A DNA stretch of 64,000 nt, taken from NCBI RefSeq assembly GCF_000150955.2, contig NC_011679.1, positions 124,001 through 188,000 of the forward strand, read 5' to 3'. The DNA is from Phaeodactylum tricornutum CCAP 1055/1 (lineage: Eukaryota > Bacillariophyta > Bacillariophyceae > Surirellales > Neidiaceae). The stretch's first letter is position 1, and every line of letters starts with the position of its first letter. The notes under the pieces were generated by a model that did not search any database, was not told where the DNA came from, and saw nothing but the letters and a program-made list of their open reading frames with translations. The translations under genes and the position numbers were made by a program. Positions 1 through 64,000 of this stretch are shown here, piece after piece.

Positions 1-44
1 CAATCAGATACGTGTGGGTGGTTACCGAATAACCTTCCGCAACG

Positions 45-1664
45 ATGGTAGCGTGGCTCGTCCTGCTTACGCTTTCGTCACTGGAACTCGTAAACGGATG
101 GATCCACCAATGCACAGTAATGTCGCTGTACATTCGTCGACCCACGGTTAGCGCATCGCTCGCGTTCTCCCACGTCACCACGCATCTGGACGAACACGAC
201 CACGAATTCGGTGCGAATCGAACTCTCGAAACGTCCACAGGGACAACCCGCTACGATCTCGGTATTGGCAAGAACGCACCACTCGGATCGGCCTCCAATA
301 CGACGATTCCTGCTATGCTTGCCGGACCATCGGATCCAAACGTCCCCACCCCAGTTGCCACCGAGTCGACTCAATCCGTGCCTTTTTCGGCGGCTTCACG
401 GGGTGAAAACTGGGTGGCACTCGATCCGGTGCACAAGCCGTCCACTCCAGCATCGCGGACCCGCCATTCGCCCCATCCCGTATCCGAACAAACGGCAAAG
501 CCTGTGAACGGTCTATCCAGTACCCAAAAACCCGCACCCACCACGTCTCGGCGCATGGTGGCACGTGACAACCGATCGGCCAAGTTGCGTGCAGCCCTGT
601 GGGACGAAGGACACTACCAAAAGCACGAGTCGCCATTGCTGCCCTCGCACCCACACGACCCCACCACTAGCACTGCTGTTGCTGACACTACCAAACAATC
701 ATCCTCCACCGTTCCGAACGTCCACGAGATCGTCCAACGCTCAACCACCATTACGGCGGATGGACCATCCCCGCCAACGGCCTTTTATCCCGACATTGAT
801 CTTTCCATTCCCGATTCCGTATACGCTGACGACGGATCGGTGGATCTAGTATGGGATCTCTTGCGCTGGGATGCCTACCAAGAAGCCCAGCGCGAGCCAC
901 TATTGGTCTCCTTTTTGTATTCCACTATTCTCAACCATCCATCACTGGAAAGCTCCTTGTCTTTCCTTTTGGCCAACCGCCTCCAAAGCCCCGCCATGAT
1001 GATTTCCACACAGCTCCAGTCTCTCATCTACGCTTCCCTCCAACGCTGTCCCATCTTTCGAAGGGCTCTCCGGGCGGATCTCATGGCCGTCCGAGATCGT
1101 GATCCCGCCGTACAATCGCTACCCGACGTGTTTTTGTACTTTAAAGGATTCCACGCGCTCGAATCACACCGCGTCGCGCATACTCTTTGGAAAAAGCAAA
1201 ATAAACGCGTGCTGGCGCAATACCTGCAGTCCCAAGTCTCCCAAACCTTCCAAATCGACATTCATCCGAACGCAACCTTTGGTATGGGAATTATGCTGGA
1301 CCACGGGACGGGAATTGTCGTTGGGGAAACCGCGGCGGTCGGACACAACTGCTCTATTCTGCATCACGTTACCTTGGGGGGATCCGGTAAAAAAGGAGTG
1401 GATCGACACCCCCGGGTCGGTAACGGTGTCTTGCTTGGAGCCGGGGCCACTGTACTAGGTCCCGTCCACATTGGCGACGGCTCTCAGGTCGGTGCAGGCA
1501 CTCTGGTCATTTCTGATTTGCCCTCCCATTGCGTCGCCGTCGGTGTTCCGGCACGCATCATTGGCAGCTTTATTGACGTTACGGAACAGCCTTCGATCGG
1601 TATGAATCAAATTATGGACGAAAACCGAAAGATTGTTGCGACGTTTGAATCGGACGGGATATGA
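45..1664 (+). CDS. SAT: Serine O-acetyltransferase (CysE family)
   Basis: Transfers acetyl from acetyl-CoA to L-serine, giving O-acetylserine for cysteine synthesis. Single open frame of 539 codons. The catalytic part is about residues 265-525: a helical N-terminal region, then left-handed beta-helix hexapeptide repeats. Visible family motifs are DIHPNATFGMGIMLDHGTG (the active-site Asp-His pair lies in LDHGTG), VVGETAAVG and HHVTLGGSGK. About 260 residues of Pro/Ser/Thr-rich, low-complexity sequence precede the enzyme; bacterial CysE has no such extension. The first about 18 residues (MVAWLVLLTLSSLELVNG, followed by W) form a signal peptide with an aromatic residue after the likely cleavage site, compatible with ASAF-type plastid import. 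ATG at 45 is the first in frame. The enzyme call is firm; the location is inferred. Confidence 0.93.
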   Translation: MVAWLVLLTLSSLELVNGWIHQCTVMSLYIRRPTVSASLAFSHVTTHLDEHDHEFGANRTLETSTGTTRYDLGIGKNAPLGSASNTTIPAMLAGPSDPNVPTPVATESTQSVPFSAASRGENWVALDPVHKPSTPASRTRHSPHPVSEQTAKPVNGLSSTQKPAPTTSRRMVARDNRSAKLRAALWDEGHYQKHESPLLPSHPHDPTTSTAVADTTKQSSSTVPNVHEIVQRSTTITADGPSPPTAFYPDIDLSIPDSVYADDGSVDLVWDLLRWDAYQEAQREPLLVSFLYSTILNHPSLESSLSFLLANRLQSPAMMISTQLQSLIYASLQRCPIFRRALRADLMAVRDRDPAVQSLPDVFLYFKGFHALESHRVAHTLWKKQNKRVLAQYLQSQVSQTFQIDIHPNATFGMGIMLDHGTGIVVGETAAVGHNCSILHHVTLGGSGKKGVDRHPRVGNGVLLGAGATVLGPVHIGDGSQVGAGTLVISDLPSHCVAVGVPARIIGSFIDVTEQPSIGMNQIMDENRKIVATFESDGI

Positions 1665-2060
1665 CTTTGAACGGTTGACGGTGAATCCACGATGGTTGTA
1701 ACGAGAAATCAATGCTCATTGTAGTTTTTGGATATGAATAGTCGTGCAGTGTTTCTACCATTTTTACTTTTCCCAGTACTTTACACATGTGTAATCAATA
1801 CTGACAATTCCAACCAAGCAGAACTTTTCCAACGCTTTTTTCTCACAGACAGACCGGATATGGAAAAGAGACACCGCTAAGCCAATCACCGTGTTTTTGA
1901 CGGGGAAATTGTTATTCATCGTCTGGCAGTAGTACCTTTTCAGAAGCCATTCATTTTTCTCAGCGTCTCGGGCGTGCCCGAACGAATTTCCTTCGCCATC
2001 ACAAAATTTGACTTCCCTTTTGACCGTGAATGATCCGTACCAGCTTGCGGCTCACCCACC
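1665..2060. other. Intergenic, SAT to helicase
   Basis: About 395 bp between two genes in the same direction, holding the SAT 3' end and the helicase promoter. No conserved frame or repeat was seen. Confidence 0.5.
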
Positions 2061-4301
2061 ATGGTCCAGCCCAAAGTGCGATCCAATGTAAAAAAGGAAC
2101 AGAGAAAGGCAGAGTCAGAGAAGGAAGTGGAGATACTGACAAAACGTGTCGTGGAAGAAGCTCCTGCTCGCGGTTATGCGCCACCAATCGACCAACGGGT
2201 AGCCTTTCGGGCCCTCGCCATTTCGCAAGTCACACTACGAGGCTTGGAAAGCGCCAAAACACCGTTCACCACCATGACAGATATTCAAAACGCCTGCATA
2301 CCTCATGCATTGGCAGGCAGAGATATTCTGGGAGCTGCGAGGACGGGCAGTGGAAAGACGTTGGCGTTCCTCATTCCCGTGTTGGAGTGTTTGTACCGCA
2401 ACCGGTTCTCTCCCGTCGACGGTCCCGGTGCCGTCGTGCTGTCGCCAACCCGTGAACTTGCGGTACAAATATTCCAAGTTCTCCGTATGGCTGGAAAGTA
2501 CCACGCCTTTTCGGTGGGCCTTTTGATTGGCGGTAAACGCGACTTTTTTGAAGAACAAAACCAGGTTGGTTCGACAAACATTATCATTGCGACCCCGGGA
2601 CGCTTACTGCAGCATCTGGAACAGACACCGAATTTTGATACGTCCGATCTACGAATGCTTGTGCTGGATGAGGCTGACCGCGTCCTAGATATGGGTTTTC
2701 GGGATCAATTGGTACGAATTCTCGAATATCTTCCGACGGAGCAACGGCAAACTTTGTTGTTCTCAGCGACGCAAACAAATGATGTGTCCCATTTGGCGAC
2801 GATGAGTTTACAAAAACCTGAATATCTCGGGGTTCACGACAAGGAAAAAACGTCGACGCCCGACGCGCTTCAACAGTCGTATGTTGTCGTTCCACTCGAG
2901 CACAAACTGGACGCGGTTTACTCCTTTGTGAAGTCACATTTAAAAAACAAATCGATTATCTTCTTTGCCACCTGCTCACAAGTACGATACGCTTGGGAAT
3001 TATTCTGTTCGCTACGACCAGGCATACCAGTCATGGCGTTGCACGGAAAATTGGTACAGACGAAACGGACCGAAATATACTTTGACTATTTGCAGAGACC
3101 ACACGCGGTATTGTTTGCGACCGACATTGCCGCGCGCGGTTTGGATTTTAAGGACGTCGACTGGGTCGTGCAGGCAGACGCGCCCGAGGACAAGGCCATG
3201 TACATTCATCGTGCCGGTCGTACGGCACGGTATCGCGCGGGTGGGAAATCACTTTTGATGTTGACACCGCCCGAGGAAAAGAACGGCTTTATCGAGCTCG
3301 TTCAGGGAAAGAAGGCAGCCAAGGTTCCCTTGAAAAAGCTTAGTATAAATCCCACCAAGACTGTGGTCGTTACGGAACGAGCTGCCTCGTTGGTGGCGTC
3401 CAATCCAAATTTAAATCGACTCGCCAAAAAGGCGTACGAAAGCTACATCCGTTCCATTTTTCTCATGCCGAACCGAGAAATTTTTGACGTGAAAGACATG
3501 TCTCTCGATGGTTTTGCCAAGTCGCTGGGCTTGGCATCCACACCAAATTTGCGCTTTTTGAAGAATTCCGCCAAGGACAGAGAGGAATTGAGAAGTGTCA
3601 AAAACGTGAATCGAAAGCTGCAAAAGCTAAAGGATCAAATAAAGGCAGAAAAGCTTGCCAAAAAGATTGCTAGGTTGGGAAGTTCTGGTTTGGCCAGTCA
3701 AAGTTCCGTCGCCAAAGAGGAAGACGATGGTAGCGACGATGATATTCTGGTACCCAAGAATCGCCAGACGGCCGAAGATGACGACGATGAGTCGCTTCCA
3801 GAATCCAAGGTTCACGAAGTTTCTCAAAGCAGGAAACGTAAGAAGATCCGGATAGACATATCCAACACCACGAACAAGCGTATTGTATTTGGAGAGGATG
3901 GGGAAGAAGAAGACCTCAAGGGTATGATCAAGGCCAACGCCGGGGCGATTGAGCATATTGGGAATGACAAGGAAGGACTCGAGCAGGCCACGGATGAATA
4001 TATGCAACAAGTACGTGAGCGTTTGCGCAGTAATTTTGAAAAGGACAAGGCGGACGAGAAAGAGCGCGTTCGGGCCAAGCACAAGAAGCGCCGTATACAA
4101 GAGAAGGGAGCCAAAGACGAAGATGAGCCCGTGCATGGGTCGGCAATTTTGGCAGGTGACAGTGTTGACTCGGATAGCGAGGCTTCCGCATCATCGTCAA
4201 GTAGCGCTGATACCAGCCGTTCGGATGGTGACTCTGCGGCTGGTGAAGACGACCTTGCCGCCCAGGAGGCCATGGCACTATCTCTAATTCGTGGTACATA
4301 G
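2061..4301 (+). CDS. DBP4: DEAD-box RNA helicase, DBP4/DDX10 type
   Basis: ATP-dependent RNA helicase; yeast Dbp4 frees U14 snoRNA from pre-rRNA during 18S maturation in the nucleolus. Single frame, 746 aa. Motifs in order: Q-motif region TTMTDIQNACIP, Walker A AARTGSGKT (about 92-100), PTRELAVQI, DEAD box LVLDEADRVLDMGF (about 205), SAT motif LLFSATQT, TDIAARGLDF and HRAGRTARY. After the helicase core comes the Dbp4-type extension, with KSLGLASTPNLRF and a basic/acidic coiled tail rich in Asp, Glu and Lys (about 500-740), typical of nucleolar helicases. ATG at 2061 gives the family's usual N-terminus. It converges with the THUMP methyltransferase gene only 28 bp downstream. Confidence 0.93.
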   Translation: MVQPKVRSNVKKEQRKAESEKEVEILTKRVVEEAPARGYAPPIDQRVAFRALAISQVTLRGLESAKTPFTTMTDIQNACIPHALAGRDILGAARTGSGKTLAFLIPVLECLYRNRFSPVDGPGAVVLSPTRELAVQIFQVLRMAGKYHAFSVGLLIGGKRDFFEEQNQVGSTNIIIATPGRLLQHLEQTPNFDTSDLRMLVLDEADRVLDMGFRDQLVRILEYLPTEQRQTLLFSATQTNDVSHLATMSLQKPEYLGVHDKEKTSTPDALQQSYVVVPLEHKLDAVYSFVKSHLKNKSIIFFATCSQVRYAWELFCSLRPGIPVMALHGKLVQTKRTEIYFDYLQRPHAVLFATDIAARGLDFKDVDWVVQADAPEDKAMYIHRAGRTARYRAGGKSLLMLTPPEEKNGFIELVQGKKAAKVPLKKLSINPTKTVVVTERAASLVASNPNLNRLAKKAYESYIRSIFLMPNREIFDVKDMSLDGFAKSLGLASTPNLRFLKNSAKDREELRSVKNVNRKLQKLKDQIKAEKLAKKIARLGSSGLASQSSVAKEEDDGSDDDILVPKNRQTAEDDDDESLPESKVHEVSQSRKRKKIRIDISNTTNKRIVFGEDGEEEDLKGMIKANAGAIEHIGNDKEGLEQATDEYMQQVRERLRSNFEKDKADEKERVRAKHKKRRIQEKGAKDEDEPVHGSAILAGDSVDSDSEASASSSSSADTSRSDGDSAAGEDDLAAQEAMALSLIRGT

Positions 4302-4329
4302 AATTTATTGTTTAGACCAATTCGTATGA

Positions 4330-5964
4330 CTAGGATTGCAGAAATCGTTTAGCATTCCCTTTGCTTCGGTTACGATGCTGAGCGAGTTTTTTAATTCGTT
4401 CCCGATGATTATCGGTTTGACGATGATTTTCGGTTCCTCTACCCACACATACCACCCACGCAAGAATACCACCAATGTTGACAGGAAAGATTGACTCGCA
4501 GGGCAAGCACCACGTGTTGGGAATACGGTGATTTGCGTTACGCAATTCTTCGAGGATTGGTACGTGCGCGCCACAAAGAAGGACCATTCGACCAGACGTT
4601 GGTCGCAACAAGCGTGCAAGTTCACTGAACAAAAGTGTCATCATTTGGGATAGTTTTCCGCTACTGAGGCAGGTCTGACCAAAGGGTAAGTCTGACACGA
4701 TCACATCCACACATCCGTCACGCATGGGTACGAGACATGCGTCCCAGACAAGCAAGTCCGCGGCACCGGATGACTGACTCTCTGTGCGTTGTACAGTGCG
4801 GCATTCGCGGACGTAACGGGCAGCAATGGGCCCCAGCTGATTGTGACCCAGAACCAAATCTCCACCGACCGCGTAAACTGGGATGCCTTGCAACGTCGCT
4901 TCCAGGGGTATGGTTCCAATGCCAACACACGGATCAAGAACGACATCACCAGGTTGTAGCTTTGCTTGATGCAGCAGTATTTGTGCCGTACTAGGGCGTA
5001 GTCGCAAAACTTTCGACAAGACTTGACCGGAAAGATAGGGCCTACTTACATCCGGGGGAAGAGCTCCTTTGTCGAACGACTTGGCTCCCAGATATTGATA
5101 GGGTCGTGTGGCCAGGCCAATTGCGACACGGTTCGAACGCAGGAGCAGCACAATTTCGATATCGTAATTCTCCAAATCCACAATCCAAGTCTTGCCAAAC
5201 TTGTCGGGAATGACAAAGCTGGCGGCCCGTGTCAGGAGTTCTTGTCGCGAATAGGAAAAACTCTTACTGTCGTTGCGGAGGCAGCTCAGTCGATACCGTA
5301 CCGGCTCCTTCCCGGAAAGCCGATTCCGTATCGATTCTTTTTGCGACACTGTCAAGTTCCAGCAGTCCATCACGTACCGTTCCCAAACCTGCAAAACACT
5401 GTCAAACATGTCTTGCTTACAGTGTTGTTGAAAGACTTGTAAAGCCTGGTCGATCGATTGCGATTCGCTGATATTCACGTTCTGCTCCTCCCAAAGATCC
5501 ACCAATAACAACAGTGGCCCAACGCAACGAAGACTGTCTACCAAAGTTGTCGTCGCGTTTGTGACAATACGCAGCCACACAACTCCTTGCAAAGCTCCCG
5601 GAGTATTCCAAACGATACGTGTATCATCGTAACCCACACTCAATGTGGACGTCTGATCGATGTGCATCGTTCCGGTCGGTGCACGGCAGGTGGCAGTCCC
5701 CGTGCTTTCGTTCTGTCGAGCTCGCTTTTTGCCTTTGCGTTGTTGCGAGGACTGATGAGCGACTAGTTTGTCCCGCATCTGTTGGGCATACTTGGCTTCG
5801 CTCTCGTCACGGTCTCCATCGGCACCGTAGTCGTACTCCACTTGACCGACAACGTCCACACGCACCGTCATCGTTGACCGGCCGTCCCTCGTGAGTTGCT
5901 CGTGCAACATGGATTGGACCACATGCTGCAGTCCGCGAGGAACCAATGCCAAATACGAATTCAT
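4330..5964 (-). CDS. THUMP-domain RNA guanine-N2 methyltransferase (THUMPD2/3-like)
   Basis: Predicted SAM-dependent methyltransferase making N2-methylguanosine in tRNA or U6 snRNA. Single frame, 544 aa. The N-terminal half carries a divergent THUMP/ferredoxin-like region, including YRLSCLRNDSKSFSYSR. The C-terminal Rossmann domain has the SAM-binding motif DVVLDPCVGIGTIPLEA and the catalytic SDLPFG tetrapeptide region (about 423), the eukaryotic THUMPD form of the (N/D)PP(Y/F) motif. YQYLGAKSFDKGALPPDVSRP matches the linker seen in this group. The conserved motifs do not separate THUMPD3 (tRNA) from THUMPD2 (U6). Its 3' end nearly abuts the convergent helicase gene. Confidence 0.85.
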   Translation of the reverse strand: MNSYLALVPRGLQHVVQSMLHEQLTRDGRSTMTVRVDVVGQVEYDYGADGDRDESEAKYAQQMRDKLVAHQSSQQRKGKKRARQNESTGTATCRAPTGTMHIDQTSTLSVGYDDTRIVWNTPGALQGVVWLRIVTNATTTLVDSLRCVGPLLLLVDLWEEQNVNISESQSIDQALQVFQQHCKQDMFDSVLQVWERYVMDCWNLTVSQKESIRNRLSGKEPVRYRLSCLRNDSKSFSYSRQELLTRAASFVIPDKFGKTWIVDLENYDIEIVLLLRSNRVAIGLATRPYQYLGAKSFDKGALPPDVSRPYLSGQVLSKVLRLRPSTAQILLHQAKLQPGDVVLDPCVGIGTIPLEATLQGIPVYAVGGDLVLGHNQLGPIAARYVRECRTVQRTESQSSGAADLLVWDACLVPMRDGCVDVIVSDLPFGQTCLSSGKLSQMMTLLFSELARLLRPTSGRMVLLCGAHVPILEELRNANHRIPNTWCLPCESIFPVNIGGILAWVVCVGRGTENHRQTDNHRERIKKLAQHRNRSKGNAKRFLQS

Positions 5965-5970
5965 TAACTG

Positions 5971-6000
5971 TATGTGTGTGTGTGTAGGTGTGTGTAGGTG
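5971..6000. repeat. GT microsatellite
   Basis: Imperfect GT-rich repeat directly upstream of the THUMP methyltransferase start codon (start at 5964 on the minus strand), so it lies in its 5' UTR or promoter. Confidence 0.8.
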
Positions 6001-6432
6001 AAATGATAGTGTGAGAGACGAGCAGGAACATTGCTTCTGCGAAGAGGGGAGGAGGCCTGGGAATGTCCGATATGGTAGCCACTAGAGTATGGTACACTCA
6101 CTGGCTTGCCGAACCGGACTCCTATGCATGATTGACAAGTGACATAGGGAATGTACACGATGTTTCACTTTGAAAATATTTGAAATGATCCGTCAGCCGA
6201 CTGTGACATTCGCGTTCTGGGGAGTACCGGGAAATGTCGATGTCACAGTTAATGTCACAGTCCGTCGCACGCTCTTTACCATTTCGGTATTGTTTTTCGG
6301 ATCGGTCTCTACAAGTTGGAGGAACCCACCATGGCACCATCAGCCTAGCTCAGAATCAGCCTGTACTGTTACGTCCTATCAGAAAACCATTTCTTTCTCG
6401 TTCCATTATTTCTTCTCATGAATTACCAGTAA
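6001..6432. other. Intergenic divergent region
   Basis: About 430 bp between the divergent THUMP methyltransferase and GH28 genes, presumably holding both promoters. Overlapping short frames show no family features. An in-frame TAA lies just upstream of the GH28 ATG. A CGACTGTGA motif lies near 6198. Confidence 0.5.
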
Positions 6433-7788
6433 ATGGGGAGCAATGCGCATCGCCATCTCGAGCTCGACGTTCAAGATTACCAAAGTAGCCAAAATGGGGG
6501 GCGTCGGGATGACACTGCCGCTTTCGAACAAGCCATTGACATTATTCGAAGTAATGGAGGCGGTCGACTGATTATACCCGGAGCTCCAGACGGATCCTTC
6601 AACCTATACCGTATCCGACCCATCAATCTCACATCCCACCTGGTCTTGTTTTTGCAAAAGAATGCCGTCATAACCGCGATTGCCGACGAATCCGTGTGGC
6701 CTCTCATTCCGCCCTTGCCCAGCTATGGACAAGGACGGGACCACGTCGGCCCGCGTTACAGTAGTCTATTACACGGGGAATACCTCACCAACATCACTAT
6801 ACGGGGTGAACCAGACAGTCCCGGAATCATTGACGGGCAAGGGCGATACTGGTGGGACCGGCGCCGCCACAATCGGGATCGATACACCCGGGGTCACTTG
6901 GTGGAATTCATGTATTCCTCCCGGATCCGTATGTATAATCTACGTTTGCAAAATTCGCCCTTTTGGACCAACCATTTTTACGATTGCGACGACGTGCATG
7001 TGCAAAATGTGCACGTCAAAGCGCCCTGGAGTTCGCCTAATACCGACGGATGGGATCCCGACAGTAGTCGGAACGTCCTGATTGAAGACTCCACCTACCG
7101 GGGCGGCGATGATTGCGTGGCAATCAAATCGGGATGGGACTGTTTCGGCATCGACTACGACACACCGTCGGAAAATATTACCATCCGCAACGTTACGTGC
7201 CAAGGGCCGTACGCAGGAATTGCGATTGGGACCGAAATGAGTGGCGGTGTGAGAAATGTGACCGTAGAAAACGTTACTTTCACGTACGCCAACAAACCGG
7301 CGAACATTAAAACCGGAAACACTCGGGGCGGATACGTGCATGATGTTGTGTATCAAAACATTCGAATAACGGGGCATATTGACCAGGCTATTCATGTGGA
7401 CATGTACCATTATCATAACACTCCAAATCCGTCCTGCTCCAACAATTATCAACCCAATCAGTTGCCGCATCTACGAGACCTCTACTTTTTCAATTTTGAA
7501 GGAACCCAAGCATTGACAGAGAGTCACGAAGTCTTCCACTTTGTAGGCCTTCCCGAAAGTCCAATCGAATACGTCTTCTTGGAGAACATATCGTTTCCGA
7601 CTCCGGTGTCGAGTTTGGGATGGAATTGCTCAAATGTGCAGGGCTCTGTGAAGAATAACAGTGTCACCCCTTGGCCTCCCTGTCCCGAATTTCCGTCGGT
7701 GACGGTGGAAAATTCTGAGACGATGTCACCTTGGAATGCTTTCCTCACTTTTCTCTTCTTGACAACAGCGGTCCTTGGGAGAGCGTAA
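6433..7788 (+). CDS. Glycoside hydrolase family 28, polygalacturonase-like
   Basis: Predicted pectin (alpha-1,4-galacturonan) hydrolase with a right-handed beta-helix; 451 aa. GH28 signature motifs are present in order: NTDGWDPDSSRNV (203-215, catalytic Asp in NTDG), GGDDCVAIKSG (catalytic Asp pair at 226-227), GIAIGTEMSGGVRNV (262-276) and NIKTGNTRGGYV (291-302). The GTEMSGG form places it with the plant/bacterial exo-type branch rather than classical fungal endo-PGs. Several N-x-S/T sites suggest secretion, but no signal peptide follows ATG 6433, which has a stop codon just upstream in frame. A signal peptide could lie in an unseen 5' exon. The C-terminus ends in a hydrophobic stretch (WNAFLTFLFLTTAVLG) that could be a membrane or GPI-type tail. 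Confidence 0.88.
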   Translation: MGSNAHRHLELDVQDYQSSQNGGRRDDTAAFEQAIDIIRSNGGGRLIIPGAPDGSFNLYRIRPINLTSHLVLFLQKNAVITAIADESVWPLIPPLPSYGQGRDHVGPRYSSLLHGEYLTNITIRGEPDSPGIIDGQGRYWWDRRRHNRDRYTRGHLVEFMYSSRIRMYNLRLQNSPFWTNHFYDCDDVHVQNVHVKAPWSSPNTDGWDPDSSRNVLIEDSTYRGGDDCVAIKSGWDCFGIDYDTPSENITIRNVTCQGPYAGIAIGTEMSGGVRNVTVENVTFTYANKPANIKTGNTRGGYVHDVVYQNIRITGHIDQAIHVDMYHYHNTPNPSCSNNYQPNQLPHLRDLYFFNFEGTQALTESHEVFHFVGLPESPIEYVFLENISFPTPVSSLGWNCSNVQGSVKNNSVTPWPPCPEFPSVTVENSETMSPWNAFLTFLFLTTAVLGRA

Positions 7789-8447
7789 TTTAAAGGCATA
7801 TCGGCTACTCCGCCGCTGGCACTTGCATCGGCTGTAAGCAGCTCGGACTCCATCTTGCCTTCTTTTTTGGAATACCTTTGTTTATATTGTGGCCCCCGTT
7901 ATCAGCCTTGTCGACAATGTCTAGCCAATAAATGACACCAACTAATGTGGACGGAGAGTGTATCACATCAATCTATGTTATGGCTGAGTCGCGGTATGCA
8001 TTATTACATATTTGACTCAATCGTCAGTGTTCTTGATTTGTTCACTAGATAGAACTAAGCGTTTTCGGGGTAGCGCCACCTTTGTGTCAAAATACCAGCA
8101 CATTACTGTTAGTTTTGTGCTGTCCATGCTCATTGCAAGACGTCGTCCGCATTTCAGGTGCGACTTTTCCTACCACGAAATTTGGCACTCTCGGCAAAGC
8201 AAATTCACAGTCAACTCTGATGTAAGGCAATGCACCACTTCTTTCCTTTCCATACAGCTGCCTGTCGCCGCCAGGATCAATGATCAGGGCTCTGAGCTGT
8301 CCCAGCGGAAGAGGAGTGATTTACTGGGGCTGCTCTATTCCGACCTTGATTTCCCGCAAGATTCTCTCGGCCAATTCGTTCCAGTCTTTGGCACCGAGCG
8401 CGTGCCCAGATTTGTGGTCGGCACACAGGACATTCCGTAGGTGCATC
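7789..8447. other. Intergenic, GH28 to PUS1
   Basis: About 660 bp. It contains the motif TTCACAGTCA (8204-8213), the reverse of the recurrent TGACTGTGAA. No separate gene is supported. The PUS1 frame extends back to an alternative ATG at 8280. Confidence 0.5.
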
Positions 8448-9938
8448 ATGAGTGACAGAAACAACGAGGGAATTGCGACTCTTGTTGACACAAGCGGAGC
8501 CTCGAAGCAGACCGAGTCACCCCACCAGCCTTCACCTACGACAGAAGTGGCTCCGCAAGAGGGATCGCCACCCGGTAAGAACAAGACCAAGCGCAAGCGC
8601 AACGATGCCAGCGACGTCACTTGGCGAAGCCGACAACGTGATAGTGAATACAATACTGGTTCTTACGCTAATCCAGAGCAACGCAGCCTATACAACATCC
8701 AACTGCCCTCCTTTGTCACGGAACAAGAAGATGGGAAGGATGCCGAACCAGAAACGCCAAAACGCGTGAAGAAAAAAGTTGCCTTTTTGCTGGCCTACGT
8801 TGGCACTAACTACGGCGGGTTTCAAATCAATGATGGCCAGCGTACACCCCAAGCAGAATTCGAGCTTGCTATGCTTCGAACTCGGCTTCTTCTGCCCTGC
8901 AACTTTGGAAGTCCGCACAAATACAGCTGGAGTACATCTGGGCGAACGGACAAGGGTGTTCACGCTTGCGCGCAAGTTGTATCGGCCAAGGTTGAACTCT
9001 TGCCAGATCAGACAATGGCAGAAGTGCGAGACGAAATGAACACCGTGCTACCGGATGATGTTCGTGTCTTGGATGTCGTCCGCACTACGCGCAACTTCTG
9101 CGCCAAAACCCAACGTGACCGTGTCCGCTATCAGTATATGATCCCTTCATTTGTCTTTGCCGATGCCGACACGCTTCGAGTTCTTTTCAAGGACGTAGTA
9201 GGGCATTCTAACAGAGGGCAAAGCAAAGCCGAGCTACTGCTCCCTGAAGAATTAAAATCAATACAGTCTGCATTGAAAGATTTTAGGGCAAATCCTATGC
9301 ATATTGCAAAGCTGCAAGAGGCGCTTCAAGTCTACGAAGGCACACATGCCTTTCACAACTTTTCCCGTGGTGTTAAAGCAAACGAGGCCCGTGCGGCTCG
9401 TTACATCGAGAGGTTTCACGTAGAAGAACCCATTGTCTTTCCGAACGGAGTGGAATGGATTCCAACACAAGTCCTCGGCCAATCTTTTCTCCTAAACCAA
9501 ATCCGCAAAATGGTGTGTATGGCAATGGATGTGGCGCGAGGCGTGGTCCCATTGACCAATGTATCACGAGCACTTGAGCGACAGTCCGACGTTCGAATCA
9601 ATGTGGCACCGGCGCAAGGATTATTTTTAGAAATGAGCTATTACGGAGGCTATAACCGACGTAAACTGACCAGTCACAATGATTTGGAAGACCTTGACTG
9701 GGCGGACGAGTCTACGGAAGCATACCAAAGATGGAACGACTTTCGACACAATAGAATAATGCAGCACATTGCGGAAGAAGAAGACAGCGACGGCAACTTT
9801 GTCAAATATTTATTCCAACAAGAATACGTATTTGAGGCTTCCAAGCAATACCAATCAAGTACCGACAGGCTACCGAACGAAAAAGAAGGTACGCCGGGCT
9901 CAAACCAACAGGTTTATAATAATAATGATAGCGTTTGA
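8448..9938 (+). CDS. PUS1: tRNA pseudouridine synthase, PUS1-like (TruA family)
   Basis: Isomerises uridine to pseudouridine in tRNA and other RNAs. From ATG 8448 the protein is 496 aa. The TruA core starts at KVAFLLAYVGTNYGGFQ. The catalytic Asp is in SGRTDKGVHACAQVV. Later PUS1-type blocks are GTHAFHNFSRGVKA, QVLGQSFLLNQIRKMV and APAQGLFLEMSYYGGYN. The N-terminal lead is basic and low complexity (KNKTKRKRND), a possible nuclear signal. The same frame has an upstream ATG at 8280 that would add 56 residues rich in Ser and Arg and poor in acids, a possible mitochondrial presequence. PUS1 vs PUS3: the C-terminal motifs favour PUS1. Confidence 0.9.
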   Translation: MSDRNNEGIATLVDTSGASKQTESPHQPSPTTEVAPQEGSPPGKNKTKRKRNDASDVTWRSRQRDSEYNTGSYANPEQRSLYNIQLPSFVTEQEDGKDAEPETPKRVKKKVAFLLAYVGTNYGGFQINDGQRTPQAEFELAMLRTRLLLPCNFGSPHKYSWSTSGRTDKGVHACAQVVSAKVELLPDQTMAEVRDEMNTVLPDDVRVLDVVRTTRNFCAKTQRDRVRYQYMIPSFVFADADTLRVLFKDVVGHSNRGQSKAELLLPEELKSIQSALKDFRANPMHIAKLQEALQVYEGTHAFHNFSRGVKANEARAARYIERFHVEEPIVFPNGVEWIPTQVLGQSFLLNQIRKMVCMAMDVARGVVPLTNVSRALERQSDVRINVAPAQGLFLEMSYYGGYNRRKLTSHNDLEDLDWADESTEAYQRWNDFRHNRIMQHIAEEEDSDGNFVKYLFQQEYVFEASKQYQSSTDRLPNEKEGTPGSNQQVYNNNDSV

Positions 9939-9981
9939 TTGTAGTGAAGAAAAGAGCACCCCGTTCTATTTCTAGCAATAC

Positions 9982-11412
9982 CTATTGTTTGAATATGGAA
10001 GCTTGGAGGCAACTAGTGGCATCCGCTTTCGCACAATCCACAGAGGTTGCAACATCGGCCAGAATACCCCGCTTGTTAATGTCGTGGTGTTCGGGTGTTT
10101 CGTAACGAGCGACCGTGATGGCTAATCCACCATTGTTATCGGACAAAGCGCGAATGGTCTGAACAATCCCTTTACCAAAGCTTGTTTCTCCCGCCACTAC
10201 GGCCCGTTTGTTTTCTTGTAAAGCCGCGGTAAAGACTTCGGCTGCCGAAGCCGTACCGGAATCCACCAGTATCACCAAAGGTGTGTCCACATCAATCCCG
10301 TCAGCTAGCGTAGCTTGTGCATCCACCACACCCTGCTTGTTGACGACAAAGACAACGGGCTTGTTGGCTTCCAGGAAGAGCGCCGCCGTATCCACTCCAC
10401 CTGGTAAGAGACCACCCGGGTTTCCGCGCACGTCAATCACGACCGACTGTGCGCCCTTTTTTTTCAAATCTTTGAACTGTTCCGCCACTGTCGCGGCTGT
10501 CGTTCCGGAAAAGCTCTTGATGCGAATCACCCCCACTTTGCCAACACTCGGCACGTTGGAAAGATAGGATTTGACGGACGTCACGGTGATGCGTTCACGC
10601 GTGAGAATAAAATCGATCGTCTTGCCGTCTCGCTCCATGACCACTCCTACCCGACTGCCTTCCGGTCCGCGCAATCGGAGCGCGACATCGTCCGGTGTGG
10701 CCTTGCCATCGAACTGAATGCCGTCCACTTCCAGAAAGACGTCGTTCGGTTGTATGCCGGAGTTTTTGGCGGGACTGTTGTCTTCGACATCGGAGGCCAT
10801 AATTTTTCCGGCCTTGTTGGTTGAAATCTCTACACCCACGCCAGCTAGGGTTCCTGTCGCGGAATCTACCAGTGATTGATACTTCGCTGGTGACAAATAG
10901 CGCGTATACCTGTCTCCCAGCGACCCAACCATGGTGTCAATGGCGTCCCGTGCTTCCGCCATGTTCTTGTACTTTTGTTTGACGTACTTTTGGCGCAATT
11001 GGAACCAATCTTGTCCGTTGAAGGTCCGATCGAGGAAGCTGTTGTCTACTAGTCGCCAGGCTTCGGCCACCACCTTTTGTTCCGGCGTGAAGGATCCGTA
11101 ATCGGAAGCGACCGCCGGAGTTGCAAACGGAGCAAAGACTGCCAGAAAAACGAGAGAGATCGAGAGCGAAGCTGTGGGAAGAACCAGCGAAAGCGGTTTG
11201 CGAGAAGTATTCGACTCCTTGGGTGGGAGCGGTTGACAACGATAAGCGTGTAGCGAATTGGTATTGGTATTGGCATCGGTCGGACCCGACTGTTGCTTGA
11301 CACCGACAGATCGTAGAGCTCTTCGACTGCCAAACGTTGGATTGCCAGTAAAGGCCTCGCCTTCCAAGAGCAGACCGACTGTGGCTATAAGAACGGCGGT
11401 CAATATCTTCAT
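9982..11412 (-). CDS. CTPA: C-terminal processing protease (CtpA), thylakoid lumen
   Basis: Serine protease that trims the C-terminal extension of photosystem II D1 protein in the thylakoid lumen. Single frame, 476 aa. Three targeting parts are visible. The signal peptide MKILTAVLIATVGLLLEGEA is followed by F at 21 (ASAF-type plastid entry). A Ser/Thr-rich transit segment follows. A second hydrophobic signal (LSLVLPTASLSISLVFLAVF) then ends in TPAVASD; it lacks twin Arg, so Sec-type lumen import is likely. The mature part has a PDZ domain (GVGVEISTNKAGKIMASDVE) and the S41 catalytic motif DSGTASAAEVFTAAL (Ser near 389) with the Lys in FGKGIVQT. Length and order match cyanobacterial and plastid CtpA. 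Confidence 0.94.
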   Translation of the reverse strand: MKILTAVLIATVGLLLEGEAFTGNPTFGSRRALRSVGVKQQSGPTDANTNTNSLHAYRCQPLPPKESNTSRKPLSLVLPTASLSISLVFLAVFAPFATPAVASDYGSFTPEQKVVAEAWRLVDNSFLDRTFNGQDWFQLRQKYVKQKYKNMAEARDAIDTMVGSLGDRYTRYLSPAKYQSLVDSATGTLAGVGVEISTNKAGKIMASDVEDNSPAKNSGIQPNDVFLEVDGIQFDGKATPDDVALRLRGPEGSRVGVVMERDGKTIDFILTRERITVTSVKSYLSNVPSVGKVGVIRIKSFSGTTAATVAEQFKDLKKKGAQSVVIDVRGNPGGLLPGGVDTAALFLEANKPVVFVVNKQGVVDAQATLADGIDVDTPLVILVDSGTASAAEVFTAALQENKRAVVAGETSFGKGIVQTIRALSDNNGGLAITVARYETPEHHDINKRGILADVATSVDCAKADATSCLQASIFKQ

Positions 11413-11573
11413 GGTTTTGGCTTCTACGAACAGGAAAAGAATAATGTTCCGCTATTTTATTCTAGGGAAACACCAATGTCGATTTCATCGCCCGAGACAT
11501 GCCAACGCTCTTCGACAGTTCGGTGATCCAAGCTGTGTCCTACCGGGGACTGTCCGGCTGGTGTAACGAAGAG

Positions 11574-11630
11574 TAACTGTAAGTCACGTAAGAGAACTGT
11601 AAGTCACGTAAGAGAACTGTAAGTCACGTA
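11574..11630. repeat. 20-bp tandem repeat
   Basis: Unit AAGTCACGTAAGAGAACTGT occurs twice in full (11581-11620), flanked by partial copies on both sides. It lies in the shared 5' region of the CtpA and GET1-like genes. Confidence 0.9.
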
Positions 11631-11757
11631 GTTGTTGACTGTGCGTGAATCAGGTCACGGTTCAAAATAAAGTTCCATGATAGTTGATGTATCCGTGAAT
11701 TTTGTCTGTCATACGTACGTAAGTAAGTGCACAACGTTCGGACGAAACATGAATGGA

Positions 11758-11783
11758 CTGTCTGTCTGTCTGTCTGTTTGTCT
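11758..11783. repeat. CTGT tetranucleotide microsatellite
   Basis: Six or so near-perfect CTGT units in the intergenic region upstream of the GET1-like gene. Confidence 0.85.
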
Positions 11784-12033
11784 GGTGTGTTGGACTCGCG
11801 GAGAGTGTGGAATTGTGGGACGACCGACATACGGAAAACCAAACGAGAATTTCGGTCGCAACCATGGCGGCGGAAACCAACCACAATTCACTGGTACTGT
11901 TCGCCCTCGAGGCAATACACGGCACCGTGTAAATCGTGAGTCCATCTTCGTAGATCCGGACGCACTTTTTTAACAACTCACTCAGCTATCGACTAAGAGT
12001 CATCGAAAGTGCAGTGCCACGGGAGCCTTCATC

Positions 12034-12630
12034 ATGAAGTACATTCCGCATCCCCCCATTTTCGTCTCCCAGATCCGCACTACGGACGTGTGGTTTCTCC
12101 TCGCCCTCGGAGTGACTTGGGAATTGGCGGTCCGTCTCGTACTCCTTACCGTCAAACGAAAGCCGGCGGCCCTCTCCAAAAAAGAACAGCAGTTGGCACT
12201 TTTGCAACTCGAGACGAATCGCAAACGAAAACTCGGCCCCTCCGCTTTTGTGGAAACCTCCAAACTCGAACGACAAGTACTCGTTATGGAAAAGGAAATG
12301 GAAGACATTCGTGAACGCCGCAAAAAGCAACTCGGCAAGCTGGAGAAAACCTTGCATCGTTACGGCAATATAAGCTTGGCCATCGTCATTTTTATTCTGT
12401 ATTACGGCGTTCCGATTCTGACCGTTGAAGATATGGAGGTCGGACTCGTCACGGAGGCTTCCAAGTCCTATCTCAAGGCTATCACATCGGTGGGTATGGG
12501 CATGCGAGTGTCGCGGTGGGGATTGCCGAAAGATATATCTGCCAGTAGTCTCGGAGCTTTGGTGGTGGTGTGGTCGGCGCAAGTCACCGTGGGCAAGCTC
12601 ATGGATGCCGTGGATGCTTACCTCATGTAA
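12034..12630 (+). CDS. GET1: GET1/WRB/CHD5-like tail-anchored protein insertion receptor
   Basis: Predicted ER membrane subunit of the GET pathway, which receives tail-anchored proteins from the GET3 ATPase. 198 aa, single frame. Topology fits the family: TM1 about residues 19-39 (TTDVWFLLALGVTWELAVRL), a long charged coiled coil about 50-110, then TM2 (SLAIVIFILYYGVPIL) and TM3 (ASSLGALVVVWSAQVTVG). The family-like stretch GPSAFVETSKLERQVLVME lies in the coiled coil, matching the conserved region that contacts GET3. Assignment rests on topology plus this motif, so GET1/WRB is likely but not certain. Confidence 0.72.
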   Translation: MKYIPHPPIFVSQIRTTDVWFLLALGVTWELAVRLVLLTVKRKPAALSKKEQQLALLQLETNRKRKLGPSAFVETSKLERQVLVMEKEMEDIRERRKKQLGKLEKTLHRYGNISLAIVIFILYYGVPILTVEDMEVGLVTEASKSYLKAITSVGMGMRVSRWGLPKDISASSLGALVVVWSAQVTVGKLMDAVDAYLM

Positions 12631-12689
12631 CTACGTCTACGTAAATTCTAATCCATCTAGACTTACATGACTATCATACAAAGACGTTT

Positions 12690-15600
12690 CTACAAACGTG
12701 TTTCTGGGTCTTGTGTGCCGCGTATTCGAACAGGGATCTTCCGACGTAAAAGAGAAACCTTTGCGGTCGCACCCCACACTTCATAGGCTTCAATGGCTTG
12801 TTCGTCGTACAGAATAGCTTCTTGTGGGCGTTTTTCTCGATGTAAGAGTGCACCAGCTTGTTCACACACCAGTCCTTTCTCATGCCAAACCTTTCCTTTG
12901 TGAGCGTGTTTGATTGCGGCGTCAAACGTCGCAAGGGCCGCTGTGGATTTGCCCATACTAGCCAAGACTTCCGCCTCAAGCATCTCTTTCCAATGAAGAT
13001 AATTGCTTGGGCACAGGACCGCGTATCGCCGCAGTTTTCGCAAGCATTGCCTTGCGAACCGCAAACGCCAGTACTTTCGAGAGGTTGCAGCCAAAATTGC
13101 AGAGGCCAAACCAGAATGTAGCAGATTGCCGGTATGGTCAAAGGATGATAGTGATACAGAACCTTGGCACTTTGCCAGCCTTTTGGCAGCCCTTTCAGCA
13201 CCTTCAAAATTTTGAAAAGTAGTTATGCAGAATATCGGTTTGACCTCGACTGAATTTAGAATTGTGAGTAGAGACAAATATGGATGTAATCTTTTCGAGT
13301 GCAAACAAATCCCTTGGATCTCCCTTAGGAGTCTCAGTAGAATCAGTACTACTCTCCACGGATAGTCACATCACTGGGATAGTAATGTTCTGGTCAATTG
13401 TATTCAAGGAGACCGTAGCCTCTGTACTGTCTTCTATGCGTTGATCCCGCAGAATCCAGATGACTGCAAATGAATGCATATGAATGCAAATGAATGCAGA
13501 TGAACATGAGACTCTTTGATTGTGTGCAGACTTATCTGCTTCAATTCAATCCCAGTTTGTAGATGTGGAGAAGGTATTTTCTTTACCTCTCAAGGGACGA
13601 ACATAATAGAGAAAATCGCTTATGTAAAGATGATTTCTTGTTCGACAAGACATGTCGTCTTGCGTGTCACAGTTGCTGCATCCTTAGATGCATACACGTG
13701 TCACTTCGCACTGCCTTCGCAAATGACATTTCGGTAATGACCCGAAAAACATTGCCTCTATCCGCAGCGTCGTACAGACGACGACTGGGACAGTAATAAG
13801 GCTGGCAAACATGGCCAATATTCAGAGCTAGGCACTATGCTAGTTGAATGTTCCAACAACAATAGCTATGACAATAGCTCACCTTAGTGGCAAATTGCAG
13901 TGTTGCGTGGCTATACTTTATCACCATCATGTAATGAGCAAACTGAATGTGCAATGAAATGCATTTGATCAAAAGTGTTTGGTTGTAGGCCTCCATTACA
14001 CGCAAAAAGCCTCAGTAGTCTTCTAGGTAAGTTGACAATGGCACCAACGAGTGCTGTGACAGTGCAGAATATAATACCACGGCAGACGTCGCAAATTCAA
14101 TATCTCCACTACTAAGGCCAATTCGATGCCCCACCAGCAATGGTTTCAGTTGGTCAATGAAAGGCTCCTTCAGAGGAAAGCACCAAGCATACATCAATAC
14201 ATGGACGTGCACTGTCCATTCTATTGCTTTAAATTTCTCTGGTATCATCAAACTGAGTCTGGCCAACGCAAACCAAGATCAATTTCACCAAGCGCTGTAT
14301 TGCACACAATAAGGCCCATCATTGCAAACAAACAGCTTGACATTCCTGATACCCCATACACAGTTGTCAAGCAAATCATACGCATTGCAAGGGCCGGAGC
14401 AAACATGTGCCTTGCCGTCAGTACATAGGGAAACAATATGATTATAACACGCATCGCTGCAAGAATACATTTGTTGACCTTTGTGGGGAGCCGCAAAATA
14501 TCCTCATCAGATAGCTTGCGTAATAGAGGTCGTGTCATTGTGAATTCCCAGTATAGCTGCACCTTTCCCAGTAATTTCGGAAAAGATACACCCAGATCTT
14601 GAAGTACATCAAAGCCAAGGTCAATTGCCTCTTGTACTTTCCCTTGAGTTCCCACTGCATAGATGGAGAGTGTCAAGACCCTCACCTTATCTGAAAGGCA
14701 TTGTCCTTGTTCAAGCACAACCTGGATTAATCCTTGCATGGCTTCAAAATTTCCCGTGCAATAGTCAGCTTCAGCTGCTGCTTGATGTAGAGCAAGACTC
14801 AGTTCATACTTGTCACGCCAATGACAATTGGAGAGGAGCTCAATCCCAAGTTAAAAGTCCAATGCAGCCACCGTAAAGGCAGAAGAAGCTGCAGCCTTCT
14901 TGCCAGCTGATAGCATAAGGATAGCAAAATTGTCCTTTTTCAACTTGGTCTTCAATAAGGTGAGCTCCATGGCAAAGCTGGTTTACGACATGCATGGTAT
15001 AGCAGTCCAAGTCTTCTTTCTCAAGGTTCATCCACAGAATCCTTCCAATCATTAAATGTGTAGCTTCTCTCTCTTCTTCAGATATTTGAGAGTAGGCGCA
15101 AAGCTGAATTTGGTCATGTGCAAACTGTTTTCTTGTTGATACCACTAGAATAAGGTCTTGACATTCAGCTTGCTGTAAATCTAGATGGACATCTCTGCCA
15201 AGAACAACCTGAACTAGCTTCGGATCAAATGTTGAACCAAAGCATGCTACAACACACAGCAGCCACTGAGTCAACAACGGAAGCCGCTGGAGCTTTGAGC
15301 TGAGCAAAGACAGTATAGAATCATGTTTGATTGTTGACTTGATGACTCCTTCATTCTCCCAACTCCATTGTGCTCCAAATTTGTTACAATATAAGAGCCC
15401 ATTCAAGGACAATTCCTTCAAAAAGGTTACTAGGAAAAATGCGTTTCCATTGTTTATTTGTAATGTCAGATCAGCCAATGAAGCACAGGCCTCAAGACTT
15501 ACATCAAGAACATTGCTGATCATTTTAGTAATTGCCATTTTGTTCAAACCATCAACATGGATATGGCACACCGTTGTGCCATTGGTTTCCAGCTCATGCA

Positions 15601-16384
15601 GGGTGACTGACAAGTGATGCTCCAGAAAAACTTCAAGTTCTCTGCAAGCTCCCACCACCATAAGCCCTTGTATGTCTCAATCATCAATCAAGGAAGTGAT
15701 CAGATTCAGTGAACAAGGGTCGGCCCGCTGCAAATCATCCATAAATACAATAAGCGGTCGTTGCGGAGAGCAAAGACACCGAATTAGTTGTCTAATCTTG
15801 TATACCAGTCTTTCCTGTGCGCTGGATGTTTGCATTTGCGTTTCCGCTCAATCCGGCATCCAGTCAGGTCGCGGACTGCATAATTGGGCAAGTGACGGCA
15901 AAAAATGCAGAAGCAATGGCTTGTTGACAACGCACATCTCAATACTAGCCTGCTTTGCGGATGTCGTTTCGGCCGATTCACTTATTTTTGTCACCAGACT
16001 CGCGAAAGCCGTGACAATTGCATTGTATGTTTTGGAGGCCCTGTGTTGGTCAAATTTTCCACGCACAGAAAACCCTCTTTTCTTCTCGACGGCTCGCTGC
16101 AGGACGCGTGTCACCAAGGCAGTTTTACCCGATCCTGCCCTACCGCTGACTAGCAGTAGTTCAGTCTCTTCTCAATTGGAAGCTGTGCATCTATGAAACG
16201 ATTCTAACACCAGCGCGCTCTCCGAGACGCGTCCGTAGAGATTGGCAGAAAGCTGAGACCAGTCCGGTACTGTGTCGCCCAGTGATGCAGCGACATTGGG
16301 GATCGACCCGGTGGAATCCGTGAGACACACGTCCCGACTTTCGGGTCTCACACCGGAGATCGTCTTCATTGTCGCATCCACCAA
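12690..16384 (-). pseudogene. Degenerate AAA_16 ATPase with TPR region (PknK-like signalling ATPase)
   Basis: Remains of a large ATPase of the PknK/hybrid-kinase type, read on the minus strand. The ATPase starts near 16290 (ANLYGRVSESALVLESF), with Walker A SGRAGSGKTALV (about 16130-16095) and Walker B RPLIVFMDDLQRADP (about 15760-15715). Helical/TPR parts follow, with family-like blocks near 15660-14840, 14850-14250 and 14266-14012. An open C-terminal piece at 13304-12690 ends in AYEVWGATAKVSLLRRK, the family's usual end. The 16384-14840 stretch keeps one frame but carries TGA at 16172-16174, 15848-15850 and 15677-15679. At least two frameshifts follow (near 14920 and near 14250), plus TAA near 14850 and TGA near 14010. 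Introns cannot explain stops inside the conserved ATPase core. No upstream kinase domain or downstream GAF/kinase domain was found. Confidence 0.8.
13461..13510. repeat. 10-bp tandem repeat
   Basis: Unit close to TGAATGCAAA repeated about five times with single changes, within the non-conserved gap of the decayed ATPase gene. Confidence 0.85.
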
Positions 16385-17088
16385 GTGGCATTGGCGACAA
16401 TCCGTCGACTTATGCCGTTTGCACGCAATAGCGGATACAAGGTTACATTTGGAAGTCAGCCAAAGCCCAGACAGGCTGAACTAAGAGAGACATGCACTAG
16501 TTTGGCCCTTGGAGATTCGAGTTGGCTTGACAGTGACGGAGAAACATTCTGGACCTCGGAAAATCAAATCTATGCCAGGGCACCAAATTGTGTTCACTAT
16601 GACACATAAGGTTGATTGATTGTCGTGCCTTATTTAAGCTGTTGAAGTATCAATTAACGTCTTAAGCGAAACCAATAACGCAAACAATCCAAAGCAAGAA
16701 AACCAAGATTGATGTGAAGAGACTAGCGGTATTCGTATAACCAACAGAATTACTCTAGCTCACAAGAGTATTTTATCAAACGGACATTGAAGTCCAATGA
16801 AAAGGATACAAGCTTCCAATATTTCTGAGTCAAAAAATATTGCCATTCGTCTTTGACTATATGGGCATATAGAGTAGCGCCTGGCAGACTACCAGGGTAC
16901 CGCTGTATGGTCGATGAAAGAGAGACAGAGAAACTCCCCACAAGCTGCCTCATCCCTCGCCTTGCCTTGGTTGACCGGTGAGGTCCGGCTCGTCCTCCGA
17001 ACTGTTAAGGGTACAAATGAAAACATCCGTCTATCTGTAAATCGTTTCCGTTTCTGCACTTGCATCTAATTTAAAGACAACGAAAGCC
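16385..17088. other. Intergenic, decayed ATPase to CBP20
   Basis: About 700 bp between divergently read loci. Short frames show no family features. The segment 16539-16588 resembles 19360-19412 (see findings). Confidence 0.5.
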
Positions 17089-17766
17089 ATGGATGCGGCA
17101 GATCCCGAAATGACGGATTCAACCGCAGCCCCACCGGCAGAGGCTCTAAAGGAGTCTGATCCGGTAGTGTCCTCACCGGTCACCCGCAGAGTTGTGGTGC
17201 CGCCGGCTCCCCGTGCCGCCGAGTTAGCGTCGGCGAACGACGAAACCAAGCGACTGTACTGGGATCGGTCGCACTATAAGTCTCCCGCGCAACAGATGGA
17301 AGCCTTGGCGAAGAGTTCGACGCTCTACATTGGTAATTTGGCGTTTTCGACCCGCAGTCGTCACGTTCGTGCACACTTTGCACAAATTGGACCCGTCCGT
17401 AGCGTGCAAATGGGATTGGATCGTCTCAAGAAAACACCTTGTGGTTTCTGTTTCGTGGAGTACCATTACCGGACCGATGCGCTCGCAGCAGTTGCGAATT
17501 TGAGTGGGACCAAGCTGGATGGCCGCGTGATTCGGGTCGAACTCGATGCCGGATTTCAACCGGGTCGCCAGTACGGACGTGGTCTGAGCGGAGGACAAGT
17601 CCGTGACGATCGACGTACCGCGGCAGATCCAGCGAGGAAACGAGATAGAGACGCAGAGGTGCAGCCGTCTCGAACCGAAGGCAATTCCAGCAGCGGTGCA
17701 GGAGCAGGGGGAGGCGGGTACTACGGCCCTGGAGACGAGCCTTCCGCCAAACGACAAAGAACATAA
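17089..17766 (+). CDS. CBP20: Nuclear cap-binding protein subunit 2 (CBP20)
   Basis: Small subunit of the nuclear cap-binding complex, which binds m7G-capped RNA with CBP80 and supports splicing and export. Single frame, 225 aa. Cap-stacking N-terminal segment LYWDRSHYKSPAQQMEAL, then one RRM: RNP2 TLYIGNLAF, RNP1 CGFCFVEY inside DRLKKTPCGFCFVEY, and the post-RRM cap-binding tail DAGFQPGRQYGRGLSGGQVR, nearly identical to animal and plant CBP20. About 60 residues of Pro/Ala-rich sequence precede the conserved part, and a Gly/Arg-rich tail follows. Both are longer than in most CBP20s (about 156 aa in human). Confidence 0.96.
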   Translation: MDAADPEMTDSTAAPPAEALKESDPVVSSPVTRRVVVPPAPRAAELASANDETKRLYWDRSHYKSPAQQMEALAKSSTLYIGNLAFSTRSRHVRAHFAQIGPVRSVQMGLDRLKKTPCGFCFVEYHYRTDALAAVANLSGTKLDGRVIRVELDAGFQPGRQYGRGLSGGQVRDDRRTAADPARKRDRDAEVQPSRTEGNSSSGAGAGGGGYYGPGDEPSAKRQRT

Positions 17767-18261
17767 GCACTCTAGAAGTAGCAGTAGTACTATCGTCCCC
17801 TTTATTTTGGCGTATTGTGCGATCTTCCAAGCGAGTGGACATTCAAATTCCGTAGCGTATTCGGGAATGAGGGATGAGACCATTGCTAGGATTCACAGGT
17901 CGTGGGCTCCTCCAAAGTCAGGCGTTCCTTCAAAACTCTTGCCAGCTTTTCCTCTTTTGTAATACGCGAGAAATAGTCAGATTATGGTTTCTAAAGGTAC
18001 CACTGGAGTGCGCTTGCGCTTACAGTTAGGTAGTGAAAGAGATTGTTTTACTGTTCACGGTAAAGTATTTTTGTAAATTCAAACGCGCTTTCTAGAAATA
18101 CACTGTGTGGAAGTATGTAATGTAAAATCCTTATTGTTAACAAGGGCCGTAGAACAAGCGTCTCTCTACGGATCGAACGAGATTTATGAAACATTCCAGA
18201 GTGGTATACAGGATGAGGAAAACAACAAGGTTTTTCTTGCGCAAGATTGGTAGATGCCGGG
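17767..18261. other. Intergenic, CBP20 to hypothetical gene
   Basis: About 495 bp between convergent genes, so mostly 3' UTR sequence. Nothing distinct seen. Confidence 0.5.
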
Positions 18262-18681
18262 TCAAAAGAGCCGACACTGTGAGTTAGGTGACGAGTCGTT
18301 TGCTTCCGACGAGGGTCGGTCTTGAAGACTCGATTGGTGAGACAGTTGCGATTCTTGCCCTACTTTTTGGTCGTCGTCGTCGTCTTCGTCATCTTCGACC
18401 AAATTCAAGGGGCGAAAGCTAGAAACCAGTGGGACATTCCGGTTCGATTGACACGACTTGAACTGGCTTTCCAATACTACAAACTTGCGTCGTGGATAGA
18501 GCTGTCGAGCGGGAAGCTCATCGTAGCCATCCGCTTCCAGGCACAGATAGGGTATATCCGAAGACCCTTGATATAGTGCCGGTGGAGAACGGCGTCGCTT
18601 GGGAGCATTTGGAGGGCAGCGAAGAATCTCGTGTTGAGTGAGAATAGCGTTTGGCGGTGGGGATGAGACTCGGCCGGTCAT
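18262..18681 (-). CDS. Hypothetical acidic/low-complexity protein
   Basis: Open frame of 139 codons starting at an ATG, product not recognised. Pro/Arg-rich N-terminal part (PPNAPKRRRSPP), a central YPRRKFVVLESQFKS block, an acidic run (EDDEDDDDD, about 95-104) and a Ser-rich tail. No membrane segment. The basic cluster could be a nuclear signal. It may be a small diatom-specific nuclear protein or chance; no family match was recognised. Confidence 0.4.
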   Translation of the reverse strand: MTGRVSSPPPNAILTQHEILRCPPNAPKRRRSPPALYQGSSDIPYLCLEADGYDELPARQLYPRRKFVVLESQFKSCQSNRNVPLVSSFRPLNLVEDDEDDDDDQKVGQESQLSHQSSLQDRPSSEANDSSPNSQCRLF

Positions 18682-19563
18682 GATGACACGACAATGTTGT
18701 GAACGAACTGTAAGAGAGTCGAGTATTGCTCTATCTCACTACCTGTCTTGTGTATCCGTCACGTTGACCAACAAATGGAGAGTGAGTACTGTGAATAATT
18801 CGTCTCTGTACTTGATTGTGAACAAGGAGGAGAAGAAGAATAATATGGGTGTTGGGGCAGTGGTGACCTGCCACCGAGAAATTTGTTCGTCAATAAACGA
18901 AATCCAAAACTACCGGTACTTTGACGTTCCAAGCCGCGAACGAGGACCGGTGCGATGCCAGGGTACATACAGTACACCACAACTGTGTACGATTGATTGA
19001 CAGCAATTGATGATTGCTCTCGTCTCGAAAAACACTCTGCGGAGAAGCAAATTGGCGCACGCATCCAATCTCTCAACGGCCTTTGGAATACTTTTTTAAA
19101 GCAATGCTCGCTCTTTTGCTTAAGACAAAATCGGAGTCGTATCTACACCTGCCTTGCCCCTTCTATGTATGTTTTTGGCGCGGTTACACGAACCAACAAT
19201 TTCGCTTACTGTTGGTTACAGTCACGTGTCACGGGAGATCGTACGAAACTCGTCCCAACCTTTCATGACGTCATAGTCGAGGAGTCCGCTATTCGTACGG
19301 ATTGATCGTTGGATGAGTTTTCCTGCCGAGCCGAATAATGTGAACATTCCTGCATGGCGGGTAGAAACAGTGCAGGTCTCGGAAAATCGAATCTATTCCA
19401 GTGCACCGGATGGATGAAATCGCGAGTCCTTGGCGTGCTTCGGGTGTATCTCTTTGCCGTACAAGTAGCAAGTTGCCTTCTCGTTGCCTAGACTAGACGC
19501 ATCAGTCCGGCACCCAAACCATTGTTGCCGCTGTTGGACTTTGTAGCAAGAAACGGTCGGTGC
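18682..19563. other. Divergent region upstream of COQ10
   Basis: About 880 bp without a supported gene. Contains the palindrome TGACGTCA at 19266-19273, 291 bp before the COQ10 ATG, and segment 19360-19412, which resembles 16539-16588. Confidence 0.5.
19266..19273. promoter_or_regulatory. TGACGTCA palindrome (CRE-like, bZIP-type site)
   Basis: Perfect 8-bp palindrome upstream of COQ10. TGACGT half sites are known in diatoms as CO2/cAMP-responsive elements bound by bZIP factors. Function here is inferred from sequence only. Confidence 0.4.
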
Positions 19564-20079
19564 ATGATTCTGAGGAGTTTCCTATCGTCCCCCGTTACCA
19601 AACGTCACACGGAACGGAAGATTCTCCAGACACACCCCATTCACTTGTTTCGAATCATTCAAGATGTCGACGCCTATTCCAAATTCCTCCCACTGTGCTC
19701 ATATTCCAAGATTTTGCGGAAAGACAACGACGGACGGTCCTTTGAAGCTACTTTGACGGTTGGGATGCCGCCATTCTTTCAAGAAACGTACGTTTCTCGG
19801 GTGCACGTGGTTCCGGAGCGCTGGACTGTGGAAACGCAAAGTATCGAAAGCAAAATGTTCGATTCGCTGCGGAGTCAATGGACGCTCAGTCCGGTAGATG
19901 GTTTCGAAAACACACAATGCAAAGTAGACTTTCAAGTCGAAATGACGGTCAGTGATCCAGTCATTCGCGGAGCACTGGATACGGTTCTGAGACAAGTTGC
20001 GGAGCGACAAGTCGACGCGTTTGAGAAGCGATGTCGCGAAATACCGTTGCCACACGATTTGCTACCCTTACAGCAGTAA
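19564..20079 (+). CDS. COQ10: Coenzyme Q-binding protein COQ10 (START/polyketide cyclase fold)
   Basis: Mitochondrial lipid-binding protein needed for coenzyme Q function in respiration. From ATG 19564 the product is 171 aa; the frame is open further upstream but without another ATG. The N-terminus (MILRSFLSSPVTKRHTERK) is basic and lacks acids, fitting a mitochondrial presequence. Family blocks: LFRIIQDVDAYSKFLPLCSY, FEATLTVGMPPFFQETYVSRV and LRSQWTLSP. The final helix (VLRQVAERQVDAFEKRCRE) closes the hydrophobic pocket in COQ10. Single exon. Confidence 0.92.
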   Translation: MILRSFLSSPVTKRHTERKILQTHPIHLFRIIQDVDAYSKFLPLCSYSKILRKDNDGRSFEATLTVGMPPFFQETYVSRVHVVPERWTVETQSIESKMFDSLRSQWTLSPVDGFENTQCKVDFQVEMTVSDPVIRGALDTVLRQVAERQVDAFEKRCREIPLPHDLLPLQQ

Positions 20080-20115
20080 CATCGTGTCATTTCCGAACCC
20101 GCAAAAACTCGCAAT

Positions 20116-22143
20116 TTATTGCTTACACAGCTCTACAGCACGATGCTTCGAATACCTATACTTCTGAAACAACTCCTTCAAAAATGTCGGGTAAAGCCGA
20201 TCCATATCAGCATGCAACGTAGACTCCTTTACGTTGTTCCAAGTTTCCTTGGCTTTGGAGTCGCGGTGTGGGTTGTGCACAATAAAACCTTCGGGTAAAA
20301 CAGCAAAGTGATAACCCGCTAACCGCAAGTGTTGAATATACTGGATCTTGTTCTTGCCGTAGCCGTGGAAGCGCTCATCGTAGTAAGGAGCAGTGGCCCG
20401 TACTGGATCAGGTTTGCCCGTCGGACACCATTGCAGGACGACGTATGGTTCGTAGCGTAGCGAGTCGAAGCAATCGAGCGTGCGAATGTGACGGACGCTT
20501 GGTTTGCCCTCGCCAAAAGCGATCGGTTCGCCCTGGTACCATTTCTTCTTCAGCCAGTCTTCCGAGTGGGTCGAAAAATGACCTTCCCAATTGACTTTAC
20601 TCTGGAAAACGATGCAGCTTTTTTCGGCAATACAAGAACGAAGATCGTCAAAAGTATGCGGAATGAATGAGCTATTGCTTCGAAGATGTTCTTTGCAGCT
20701 ATCCTCGGATGTACACGGTTCTGCCAGTAGGCGTTCAAATGCGGGAACAACAATCGCATCTTGGTCTTTCGGGATCATGTCATCTTTCAGTACTCGAAGT
20801 CTAGCACGGTCAAGCAGCGTCGTGCGAATCAACCGAGCCAAATCTTGCGCCGGAATAAAATCGACATCCGCAACTAGTACGTGGCTTGTATGCACTGCAT
20901 CCAATCCAATATTGCGCAAGCGGTTCACAGGATACATCTCAGGCTTTTCCTCGTCTGTATCCATCTGGTACACAATTACTTGAAGGTGAGGACACTTATC
21001 GTCCCAACCAGAAAGCAGCGCCGAAACCTCGTCATGGTCCTCTGTACTTGTCAAAGCGATCACTGCTATGATCGGGTCATTCCATCGCTTACAAGTCTCC
21101 GCTAAAATCCATAAGCGATTGGAGCTCGACTGAATTACGAGGGTTGTTTGAACATCGTCTGGGATAAGGTTGGCTGGGCATTTGGTCTCATTTACAAAAA
21201 GATCGGTATTGCCTAAGTGCCGAATGCGGTCCCCTGCTTTACGGACGACCAATGCTGGCCCACCATAGGGTTCGAGCGCCTTGGGATTTGCGAGTTCATT
21301 TCCCTTTTCTACGCCATCTTTGTTTGATTCTTTCATTCTCGTAATGCGCGCCTTCCGCGAGTGGACTTTTCCATCATTCTCCGGGGGCCTATCTTCTACG
21401 ATGTGTTCCGAATCTACGTCTTTCCTGGGCTGTGGGATGCGATCACCTGTTGGTATTGGCTGTGTCTCGGTCTTGGAACTGACGGGCACGTCGGGTTTTG
21501 CGAGGGGTTGCTCGTCGTTCCTGTGAAACCAGTCCGGCACAATTTTTTCTAATATTCGTAGCCGGTCCGATATACCCCCCTCGGCATCCAGCTGATCGCG
21601 TTCAATGTTTAACTTGGATGCCGTATCACGCTGTTCTTCCATGGTGGGTAATTGCAAAGTAGTATCCCGCAAGAGCCAGTCAAAATTCGTCAAGCTTGGA
21701 GCCTGGGATGTGGAAAGCAAGTGCGTAATCGGCAGCCACAGAAACAAGTAGAGAGAAACGATAAAAGTCACAATCTGTCTCGGTCCGCTTGAACAGAATA
21801 TCCGATACCAAATAGCCTTTGTCCGATAGTGCCGTCGCTTCTTGTCTTTTCCAGGGTAGTAGTTTCCACCCAGCAGAAAATTGTTGCATGTGTTCATCGA
21901 CGGCGAAGTCTGGTACGCATTCTGTCCAAGCCGCCCATCGGGATCGTAATTGGTGGGAAGCAGCATGGGAGATCCCAAGGGGTTATGCATGCGCTCGTCA
22001 CTATCCACGTGAGTCCGACGACTTCGTAATGGCCTCGTCGTTCCGGTATTAGCACGACTGGCGGTCGACGAAGAAGCGGCGCCGCGTGTCGGAGACGGTG
22101 ACCGCGATGCTTTGCGTTGTTTGCGAAAGCCAAAAAGAGGCAT
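20116..22143 (-). CDS. LARGE-like glycosyltransferase (GT49), type II Golgi membrane protein
   Basis: Predicted Golgi glycosyltransferase of the LARGE/B4GAT1 group, which adds glucuronic acid to beta-linked glycans. 675 aa, single frame. An Arg/Ser-rich cytosolic tail of about 120 residues precedes one TM helix (IVTFIVSLYLFLWLPITHL, about 125-143), then a stem to about 310. The catalytic domain has the metal-binding DVD motif (VLVADVDFIPAQDL, about 425) and the GT49 C-terminal blocks YYDERFHGYGKNKIQYIQHL and LPEGFIVHNPHRDSK. No GT8 xylosyltransferase half is present, so it resembles single-domain B4GAT1 more than two-domain LARGE. The acceptor in diatoms is unknown. Confidence 0.85.
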   Translation of the reverse strand: MPLFGFRKQRKASRSPSPTRGAASSSTASRANTGTTRPLRSRRTHVDSDERMHNPLGSPMLLPTNYDPDGRLGQNAYQTSPSMNTCNNFLLGGNYYPGKDKKRRHYRTKAIWYRIFCSSGPRQIVTFIVSLYLFLWLPITHLLSTSQAPSLTNFDWLLRDTTLQLPTMEEQRDTASKLNIERDQLDAEGGISDRLRILEKIVPDWFHRNDEQPLAKPDVPVSSKTETQPIPTGDRIPQPRKDVDSEHIVEDRPPENDGKVHSRKARITRMKESNKDGVEKGNELANPKALEPYGGPALVVRKAGDRIRHLGNTDLFVNETKCPANLIPDDVQTTLVIQSSSNRLWILAETCKRWNDPIIAVIALTSTEDHDEVSALLSGWDDKCPHLQVIVYQMDTDEEKPEMYPVNRLRNIGLDAVHTSHVLVADVDFIPAQDLARLIRTTLLDRARLRVLKDDMIPKDQDAIVVPAFERLLAEPCTSEDSCKEHLRSNSSFIPHTFDDLRSCIAEKSCIVFQSKVNWEGHFSTHSEDWLKKKWYQGEPIAFGEGKPSVRHIRTLDCFDSLRYEPYVVLQWCPTGKPDPVRATAPYYDERFHGYGKNKIQYIQHLRLAGYHFAVLPEGFIVHNPHRDSKAKETWNNVKESTLHADMDRLYPTFLKELFQKYRYSKHRAVELCKQ

Positions 22144-22579
22144 ACTGGGAAGGCGCTAGTCAAGGTGTTGTAGTGCGTTTGGAAAAGCGAGCAGTGAGAG
22201 TACAATAGCAAGTTTGTTGGAGACAAAGAAGTTATCCATCGACATTTTGTTCGTCACATCAAAGCAATGGAGGTTCGAAAACACACGGAGAAGTCGGTAC
22301 AGTGTCGTTTATTCACGATTTCCCGTGACCTAGTTTTACGCTATCCGGCATAACGGCGTACTAATATTAACAATAAAACCACATACCAGCAATGGCATTG
22401 ATAAACCAACATTATTATCGGTAAAGCGCGAAGCAGTTGGAGAGAAGCAAAAGGCTCCTAGAACTTACAGTGAAATATTACTATAGTGGCTTGGTTGTAG
22501 TAGGTTGTCCAGATGCAAGTACATATAAATCCGGTCCTTCTCGCAGAAAGGTCTCACTGTCAACACTTCACAAACGCAA
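22144..22579. other. Intergenic, GT49 to SLC1
   Basis: About 435 bp between genes on the same (minus) strand. AT-rich; no feature supported. Confidence 0.5.
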
Positions 22580-24280
22580 TTACGTGGAGCCCACCTTGGC
22601 AACTTCCTCATCCGTGGACGGCTCGTCTTCCACAGAGCTATCGTGTCGGGTCTTTGTCTCGTGTAATCCGTCGGGACATAAGTGGGAAACCATACCAGCC
22701 ACGACAGTGTCTCCCGTCACATTGACGACTGTGCGTAGACGATCCATGAACCAGTCAATCGCAAGAATATAGGAGAACCCTTCGGGCACGCCAGTTGTGT
22801 TGAACACGGTGTTGTAAGCCGTGATAATTAATACCAAACTCGCCGAAGGAACCGGTGCCGTCCCGGCACTACCAATTGTCGAAATAATAACCAGCAAAAA
22901 GTACGAGGCAATATCGGGGTCAATACCGTTCAAAACAGCAAGCCAAATGCAGGCGCATGGAAAATAAATGGCTCCTCCATCCATGTTCACGGTCGCACCC
23001 AAAGGAATCACAAAACGTGCGACTGGCTCAGGTACCCGGTTCGTGCTTTGAACGCACTTGAGGGTCATGGGGATTGTGGCAGCACTGCTTGAACACGCAA
23101 ACGCCATTGTTTGTGCCGGAATCATATACTTGAGGTAGTGCCAGGGGTTGCTTCGTGTGACCAAACCAAAGATGAGGCAGTGGACTACGGCAATTTGCAG
23201 AGCCATAGCAGTTATAGTCGCCACGACCAGATACCCCACGTTGGCAAATGAATCGGCCAGATCTTCTTGTTTTCCAATGGCAGACGCAATCAAGGAAAGC
23301 ACAGCAAAAGGAGTGCACATAATGATCCAGTTGATTATCGTCAGAAACACAGAGTCCAGCTCTTTCAGAAAAGGGATGATAAAACTGGTATCGTGGTCGC
23401 GCTGGCGGTCAAAGACCTTGCTCAAAGCAACACTAAAGGCAATGGCGAACGGCCGCGAAATTAGCCTCCACAAACGACTCAAAGATATTTGCAGTAACTA
23501 GCCTGTTAGGGAAGAAAATTCATCTCTGAGTATTCGGTACTTGGATGCTGTGATGTAGAAGTAGGCCCACACGCATTTTTGGAGATTACATGACTTACTT
23601 TGTAAACACGCCTTCGTAGATGGTGTCACTGAGGGAGATATCTGAACGGACACTTCCACTTGCCCGAACAAAACTCTGGGACAAATCTTCGATGAAAAAC
23701 TGAGAGCTGTTACCTGTATCAGCGGTGCACGTAAGGGTGCCGTCTTGCAATTCAGTTTTGTATTCACCAGAGTCGTTGCAGCCGAGCTTGATTGTTGCTG
23801 GGCTACTAGCTGTAAAGGTTCCTTCTTCAAACAGTGGCTTGAACGACAAGATAGAAAGGATGCCCAGTATGGAGGCAATAACAGTAGTCGTTAAGTACAG
23901 TCCAATTGTTTTCCATCCGATCGATCCCGCGCGACCGATAGTCATCATATCAACGACCGAAATAATGACGTTGATAAAGACGAGAGGAAGAACAACGCAC
24001 TTCAGCGAACGGATGAATAGATCTCCAATGAGACCTACCCAGTTAATAACCTTTTCCTTGGTGTCGTCGCCTTCGCCAGGTTCCCAGAAAGAAAGTCCAG
24101 GCCAACTCCGATTCCAGTAGCTGCAAATATGAGGACAGAAAGAACAGGGTAACGTCCGAGAACGCCGCATCCAGAGTTGGAAATTACTTCTTCCTCGTCG
24201 TCGTAGACATCGACAATGTTTTCTTCTACATGCTCGCCTTGTTTGAAGGTATTGTCTTCGTGCTCAATAGATATCGACAT
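22580..24280 (-). CDS. SLC1-family (EAAT/DAACS) dicarboxylate/amino acid symporter, frame apparently disrupted
   Basis: Sodium-coupled glutamate/neutral amino acid/dicarboxylate carrier family. ATG at 24280; one intron 23503-23598 (GTAAGT to AACAG). Conserved motifs are intact: TM2 region GDLFIRSLKCVVLPLVFINV, serine-rich hairpin SSSAATIPMTLK, substrate/sodium motif NMDGGAIYF, hairpin 2 IGSAGTAPVPSASLVL, and the C-terminal DRLRTVVNVTGDTVVAG with the substrate-contacting Asp. Two single-base phase breaks remain. One is near 24085, where TM1 (VLSVLIFAATGIGVGL) is in a different frame from WEPGEGDDTKEK. The other is near 23455, where LVTANIFESFVEANFAAV is out of frame with FAIAFSVALSKV. Either the reference has errors, or the gene is a young pseudogene, or one allele is damaged. 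Confidence 0.75.
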
Positions 24281-25322
24281 CGTGGCGATTAAATTCGGGG
24301 TGAGATTGTTGTGAGCTTTTTTACACGCCAACCAATCGTAACGAGGGTTTTTGTCAAAAAAAGAATGTAGTGGTAGGTACACAATATTTTGAAGCATCTG
24401 ATGTTCTGTGTACTCACCAGCGCATTTGCACTTAAGTGTAAGCGTGAGCCCTCCGCGAGGTCCCTATGATTGGTCCGTATCAAGAGAATTGACATTCTTC
24501 GACCCAGTGTCGATGCTTCTAGATGCTTCCATGGAGGGTTTCGTCCATTTCTGTTATTCGTTTGGAAACTGGTTCTCTAAGTGTGATCCAGAAGGATGGT
24601 GTCAACATATTCTGTTGACCTTTAGCTAGAGCTCGTGTCAGATGGCCGCCATCACCACTCTTTTCCAGATTGAAGATCGAGGATTAGAAGGCAACATCAG
24701 ATTTCCTGAGCGCGCTTTTTTGGAATATTCGAGAAGCGCCTTCGTTAATTGCAAGATTTCTGAAGTTCCATCAAGTTCAGGTTTGTCCATCGCAAAAGGC
24801 TTTCCTAACTCGCCGTCGGGCCGGATCTCACAAAACTATCCCTGGAGCTGTTTCATTCCTTCAGTTAGTTGGCTTGTATCTTTCACGTCGTAGTTTGTGC
24901 TAGGCCCCATTCCCCTCAGAATTCGGTTCCGTTTCCAATCGACTGTGGTGAGGTTGAATTTTGGACTTCCGACGCCGATCACAGCGACCTGGAACGATTG
25001 ACGACGGTTAGACCAACAGTGAAGCTACAAATCTCAGGAGTCATTGTGACCATCATATAATTCCGAAAACTATCATTCCACGGTTATCATAGCTATATAT
25101 TTAGCAGAAAAACGTTAGACACTATGCGGACACTCTGAATTGTTCGCGGGTGTAAAACCAGTGTGCTCGTCGGGTCACTTGTCTCGCTAGAGTACGATTC
25201 CCGCAATCGCCGATCGGAGTGACAACAAACGGTCACCGCAACTCTGCGTCGTGCGCCGTCGTGTTATCGTTCTGTCCAACACAAAGTCTCTATTTCCTCG
25301 TTGATCGTGAGTTCCAACAGCA
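24281..25322. other. Intergenic, divergent SLC1 / diatom membrane protein
   Basis: About 1.04 kb between head-to-head genes. Scattered short frames have no family features; presumed promoters of both genes. Confidence 0.5.
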
Positions 25323-26733
25323 ATGTCGCAGCTAGACAAGAAGAGCAGCAAGAAGAGCGTCCCAGAGGGCGCCAATGGCAAGGCCGAAACCGCAGGCAGT
25401 GGGATTGCGAGGAGCAAAATGAGCAAGTTTAAGAAAATCCGTGGGTTCTTGAGAGGAGGGTCCAAGAGGAACAAAAAGGACGCCGCCACCACCAAGCTCC
25501 CCGAGTCCCCAACCAAAGCTCTGTTACCAACCGACGAAGAAGATGCTGCTTCCATTTACAACGTTGACATTGATGACCAGAGTATCGCGAGCACTGCGGA
25601 GCAGACGAGGGCGACTGACGCCAGCACTTTCTTGCTCGGGTCGAATGATGAGGAGCAATTGAACGAGGATAACGACTCCTTCTTCGCGCCGGCCCGGACG
25701 TCTTATAAATTAAAAGTCGTCTTGCTCCTTATGGACCCTGCAACCCGTCGTTTTGAACTCTTGCAACTCGAGTTTGATTCGATGAAGGCGATTGTTTCAG
25801 ATGTGCTTGCTCAAATCCCTCTATCGGTAACGGAGAAGTCTCTACGTTTCCAGGTCTATACCGGAATTGTTGGCCAATCAGGAAAGGAGCTGACCTCGTC
25901 GCAGCTTCTGTCTGGTTTCTGCAAGGGCAACGACATACTTGTAGCGATTCCTCAAGGATATTCGGCCAGCGACTCTGCCAGATTGGCCCACCCCATTCTT
26001 GGAGATTCCAGAGTAGACCGCATGGTAAGCTTCAACGTGGCATTAGAGTGGTGGTTTACTGCTGGTCCATGTATCCGATTGATTGATCATGGAATTTTAC
26101 GTAGTCTAATTCAGTGGTCTTTCCTTCTCTTAGCTCGTGGCAAGTGGAATTGACACCAATCCATGGTGTGACGAGGCCAAGAAGCAAAAGAAAGGGGACA
26201 ACAAGTCACGTAAGGATGTCCCGACCGACGCCGCTACCGCTGCCCCCTCGATCAAGTCACACTCCGATTTTGCCGAAGATACAGCAACTGAGGACTCTGA
26301 TGCTACGAAGGAGTCCTTGGCATCTTCTTTCGGCAAAATTGTACTTTGGATGGGTGTCGTGGCCGTCTTGGCTGCTTTGCACGTCTACATGTCCACCCCA
26401 TTGACTCGCGGACAAGTAGTGCCGCCTGGTGCCTGGCTGAGCTACTGTGGTCTCTTGCCGTTTGACCCAGAATGCGAAAATGCATATTTGAATGTCAATT
26501 TTGAAGGCAAGGTCATCGCCTACAATTCGAATCGTGACGTCGCGTGGGAGATGCAAGGTGATGTGTGCGCAGCCCAGGTCGGTTCTTGTGTCCGAGGGCT
26601 AGAGCTTCGCGACAATGGTCTAATATTTGTTGGAGGCAAGCGCATTCGCTCAATCCGTGTTCCTGACAAATCTGTATCGATCACGCCTTGGCCTTTCGCC
26701 GAAAAGCCGCACTTAAAGATTTCGAGAAAGTAG
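25323..26733 (+). CDS. Diatom membrane protein with ubiquitin-like region, function unknown
   Basis: Not recognised by name. Two exons, 25323-26024 and 26134-26733, intron 26025-26133 (ATG|GTAAGC to CTCTTAG); the join keeps phase and gives 433 aa. The N-terminal about 75 residues are Lys/Ser-rich (KIRGFLRGGSKRNKKD). An acidic stretch and a compact alpha/beta segment follow (SYKLKVVLLLMDPATRRFEL through GNDILVAIPQGYSASD, about 128-222), resembling a ubiquitin-like fold in length and pattern. One TM helix lies near residue 310 (IVLWMGVVAVLAALHVYM). The C-terminal Cys-containing domain (about 330-433) would lie across the membrane. No signal peptide. Probably a diatom-restricted family. Confidence 0.75.
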
Positions 26734-26929
26734 AACCTTAGTGAAGGCAAACGCGCAGGTATGAAGTGTGATCTGGATGAAGTTGATGTATTTGTGGATC
26801 AGTGTGTATGTGTTTATCAGTTGTGACAGGAGTCTATTTAGAATATGCTAGTCTTCAAATACACTTTTACTCTTTTAGCTTTTTTCTGAAGAAGAATACG
26901 AATAGGGTTGTGTAACAACTCTGTTGGGT

Positions 26930-28250
26930 CTACGCCCAATCACACGGAGTCAAGTTGTTGGTGCCCAGCTCTTCGAGCTTTTGAAATGCCACGGTGAAAT
27001 CGTAATCAAATTTCTTTGGATTACTCGCATACTCCTTTACATACTTGGCGAAGGATTTGTCTTGCAGCAATACCAGGTCTGTCGGAAGCATCATGAGGCG
27101 ACCGGTGGGAGCATCCACGTATTGGTAAGGACCGTCCCACTCCTTGGGCACCCAATTGAGATTGGAAAGCAAAGTATAATACGCATTGTTGAAGGTAGTT
27201 GGAGTTGGAGTCCAAGGACCATCATACCCCGATGCTGTTGTGTGACAGCGGCCCAAAGCGTGCGCTCCAGAAAGGCAAACAATCTCTTGGTCGTTGAAAC
27301 CTATCAGAATCAGAAATAGTGTGTTGACTTGCTTGTAAGACACACATCGTAATCAAGACCTTGCGGATAGAAGATACTTTGTCAAGCGACGATACAGAGG
27401 AGAGGATTAATTAATAGCACGCCGAAAACGTACCCATACGATAAAAGACATCGCGCAAATGGGCGGCATCACTCTTGTCAGCCCCCTTGGGTCCGACATC
27501 GGCGTTCGGCAATCGTCCGTCTGGAGTGACCACAATCGGACTCATGGCGTCCACCCGTCCCGAGCCCCATGGAATAGTGGGGCCATTCATTTGCTTGATT
27601 GAAGCTACTCCCGAAAGAGTGTAGAGGTCTGCGTAGGATAACCCGTCCTTCTTGTACTTTTTATACAAAGGTTCCAGCCATACGACGGCTGTATCGGCGA
27701 GACCAGCGTTGCCACCATGCGCGAGTTCTTCTTTGAAGCGGATCGTTCCTTCCCCTGATCCTCCCGTTCTGGTAATTTGGTCGTACGTTCCCGACGAATG
27801 CCATGCCAACCGCACAAACGTGGGTCCCTGCGCGAGAATTGACAATAAGTGTTGGCAGGATGAGATGATACGGGGATTGTACGAGCTCACTGCGTGAAGA
27901 CCGGCTTTTCTTAGACTTTTGGACGGGACGAAGTCACTTACCTTGTCCGGATCCTGCTTGACCATGTCAGTGATATCCTTAGCCACAGCTTTGTAATTGA
28001 CAGTGGCAGCAGCACTGGCTGGTAGAGGTAAAAAAGTGTTTGCTACAAGTGCGGACGAGGAGAGTACGGTAGTCCAAAGAAAGGCCCGACGGCCATCCAC
28101 TCGTCCAGCTTCTAGTCCAGCTTCGGGGCAGCCGGGCTGAGCACCAAGCGCCAATACGGCGACGGGAGTCTTTCGGTACACCGCCTGAAAGGCCTGTGAG
28201 CCTCCCACAGAAAGAGCCGCAATAAAAGCAATAATCGTATAAATGTTCAT
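26930..28250 (-). CDS. Ascorbate peroxidase-like class I heme peroxidase, Tat-type thylakoid lumen targeting
   Basis: Reduces hydrogen peroxide, probably with ascorbate. Three exons: 28250-27942, 27827-27434, 27300-26930; introns 27828-27941 and 27301-27433; 357 aa. Signal peptide MNIYTIIAFIAALSVGGSQA is followed by FQAV (clear ASAF-type plastid entry). A second signal has twin Arg (GRRAFLWTTVLSSSALVA) and ends LPLPASAA, a Tat-type lumen signal. All catalytic residues are present: distal Arg-Trp-His in RLAWHSSGTYD, proximal His in LSGAHALGRCH, then GPWTPTP and LPTDLVLLQD with the conserved Asp. The first intron is a multiple of three without stops. Starts 260 bp from, and divergent to, the lumenal TPR gene. 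Confidence 0.92.
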
Positions 28251-28378
28251 GATTGGATGAAGCAGCAACAATCGGATTGTGAAGGAAGCAAACAAATCGT
28301 TTGCTAACTTGTAGTAGTGCGCACGATCCGCCCTTGGAAATCCGATCCAAAGATACCCCAATCGAGTTGACTGCTAAA

Positions 28379-28386
28379 TGACGTCA
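28379..28386. promoter_or_regulatory. TGACGTCA palindrome central in divergent promoter
   Basis: Perfect CRE/bZIP-type palindrome lying almost exactly midway between the two start codons of the divergent APX and TPR genes (intergenic 28251-28509). A shared regulatory site is inferred. Confidence 0.5.
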
Positions 28387-28509
28387 CTACCGGGTTAGAT
28401 CCCTGCATCGTCTGTCGCAGTAAGAGCGCACCCGTCGCTTGTAATCCGATGCCAAAACTGATGGTCGCTCTGGGAGACTTGCTTATAGACGACAGACGAT
28501 AGTGAGTTC

Positions 28510-29526
28510 ATGGTGTCCAGAGGTACACCTACCGTGATGTCTCTGTTTAACCCCACTCTACTCTTTTCTCTCCTCTTGATATTTTTAAATGAATGGACCT
28601 TTGCTTTATCGGATACGCTTCTTCCAGCACGAAATGCACGTCGGTCGTTCCTCGCGACGGCCGCCGCCTCGGCAGTCACCGTGATTATACCGCCACACTC
28701 TGCTCATGCTGAAGAAATAGCGCTTACCGAAGTCCAAGCTGTGGCAACGGGAGACGCAAAAAAACTGTTCAATGAGGCCCGAGCGCTCGAGTCGCAAGGA
28801 AACATGGCTGCGGCCCAGCGGTTGTATACGAAAGTGACCAAGATTTCCCCTCGATTCATCTACGGGTGGTCCAATTTGGCTAATACGCAAACGGCTCTGG
28901 GTGATCTAAGATCTGCGGATCAGGCTTACTCTATCGCAATTGATCTTTGCAACGAAAATTTGCAAACGACAGAAGAAGGATTTGGCATAAAGAGGTGCAA
29001 TGATTTGTATGTGCTGTTACTGAATCGGGGTAGTCTACGTCTCAACGACGGCAGACCGAAAGAAGCCCTGGCGGATTTACAGCAATCGGACTTATTGCGC
29101 GGTCGACCGGATTCAACGGTGCTGCAGAACTTGGCGCGTGCCAAAGAACTCAACGGCCTCTACAAACAAGCTGACAATGATTACACGGTCGCCATTTCTA
29201 TGACAGCCAACGAGGTGAATCCCTTTTGGTTGCGATCATCTCTCGTTAAGTTTCAACTAGGTGATATTCAAGGAGGATACGATCTCATGAAACGCGTTGA
29301 AAACCGATTTCCGGAAGCTCCCGAAGTCCGTGCTGCCTACGCTTGTTTCTTGGCCGCCAGGGGAGATCAAGTTGCGGGACAACGAAAGTATTTGGAAATT
29401 CCGGACCGGGCCCGTCTCAAGTACGTCGACCAAAACTACTTGACCCGCACTATTTCCTGGCCACCCGCAGCCCGAGATACGCTAGCCAAGATTACGATGG
29501 CGTCGGGAGATGGATCGCCCAAGTAA
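28510..29526 (+). CDS. TPR protein, Tat-type thylakoid lumen targeting
   Basis: Single frame, 338 aa; an in-frame ATG at 28537 is an equally good start. First signal: SLFNPTLLFSLLLIFLNEWT before FALS, an ASAF-like plastid entry signal. Second signal: twin Arg in NARRSFLATAAASAVTV, ending HSAHAEE, a Tat-type lumen signal. The mature part (about 65-330) is built of tetratricopeptide repeats, e.g. AKKLFNEARALESQGNMAAA, YGWSNLANTQTALGDLRSAD and LLNRGSLRLNDGRPKEALAD. These resemble lumenal TPR proteins of plants with photosystem assembly or maintenance roles; the exact partner is unknown. Divergent from the lumenal APX gene. Confidence 0.88.
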   Translation: MVSRGTPTVMSLFNPTLLFSLLLIFLNEWTFALSDTLLPARNARRSFLATAAASAVTVIIPPHSAHAEEIALTEVQAVATGDAKKLFNEARALESQGNMAAAQRLYTKVTKISPRFIYGWSNLANTQTALGDLRSADQAYSIAIDLCNENLQTTEEGFGIKRCNDLYVLLLNRGSLRLNDGRPKEALADLQQSDLLRGRPDSTVLQNLARAKELNGLYKQADNDYTVAISMTANEVNPFWLRSSLVKFQLGDIQGGYDLMKRVENRFPEAPEVRAAYACFLAARGDQVAGQRKYLEIPDRARLKYVDQNYLTRTISWPPAARDTLAKITMASGDGSPK

Positions 29527-30133
29527 AACACAAACGTGGTCTCTTCGAAACACGTTTGTGCGCGTGCAGATCTGCTTGAACAGCTAGTTATTCTAGGAAG
29601 TAGAACTGAGTTTAGTTGTGGGGGATCAACGCATTTGACAACCAACGTGTGTACTTACTAATGCTGTACGACTTTCATTTTGCGGATGTTAGATACACTA
29701 ACGATGTGGCATAGTTAGTGGGTAGTTCTATCGGTCTGTGCGGCTGAATTAGAAGTAGCAGTAGAGGCGTGATGAATATGTTGAAAACTCAAATTTAGCT
29801 GGAGATGAGAGCTCGCTTTTTTTCAAATCTCTCTTTCTGCGACATATCTCTTTCTGCAGACATGTCACATTTGACTACCAAACTTGACATGAATGTCCTG
29901 CGCCAACAACGCGCGAACGACGTGAAATCCAAATTCGTGACCTGATTGGATTTCCGAAACGTACAGCTTCGATGAGGTGCATGTCTGGGACCACACAAGG
30001 TTCACGTGAAGCGTTGTTGAGATTCAAGAAAACATTTCCAATTTAGAGTTTTACCACTACGCGTCTACCTCCGATGTTCCAGAGCGCACGTTTGGAAGCA
30101 GAAGTGTAGGAGTTTCGTATTGTTAAAAGCGCA
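29527..30133. other. Intergenic, TPR to tRNA ligase
   Basis: About 605 bp between same-direction genes. A short direct duplication of TCTCTTTCTGC lies around 29827-29858. No gene supported. Confidence 0.5.
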
Positions 30134-33100
30134 ATGTCGTATGAAGCGCACCAGCCGATGGCCTCACAAACATTGAGAACAAGTGAAGACAAAGACCATC
30201 AGTCCGAACCCATGATGAAGAAAACAAAGCTTCGCACGGCCAAAGACGTGATGGATCGTTTACGGTGGGAAAACCCATCGGCAAGCCGTAGCATCATGAT
30301 CGGCTACGATGACCGCATAAATGGTCCGATGGAAATTTCCTTCCAGAAGTTTCAATCTATAAAAAATGGCGGGGATATCCCGGAACATCGGATTTTGTAC
30401 TTTCGAAACGTTGAGGCTTCGTCGTCCGACAGCAGAGGCTACGGTGAAATTGTCTGGGATCGAGCAGGACGTGTCGACAAAATCTTTACGCCGGAAGGAG
30501 ATTTGCGAGGAGACGTCTCGGCGGAAACGGAAACGGCGGCGCTTCAAGCCGTCGCGACTATGACACGTTTGGCGTAAGTCGTGCGATCGAACTAAAAAGG
30601 CGAATTTGTTGTTCCAGTCTCTGCGCGCTAGATGCTGACTCGGTGCTGCTGACTTTTCTAACATTCGACAGTGCGAAGGAAAAAGAAACACTATTTTTGA
30701 TGGAGCGAGCTCTGCTGGCCAAAGCCAATCGGTGTGAAATGGCCAAGGCGGCGTTAGAGAATATAAAGCGGGAAGAACATACGGGTTCTGGTAGGAAGCA
30801 AGCTAGTAAGACGACACCGGTTCATACCGGTAGTCCGTCACAGTCAGAATCGGGGAATGACCGCAAACGGCACTTCGAAGATGCATCGCATAAACCTGAA
30901 CCATGTGTATCAACCAGTACAATGGACACGATACCGCCCGAGACTATCCAGAGACTTCGATTGGAGGCAATCTTCCATCCAAAATTCGAAAACGAGAATC
31001 GCAATGACCAGTCTGTTCGGGAACAAATGAAGCAACGAGTAGCATCGCATTCGGGGTACCTGGAAGTTACGTTGAAACACTCAGGATCGCTACTGTTATG
31101 GAGTGGACAACAGCGCTACTACAGCAAGAATTCGACCGATAATCGTTTTACCGCAGTTGGAGAAATTCTACTGAGGCAGCATTTTGTGCGAAGCTTTTGG
31201 AACGATGCCATTGATGCCACGGCAGACAAAGGAATGAAAAATTTGATGCAGGAACGAATGTATAAAGCATGCAGTGACTTTGTGGAATCCAATCGCTTGA
31301 CGCTTGCTTTTGAAGTGGTAACATCCGTTTTAGGTGACCACGGTGCGCGACCTAAACGCGATTTTTTGATATTGACTGCTGTTGCCGACCGATCGAATGA
31401 ACGTTTTTACTCGACCTCGGAACTTGTAGAGTTTGCCCATCAGTTTCGTCTACCACACAATGATTCCTGGGTTTTTGCATCGCCTCAGAGTGTAGACGAT
31501 CTCTTTGCGTCTTACGACTCTTCGCGAGAACGTGGACTTGCCAGTGGTGTAGTCGCTAGTTTGTCGCAAGCTGCTGAAGCTCAGGTGGCCAGCCTATACC
31601 CTCACATCGATTTTCAGGGTGAAATCATCGAAGGACTTGTGATTCGATTTGTTTCTTACCGTGATCGCCTGACTATGCTACGAACGATTCAACGACTGTC
31701 GCGTACGTCAAAAGACCTGACGGAAAAGGTGCCACCGTCTCTTCCCAACTGCGTAGAGTTGATATTGTCGAAATCTGATCCGTTCTCGTTGGTTCTAAGG
31801 ACTGACGTTCGATCATTATTCCATGAATCTGCTAAAAATCAAACCCACTCCACTGCTGCATTTGAACGTCTACTCCAATCTACATTATCTCTTGGTGAGG
31901 TTCGAAGAAAGATGAATCGAGTGTCCCGATCGGAAAGCATCGACATACCGGCCTTAGCAAAAGAATTGGAGAATTCAGAAAATAGAGAGACTCAGCGTAT
32001 TGCCAAACTGATATCTACATTGACTGGAATCAACGCACGGGTCGACTATTCTGTGATGGAAGAATCAATTGAAAATGGCGATTCTTCAGAATCAAGATGG
32101 TTATTCATGCTTCATGTTATACATGATGCCACATTTCCAAAGTTTCAACGCAATATGAGTGAAGGCGACATGCCTTTATTCCGCGGTTTCGCTGTTGAGC
32201 TATGTAACGACCAGACCTCAAGTTTGAAGCAAACTTTGTTAGGGGTTTCAGAAAGGTCTGAAAGCAGTCAGAATAGTGATGGGGAACTTCTGATGCTCAA
32301 GATGAAGTTTCTTCCCTACATGGTACGGCAAAGCAATGCCATCGTTGAAACGATTGCCTTATGTCGATCTCATCGACCACGAAACGCAATGACTTGTCTT
32401 ACAGTAAATTTGAACTTCTGTGTTCATCTTAGGTTCGGACATTCGGGTGTCGGAATGGATTGCGAAGCCTGCGACAAGGTGGATCAGAATCCTTTGTCCA
32501 GTATACCAATTCGATGCTGACGAAATGGCAGGTGTCGAAAGATGCCAAAGACACATGGGGACCTTTTTTCAAAGCATGGGCAATGTACGCGAAGGATTGG
32601 CTCGCAGCTCGTCCTATCGGAGAAGCCAACAAGTGTTTTCCGCTCCTGAACGACTTCAACTATCTAGATCATTTGGAGCGATTTCTTGAAATGTACGAAT
32701 CCGGATTATTTGCCGCTGCAACAGAAACGGCGACCAAGTCTTCTCTGAGCGGGTTGACTGTTGTTGTGGCGCCAGATCGCTCAATATCTCGAGTAGTTGC
32801 CGACTTCATTGCGCATGAACTTGGAGGTGCAGCTCGCATCGACGATCTCAACCGGATCACCGTTGACAAGTTGGCTGATATGTGTGCACCGGGACTTGGA
32901 GCAGTGTGTAGTGCTGTGGTTGCCGATGGCATTGGCCAGCTTCGAAGATTGACGAAAGACCACGCCGACAGTATCTCTTTAGTGTTTTTCCAATGCTCTG
33001 AGGAAGGCATCCGAAGCCTTTTCCTTCCAGAAAAAGAGATAAAGAAGACGATGGGTATGCTCAATGGATGGCGAAAAACAATATGCTCTTATAAAGTCGA

Positions 33101-34691
33101 GCTGTCTCGTTCCTCTTTGATTGATGTAGAGCCAATGGAAACTGACGAAGGCTGTCGCTTGATGCCGTCGGAGAATTTTATAGAGGTTTTGTCTCGGCTT
33201 CGCACCGCTGCTGTCGATGCCGCGGATGAATCCGCAGGGGCCTTGCTCTTCTTTCCAGGCATACCGGGATGCGGTAAATCGAGTTTGACTTGCACAGAAG
33301 TCCAAGGCGAACTTCAATCTTCTCTGAAGCAGCGAAACCATCCTTGCGAATTGATAGTGAAGGTCGGTGACCAGACTAGAGGCAAATTTTGGCAAGTTGT
33401 AAAGCATGAACGAGCAAAGCGTAAGGCATCCCTCTACATTGTCGACAAAAACGTACCCGCTTCGACCTGGGAAACAGTGGCAGACGTCTGTGGAAGCACA
33501 AATGCTGTTGGCATCCCAGTCTTACCCGATGCTGTGTCCTTGGCAACGACGAGAGTAAAGGGCCTACGTAGACCAGATGGCGCAATCGTGGAAGAAAAGG
33601 TACACGTTTACCCTTTCTCGCTCCGGTATCTTGCTCTTTGTATGGCGCGAGTGTTGTCAAGAACTCCGTCTTCTCACATAGGCAAACTGGATCGGGGTAC
33701 AAAGCGAGCGTGTATGGTGGTGATCAAGTTCTTTTGCTTGTATCGCCGAATAGCGTCTCATGAGTTACTTGACTCGATCAGTGCAAAGTTTAACACTGTT
33801 GGAGCGACGGTATCGCCGATTACCGTGTCTGTGTTAAAATCTAGTTCTAAAAGCCTTCCAGGCGATTTAGAGTCGCTGCTTATGGAGGCTCTGCGGGCTC
33901 AATTTGGTTACGACCTCGCCAGAGGCAGTAGCGATACGACAAAGACGAACGATTCTTACCTGGATGCACTGGAGGATCAGCTGCGCCAATCCATTGACAC
34001 ACATTTAGCAGCGATCTACGACATGGCTGCAGACGAACAAATATCGCGAGGAATGTTTGTCAAAGGATTTTTAGATCGTATTGCGCAATTGGATTCCGTG
34101 GAACCAAAGGCCTCGATCTTGACCAACTGCTTTCCTCCCACACCGTCTTTCTATAAGATTGCTTCCTTTGATGTTGACGTAGATGAAGTCCACAAAGTCG
34201 TCCTGAAAGTGGCAAAGGATGCGCGGTTGTCGGTTCTAATGGAAGCAATCGTGGGCTCCCGTTCGGCCGCGAACGTGTGGACTGGTAGGTCGAGTGTCAA
34301 TGCAGATCTTATTCGCAACACTCACGTAACGATGCTGCATTGCGAAGAAACAACTCAGGAAGAGATGGAGGCAGCGTTTGGTGCGCTGTGCGGCTGTCGG
34401 GGCACCATTCAAGTGGTTGGCCTGCTATGGAGTCCGACTGTAGCGGCACTCGCCGTCGCTTTACCGGAGAAGACGGAGTGCGGGTACGATGTTCCTGCGT
34501 GCCGTAATGAGTTTGCCCATATCACAATTTGGTGCGCTACGGGCCAGGAAACCAAAGCGGCGAACGACTTGCCGCATCTGGCAGCGAACGGGTCCGCGAC
34601 ACGGGTCGATTTTGCGAGATGCTTCCCGTTGGTGGGCACAATCGCGCTTTGGTCCGACAGGAAAACATCCAAAGGGATTGAAGAGAAGTGA
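30134..34691 (+). CDS. Plant-type tRNA ligase (RNL/TRL1) with N-terminal MJ1316 domain
   Basis: Joins tRNA halves after intron removal and may act in unfolded-protein-response mRNA splicing. Exons 30134-30573, 30672-32322, 32433-34691; introns 30574-30671 and 32323-32432; the joins keep phase, giving 1449 aa. Domains: MJ1316/DUF504 RNA-end recognition domain (about 33-119: SIMIGYDDRINGPMEIS, DIPEHRILYF, GEIVWDRAGRVDKIF). Plant-type ligase domain with nucleotidyl Lys282 in LKHSGSLLLW, then LVTSVLGDHGARP and GEIIEGLVIRFVS. Polynucleotide kinase P-loop FFPGIPGCGKSSL (about 972-985). C-terminal cyclic phosphodiesterase with two HxT motifs, HVTML (about 1328) and HITIW (about 1393). Similarity is to plant RNL rather than the bacterial or RtcB type. 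The MJ1316 domain is an addition. Confidence 0.93.
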
Positions 34692-35452
34692 CCAATAGGT
34701 AGATACTTGAAACGCTTTGTGAAAACATGTTAGATACACCCATATTTTATTGGTATATACGTAGTTGAAAAAGAAGGACGACACTATGGGCTTCAGGGAC
34801 AGACTTGCAAGCGAATAATGGAAGTCGCATCTTTAAGTGGAAATGCTTTTAGACAGTCACTATAGAAGGTATTTACCCAATGATCTTCTATTTCCCTATG
34901 ACACTTTTTGTATTTTTCATGGTAATGAGAATACCCATTCACGCTTTGACTACAATAGGAGCGTCTTGGGCTTCATCACATTAATCATTGATCGATTTCT
35001 CCGGTTTGTTTTTCCGAATCCAAGTAACTGTAAATATAAAAAAATATTTTAGATCACACACAATACCGCATATTTTTCGAAACAGGCTATTTCTGATCGG
35101 TGAGAAAATACAGTCCCGTACGTGGAAAACAGAGCCGGACTTACTGTTGCGTTATAGCTGGAGAGGGGCTTCCCTTTTTAAATCTAATGTCAGAACGCGA
35201 CTGTATTTCACAGTCAGCGTCAACCACCGAAACATTCTGCCATCATGCGAGGGCCCTTAAGACTTATGGTGTGATTCACGAACAGCTGAGGTTTTCGAAC
35301 CAGGATAGTACGCGGGATCGTTTTCCTCGACTACTCAAAGCATATGTGATTGTAAGCAACATCCAGTCGGAGGAGGAATTCCTCTCACAATTCTCGGCAC
35401 ACTTTTGGTGCACACTCCAAAAACAAGAGCAAACTCTTTGTAACATCCAACC
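34692..35452. other. Intergenic, AT-rich
   Basis: About 760 bp, locally AT-rich. Holds TTCACAGTCA (35207-35216), a copy of the recurrent motif, about 240 bp upstream of the secreted VWD protein. Short frames show no family features. Confidence 0.5.
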
Positions 35453-36877
35453 ATGCCATCTTACTTCACCTTGCCAATTCTCGTCGTCCTCTTGAGCAGC
35501 ATGGCTCCTGTTTCAACGAGCTACCAGTGTGAGCTACCCAAGGAATTCAGCATCTACTCCGTTATTTCGAAGGAAGACGCGTCCATCGGTGCGCACAGTA
35601 TGTACAAGGGCGTGGCTGTCGGAGGGACTCTTTCCGATGGAACTCCTGACAGTAGCGCCACATTTGATCGCACTACGTCCCGAGTCAAAGCACTTGCCAA
35701 CCCCAACAGATTTAATTTCAATGGAGGCATCGAGACGGGGGTTTCCCTTGAAACCTCTGTCGACTTTGGCCACTTTGAATGGCTGGCTGGTGCAGCCAAG
35801 AGTGGTGATTTTGAGGGCGGCAAAAAAGTTGTTGTCCTGACAAAAGGGGGAACTTACAATCTCTACGATTTTCGAAATGGGGGTCAAGGTGAAGACAATG
35901 GAAACACGATCGTCATTTTCAATACCAGCGACGACGTTATCTTGACTAAAACTCACGATGGACGTCAGTTCGGACCTTCTGTCATTGCCCCATTCTCCAA
36001 GGTCATTGTTTTGGGAAATGCTGGTTTTGTGGATGGAACTATTGTGGGCAAGCAAGTTGTTACCAGTGGTGGCAATCAGGGACAGCTCCAATTGCATGGA
36101 GACAACTATAACGGCCCTTTTGTATGCGGGGTCAACCCTGGTAGTGGTGGAGATCCTCATTTCAAGACTTGGTTGGGTCGACGTTATGATTTCCACCACC
36201 AGTGTGATCTACTGCTTGTCAAAAGCGAGTCGTTTATGGAAGGAAAGGGTCTAGAAGTTCAAATCCGGACGACTTCCAAGAGCTCCTTTTCCTACATTAG
36301 TGGTGTTGCTGTTCGCATTGGTCGCGATGTCTTGGAAATTAGCCAAACAGAGCATTTCTACAACGGCAGCCAGGACTATGACCTCACCAAAGCTCGCATA
36401 GGCGGATACTCGGTCGAGATTACATATTCCCTCAAATCCTCCACTTCCTTTGTGCGGAATTACGTTATTGAGATCTCGCCTTCCTTCATAATTGTCGTAA
36501 TCGTCCGCAAGAACTTGATGGAAGTCCGCTTCCACGGCGCGGATGAAAACTTAATCGGAGATAGCGTCGGCATGTTGGGAGAATACCGCAATGGCACGCT
36601 CCTCTCGAGATCCGGCATCGAAATCGAGGATCTCTCCGAGTTTGGAAACGAATGGCAGGTTAACTACGCCGATTCGGCACTCTTCAGTTCCACACAGAGC
36701 CCCCAGTTCCCCCAGAAGTGTACCCCACCGGCGCCAGTCGACCAAGCACGTTACCTCCGTCACGGCATCAGCCTCGCCCAAGCGGAAAAGGCCTGCGAAG
36801 GGTGGGGAGAAGAAATGGACGATTGTGTGTTTGACGTCATGGCTACCGGTGACATTGACGTTGCTTTCGCCTTTTGA
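35453..36877 (+). CDS. Secreted choice-of-anchor A / VWD-like domain protein
   Basis: Single frame, 474 aa, probably extracellular. Signal peptide (PSYFTLPILVVLLSSMAPVS). Residues about 30-225 resemble the choice-of-anchor A / collagen-binding-like beta domain (YSVISKEDASIGAHSMYKG, AVGGTLSDG, VIVLGNAGFVDGTIVGKQV). Residues about 232-400 are VWD-like, beginning GGDPHFKTWLGRRYDFHHQC with later HGADENLIGDSVGMLGEY. The last about 50 residues keep the Cys-rich C8-like ending (AEKACEGWGEEMDDCVFDVM). Such combinations suggest a cell-surface adhesive or wall-associated protein. The role is inferred; there is no enzyme motif. Confidence 0.85.
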   Translation: MPSYFTLPILVVLLSSMAPVSTSYQCELPKEFSIYSVISKEDASIGAHSMYKGVAVGGTLSDGTPDSSATFDRTTSRVKALANPNRFNFNGGIETGVSLETSVDFGHFEWLAGAAKSGDFEGGKKVVVLTKGGTYNLYDFRNGGQGEDNGNTIVIFNTSDDVILTKTHDGRQFGPSVIAPFSKVIVLGNAGFVDGTIVGKQVVTSGGNQGQLQLHGDNYNGPFVCGVNPGSGGDPHFKTWLGRRYDFHHQCDLLLVKSESFMEGKGLEVQIRTTSKSSFSYISGVAVRIGRDVLEISQTEHFYNGSQDYDLTKARIGGYSVEITYSLKSSTSFVRNYVIEISPSFIIVVIVRKNLMEVRFHGADENLIGDSVGMLGEYRNGTLLSRSGIEIEDLSEFGNEWQVNYADSALFSSTQSPQFPQKCTPPAPVDQARYLRHGISLAQAEKACEGWGEEMDDCVFDVMATGDIDVAFAF

Positions 36878-37194
36878 AAAGCGCAACAACAAGATTGTAG
36901 AAATTCTGGCATGATATGTGAAAAGGGAGGCTTGATTGTGAACTCGTTTGGGTTTTGTATTCTGTTGATTGTCCGTAGTGACGAGAGAATCTGACGAGCA
37001 AGAAGCAGAAATCGATGACAATGAGAACAGTAAACGTTACAATAAGGGGCCAAAAGCCAATGTTTCACCTTGAGAACAGATGACGAGGATTAGTTGTGTG
37101 TAGAGTTTTCATACATGCGAGACTGCCGAGATTGGCTGTGAACAGCCGCGAACCGGTAGATTGACTGACAGTGCGAAGTGTATTTCACGAAAAC

Positions 37195-37230
37195 AGCCTG
37201 ACTGTGACTGTGAACAGCGATAGTCAGGCT
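37195..37230. repeat. Inverted repeat, 9-bp stem
   Basis: AGCCTGACT (37195-37203) pairs with AGTCAGGCT (37222-37230) across an 18-base loop that contains TGACTGTGAA. Confidence 0.8.
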
Positions 37231-37237
37231 GCCTTTG

Positions 37238-37266
37238 ATGCGGTGTTTTGTGCCCAAACACCGCAT
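37238..37266. repeat. Inverted repeat, perfect 11-bp stem
   Basis: ATGCGGTGTTT (37238-37248) pairs perfectly with AAACACCGCAT (37256-37266) across a 7-base loop (TGTGCCC). It sits 7 bp from the preceding inverted repeat, about 360 bp past the VWD gene stop. Confidence 0.85.
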
Positions 37267-37874
37267 TAAAAGTACTAGGTTAACTCTTTTTTATCGCGGT
37301 TCACGTAGAGCCAGTACAAAATATGAAACTCGAACCCAATTTCGCTTCCAATTGCATCTACACATCCAAAGAAAACATAGAATTGGCAAAGAACGGTATT
37401 GATAGAGGAATTGCTAAGATCAAGCACAGTTGTCTTCAACCCAAGTTCAACTTTGTGGCTTGTCTGGTTTACTTGTTGTTGCGTTGGTGGTACTTGTGGC
37501 AACGCTCAGCTATGCATAGCAGTTCATCCTGACTATTTTGTCATCAAGTTACAGGTAAAAAATAGAACAATGTGAAGGGCCTTTTGGGGGAAAAGGTAGA
37601 GTCAAACAGTACAAATGGCCGATAAACACGTGTAATTTAGGGTTATTTTAGGGTTACCGCAACGAACCGCATGAAAGATCTCAAATTCACCGCAAATAAG
37701 CTCTTTGCGGTTGCTGCGGGAAAACCGAATTAAAGGCAGCCTGGCGACAGTCGATAGTGGAACAGGGTGAGCCTCATGTAAAGTAGCAAGGCCTCTCTGC
37801 AGCCTTCTTATCATTGCTTCAATCTCGCACATCGTGGGTCTCCTACCTTGGTCAATACAAAATAGGCGATAACA

Positions 37875-38462
37875 ATGAAAGATAGCTCGGAATTGCCTTT
37901 GACGGCTTACCAGCGCACGCAGCTCCAACATCTCCGCACCGTGATCAGTCCCTCGAGCCAAGTCATCTTGGCACCTACAGAGCATCACCAGCATGACGAC
38001 CAAGAACAACAACAACAACAGCAACAACGGCACCACCTGGGTTCCGCTGATGCTGTAACGCAATCGACGGCGGCAGAAGCTCCGGAAAACCCTACCGCCA
38101 AACGAACAGCGGAACTGTACACACAACTGGATTTGGCTCGAAGGATACGGCGCAGACTCGAGCAATCCGTACAAACGGCAGAGGAATTTGCCAGTGAGGA
38201 GTCCGACACATTCAAAGTCCTGCGACATAATAAGCATTTACTATCACAGCGGCGGGACGATGTTCTGCAACTCGTAGCTTTGACGGAGGCCGTACAGGAA
38301 GGCTTTACGCTCGACAAGTACGATCATTATCAAAAGTTCTTCGCAAAGGATGACACACTTGCGAAGCGAGCTCGACAAGTAGTCCGCGATCAAGTGCGAC
38401 GTTTAGCGGACGAAGAGCACGAAAAACTCGAGAAAATAATCAAGCGTTCCGAGGAAAGCTAA
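37875..38462 (+). CDS. Coiled-coil protein with polyglutamine run, function unknown
   Basis: Single frame, 195 aa, ATG at 37875. An N-terminal region with a Gln/His-rich run (QEQQQQQQQRHH, about 43-54) is followed by about 120 residues of charged helix (RTAELYTQLDLARRIRRRLE, then heptad-like patterns to the end), predicting a coiled coil. No membrane segment or signal. It converges with ChlH, whose stop lies 120 bp downstream on the other strand. The frame is preferred over the overlapping opposite-strand frame because of its clean coiled-coil periodicity. Family not recognised. Confidence 0.65.
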   Translation: MKDSSELPLTAYQRTQLQHLRTVISPSSQVILAPTEHHQHDDQEQQQQQQQRHHLGSADAVTQSTAAEAPENPTAKRTAELYTQLDLARRIRRRLEQSVQTAEEFASEESDTFKVLRHNKHLLSQRRDDVLQLVALTEAVQEGFTLDKYDHYQKFFAKDDTLAKRARQVVRDQVRRLADEEHEKLEKIIKRSEES

Positions 38463-38585
38463 ATATTTGTTTTATATTAGCGATGTGCGGACATGCTATT
38501 TTATGTTTTTAGCTAGAATGATATGCTGACCTTCATCGTCAAGCTAGCCGCATTGATATCCCAGAAAGGCTATAGAATGGGAAAT

Positions 38586-39425
38586 TTATACACCTTCGAT
38601 GCGGTCTTCCACCTCCGCATACAGCTCCTGAAGACGCTCAATATTCTCATCCGACGTGTCCCAGTATCCGCGACCATTCGCTTCCAAGAATGTGGTCACC
38701 ATATCTCTGAAAGCGTTGGGATTCGTGTCGAGAAGACGCTTTTGCATCTCGGCATCCTCAATAAACACGCTGTTGGCGTCCTCAAATACAAAGTTATCGA
38801 CTTCGCCGGCGGTCGCGGACCATCCCATAGTATTGCGGAGACGCTTCTGGATTTCACGGACACCTTCATATCCTGTCGAAAGCATACCTTCGTAGAATTT
38901 CGGATTCAATAGCTTAGTACGGGCGTCGAGTCGAACGGTTTCGGACAATGTACGGACTTGAGCGTTGGCGGTGGTGGTATCAGCCATAAGCGACATGGGT
39001 TTCTTTTTATCGTCACGGAGACCTTGGACAACCTTAGTAGGATCAGAATCGTAGTAGTGCGAAACATCGGTAATCGAAATTTCAGACGAGTCCAAGTTTT
39101 GAAAGGTAACGTCAACAGTCTTCAAAGCGCTCTTGAAAAGAGCAGCCTGCTGTTCCATCATACCAGGCTTATCGGCGTTAAACGCAAAGCCCTTGCGCGT
39201 CAAGAACTGCTCCTGAAGCTGGCCTTCATCTTCCCATCCACCATTCTCAATGGCGAGGCCTACGTTAGCACTGTATGATCCGGCAGAGTTCGAGAAGACG
39301 CGAGCGGCGGCGTCACGGAGTGAGACTCCGAGTTCTTCGGCTTGCTCCATCGCGTGTTTCCGGACAAAGTTCATTTCTAAAGGTTCATCAGCTTCGGCAG
39401 CCATTTTGATTCCACGATCCATCAA

Positions 39426-39458
<33 letters not shown>

Positions 39459-42400
39459 ACCGGAGCATGAAACGACAACGTCGATACGGGGACGTCCAAG
39501 GACTTCCAAAGGAATAAGTTCGACCTTGTTGACGCGTCCAAGAGAATCAGCAACCGGGCGGACACCGACTAGAGCGAGCACCTGCGCGAGCGATTCCCCA
39601 TAGGTCTTGATGTTGTCGGTACCCCACAAAGTAAAGGCAATACTTTCGGGGAAGGCACCATCGTTCTCGTCCCGAAGCTTTTCGAGAAGTTTTCGAACAA
39701 CGTCCTGCGAAACTTCTACAGCAGCTGCTGTGGGAATAGAGGATGGATCAAGTGCATGCATATTGCGTCCAGTAGGTAGGACTGCAGGGTTGCGGATAGG
39801 GTCGCCACCAGGGGCGGGCATCAAAAACTCTCCGTTCAAAAGCTCCATTATTCCTCCGAGTTCATTGTTTGCCACAACTTGCTTGAGGCAGAACTCAAGA
39901 TATGTGATAACAGGGTCAAGGCGAGCCTCGTTCACATCGGGGAAACCGGCATCAATAATTGCTTTTGTCCAGGGCTTTTTCTGACCCATCATCTTTCCAA
40001 ACATGGCACTCATTTCGTCAAAGGCGGATTTGACTTCCTTGACACGTCCGTCAGAGCCGGTTGATTGCATAACCAAGGCGCGGACAGCAGCACGGGAAGC
40101 CATAACGATCTTCTCGTTTAGCTCGACATCCGTTAGGACACCTTGGTTGTTCCCACGGTAGACTTCGTTGATCTCACGACCAACCGATGAGGCAATCACC
40201 CGAGGAAGTCCTTCAATTTTGTCTTCCGGTCGATCGAGCTGACCAATGTTAACCAAGGTCGCGATGGCTTCTTCAGCGGTCGGTGGCACCCCAACAGTGT
40301 GCAGGCCACAAGGGAGGAGACGGCTTTCGATCTGCATAATCTGAGAATAAACTTGTCCCACAATACTGTCACGGTTTTCGGCAGTGTCCTTGGCGGCATC
40401 GTACGTTTCGAGACTGGGAAGATCAATGTCCTTATCCAAGTTGCAGGTCCAGGCGGTTGAGACAATAGAGTTGACAATAGCGGCGCCGCGTCCTTCGTTT
40501 CCGCGTAGACCCTGGAAAGAGGCGATGAGCTCTTTTAGTTCCTTCAGTCCCTTGTAGAGACCGGCGTTCTCCGCCGGCGGCGTCAGGTACGAGACTGTAG
40601 CAGAGTACGAGCGACGTTTGGCAATCGTGGCTTCTGACGGGTTGTTGGCAGCGTACAAGTAGGCGGATGGCAGCGAGTTAATCAGACGATCGGGGTAGCA
40701 GGTGCCGGACATACCTACCTGCTTGCCTGGCATGAATTCCAAAGATCCGTGCGTTCCGAAATGCAAAACAGCGTCGGCTTGGAAGATTTTCTCCAAGTAC
40801 GTATAGTATGCGGCGAAGCCGTGATGGGGGCTCGCGGATTTGGCGAAAAGCAATCGCATCGGGTCGCCCTCATATCCAAAGGAAGGCTGGACACCGATAA
40901 AGACGTTGCCAAACTGCTTTCCGTACACTACCAGGTTTTGACCGTCCGAGTTGAGGTTACCAGGTGCCGGTCCCCAGTTTTCCTCCAAATCCGTCGCGTA
41001 CGGGGTCAACTCGTAATATTCTTCGGTGCTCATGCGGTACGCAACATTGAGCTCGGGTGAAGAAATTTTTGCTTCGGGATCGTCCAGGACGGAAGCCATG
41101 ATGGCTTCCTTGTTCATGGGAGCGTCACCTACGTCGTATCCTTCCGATTTGAGCTGTCCCAAAACAGCCTTGATGGAATCAAAAACATCCAGGTAGGCGG
41201 CAGTTCCAACATTGCCCTTGTCCGGAGGAAAGGAGAAGATGGTTATGGCAATCTTCTTTTCAGACTTTGGCTTGGAGCGGAGGTTGGCCCACTTCAGAGA
41301 CCGATCGGCCAAAAGGTTGACACGATCGGCGAGCGGAACACTACGTCCCGTAGCACCTTCGCGACCAGCGAAAATAATGGGTTCGATAGCTCCATCAATT
41401 TCGGGCAAAGACACTTGCAGAGCAACCTGAATCGGATGGAGTCCGAGTTCGGATGACTGCCATTCCTCGAACGACTGGAAGACTAGGGGCACAGCGCACA
41501 TGTACGGACGATTCAACTTTTTGAGAACCTGTGAAGCCTTGGCGTGATCCTGCGAAGCCGGTCCTCCGACGAGGGCGAACCCAGTCAAGTTAATGACAGT
41601 GTCCACAATCGGCTTGCCATTGGAATCATAAAAGTATTCCTCGACAGGTCCGGAAAAATCCAAACCTCCCGAATAGATGGAAACGACACGGGCGCCACGG
41701 CTTTCGAGCTCGGAAATGAGCGAAACGTAGTGTGTGTCGTCCTTGGTGTTAATGTGGGACTTTTGGAGGATAATACCAATCGTTGGGGCCGTTTTGGGGT
41801 CGATACCGGCGTCGGGGCAGAATTCGTTGTTGTACCATTCAAAGTACTTTTGATTGTTTTCAAACACAATATCGGGAGCAACCGGGTGCCAAATGGCCTT
41901 GTCAGGTAGCAAGACGGGGTCCTCCGCTTTGACCTTGTCTTTTCCCTTCATAGATTCTTGGATGGGGGCGACGTAATCCTGTCCGATTTGGATCAGGAGA
42001 GATTCGAGATTTTCTGGGGATCCCCCGAGCCAGTACTGGAAACTCATCATAAAGGTACGCGCGTCCGCGGCCTTGTCACTGGGAAGAAATTTCAAAACCT
42101 TGGGAAGGGTACGCAGGAGCTTCAACATTCCTTCCTCAAAACTGGAACCATCTTCCTGCTTCTTCTTCTTCATGAAATCAGCCACGACACTCTTGGACTG
42201 TCCCAAGTTTTTCATAGTGAAGGTTCCCACCTTATTAAGACGCATGACTTCCGGCATGGAAGGGAAAACGAGACAGGCATCGAGACGTTCCCGTTGGGGT
42301 TCTACTACCTCGACGACCTTTTCGGCGAGCTCCTGCACAAAAATGAGGGAGCCGATGAAAATATTGGCGTCGGCCACATCCTTTTTGAACTGCTCAAAGG

Positions 42401-43101
42401 CGTCTTCGTTGCGGAGTTCCTCTAGCAAGTAACCAACACATTCGACGGCCATATTGTCCGATCCCGCGTTGATTCGCTTGACGGCAGCCGTCATGGAAGA
42501 TTGGTACTGCGATTCGAGCACCACATAAACGACCTTCATGGTGGGTCTTCCACGAGGGTCTTCCGGAACGACCCGACGAGATTCCGAATTGCTCCTGGTA
42601 AACATACCACCACCCATAGCTGATCCCGTTTCTGTGGGGTCCGTCACCACCATCGAGAGGGTAGATCGCTTCGATTGGGCGGCACTGCGGTATCCGGGCA
42701 GAGCCGAAAAGGTTGTGGCCTTTTTCGATCCGAAGGAAACGCTGTTTGGTTGCCATCTACGGGATTCAAAACAGAGAACATGAGTGTCGTATTAATGTGA
42801 ACCAGGTAAGAGGCCTTTGGCAACAGTCAACACATTCTTCCAGTCAAACCCTTCACAATCTTCCGACGGAACTGCACAACGAGAAAAAAAGCTTCGAGAA
42901 CGCTACCGTAGGATCTCACGTAGAAATCTGGTAGGAAAAGTTCAACTTGTCCCGGATCGGGGGGAACGCCAAGGCATCGTTCACCCAACTTTCCTCGTGG
43001 ATTCTCGTAGGACGATCCTCGTAATAGGAACTAATGAAAACTTACGCTGTTGTGGCGCTCACGGCGAAAAGACCGACGGCAGCGGCCTTGAAATACACCA
43101 T
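38586..43101 (-). CDS. CHLH: Magnesium chelatase subunit H (ChlH), plastid
   Basis: Large porphyrin-binding subunit of Mg-chelatase, which inserts magnesium into protoporphyrin IX at the start of the chlorophyll branch. Two exons: 43101-43046 and 42756-38586, intron 42757-43045 (GC|GTAAGT to CCGTAG|A); 1408 aa, normal size. Exon 1 codes only for the signal peptide ([19 protein letters not shown]). Exon 2 opens with [19 protein letters not shown], so import would follow cleavage before W (ASAF-type with Trp). The body shows ChlH/CobN landmarks: [70 protein letters not shown] and [17 protein letters not shown]. It ends in the usual conserved [19 protein letters not shown] region. Firm call. Confidence 0.97.
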
Positions 43102-44748
43102 GGTTTGGTTCTTTTTCGTTAGGCTTTTGTGTGTACACACACGGAGAGCAAACTGTGGAGCTGATGCGGTGTCGCTGGGATTTGTCGGGGGCGAAGAACC
43201 CAGCCGAATGGCAAAAGTGCGTCTTTCGGCAATCCAAACTCCAAGTTGAAGTCGATTGTTGCGGGGACAGGACAGACACTACTCCATGACGTGTTGTTCG
43301 CGTTTTTCACTGGCTTTCATTCGTTCGAAGCCCCCTTGGCCATGTCGCAGCTGCAACATTTCCGGGTGCTTTGACTCGTCAGTGGCACCGAATATCCCAC
43401 GCATCGTATCGTGCGCGCTGCTGACTGTGTAGAAACTACGTACAGTCGCATCCACTACCACGACAGAGAGTCTGTCGTTCCGGCGTCAAAAATCACAGGA
43501 ACCAACCAGAATGCTCCGTGATGGGTCAGCAAGAGCGAAAAGACACGGCGGTGGCGAGACACACATATACGCACACAAACGAATCGACATTCCTCCTAAT
43601 TTCTCCAAAGATCCAAAGATACGCTGGTCGGACAGCGCAGCTGCATATGGTATCTTTCGATCCTCGTCTGCGCGAACACGGTCACGTGCCTTCTGGATCG
43701 TTCGACTCGTTTACACAATCGAGCGTACGGATGGTTCAGTACGGTACGGTGCGAGGGCGACTACATCAGCCATGAAGCGTGACAAGCTTGTTGCCCCAAA
43801 GGAACACAGCACACCATCGGCGCGATTTCTCCTTCACAAGGATTGTCTTGAACCATCATGCGTTAACATTCACCACTAGCTACGTCAATACTCAAGGTCC
43901 ATGGCAATAGAGATTTTCAGAGTCAGATTTCGATTTACGGTCTGTAGAGTTGTCGAGTCTGAAGACTGGAAACTGTGTGACTGTGAATGAGAATGTTTCG
44001 GAGAAACGAGGTTGAAAGTGATTGCGCAAGACTCGGTCCTACATTTCTGTCGCGATCGAATTGCAATTTCGCTTCTTCCGCAAAGACGAACCGGAATGTC
44101 TCAAGAAGAGATACGAGTTGCACAGTTTGAATACCGAATCATTGTTAACTGTGAGGTGACTAACTGTCAGTTTCCTCGCCCCTGGAATCGTAAGCCTGTG
44201 ATTCTAGAAATAAAGTTGGTCCTTCCACTCTTTGTGCTGATGTGTGCATGTGCATTAGCTCAAACTGGATATCGGAGGGAAGGACTGCTCCTACGCCTGG
44301 GTTTCAACTATTAACATGGGACAATCAATAACGGTAGTTAATGCTACATTGGTTTTTGTCAATCTGCACATAACTCCGTTGCTTGCGATATAGTTTGGTA
44401 CACGAGAGAAAGACAGACCAGCAATAAAACGTTACCGAACACGAGTCGCCCGCCCCGCTTTCGCCGAATGATGGACAGACGGATAGATAAAGGAGACACG
44501 TATAGACCAATCCAATAACGATAGGACTATATCTGGGCGGAACTCTGATTCCACACCGTACAAACGACCTGTCCCAGAAACCGCGAGAATCTTTTTTCCA
44601 TTGCACGGTGGAGACAGAGCAGTTTTGTGTCACCGACAAAGCAACAGACACATCATAGCTAACTGTAAAAGCAAACGCAAATACCAATAAGAATAAGCCA
44701 GCCTAGTTTCCCCCTTTGCGCATAATTTGAAAGCCAGAACTTAGCATC
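43102..44748. other. Long intergenic region, ChlH / AspRS divergent
   Basis: About 1.65 kb between two head-to-head genes. A 122-codon frame at 43511-43879 (+) and a 120-codon frame at 44325-44687 (-) have no family features and irregular composition, so they are not called. TGACTGTGAA occurs at 43978-43987. Presumed promoters. Confidence 0.5.
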
Positions 44749-46608
44749 ATGAGCACGGAAGAACAAGCTGCCGAGTTATCGGCGAAAATCACGGCTCTGG
44801 CCGAAGAAGTCAAGCTCGCCAAGGCCGTCAAAAAGCCCAAGGAGGAATGGGAAAGCACTCTCCAGTCCATGCTGAGTGCGAAAGCCGAGTACAAATTCTT
44901 GACGGGGCAGGACTTTGGTCCTCCACCCAAGGAAGAAAAGAAAAAGAAACAGGACAGTCCCGCTGAAGCAGACGAGGTTCCTTCCGAAAAGAATAAGGAA
45001 AAGCGTGCAGCCAAAGCAGCAGCCAAGGCTGAAAAGGAGGCGAAAAAGGTTGCACAGCGGGAAGAGCGAGCCCGTCGTGAAGCCGAGAAGACCGCCAAAC
45101 TCGCCGGCATTGGGCAGGACAATTTTGGCGATGCGCCCTTGATCCAGTCGCAGATCATCACGGACAAAGTGTGGACTCCCATTCAGAATTTGAAACCGTC
45201 CCTCGCGGGGGAAAGTGTTCTCGTTCGGGGGCACCTGCAAACAGCTCGAGCCGTTGGGAAGGGAGCTTTTGTCCTCGTGCGTTCCAGTCTTTACTCCGTA
45301 CAAGGAGTCGCCTTTGAATCGAAAGACGACGATGGCGCCGTCAGTTCCGCTATGATCAAGTACATGGCTGGACTGCCAGCAGAGTCGGTCGTGGACATGC
45401 GAGGGATCGTTACGGTCCCCGACCAGCCCGTAGATTCCGCGACGCAAAAAATGGTCGAAATTAAAATTGAATCGTTTCATTGCGTCGCCAAGGCCAAGAA
45501 AGCCTTGCCCTTTCAAATGGAGGACGCCTGTCGACCTGATTCCGGAAAGGAAACCGACATTGGTGCCTACAATGAAGATGATCCGGAAGTTGTCGACTCC
45601 GAAGACGGTCTCATCCATATCGGTCAAAAGATGCGTCTCGATTATCGTTGGATCGATTTGCGGACCCCCGCTAACCAATCCATCTTCCGCATCGAGAGTA
45701 TGGTCGGCTGCTTGTTCCGTGAGTTTTTGCTTCAACGCGGGTTTGTAGAAATTCACACACCTAAGCTCATTGGAGGAGCCTCCGAAGGTGGCTCCGACGT
45801 CTTTACGCTAGACTATTTCGGACAGTCTGCCTGTTTGGCCATGAGCCCGCAGCTCCACAAACAGATGACGGCCGCCTGCTCTGGCTTTGAACGCGTTTTC
45901 GAAACCGGTCCTGTATTTCGGGCCGAAAATTCGAATACCCGTCGGCACCTTTGCGAATTTACCGGACTCGATCTGGAAATGGTCATTCACGAGCATTATG
46001 ATGAAGTGCTGGCGGTCATGAGCGAGCTCTTTATTTACATATTCGATGGCGTTAACGAGCGCTGCAAGCCGGAACTGGAACGTGTTCGGGAGCAGCATCC
46101 GTTTGAGGACTTGCAGTACCTGAGCCCGACGCTCAAACTGACCTTTGCCGAAGGCTGCGCCTTGCTCCGTGAAGCTGGCATCGATCAAGACAATTACGAA
46201 GACTTGAGTACCGAAAACGAAAAGAAACTCGGCGACATTGTCAAGCAAAAGTACGGGACGGACTTTTTCTTCTTGGACAAGTTTCCTTTGGCGGTGCGGC
46301 CATTCTACACCATGCCCGACCCGAACGACCCCAAACTTTCCAACAGCTACGATTTTTTTATTCGTGGTCAAGAGATTGTGTCCGGTGCCCAGCGTGTTCA
46401 CGATCCTGACTTGATTGAAGAGCGCGCCAAGGCTTTGGGTATTGATGTCGAGAGCATCGCCGACTACGTTGAATCCTTTCGTCACGGTGCCCTACCGCAC
46501 GGTGGCGGCGGTATCGGACTGGAGCGTGTCGTCATGTTGTTTTTGGGCCTACCCAATATTCGCAAGGCGGCCTGGTTTCCCCGTGACCCAAAGCGTATTT
46601 CTCCGTAA
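44749..46608 (+). CDS. Aspartyl-tRNA synthetase, cytosolic type, with N-terminal WHEP domain
   Basis: Charges tRNA-Asp. Single frame, 619 aa. Residues about 8-60 form a WHEP-type helix-turn-helix (EEVKLAKAVKKPKEEWES, AKAEYKFLTGQDFGPP), followed by a Lys/Glu/Ala-rich helix (about 62-115). The OB-fold anticodon domain begins near 145 (ESVLVRGHLQTARAVGKGAF). Class II core: motif 1 region, motif 2 (FRAENSNTRRHLCEFTGLDL), Asp-binding SPQLHKQM, and motif 3 (GGIGLERVVMLFLGL), ending in RDPKRISP. This is the eukaryotic/archaeal cytosolic AspRS type. No plastid or mitochondrial presequence. The WHEP domain is the unusual part. Confidence 0.95.
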   Translation: MSTEEQAAELSAKITALAEEVKLAKAVKKPKEEWESTLQSMLSAKAEYKFLTGQDFGPPPKEEKKKKQDSPAEADEVPSEKNKEKRAAKAAAKAEKEAKKVAQREERARREAEKTAKLAGIGQDNFGDAPLIQSQIITDKVWTPIQNLKPSLAGESVLVRGHLQTARAVGKGAFVLVRSSLYSVQGVAFESKDDDGAVSSAMIKYMAGLPAESVVDMRGIVTVPDQPVDSATQKMVEIKIESFHCVAKAKKALPFQMEDACRPDSGKETDIGAYNEDDPEVVDSEDGLIHIGQKMRLDYRWIDLRTPANQSIFRIESMVGCLFREFLLQRGFVEIHTPKLIGGASEGGSDVFTLDYFGQSACLAMSPQLHKQMTAACSGFERVFETGPVFRAENSNTRRHLCEFTGLDLEMVIHEHYDEVLAVMSELFIYIFDGVNERCKPELERVREQHPFEDLQYLSPTLKLTFAEGCALLREAGIDQDNYEDLSTENEKKLGDIVKQKYGTDFFFLDKFPLAVRPFYTMPDPNDPKLSNSYDFFIRGQEIVSGAQRVHDPDLIEERAKALGIDVESIADYVESFRHGALPHGGGGIGLERVVMLFLGLPNIRKAAWFPRDPKRISP

Positions 46609-46879
46609 AGCACGGAACGAAGAAGACCAAGCAAAACGCTGGTGGTGGACGAATATCTAGTTTACTCTGAATAGTGTCGAACAGGTCTCTTCTGTAAAAG
46701 ATATTGCAGCGGAAACCTGTTGCTCTTTAGTAAAGCGGGCATAGCTTAAGTTGTACCCAACGTTAATCCTACCAAACAAGAACAGTCCAAATTTTGGATG
46801 CTGTAAAGTTGCTTTTAGCAAGAGGATATCTAGCAAAACGCTTCGACTTTACGTTTTTTGCTAGATTCAGATTTGTATT

Positions 46880-48662
46880 CTATTCCTCCGACGGAGAATG
46901 AGTGACATTGCTTTCCCGGTACTGGCGTGAGTGAGGTTGTAAATCAACTACCATGATAGTCATGTTGTCCCCGCCAATGCCCTGCGTCACGCGCGGATCG
47001 ACACTGATGATGTCATCCAGCATTTCGGTACCTATTTCGGCCGGTGTTTTTGTTTCAATACGCTGCCGAACGTACTCTACGGCCTGTTCGTTGGTCAAAC
47101 AATCCCAGATTCCGTCGCACCCGAGAATAACGAATTCGTCTCGTGGCTCCAAAAGAATTCTGTCGAAAAGAAGCAAAAGGAGGTTAAGCAACTTCCTCTC
47201 CGACTGCAGTGTCGGTGGACGGAGAAACGCCAATACTACTTACTGTGTAATGTCCGGTTCGGCCGTGATCATTTGCTCGGACGGAGGTATCGGTCCCTGT
47301 TTGTATTTCAAATCTCCAATCGAACGTGAGAGATTCAAATTCCCATTCACACGGCCAAACTGGTTGACAAACCCACCGGCCATTGTGATACGGCTGATCT
47401 CTCGATTATCGAAGGGTTTATGATCAAAGCTCATCGCAATGGTATCACCCCCACGACACAAAACAGCGCGCGAGTCGCCCGCGTTGGCTACCGTCAATGT
47501 GCGACCAACAATGACGGCTATAATGGCGGTAGCACCCGCGTGAATGGGGTGATCCGGAAGATTACACGTCAAACGACCGTTCTGGACGATTGCAGGTCGA
47601 TTAGCCGAGCGAGGACCGAGCTGGGTAGCAGTTGAAGCGTCCGTTCCCGCAGGGGCAGGTGTCAACCCGTCGTTCACGTTGACTGCTATTTGTCCCGACT
47701 GCTGTGCGCTCAAATTCAAAAATCGTTGAAAAATGCTGGTAACTTTACCGGCAGGCGAGGGTTCCGCATTGTTAGAAACTTCAATCTCATCGTCCGCATC
47801 GTTTTCATTCTCCTCGTCGAGGTTTTGATCGTTTTCGGCCGCTTCTTCTTTGCCAACAGCTTCGTGACTGTCGTCGTCTTTCTTGTCATCGTCTGCAGCT
47901 GTATCGGCTGCCGCTGGTGCTTCGGTCTGATCCGATGTGGTATCGTTTTCCTGCGGGATATCCAAGGCTTCACCCGAAGAAATTACGTCCCCGGCATCCT
48001 CTTTCGGAACATCCGAGATCGCGGTATTCTCTTGTTCCACCAGCGGCTGCACAGGAGGTATAGAATTCACTGTCCGTCGCTCTTTGGGATCTGGTTTAAT
48101 GGCGCGCAAACGAACCAGCTCGTCACTGAAGAATGCGACAAAGTAAGGAGGGTTAGGTATGCTTTGGACGGATCGTGATGCCACTTGCCGACCGTGAATC
48201 CGACAGTGGAACCTTGGATACGTACTAATGATCTTGACTATGAATCATGCGATCCAACGAATGAAAGGCCGCAATCAGTGCCTGTCCTATATCCGTGTCA
48301 CCCGGTTCGGGAGATGTCCCTTCGTCCACGCCAGCATTCGTCTTGGACTCGAACTGCCAAGTTGGTTGTTGCGTCAATACGTTGATCAGATACAATTGGC
48401 AAAAGCGCGCCACTTCCGGGCCCCCGTGTCCGTCAAAGACTCCAAAGACTTTGGCGTCCACGTGCCGGGCCGGATCGTGCGAGGCTTCAAAGTGATGTGC
48501 CGGCACGTCAATGTCGGTTTGCGCGACGTGTGAGTCTTCCATAGTCTTGCGCCATCCCTGCATATCGACGACGCCCCAGGCAACGGGAGTTGACGGACAA
48601 TCCAGCGATTCTCCGGATTCTGCGTTCTTTTCCGTGATGGGAGTGGAGAGATACGTTCCCAT
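46880..48662 (-). CDS. PP2C-family protein phosphatase, PPM1G-like with acidic insert
   Basis: Metal-dependent Ser/Thr phosphatase. Three exons: 48662-48226, 48125-47244, 47159-46880; introns 48126-48225 and 47160-47243; 532 aa. The N-terminus (MGTYLSTPIT) has a myristoylation-like Gly2 and resembles PPM1G (MGAYLSQP). Motifs: MQGWRKTMEDSH, VFGVFDGHGGPEVA (metal Asp), NAGDSRAVLCRGG, LGCDGIWDCLTNEQAVEYV and GGDNMTIMVVDL. Between the DGHGG half and the AGDSRAV half lies a highly acidic insert of about 90 residues (residues about 165-260, rich in Asp and Glu), like the acidic box of PPM1G. Its 3' end converges on AspRS. Substrates are unknown. Confidence 0.93.
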
Positions 48663-49566
48663 GGTGAACGCTTGCTAGATAGATTCTGCGTGTGCACGTG
48701 TGAAGCTAATGACTGTGAGGACAACGCCAAAAAAAGCAATTGGCTTTCTAGTCGCGAGCACGCGTGGGCAAGAAGGGTCAACGAGGAAAGAAGGATCGAC
48801 GTGAGCGAGGAACGCTGCAGAAAAGACGAAAGCTCGCTTTGGATTTTTACGACTGTCGGCAAGGAAGAAAAACTGCAAATTGGAGCACAATCCGAGCTTT
48901 GCGTCCGGGATGACACGCTGCGAAACCCAAACAGTCCGTCAAAGTCGAGTACTGCGGAGCGGATTGGTTGACTGTGAGTAAGGAGTATGGAGGGATGGTA
49001 GCGAATGCAAAAAGGTCGATTGCTACGGTAGCATAAATAAAGCAAGGTCAAAGACGACGACGGAAAACAACAACGGACCGAATTCGTAGTCACTGTCCAC
49101 AACAGACCTTGCGCGACAGACATTCCGACGCTCCAAAGTCGAAACGTCCGTCAGTCACTACTGGCTCCATGTTAGTCCGGAGGCTCCATGTTAGTCCGGA
49201 GACGCTAGTGTCTATTCGCACTCGAGTCACATGTGAGTGGCACGATACGTACAGTGAACAAGAGATCACCGAAGTTTAGCCAGCCCTCTTTCTGGTACCC
49301 TAGCTAGCTCTAACTGTAAATCAGGTAGGACGTCAGTCTGGCCACCTACCGTAGTTGATTCTCTCGTTAGGCTTTCGGATGCTCGTCCTCGAGCAGTGAT
49401 TTTGACTTCCTGTTACCATTCTGTCATAAGTTGTCGAATGCCATTGTTCTCCGTTCGAGCGAAACCATGAAATTCCGTACCATTTCCCACTGAACAGTGC
49501 CTTGGTAAAAAGGGATGGAGTTAGGTGGTAAGGAAGGTAGATAGATAGTAGCGCTGGCTGTCCGCC
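48663..49566. other. Divergent region, PP2C / ERCC1
   Basis: About 900 bp. Two TGACTGTGAG copies (48710-48719 and 48969-48978) and a 19-bp tandem duplication (49163-49200). Overlapping frames are not convincing as genes. Confidence 0.5.
49163..49200. repeat. 19-bp perfect tandem duplication
   Basis: GGCTCCATGTTAGTCCGGA occurs twice back to back (49163-49181 and 49182-49200) in the ERCC1 upstream region. Confidence 0.95.
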
Positions 49567-49870
49567 ATGAGTAAACCAGTCGCCAATCCGTACGCCAAGC
49601 AAAAGTCGAACGCCACGAATGGAATGGGCGCTCCGAGCACCGCGACACACCGTTCCACCGATGCACGCCACGCAGTGACTACAGTCTCCGCCACGTCGTT
49701 CTCGCAGGCGTTCGAGTCGATTGAGGATACAAATTATTACCGGAGTGCGTCCGAACGTAACTCTGGTCTTTTGAATCCGGAACGGGTGGAAGCGAGATCG
49801 CAACAACGGGCCTTTGAAACCGGTACTACCATTGACGAAGCCACAACGTTAACAACCGACACTGTTACCG

Positions 49871-49909
<39 letters not shown>

Positions 49910-50712
49910 CGACTGCCGCTCTTTCACACGACAACATGTCCGATCGTGACCATCACGTCTTGCTCCAACCACACGTCCTCTACGTCTCCACCAAACAACG
50001 CGGCAACGGCGTCCTCTCCTTCATTCGAAACGTCCCACAGGCATTTTCACGCATGATTCCGGACTACGTCATGAGTGCAACCCGCTGTGCCTTGTTTCTT
50101 TCCTGCAAATACCATTCGTTGTATCCCAACTACATTCATCGCCGTATCGCGGAACTTAAAACGGACTTTACTCTCCGAATACTGCTCGTTTTGGTGGACG
50201 TGGAAGACAACGCCAACGTTTTGCTCATACTGAACAAGCTAGCTGTGCAAAACAACCTCACGCTTATACTAGCATGGACCGAGGAAGAAGCCGCACGATA
50301 TTTGGAAACCTACAAAGCCTTTGACGGCAAGGACGCTTCCATTATTCAGAAGAAGGAACAGTCCCATTTCGCGGATCAAGTCGCCGACTTCTTGGGAACC
50401 TGCAAGGGCGTCAACAAGACGGATTCCGCCCAACTGTTGTCGCAATTTTCCAATGTTCGCGCTCTAGCGGCCGCTTCCATGGAAGAAATGGGTCTCGTCA
50501 TGGGTATGGGCGGAGTCAAGGTCAAGCGTTTGCACGATGCATTGCATAAACCTTTTTCGAGAAAGGCCGCTTCCAAACGCAAAAGGGAACGCGAGCAACT
50601 GGCGGATTCCCCTGCCACGTCAAACGTGGAGGTAACAAAACTGGATGTCGTTTTAGAAGAAACCGTCCGCAAGGAGACTGCAACTGCGATGGTGGAGCCT
50701 ACCAGCAAATAA
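49567..50712 (+). CDS. ERCC1: DNA excision repair protein ERCC1 (Rad10)
   Basis: Non-catalytic partner of XPF nuclease in nucleotide excision and crosslink repair. Single frame, 381 aa. N-terminal SKPVANPYAKQK and a low-complexity region with a poly-Asn run (12 Asn from an AAC microsatellite at 49871-49908). The central nuclease-like domain begins HHVLLQPHVLYVSTKQRGNG and continues with CALFLSCKYHSLYPNYIHRR and ILLVLVDVEDNANVL, matching ERCC1 closely. The C-terminal tandem helix-hairpin-helix (about 285-345: TKGVNKTDSAQLL-type, VRALAAASMEEMGLVMGMG) mediates XPF binding and DNA contact. The active-site nuclease residues of XPF are absent, as expected. Confidence 0.96.
49871..49908. repeat. AAC microsatellite (coding poly-Asn)
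   Basis: Perfect ACA/AAC trinucleotide run inside the ERCC1 frame, encoding consecutive Asn residues in a region that is not conserved. Confidence 0.95.
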
Positions 50713-50850
50713 AGAGCTATGCTTATTGCTATCTGTAAACCAGCGTACTATACTAGAAACTTATATTTTTTCCATCACCTCTCAGGTCTTCCCCACAGTG
50801 CGTATAAAACAACCGGGAGAATGTCGATCATGGCAAATATACGGAAACAC

Positions 50851-53094
50851 TTATACCCAACTCCCTCCGCGCACGGACTGTTCCTTCCGCTCTCCAAAAT
50901 ATTGACTCCCCGTGGCGCCACCAGAATCTGTTTCAAGCAGTTCATCCGATCGAATCGAATCCGTAAAACGGCTATCGACGGAAGAAATTGACGATGTTAT
51001 TAGTGAATTCTCGCGCATCACCCTTCGGGATTGGACACTAATCTTGGAGCTTTGTAAGGCTGCGTCTCCCTCATCGTCCCAGAGTGCCAAAAACTCGTCG
51101 TACGAGATACGGTGATCGTGAGTAATGTCCGCTTCCTCGATAATTTCTTCCAAGTACCTCGTCGGGACATCGTTTCCTAAAAACTCTCGTAAATTGGCAA
51201 CTGTTATGTAGCCCGTATCGTCGCAGTCGATACGATCATACGCCTCGGCAATACGAGATTCGTCCATACTACCATGCGCAAGCAATGTAGCGCCCAAGAA
51301 TTCAATGTAATGCACACTGCCCGTCCCGTCTACGTCTATGCCTCGAAACATTGCAAAGATCTCACTATCGGTGTAGTCGTAGTGCCGCCTCAGCGCAGCG
51401 GAGAACTCGGATAATGAAATTTCACCGTTTTGCGAAACGTCAAACTTTTTGAACACTTTACGCAGAAAACCAATTTCTTCTTCGGTGGATTTGTACGCTA
51501 TATAAAGGAGAGGAAGAAGTCAATGAGTGGTGAGTAAACAGATGTTCGGGACGGCAACTATCCATGGGCGGACCGAGGGGTACGTACCAATCACCATCAA
51601 GGCTAGCTTTTTTAGCTTGCCGTAATCCGCAAAAGCCTCAATTGCTGCTTGCACGCTGTCCATCATGTCTACTTCGGGCGCGTGACCATTTACGTCAAAA
51701 TTTCGTTGTAGCCAGCTGTTCTGGTCCTGTAAAACATCCGAAGCCGTGGGCCGAGTTGCAATGTCTACTTGCAACAAACCGGTAACGAACATTTTGGCAT
51801 CCTCAGACACTTGCTTCCATCGTCGACTTTTAAAGTCGTACTTGCCGCGCACGATCTTACGAATGACACGGTCCCGAGTCTTCCCATAAAATGGCATGGC
51901 GCTGGACAAGAGCATAAAGGCAATGACACCGAGGGACCAGACGTCGGCCTTCGCATCGTAGTCTCCAGCGAGCAACTCGGGTGCCATGGTGTAAACTGTA
52001 CCAACTGCATCGTGCAAATGCTCGTTCGCAGCAAACTTTTGACTCAGTCCAAAGTCAATCAATTTAACTTCCGAGGAACGAATGCTGACAAACATGACAT
52101 TCTCGAATTTGAGATCTCGGTGTACGATGCCGCGAGAGTGAATGTAAGCAATGGCTCCAAAGAGACTTTGCACAATTTCCTGAGCTTGTTTTTCTGTGTA
52201 CGGATCGCGAGTGTATAAGTCACCGCCATTACACAGTTCCAACGCAATAAACATGCGATCTCGATAGTCAAAGGTTTCGATGCAACGCACAATATTCGGA
52301 TGATCGAGGTTTTTCAAAATTTCGACTTTATGCCAAATACAGGGTTCAAAAAGTATAAGAATCACGGTTGCAATACCTAAAGATCAGTCGTCTGCACAAT
52401 CTGCCGGAACCTTACCTTCATTTTTTAATTCGTCTTTGTAAGTAGAATTCGAGCAACGGTCTAAGTGAATTGATTTCAGAGCATAGTTGACCTCCTTGTT
52501 ACTTCCGTACGTCACCATGGACGACCCTTGGCGTCCGAGTCTTCTCGTGTTGGGAGAAAATGGCGCAATGATATTGTTTTCGTCACTGTTGATACTTACT
52601 TTGGTCGGGTTGCCAAGTGCGGGGTGGTTCGAAAATCCGATCCAGATGGAGGAGTTGTCGTGGCTGGATAATGCCTGAAAGCCGGGTTTCAGACCTGGTA
52701 GGCACCACTTAGCAAAAGGACAGCATTCGCTGTGTCGAGACAGGACGTAACTGGATCGGGCCGAACCGCCGACAGCCGACTCTCGTTTCCGCACGCGCGA
52801 TACGCTACCCATACTGCCTTCGCCCAGGATTTCAAGCACGTCGAAAATTCTAAAGTTGTCGTACAGAGATAATAGCACATGAGCTCACGAGTGCGCATGG
52901 TAAACAGATGCAACGCTATATGTTAAGACGGATTGTTGCACTTACTCCATAGGATCGCGACGATACTGAGTCCGCATAAGATTGCCGTGTAGCGATGCAA
53001 TCTTGACGGACGAAGCAGACTCGCTCGCGGTGGGATCGCTCTTCCACGAGGAATCACTGTCGAGGCTAGTAACGGAACTTGCCTTGTTTCCCAT
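50851..53094 (-). CDS. Calcium-dependent protein kinase A (CDPK), insert-bearing
   Basis: Ca2+-activated Ser/Thr kinase. Four exons: 53094-52946, 52849-52416, 52325-51588, 51497-50851; introns of 96, 90 and 90 bp; 655 aa. N-terminus MGNKASSV fits N-myristoylation. Kinase: glycine loop GEGSMGSVSRV, then an insert of about 98 residues starting AVGGSARSSY before the catalytic Lys in VNYALKSIH; HRDLKFEN, LIDFGLSQKF, GTVYTMAPELLAGDY. Autoinhibitory junction FADYGKLKKLALMVI. Four EF hands: DVSQNGEISLSEF, DVDGTGSVHYIEF, DCDDTGYITVANL and DITHDHRISYDEF. Splicing at all junctions keeps phase and matches the paralogue CDPK B, which is divergently oriented 830 bp away. Confidence 0.92.
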
Positions 53095-53925
53095 GATAGT
53101 GATGTTACGCAAGTTTCGATGAATCTCTTCCCACTGCTTGATGGATTCGCTACCTCCAAACGGGCTCCATGGAATGGAAACGGCGCACTGGATTCATAGT
53201 CACGGTAATTTACAAGTTACACAGTCAACAAAACCAAAAATCCTCTTTCTTGACGGTTTTTGGTGCCCATAAGAATCTTCGTTGATATTTTATGTGAATG
53301 TCTTATTGATCGGTGAACCTATTCGTATCAGAATTGAGGACGGATTTTATTTAATTCGTGTCTGTCGGCCGGAATTAATATGATACAAAGTGATGAAATT
53401 CCTGGAGGAAGTTGTAAGAGAAGCTTGATCGACAGCGATATGTCGCTCCATTGTATTTACTGTTTGGTTCTAGCTAGAGAGCTCTCTGTCCCATCCACGA
53501 CCCCAATTATATCACACAAACCTATTTTTTTAAGGTCTGATTGTGGAATTGCGTCGAACAGCATGACTGCAGATTGTGGATTACTTGACTGACTGTGAAT
53601 GACCTCTGTCCGTGTCCGACTGTGGAAGACGGTTGTTTTGGCTGTGAATGAAGAACCGCATACGAACTTTGAATCTTCTTCATCCCACTAGAAGATACGT
53701 TGGCTCCATACGTACCACTGGCCATTAAAGATACACCACTTTGTCATAGACATACAACAGGTTTGGGGAGATAGTATTAGAAGAGGTCCCAATCCTGTTG
53801 CTTACAATACTTTCGGGAGTTTCGTCGCAAGTCTCCTGTCTTCGTGTTGACAAAGGCAAATAGTCAAGAGCTCTAAAATCTTGTCTGGTCACGTTGTCCA
53901 CCGATAACAAAATTACTACAGTATC
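53095..53925. other. Divergent region between two CDPK genes
   Basis: About 830 bp between head-to-head paralogues. TGACTGTGAA at 53590-53599, with near copies close by (around 53614 and 53640). No supported gene. Confidence 0.5.
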
Positions 53926-56200
53926 ATGTCGGATCATCATGTTCGTTTTGTTACGACCCCGGTACTTTTAAAAGAGCATGAAAGCAACGGCAATCAAACT
54001 GGAGTGGAACACGTTGAAGCCTCACCGTCAATTCCCACCAAGTCAGCAATCACGCTGGCTACGAGAGCGGAGAGTTCTGGAGCCGGCACCACCAGTAGCA
54101 CGAGTAGCTTCAAGTCGGCCCAGCTGCGCGGAAATCTTATGCGGGAACTGGTCAATCGTGATCCCCTTTTCTATTATGAAATTATTTCCGTGCTTGGCGT
54201 CGGCAGTATGGGATCCGTCGCCAAAGTTCGGAAACGACACAACGTTGTTGGTGGCAGCGCTCGCAAACAAGTACAAGATCATTTTCGTCGGGAAAAGAGA
54301 TTGGAAGAATGTTTTCAGCTACCGTTTGTCGGCGGTATCTTTCAGTTTTGTTTGAAGCCCTTTATTAACAGTCAGTTCGATTCCGAGCGATCCGAATCGT
54401 CGTCATCGAGGCGATCGTTTCACCGCCAGTTGAGCAATACGAGTAGCATCTTGCAAGGCAAGGCAAAGGACGGCGTCGAAGACTACAACGACTTGCACGG
54501 TGAAGGAAGCGACGTGACTACTGTGAGCAGTATCATTTACGCGATGAAATCAATACACCTGTCCCGCGTCACGGACGTCAACTTTGTTGAAGAGCTCAGG
54601 AACGAAATCGCCATTTTGAAAACTCTGGATCATCCGCATATTGTGCGGGCCATGGAAACGTATGAACATCGGAACCAAATCTTTATCGTCATGGAGCTGT
54701 GCAGTGGTGGGGATCTGTATAGTCGGGATCCTTACACAGAGGAAGAAGCCGCTCGAATTACCAGCTCGATTTTGAGTGCAATCGGATACATGCATTCAAA
54801 AGGATTTACTCATCGGGATCTCAAGTACGAGAATATCTTATTCATGAGCAACGACCCACAATCGGAAATCAAACTGATCGACTTTGGTATGTGTTTGTTT
54901 GTTCGTTTCGGGTTGTGTTTTTTTACTTGACTTTGCGGTGCTTCAATCGTTTTTGTTCCTATGGCTCACACGATTTCGTTTCCTCTGGAAATCTTAGGTT
55001 TGTCAGCTAAGTTTAGTAACGATGACCTTACGGAAGGCGTTGGAACAATGTATGTTGCAAGACTTTTCGGCTATGGTACATGACTAGGAATAGTGTGCCC
55101 TCAAATTTTGTCTCACGCACGCTCCATTTCCTGTTGATTTTTTGTTGCTCTTCAGTTACACTATGGCACCCGAAGTTCTCAAGGGAAAGTACACGAAACA
55201 GGCTGACTTGTGGTCAATAGGAGTGATTACGTATATGCTATTGTCGAGTCAAATGCCCTTCTACGGTCGCAAGCGGCGACACATTGTGGAACAAATTATG
55301 GAGGGCAAGTTCGAATTTAAAGGCCGCCGTTGGAAAAAACTCTCACAACAGTCCAAAGCCTTTGTGCAAGACTTGTTGATAGTAGACCCGGGCGATCGAG
55401 TGACCGCCGATGAAGCCTTGGGTGCATCTTGGTTGAACAGACGATTTAGTGCAACTTCCCGTGAGGCTCACGTAGAGGAGATTGATTCAGTACATCGTAG
55501 TTTGGTGAAATTCTCTGACTACTCCAAGCTGAAAAAGGTCGCTCTGATGGTCGTCGCTCACCGCTCAAGCTCGTCGGAAATTGGTATTCTACGGAAAGTC
55601 TTTCAAAAGTACGATACGAAACGAGACGGTCAGTTGAGTTATGAGGAATTCAAGGCCGCTCTATCGGACGCTGGCTACGACGAGAATGAATACCGCAAGA
55701 TATTCGATGCGATCGATATGGATGGTTCGAACAAGATTCGGTATACCGAGTTTTTGAGTGCAACAATTGAAGCACATGGAGCGATTAGCGAAGAACGGCT
55801 GGCGGAAGCTTTTGATCGCATTGATTCCGACGACTCTGGTTATATATCTGCGGCCAATCTCAAGGCCATGTTGGGCGACGAGTTTAACGAGAAGGAAATT
55901 GACGAGATTATTGAAGAGGCGGACATTACCAGGGACGGAAAGATTTCGTATGCTGAATTTCTGGCCTTGTGGGAGGATCAGAATGAAGCCAAGCGCGATC
56001 AAGTGATCAAAGAGATTAGCCTCATGGTCACACGCGATAGTGAACGCAGCGGACTTTCTAGCGATTTGAGTACCGATGAGGAGGTAGGCGTGGTACCAAG
56101 GGTAAACTTCATTGAATCCAAGCAACTGTCGGAACGGAAAGCTCATGGTGATTTCGATCTCGTTGATTTTGTCGCGGAAGTAGAAGACATTCCTGCGTGA
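53926..56200 (+). CDS. Calcium-dependent protein kinase B (CDPK), insert-bearing
   Basis: Paralogue of CDPK A. Three exons: 53926-54886, 54998-55049 (52 nt), 55156-56200; 685 aa. The start MSDHHVRF lacks the Gly2 of CDPK A, so it is probably not myristoylated. Kinase: glycine loop GVGSMGSVAKV, an insert of about 100 residues starting VVGGSARKQ and rich in Ser (SERSESSSSRRSF), catalytic Lys in IIYAMKSIH, HRDLKYEN, IDFG spanning the first intron, GTIYTMAPEVLKG. Junction FSDYSKLKKVALMV. EF hands: DTKRDGQLSYEEF, DMDGSNKIRYTEF, DSDDSGYISAANL and DITRDGKISYAEF. The second intron lies within the activation segment. Confidence 0.92.
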
Positions 56201-56696
56201 TATTGCCCAAGTAGCAGTTACTTCCCTGACCAAATATTGATCGTGGAATATGCACAGGTTTCAAATTCATGGCTTTTTGCCTTCTTATTAGAAAGAGGTT
56301 AAGTCGCGAAGGCTGCTGTTATCCATGATGATTTGCTGTTTTTCCTCGATGTTTGCCATTCCAATGTGAACCGTGTTTACTGGCAGAATAGAGCTGTGAA
56401 AGTGGGAGTTAATCTCCACGGTTGTTTTACATTAATATAAATAGAACAGAAGTGACAAAGTGAAATAGGAAATGGAATATTGTAAGACATCAATTCTTAC
56501 GATAAAAACCGGCAAGTGTACCAATAGATCACTCTGAGAGCCCAGCATCCTGGCAATTCTGTCTTCACTGCTTTGTTCGTCTGTACCATAGGCACAATAT
56601 TTCTTACATTGCTTGCTTGGGTTGGGAGAAAGTAGAGCAGCTTTATGGTACTCGGAAGCAAATTCCCTCGACGACCGAGCAATTAGGTTGACTTTC
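56201..56696. other. Intergenic, CDPK B to NYN protein
   Basis: About 495 bp, AT-rich. An opposite-strand frame at 56432-56833 overlaps the NYN start and shows no family features. Confidence 0.5.
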
Positions 56697-57170
56697 ATGA
56701 ATATATTTGCTTTTCTGCCACTTCTGCTTGCGACCGGAAAAACCTCACCGAGACGCCGATCGCAATTGTCAGCTACGTGGTATATCGACGGTAACAACCT
56801 TATAGCACACAAGGGAACCCCTAGGGATCGCAATAGAGTTTCCCATGAGCTTGAACTCGTGAAAGGAGAAAATACTATGATTCTGGTCTTCGACGGACGA
56901 CCTGGAGAAAAAGCACAAACTCGATGCCAAGGCTGCGTCCGAACTGTTTCGCTCGGCGCAGGAATTTCAGCCGACGACTACATTCGAGATGAGATTTTCG
57001 CTACACTGAATCTTTTACCGCGCCGTGAGGTACAAGTGGTCACGGCAGACCGCGAACTACGTAGGAGAGTGCTGGAAATTAGGCCAATTGTACGTGGAGT
57101 CATAAACCCCGTCACGTTTTGGAGAAGGTATTTACCGCGATTGAGCGGCAGAAAGCTTCCAAAGCAATAG
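56697..57170 (+). CDS. NYN/YacP-like PIN-fold protein (predicted RNase)
   Basis: 157 aa from ATG 56697; the frame is open further upstream without an ATG. It starts with a short hydrophobic segment (MNIFAFLPLLLATGKTS), possibly a signal peptide, then a basic stretch. The NYN fold has WYIDGNNLIAHKGTPRDR (catalytic Asp), MILVFDGRPGEKA (second acidic site), GISADDYIRDEI (third acidic site) and VQVVTADRELRRRV (fourth). This matches bacterial/plastid YacP (Rae1-like) proteins, predicted endoribonucleases. Bacterial YacP acts on ribosome-bound mRNA; the diatom target and organelle are unknown. Confidence 0.8.
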   Translation: MNIFAFLPLLLATGKTSPRRRSQLSATWYIDGNNLIAHKGTPRDRNRVSHELELVKGENTMILVFDGRPGEKAQTRCQGCVRTVSLGAGISADDYIRDEIFATLNLLPRREVQVVTADRELRRRVLEIRPIVRGVINPVTFWRRYLPRLSGRKLPKQ

Positions 57171-57417
57171 AATAACCGGACAGAAGGCTGTCCTGTACGC
57201 ACACTTACGGAAGGACACTTGAATCTATGTAGTGGAGGAGCCTACAGGGGCAGAACATGTCGTCAAAAGCGTTGCCTTGATTGTCTAAGTTGCGACAAAA
57301 AGAATGACTTCTATTTTCTAACAGTAAGCTGCGTTGCAAAATCTTCTTTATGTTAGTGTACGGCATGATGACGAAATGCCCGGTATAGTAGGAATTGACG
57401 GTAAATCCACCGTGTCT

Positions 57418-60400
57418 TTAACGACGAGACGCCCATCGTCGCCTGCGCCTTGTGTCATCTCCCATACTAAAAGCCATGTACAGGCATCCGACCGCCAGGG
57501 TAAAGCTCCCAACGGCTACAGTACTCCAAAAGTACTTACGAGCCACAATCTTGGACGCTTCTGCTTCTCGATCTTTAAATGGGACATTGAGATGACTATC
57601 GGCTGGGATAGCGATAGAATCCGCTGGCTTTTCGTTGGTCGAATGCACAGACTCCGCTTCTCCTGGACGCACATCGGTTTTGCTTTCAGGCAGACCTTTT
57701 TCTGTACGACTTTTTAGCAAAGTCACTGTATCTGGCTCGACGGAAGCAGACGGCGGGAAAGAATTTATCTCGGCGGAGGTCTTACCAATTTCGCGCGCGG
57801 TTCCATTGTCCAAGTTGACAGTCTTTTTCTTCTTTGACTTGTCTTTCGGTGCTTTGGCATCCACAGTAGCTGTTGATGTTGAAGCAAGCTCGTTCTCGTC
57901 TTCCTCCGTACGCCCGGCCATGATCACTTTTTCAAAAAACTCCTCGACTTCGGCACAAGTCAATCCTTCTCGGCCAATCATTTTCAAAGGTGCTGTGTCG
58001 AAACGTGATGTATCTTGCTCCCGATCACCTTCGTGCAGATGGAATGGAGTAGCAGTAGCGCCGGGACTGAACAAAATTTCAACTCGGAATCGCCGAGGAT
58101 CATGCATCTCTCTCCTGCTATCCTCAAACACTCTCATGACAATTTGGGTAAGATAGCAAAGCTCAGGGGTGCCATTGATGATTGACACGCCATGCTCAGA
58201 TAGAAGAGGATTGGCACCTCCGTCGCCCGCAAACCGAAGGGCATTCAAAACGGTGTGCAGATGAGATTCGGACGTGAAATACAAACGGGTACGAATACGG
58301 CGTCCCATAGTATTGATCGGAAGGTCGGCGCTATAATCCATATTGATCATGTAGCGCATATCCACTAAAACGAAGAAATAGGATGAGTGACGGATAACAG
58401 CTTTGCTCATGTGGGCTCACGCTTTCTCACCTTCATTGTCCGTTCGAGCTACACTCAAATCATACCTAAAACGCATTCAAATGTGTTAGGCATGTGAATG
58501 CGTGCGTGCGGGTCTGAACTAGCAACGATCGCGTACATGATTTTTTCCAATAGGCCTTTACAAATTTTGACTCCCACGCTCCTTTTCTCTTCTACAGTTG
58601 TTCCGTATTCTTGAGGAACAACACAATCGGCCATGTACTTGGCACACTCATAAAGTTTATGGAGTGTATTGGTCAAGCCAAGGTGTGGATTATGCAACAC
58701 GCTAAAAGAGAAATGCATTAACTGTGAGCCACAATGAAGAGGAAAGAATAGAATATAGAAAAGTTTACTTACTCGAAACGAACGTTGTCGTGAACATCGG
58801 GAATGCGAGACAAGTCAAATTGGTCAGTGTCGGAATCGTAGAGACGATCGTAAATGAAACGCCAACGCTCAGTCAGTTCCAAAAGAGTTTCTCCTTTGTA
58901 AAGTTTGACGCCGCTCAGCGCAACATCGTCGTCGTTCTCGCCTTTTATTCCTTCACCTCCTTCAATCCTTTTCTCGTCTCCACTTCCCATATCTCCGAGC
59001 ATCTCCTCCAGCTGCTCAAGCAATTCACCCATGGTTTGATGAATCGCAAATAATGTCTTTCGCGGATTCCCCACATTCTCGAGCGCGTTTCGGAGAGAAG
59101 TCAGAGCCATGGGCCCAACGAGCTGCTCAATTTCGGATTCCTTTGCAGTGCCGATGTCGATGTCTCGCTGTAGGTTTGCCGTTATCTTTTCTTTGCATTC
59201 ATCAAGCTCCATCTTCACCTCTTTGTTACCTGACGGATCAAGCATGTGCAGGCTGCCCTTCTCTTTATGGACCAGCGAGACTAGAATAGGGGGTAGATCT
59301 CCTTCTAGTTCGAGGAGACCCTATAGATCGACAGCAAAGCAATATTCAGGTCAGAATGGTCGCCACATGTTTACGAAGTATGCACCCATTCACTTGTCCG
59401 CCGCACCTACCTTTGCAAAAGCGGCCGCAGTCTTCATCACTCTCCCTTCATCACTGGTTTTTATCTTTAGGTCGTGACGAAATGTTGAATGAAGACGAAG
59501 GATTCCTCCCCCTGGAGCGTCCTATTTGCCAAACGAGCGAAGAAGGAGATGAGCTAGGTACGAATTATTCTTCGCTGCCTCCTCATTTTTTCTTACCGGG
59601 TACATTTCATGCCGAAGACGCCTGCCGAGGTTAATTGATTGCTTCTCGCCAAGCTTAGTCAAGTTGCCTCCCCACTTCAAAATGAGTTGCACTTCCACGC
59701 ATCGTTTCTTTAATTCTCCTTTCTCGTCTTCATACTCCTCAAACTTCCGAGGCTTGATCTGCAGCTTTCGATTCAATCCGAGAATCTTCCAACGTTCCAG
59801 AATGTCGCGCATATGCATCATTTGATATCGCACGCCTTCATGATCGGTACCTGGCAGTTCTTTCAAAGTGTTCTTCACCGTCTGCAAGAACTCAGTAAGA
59901 GGAGCCTTAGCCTTCACCTTGAGGTCCTTTTGGCAATCTCCTTTATTGTGGTCGTGGAAGTATTTGAGAATATGTGGCTCCGTCATATTCACTTTCAACT
60001 TTTGCTTTGGGGTTCTGTCCCCGTGTCTAACAATCGCAAGAACGCAGCGAAGTTCTTCCTGATGCGAACCGGGCATGCTCAGAGAAGTTGATCGCCGGCG
60101 ACGGGGGGTATCCCTGTCCTTCTCATCAACTACTGAACTATTCGCCGAATGCGTCAACGAAGCAGGCTCCGAGGTTAGGTTGTTGGGAAACTCACGGACT
60201 GGAACTGCTCCTTCGACCAGAGTCGTCGCAGCGTTGGAAAGAAGCTCGCCTGTTTCTGAACGGGGTGGGGAATGGGTATTTTCGTGCGGTAACAAAGCTT
60301 TGTATTTACTGTCTTCCTCTTCATCATCGTCTTCAGCTGGCTCGCCTTGTAACATGCGACTCGCTCTAGACATAAAAGTATCCTTCCGTTTGGGCACATC

Positions 60401-62279
60401 CCCCTCGGTAATCTCTTCGTCCAGCCGATTCAGACTTGTGGTCACTAATGGGTCTAATGTTGAAAACGTTTTAAGCGCCGCTGGCTTGATGAGCGCAAGA
60501 ATGTGTTCCGAAAGAATTTGTGCGCAATCATCATAGTATTTGCTGTGATACATTTGGTAGCCAAAATGATAAGTGAGAGGCGGTAAGCAAAGTGTACCTC
60601 CTGCTCGACGTAAACAATCAAGAAAAGCCTCTCACATCCACAACCCATCGAGTTTTGCGTACCGACTGTTTTTCACAAAGGACCATCCATTGACGTCACA
60701 CACATACGAGACGACAGATTGCCCGACTTGGACACGAAGTATGTCGAATCCACAAACAAACTGCTTAAAAACCAGAACGATGCGTCTCGCCGTTTCCTTT
60801 TCTCGGTAGGTTAGAATAACAGGAAATCGAACTGAGCAGAAAAAGTAGCGTTTAGTAAAGCATGTGATGTAAAGTTGCTTTCTGCTTTGTCGTGACATAT
60901 AGCAGGAAGGACCCGCTGCAACGTACCTTCCTTGCCGTCCGAATTCCGTTCTACTTTACCATCAACTGCTGGAGATTTGCGCGCTTCAGCATGTCCATAT
61001 TCCGGTCCTACTGTATACATTTTTACGTCCGTGCCTTGCGTCTCGACGAACTCCTCATATATGTAGCTTCCATCACGTCGGACCTCGTTGATGTCAGGGT
61101 AAAACTCGGACGAGCGGTTGCCAATCTTTCGGAAGAGTTTCTTGCACCCACCACCAGCACTAGTAGGGTAACTGTAAATGCAAGAAGGAAAGCAGTTCAT
61201 GAGAAAGCGGCAAATCTCGCTTTACAATTAAATCCGTTTCGATTGTGCAACTGACGTAAAATGAAAACGTACTGGGAAAAAGTAGACAGGAATACGAGCT
61301 GGGTAAGAGAATGATCTGGCCAACGACTGCTATCTCCATCAAAGCAGCAACTGGTGGAAATTCTACGTACCTAAATGGCAATATTGTGGTCTTCTGCATT
61401 GACGGGTTTCTCTACAAACGGTTTGTGAATACCAATACCGTTCACTTCAATGTGGTCATCAAACTCAATAACTTCTTGATGGCGACTTCCATTGCCGTCC
61501 CCCGTACCCGTCGAAATGTAGCCGTCCCGGCTCAAGTAAACGTGTCGAGGTACATCAATCCCTGAACCTTCCAATAAATCGTAGACCCGTCGTCGATCCT
61601 GCAACAGTTCCTGTGTATCGAGATCGTTCAGGATAAAAGGTTTGCGCAATTTGACGTATTCCTTCGCCTTGTCGAGGGGATAACCCTTACTGAAAAAGGC
61701 CACCACAACGTCACAAACCGGCCATTCTTCTATGGGCTTATTGGTTATTACATCGTCTCCAAAGAAGACTACTTGAAAGAGACTCTCGTCGAGTCGCGAA
61801 AGAATCTCTGCCATAGGCTTGGAACGAGCTTTTTTATCCATGGCGCAGATTCCTAGACGAATCCGGTCTTTGTAGGACTCGTCGTCATCGTGATTGTCGG
61901 CGGCCGGAATGTTCGGCAACGCTTTGGGCTTGGTTGCGTTAGCGCCGGGGGTATTGGCCTTGCTATGCCTAGACTTCTTAGTTTCCGATATGGCATCCAT
62001 TGCGTCCAAATCCAAATCGTGTGAGCTGTCACGCGATTGATGCCGAGAAACAAGACAAGGTCGGGAGGTCGCTTTTGAGCCTGACCCTTCCTTTGCTTTG
62101 GGGAGGGATGTGGTTTCTAGACTAGCCACTGCCTCCTCTGGCACTGCGGATAAGGCCACAGGAGCCAAAGCAAGGTTCTCAGGTGACTCCGCAATTCCCT
62201 CTGAATCAGAAACCTGTGAACCACGGAGCCCTGCAACGTCTGCGGGCTTTGTGGGGTGCCCTTGTTCTGTTTCTTCCAT
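57418..62279 (-). CDS. VIP1: Diphosphoinositol-pentakisphosphate kinase (PPIP5K/VIP1) with C-terminal membrane anchor
   Basis: Makes and degrades inositol pyrophosphates. Nine exons: 62279-61372, 61171-60927, 60831-60663, 60542-59597, 59521-59411, 59320-58773, 58701-58537, 58465-58431 (35 nt), 58364-57418; 1357 aa, all phases consistent. A long Ser/Ala-rich N-terminus precedes the ATP-grasp kinase (about 140-460: [73 protein letters not shown]). The histidine acid phosphatase-like domain has [12 protein letters not shown] (about 612), [13 protein letters not shown] and [16 protein letters not shown]. The C-terminus has a Lys/Ser-rich linker and one TM helix ([19 protein letters not shown]) ending [10 protein letters not shown], a tail-anchor layout. 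At exon 1's end the canonical GT donor would leave an in-frame TAG; see findings. Confidence 0.93.
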
Positions 62280-63036
62280 GGCGGCTTCTAGCGCTTAACA
62301 ATGCTTCGGGTCCACACTAATCAGCGAGATGCCAGCGAGCGAATCTTCGATCGCACGCGTTTTGTTTGATCGAAGTCGATCTATGGAATTTACATTGCCT
62401 GTTAGAGTGGCGAGCTTGCTCGGATGACGTGACAGTGAATCAAATTGCTGCGATTAGTTTCTCGTTCCAGGAAAATTAAGGTTTAGGCTTATATTGCTGT
62501 GTTCCTACCTATCAGTAACAGTAATACCTATCCGAGCTGCTACGTGGACATAGTCAGCAAATTCTGAAAAGTCACGGTTCCACCAATCCGAGTTGGATGA
62601 CGTCATCTCGTCCTCCCTCGAGTTCCTTCTTCATGGCAGACACGGCATCTCTGACCGCAAAAGTGGCCACAATGATAATACCCGAGCCGAGTTTGGCAGA
62701 AGCCAGAACGGCACCGTATCCGAAAGGAATCTTGCAATTTCTCTTGACACAATAGCACCCCTCGATTTTTCTTTCTCCGACGACACAGCAGCAAAGAGAA
62801 GTTGTGACATCGACTAGCTAGCCATCATCGACTGTGAGGCACGCATAAGTGAGATAAAAAATCAGGCTAAATGGCGCATTCGTTGTTGTCAATCAGTACA
62901 TCACGCATCACGTCTACTGACTGTGAACGATAGTTTATTCCTCCCTTTAAACTGCTGCTGCCGTAGCAACTTCTCCGTACTGTTTCTGTTCAGACCAGAT
63001 AATTAAAAATACTCCGCCGAGTAGCACTACAAAACT
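62280..63036. other. Divergent region, VIP1 / CDPK C
   Basis: About 755 bp between head-to-head genes, with TGACGTCA (62599-62606) and TGACTGTGAA (62918-62927). No supported gene. Confidence 0.5.
62599..62606. promoter_or_regulatory. TGACGTCA palindrome (CRE-like)
   Basis: Perfect palindrome between the divergent VIP1 and CDPK C genes, about 320 bp and 430 bp from their start codons. Regulatory role inferred from the motif only. Confidence 0.4.
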
Positions 63037-64000
63037 ATGGGTGCTCGCGGTAGCAAATCGCGCCGATCCGAACTTCCGGAAGGTCGCCCAATGCGGTCTT
63101 TTCACGAGGCGCTCGTCCGCGAGCACGATCTACGGCACGACTTTGACGATATATTTGAAATTTGTGACTGCATCGGTCAAGGCGGGCTTTGTTCCATTTA
63201 CAAAATTCGGAAAAAGGACGACCAAATTGGCGGATCCTCCCGACCAGAGCACGTAAGAAGGAGAATGCACATTCGGAAGTATTCGGCTCCATTGCCGCGT
63301 GCCTTGAGCAACAAAGGCTTTCCGTTGGCGATGTCACTGAACGAACGTTTCTTATCGCAGGATCCATCCTCGGAAAGTAACGCCGCTGGACCAACCAATA
63401 TGCACTTCGCTCTTAAAGTCATCAACCTGGCTATGGTGAAGGAGGATAAGATTGATCAGCTCAAGAACGAAATTGAGATTTTAAAAACACTGGATCACAA
63501 AAATATTATCAAGGCGTTCGAAACTTTTCAAATGAGAGCCAACAAAAAGCTAATGATAGTGATGGAGCTATGTACGGGGGGTGATTTATTTGCGAGGTTA
63601 CCCTACAGTGAGCGACACGCTACTGTTTGCATTAAACAAATTTTGTCTGCCATTTCTTACATGCACTGTAAGTTGACGCCTGTTTTCCAAACAAGATTTT
63701 ACGTTTCTTGTCTCGTGCTTTTGAGATACTAACGCTTGTTTCGCCTTTAACAGCCAACAATATTGCTCACCGTGACCTCAAGTTTGAAAACATCATGTTT
63801 GAATCCAAACATCCCGAAGCGGCCATAAAAGTAATTGACTTTGGTTTATCCAAGGAGTACTCACCTAACAACCATATTTTGACGGAACGTGTGGGGACCC
63901 TCTACAGTATGTCGCCGGAAACATTACAAGGCATTTACACCAATCAAGCTGACTTGTGGAGCATTGGAGTTTGTACATACATGATGTTAGCGGCAGGGGA
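63037..64000 (+). CDS. Calcium-dependent protein kinase C, partial at window end
   Basis: Third kinase of the same family, cut by the window edge. Exon 1 63037-63667, intron 63668-63753, exon 2 from 63754 to beyond 64000. N-terminus MGARGSKSRR fits N-myristoylation. Glycine loop GQGGLCSIYKI, an insert of about 63 residues starting QIGGSSRPEH, catalytic Lys in HFALKVIN, MELCTGGDLFARLPYS, HRDLKFEN, VIDFGLSKEY, GTLYSMSPETLQG and ADLWSIGVCTYMM. EF hands are expected downstream and are not in the window. More distant from CDPK A and B than those are from each other, but shares the GGS(A/S)R insert start. Confidence 0.88.

Follow-up and report, generated by a model that had tools for sequence, protein, structure and literature searches.

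LENG9-type proteins carry an MJ1316 domain together with a 2H domain and have neither a ligase nor a kinase. A second arrangement, in which MJ1316 is joined to a C12orf65-like release factor, is described by Burroughs & Aravind (2019; PMC6514570), a paper which also states, citing another paper, that MJ1316 recognizes the 2',3'-cyclic ends of RNA. We found no experimental test of this recognition in the literature searched and, as far as we have seen, the end-binding role of MJ1316 is a printed statement that has not been traced to a test. Fusions that pair MJ1316 with RNA-repair domains are already known from the literature, but a fusion of MJ1316 to a tRNA ligase was not found in the literature searched, which left out the most relevant paper. 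Here, we describe such a fusion, predicted from a 64,000-nucleotide stretch of the Phaeodactylum tricornutum genome (hereafter the window), in which an MJ1316 domain and a short helical tail precede a complete tRNA ligase (Table 1).

Table 1. Predicted gene, exons, introns and protein domains, in window coordinates.
Feature	Position	Strand	Description
Predicted gene	30134..34691	+	Three exons giving 1449 residues plus stop; one frame after joining
Exon 1	30134..30573	+	440 nt; runs from the start codon through the N-terminus and MJ1316 domain into the helical tail
Intron 1	30574..30671	+	98 nt, phase 2, GT...AG; interrupts conserved tail
Exon 2	30672..32322	+	Remainder of tail, a variable linker and the ligase domain as far as motif V; open frame 30448-32520
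Intron 2	32323..32432	+	110 nt, phase 0; splicing restores conserved run KMKFLPYM-VRTFxCRN
Exon 3	32433..34691	+	Last part of the ligase domain, then the kinase and phosphodiesterase domains and the stop codon; open frame 752 aa
MJ1316 domain	30233..30487	+	Residues 34-118 (Pfam match 34-110); contains IGYDDR, IPEHRI, WDRxxRxDxxF
Helical tail	30509..30780	+	Residues 126-183, split by intron 1
Ligase (nucleotidyltransferase) domain	30943..32702	+	About residues 238-787, spanning intron 2; K282 in motif I, E467-G468 in motif IV, K690-x-K692 in motif V
P-loop polynucleotide kinase domain	33219..34100	+	About residues 960-1253, with D1035-K1036-N1037 and a Walker A motif in the stretch 970-981
2H cyclic phosphodiesterase domain	34107..34658	+	About residues 1256-1439; HVT 1328-1330, HIT 1393-1395

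The open frame of exon 1 spans 30110-30577, with an in-frame stop directly upstream of the start. Intron 1 begins with the donor GTAAGT at 30574 and ends in a CAG acceptor, with a CTAAC-like branch site identified by eye; if it is retained, a TAA is reached at once. The junction of exons 1 and 2, at residue 147, falls within the stretch matched by our model of the tail, and that of exons 2 and 3 (residues 697/698) falls within KMKFLPYM-VRTFGCRN, most residues of which are invariant across 28 relatives. The initial annotation had proposed one gene of three exons in phase, and the joined frame, the conserved motif at intron 2 and the tail match over intron 1 all bear this out. At the level of the predicted protein, it is confirmed that MJ1316 and the ligase are encoded by a single gene. 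The neighbouring frames, as judged by eye, resemble an ascorbate peroxidase (27411-28373, minus strand), a TPR protein (28489-29526, plus strand) and a secreted protein (35444-36877, plus strand), and none of the three has an evident link to RNA repair.

The Pfam model of MJ1316 (PF04457) matches residues 34-110 of the joined protein with an E-value of 2.5e-11 and a score of 44.5 bits, compared with a curated cut-off of 26.3. The domain suggested earlier at about residues 33-119 is upheld by this match, which excludes the lack of an MJ1316 profile hit and on which a false domain call was rejected. A six-frame search of the organism's own genome also matches the MJ1316 domain of exon 1, at 49.3 bits, and an AF2 model of exon 1 has a mean pLDDT of 78.2; no relative of MJ1316 with a solved structure was found by sequence or by fold. 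Six MJ1316 domains share 24 invariant columns, and nine domains drawn from two architectures share 20, of which 13 are also present, in an alignment inspected by eye, in a release-factor fusion. One further MJ1316 match occurs elsewhere in the genome (27.45 Mb, 88 contigs). This second match (L002, 709-2292, minus strand; G000:C1, around 1496494-1496712) lies in a frame of 527 residues in which a GGQ release-factor-like stretch can be recognized by eye.

A tail model built from the other five fused ligases aligns with residues 126-183 (58 residues) of the window protein at 20.8 bits, whereas the best of 200 shuffles, used as the control, scored 7.5. The sole gap in the match is of one residue and lies well after the residue 147 junction. 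Within the tail a helix is modelled at residues 130-145 in the AF2 model of exon 1. The same tail is found in three proteins of a different type (P0121-P0123, described below) at 18.0-25.2 bits, and a fragment of it scores 14.1 bits in P0003, a ligase from whose gene model MJ1316 is absent. A tail piece in P0005 reaches 6.6 bits, which is within the shuffle range.

The catalytic Pfam models score below their cut-offs in the window protein (RNA_lig_T4_1, 24.4 versus 28.3 bits; tRNA_lig_CPD, 15.3 versus 23 bits) and none of the kinase models matches. The profile search of the joined protein that had been suggested as a check is positive for PF04457 and below cut-off for the ligase and CPD models, and we based the assignment of the catalytic domains on the sequences of relatives and on the fold of one of them, P0017. 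The same ligase and CPD models match ten and 17, respectively, of 28 chosen relatives at an E-value of 0.01. Among the matches listed, the best relative is 40% identical and covers 97% of the protein (E = 0), and the window protein keeps 90 of the 91 columns which are invariant in the 28. P0017 folds into ligase, kinase and phosphodiesterase domains; the tRNA-ligase structures matched by this fold are fungal, which leaves the plant-type assignment of the initial annotation tentative. The features that define the ligase of Trl1 and RNL enzymes are present, namely the motif I lysine, the motif IV glutamate, the motif V Lys-x-Lys and, as judged from a relative, the Trl1 fold, as are a P-loop kinase domain and a 2H phosphodiesterase with two H-x-T/S motifs. 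The relatives, the invariant columns and the P0017 fold together support the earlier claim of a complete ligase-kinase-phosphodiesterase. Neither PF03372 (EEP) nor PF04928 (PAP) is among the four families matched in the window protein at E-values up to 1. We note that five relatives (P0004, P0007, P0008, P0009 and P0094) have, before a second methionine, a hydrophobic N-terminal leader with the look, by eye, of plastid or secretory targeting; such predicted leaders hint that the tRNA ligase may be dually targeted.

Partners of a tRNA-splicing ligase are encoded in the genome. The Tpt1 2'-phosphotransferase is matched by PF01885 at 2.6e-56, and the tRNA endonuclease family has two matches. RtcB gives no match in this genome in a search that matches nine of 14 control genomes, and no second copy of the ligase was found; a search with the PF09511 family matched nowhere, the window gene included, and is uninformative on other ligases. 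From these predictions, the window enzyme looks like the only candidate tRNA-splicing ligase found in the genome. There are at least 51 tRNA matches, and the eight longest were examined using ARAGORN with introns allowed. Introns were called in the tRNAs for Ser(CGA) (22 nt), Trp (24 nt), Met (14 nt), Tyr (14 nt) and Gln(CTG) (13 nt) (L040, L041, L043, L044 and L045); the unusual intron called in one Ala tRNA is probably spurious, and no intron was called in one Arg and one Leu tRNA. Given intron-bearing tRNA genes and the pathway partners, splicing of pre-tRNAs very likely occurs. An IRE1-type RNase domain (2.4e-33; G000:C6:949549-949926; L009, L048) is found within an open frame of 1465 codons, and this RNase may provide the ligase with a second supply of substrates.

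PF04457 was found in five of 120 relatives among the matches listed (120 of 361), at the same position in the alignment; these five represent clusters of one, two, seven, eight and one sequences. A Pfam rescan of four of the five returned PF04457 in each, P0006 lying barely over the cut-off (26.6 versus 26.3). With a profile of nine MJ1316 domains, six of 121 ligases among the matches listed are positive, including the window protein, and the next ligase scores 3.3 bits. The remaining 115 predicted ligases are without MJ1316, although some of their models may be incomplete, and the domain is therefore probably not needed for ligation. A further database search used a profile made from these five other fused ligases, and the same five alone bear PF04457 among the matches listed (120 of 551); the eight proteins new in this search (P0124-P0131) were judged by precomputed Pfam annotation only. 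A search with MJ1316 alone, from which 28 candidates were scored, missed the five fused ligases and is not a census.

In a tree of the 121 ligases, from which the MJ1316 portion of the fused rows had been removed, the six fused rows fall inside one group of 12 with an SH-aLRT support of 96. The fused label requires five changes on this tree, of which supported branches force at least three, and 38 of 500 shuffles do equally well (mean 5.9). In a 33-row tree of chosen sequences, a group of nine rows supported at 100/99 includes five of the fused rows. The window protein is not firmly placed in this tree, and the 12 rows form one side of a branch in 23% of 200 bootstrap trees; here the label requires four changes, with 24 of 500 shuffles as low. 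Half of the 12 rows lack MJ1316 in their gene models, which may reflect either truncation of the models or true loss. On these trees the fusion may have arisen once or several times.

The search with the window MJ1316 alone found three proteins (P0121-P0123) in which MJ1316 is accompanied by EEP and by a 2H match below cut-off, with PAP_central in two of the three; the taxid attached to P0122 is that of the diatom genus Odontella. Their MJ1316 domains are 47-59% identical to that of the window protein. Over exon 1 as a whole the identity is 45-54% with these proteins and 34-42% with the five other fused ligases, and this greater nearness to the EEP proteins argues against a simple single origin. 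A tree of the MJ1316 core plus tail nonetheless separates the ligases from the EEP proteins (91/96; 98% of 200 bootstrap trees), whereas with the core alone the separation appears in 26% of 200 bootstrap trees. No MJ1316-EEP-2H-PAP gene was found in this genome, where the search matches exon 1 alone. MJ1316 and its tail were probably acquired as a unit, and the source may perhaps have been an MJ1316-EEP-2H-PAP gene that contributed its 5' exons; we regard this idea of a donor as weak.

The interpretation given in the initial annotation is partly supported. With no other ligase found and the partners present, ordinary tRNA splicing is the first role suggested by the genome context. In our view the best explanation, to which we give an even chance of being correct, is that the window gene encodes a housekeeping healing-and-sealing tRNA ligase bearing at its front an acquired MJ1316-tail unit, with MJ1316 acting as a tethered RNA-end binder. 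The tRNA-splicing endonuclease would cleave intron-containing pre-tRNAs to leave 2',3'-cyclic phosphate and 5'-OH ends, after which the 2H domain would convert the cyclic phosphate to a 3'-OH/2'-phosphate, the kinase domain would phosphorylate the 5' end, the ligase domain would seal the halves and Tpt1 would then remove the 2'-phosphate. MJ1316 would most likely keep the cyclic phosphate end close to the 2H and ligase sites, so that more of the cut RNA is captured.

It is possible, though doubtful, that the enzyme is, as the initial annotation suggested, an RNA-repair ligase in which MJ1316 widens the substrates beyond tRNA splicing to tRNAs, rRNAs and mRNAs broken by damage, nuclease attack or IRE1-type cleavage. 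Other MJ1316 fusions do join RNA-end or rescue domains (EEP-2H-PAP, and the release-factor-like GGQ protein of the same genome), an IRE1-type RNase is present and the EEP-2H-PAP protein was not found here. Against this, the role is a prediction from sequence, the sole ligase found presumably serves tRNA splicing, and MJ1316 is missing from 115 of the 121 related predicted ligases among the matches listed. We consider it unlikely that MJ1316 now lacks end specificity and serves as a structural cap or as a general tether for RNA or tRNA. The modelled part of the tail is helical, the stretch preceding the ligase is long and variable, and no biochemistry of MJ1316 was found in the literature searched, all of which would suit such a role; but the signature residues kept across two architectures point to a specific site that has been retained. 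A distinctly unlikely, more elaborate proposal is that a diatom lineage joined 5' exons taken from an MJ1316-EEP-2H-PAP gene for RNA-end processing to its sole tRNA ligase and lost the rest of that gene, which would have given a dual ligase for tRNA splicing and the repair of RNA damage that finds 2',3'-cyclic phosphate ends via MJ1316. A functionless passenger domain is quite improbable: its apparent absence from those 115 of 121 predicted relatives among the matches listed, and the tail fragment kept without it in the P0003 model, would fit, but the signature residues are preserved in fused proteins that are only about 40% identical overall. Most improbable is a pair of genes, in which exon 1 would encode a separate MJ1316 protein, about 147 residues long, while the ligase would begin in exon 2; the immediate stop in a retained intron 1 and the models of six close relatives, which begin after the MJ1316 domain, would agree with this, but the splice sites match the consensus, and we judged the reading unlikely on the grounds that tail homology crosses the exon 1/exon 2 junction gap-free and that both parts lie within one predicted protein in five relatives.

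The arrangement matters in that a domain named for recognizing RNA cyclic ends sits on an enzyme whose substrate bears exactly such an end. The ligase is easily assayed and apparently single-copy, so that mutating or deleting MJ1316 would test the guessed role directly. If the role is correct, it would show how domain capture can equip a splicing ligase for recognizing RNA ends and perhaps for repair.

Compared with fungal Trl1 and plant RNL, the window protein has the same order of domains on one chain, with the ligase first, the P-loop kinase next and the 2H phosphodiesterase last; it shares their catalytic residues, and the fold of a relative matches the fungal enzymes. It differs from both in about 240 extra N-terminal residues, comprising MJ1316 and the tail, and in its Pfam scores, which lie below the cut-offs. 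Family members that lack MJ1316, of which those labelled by organism are diatoms, are 31-50% identical to it over 49-87% of the protein among the matches listed, and differ in the absence of MJ1316 from their predicted sequences. The MJ1316-EEP-2H-PAP proteins resemble it in an N-terminal MJ1316 followed by the same helical tail, but have EEP, a weak 2H and, in two of three, PAP where the window protein has the ligase and kinase. The C12orf65-like fusion, as described in PMC6514570, is similar in that MJ1316 is joined to an RNA-rescue domain, and the second MJ1316 frame of this genome resembles it. The release-factor fusion differs in its GGQ domain, as recognized by eye, and is 20% identical to the window protein over the aligned part.
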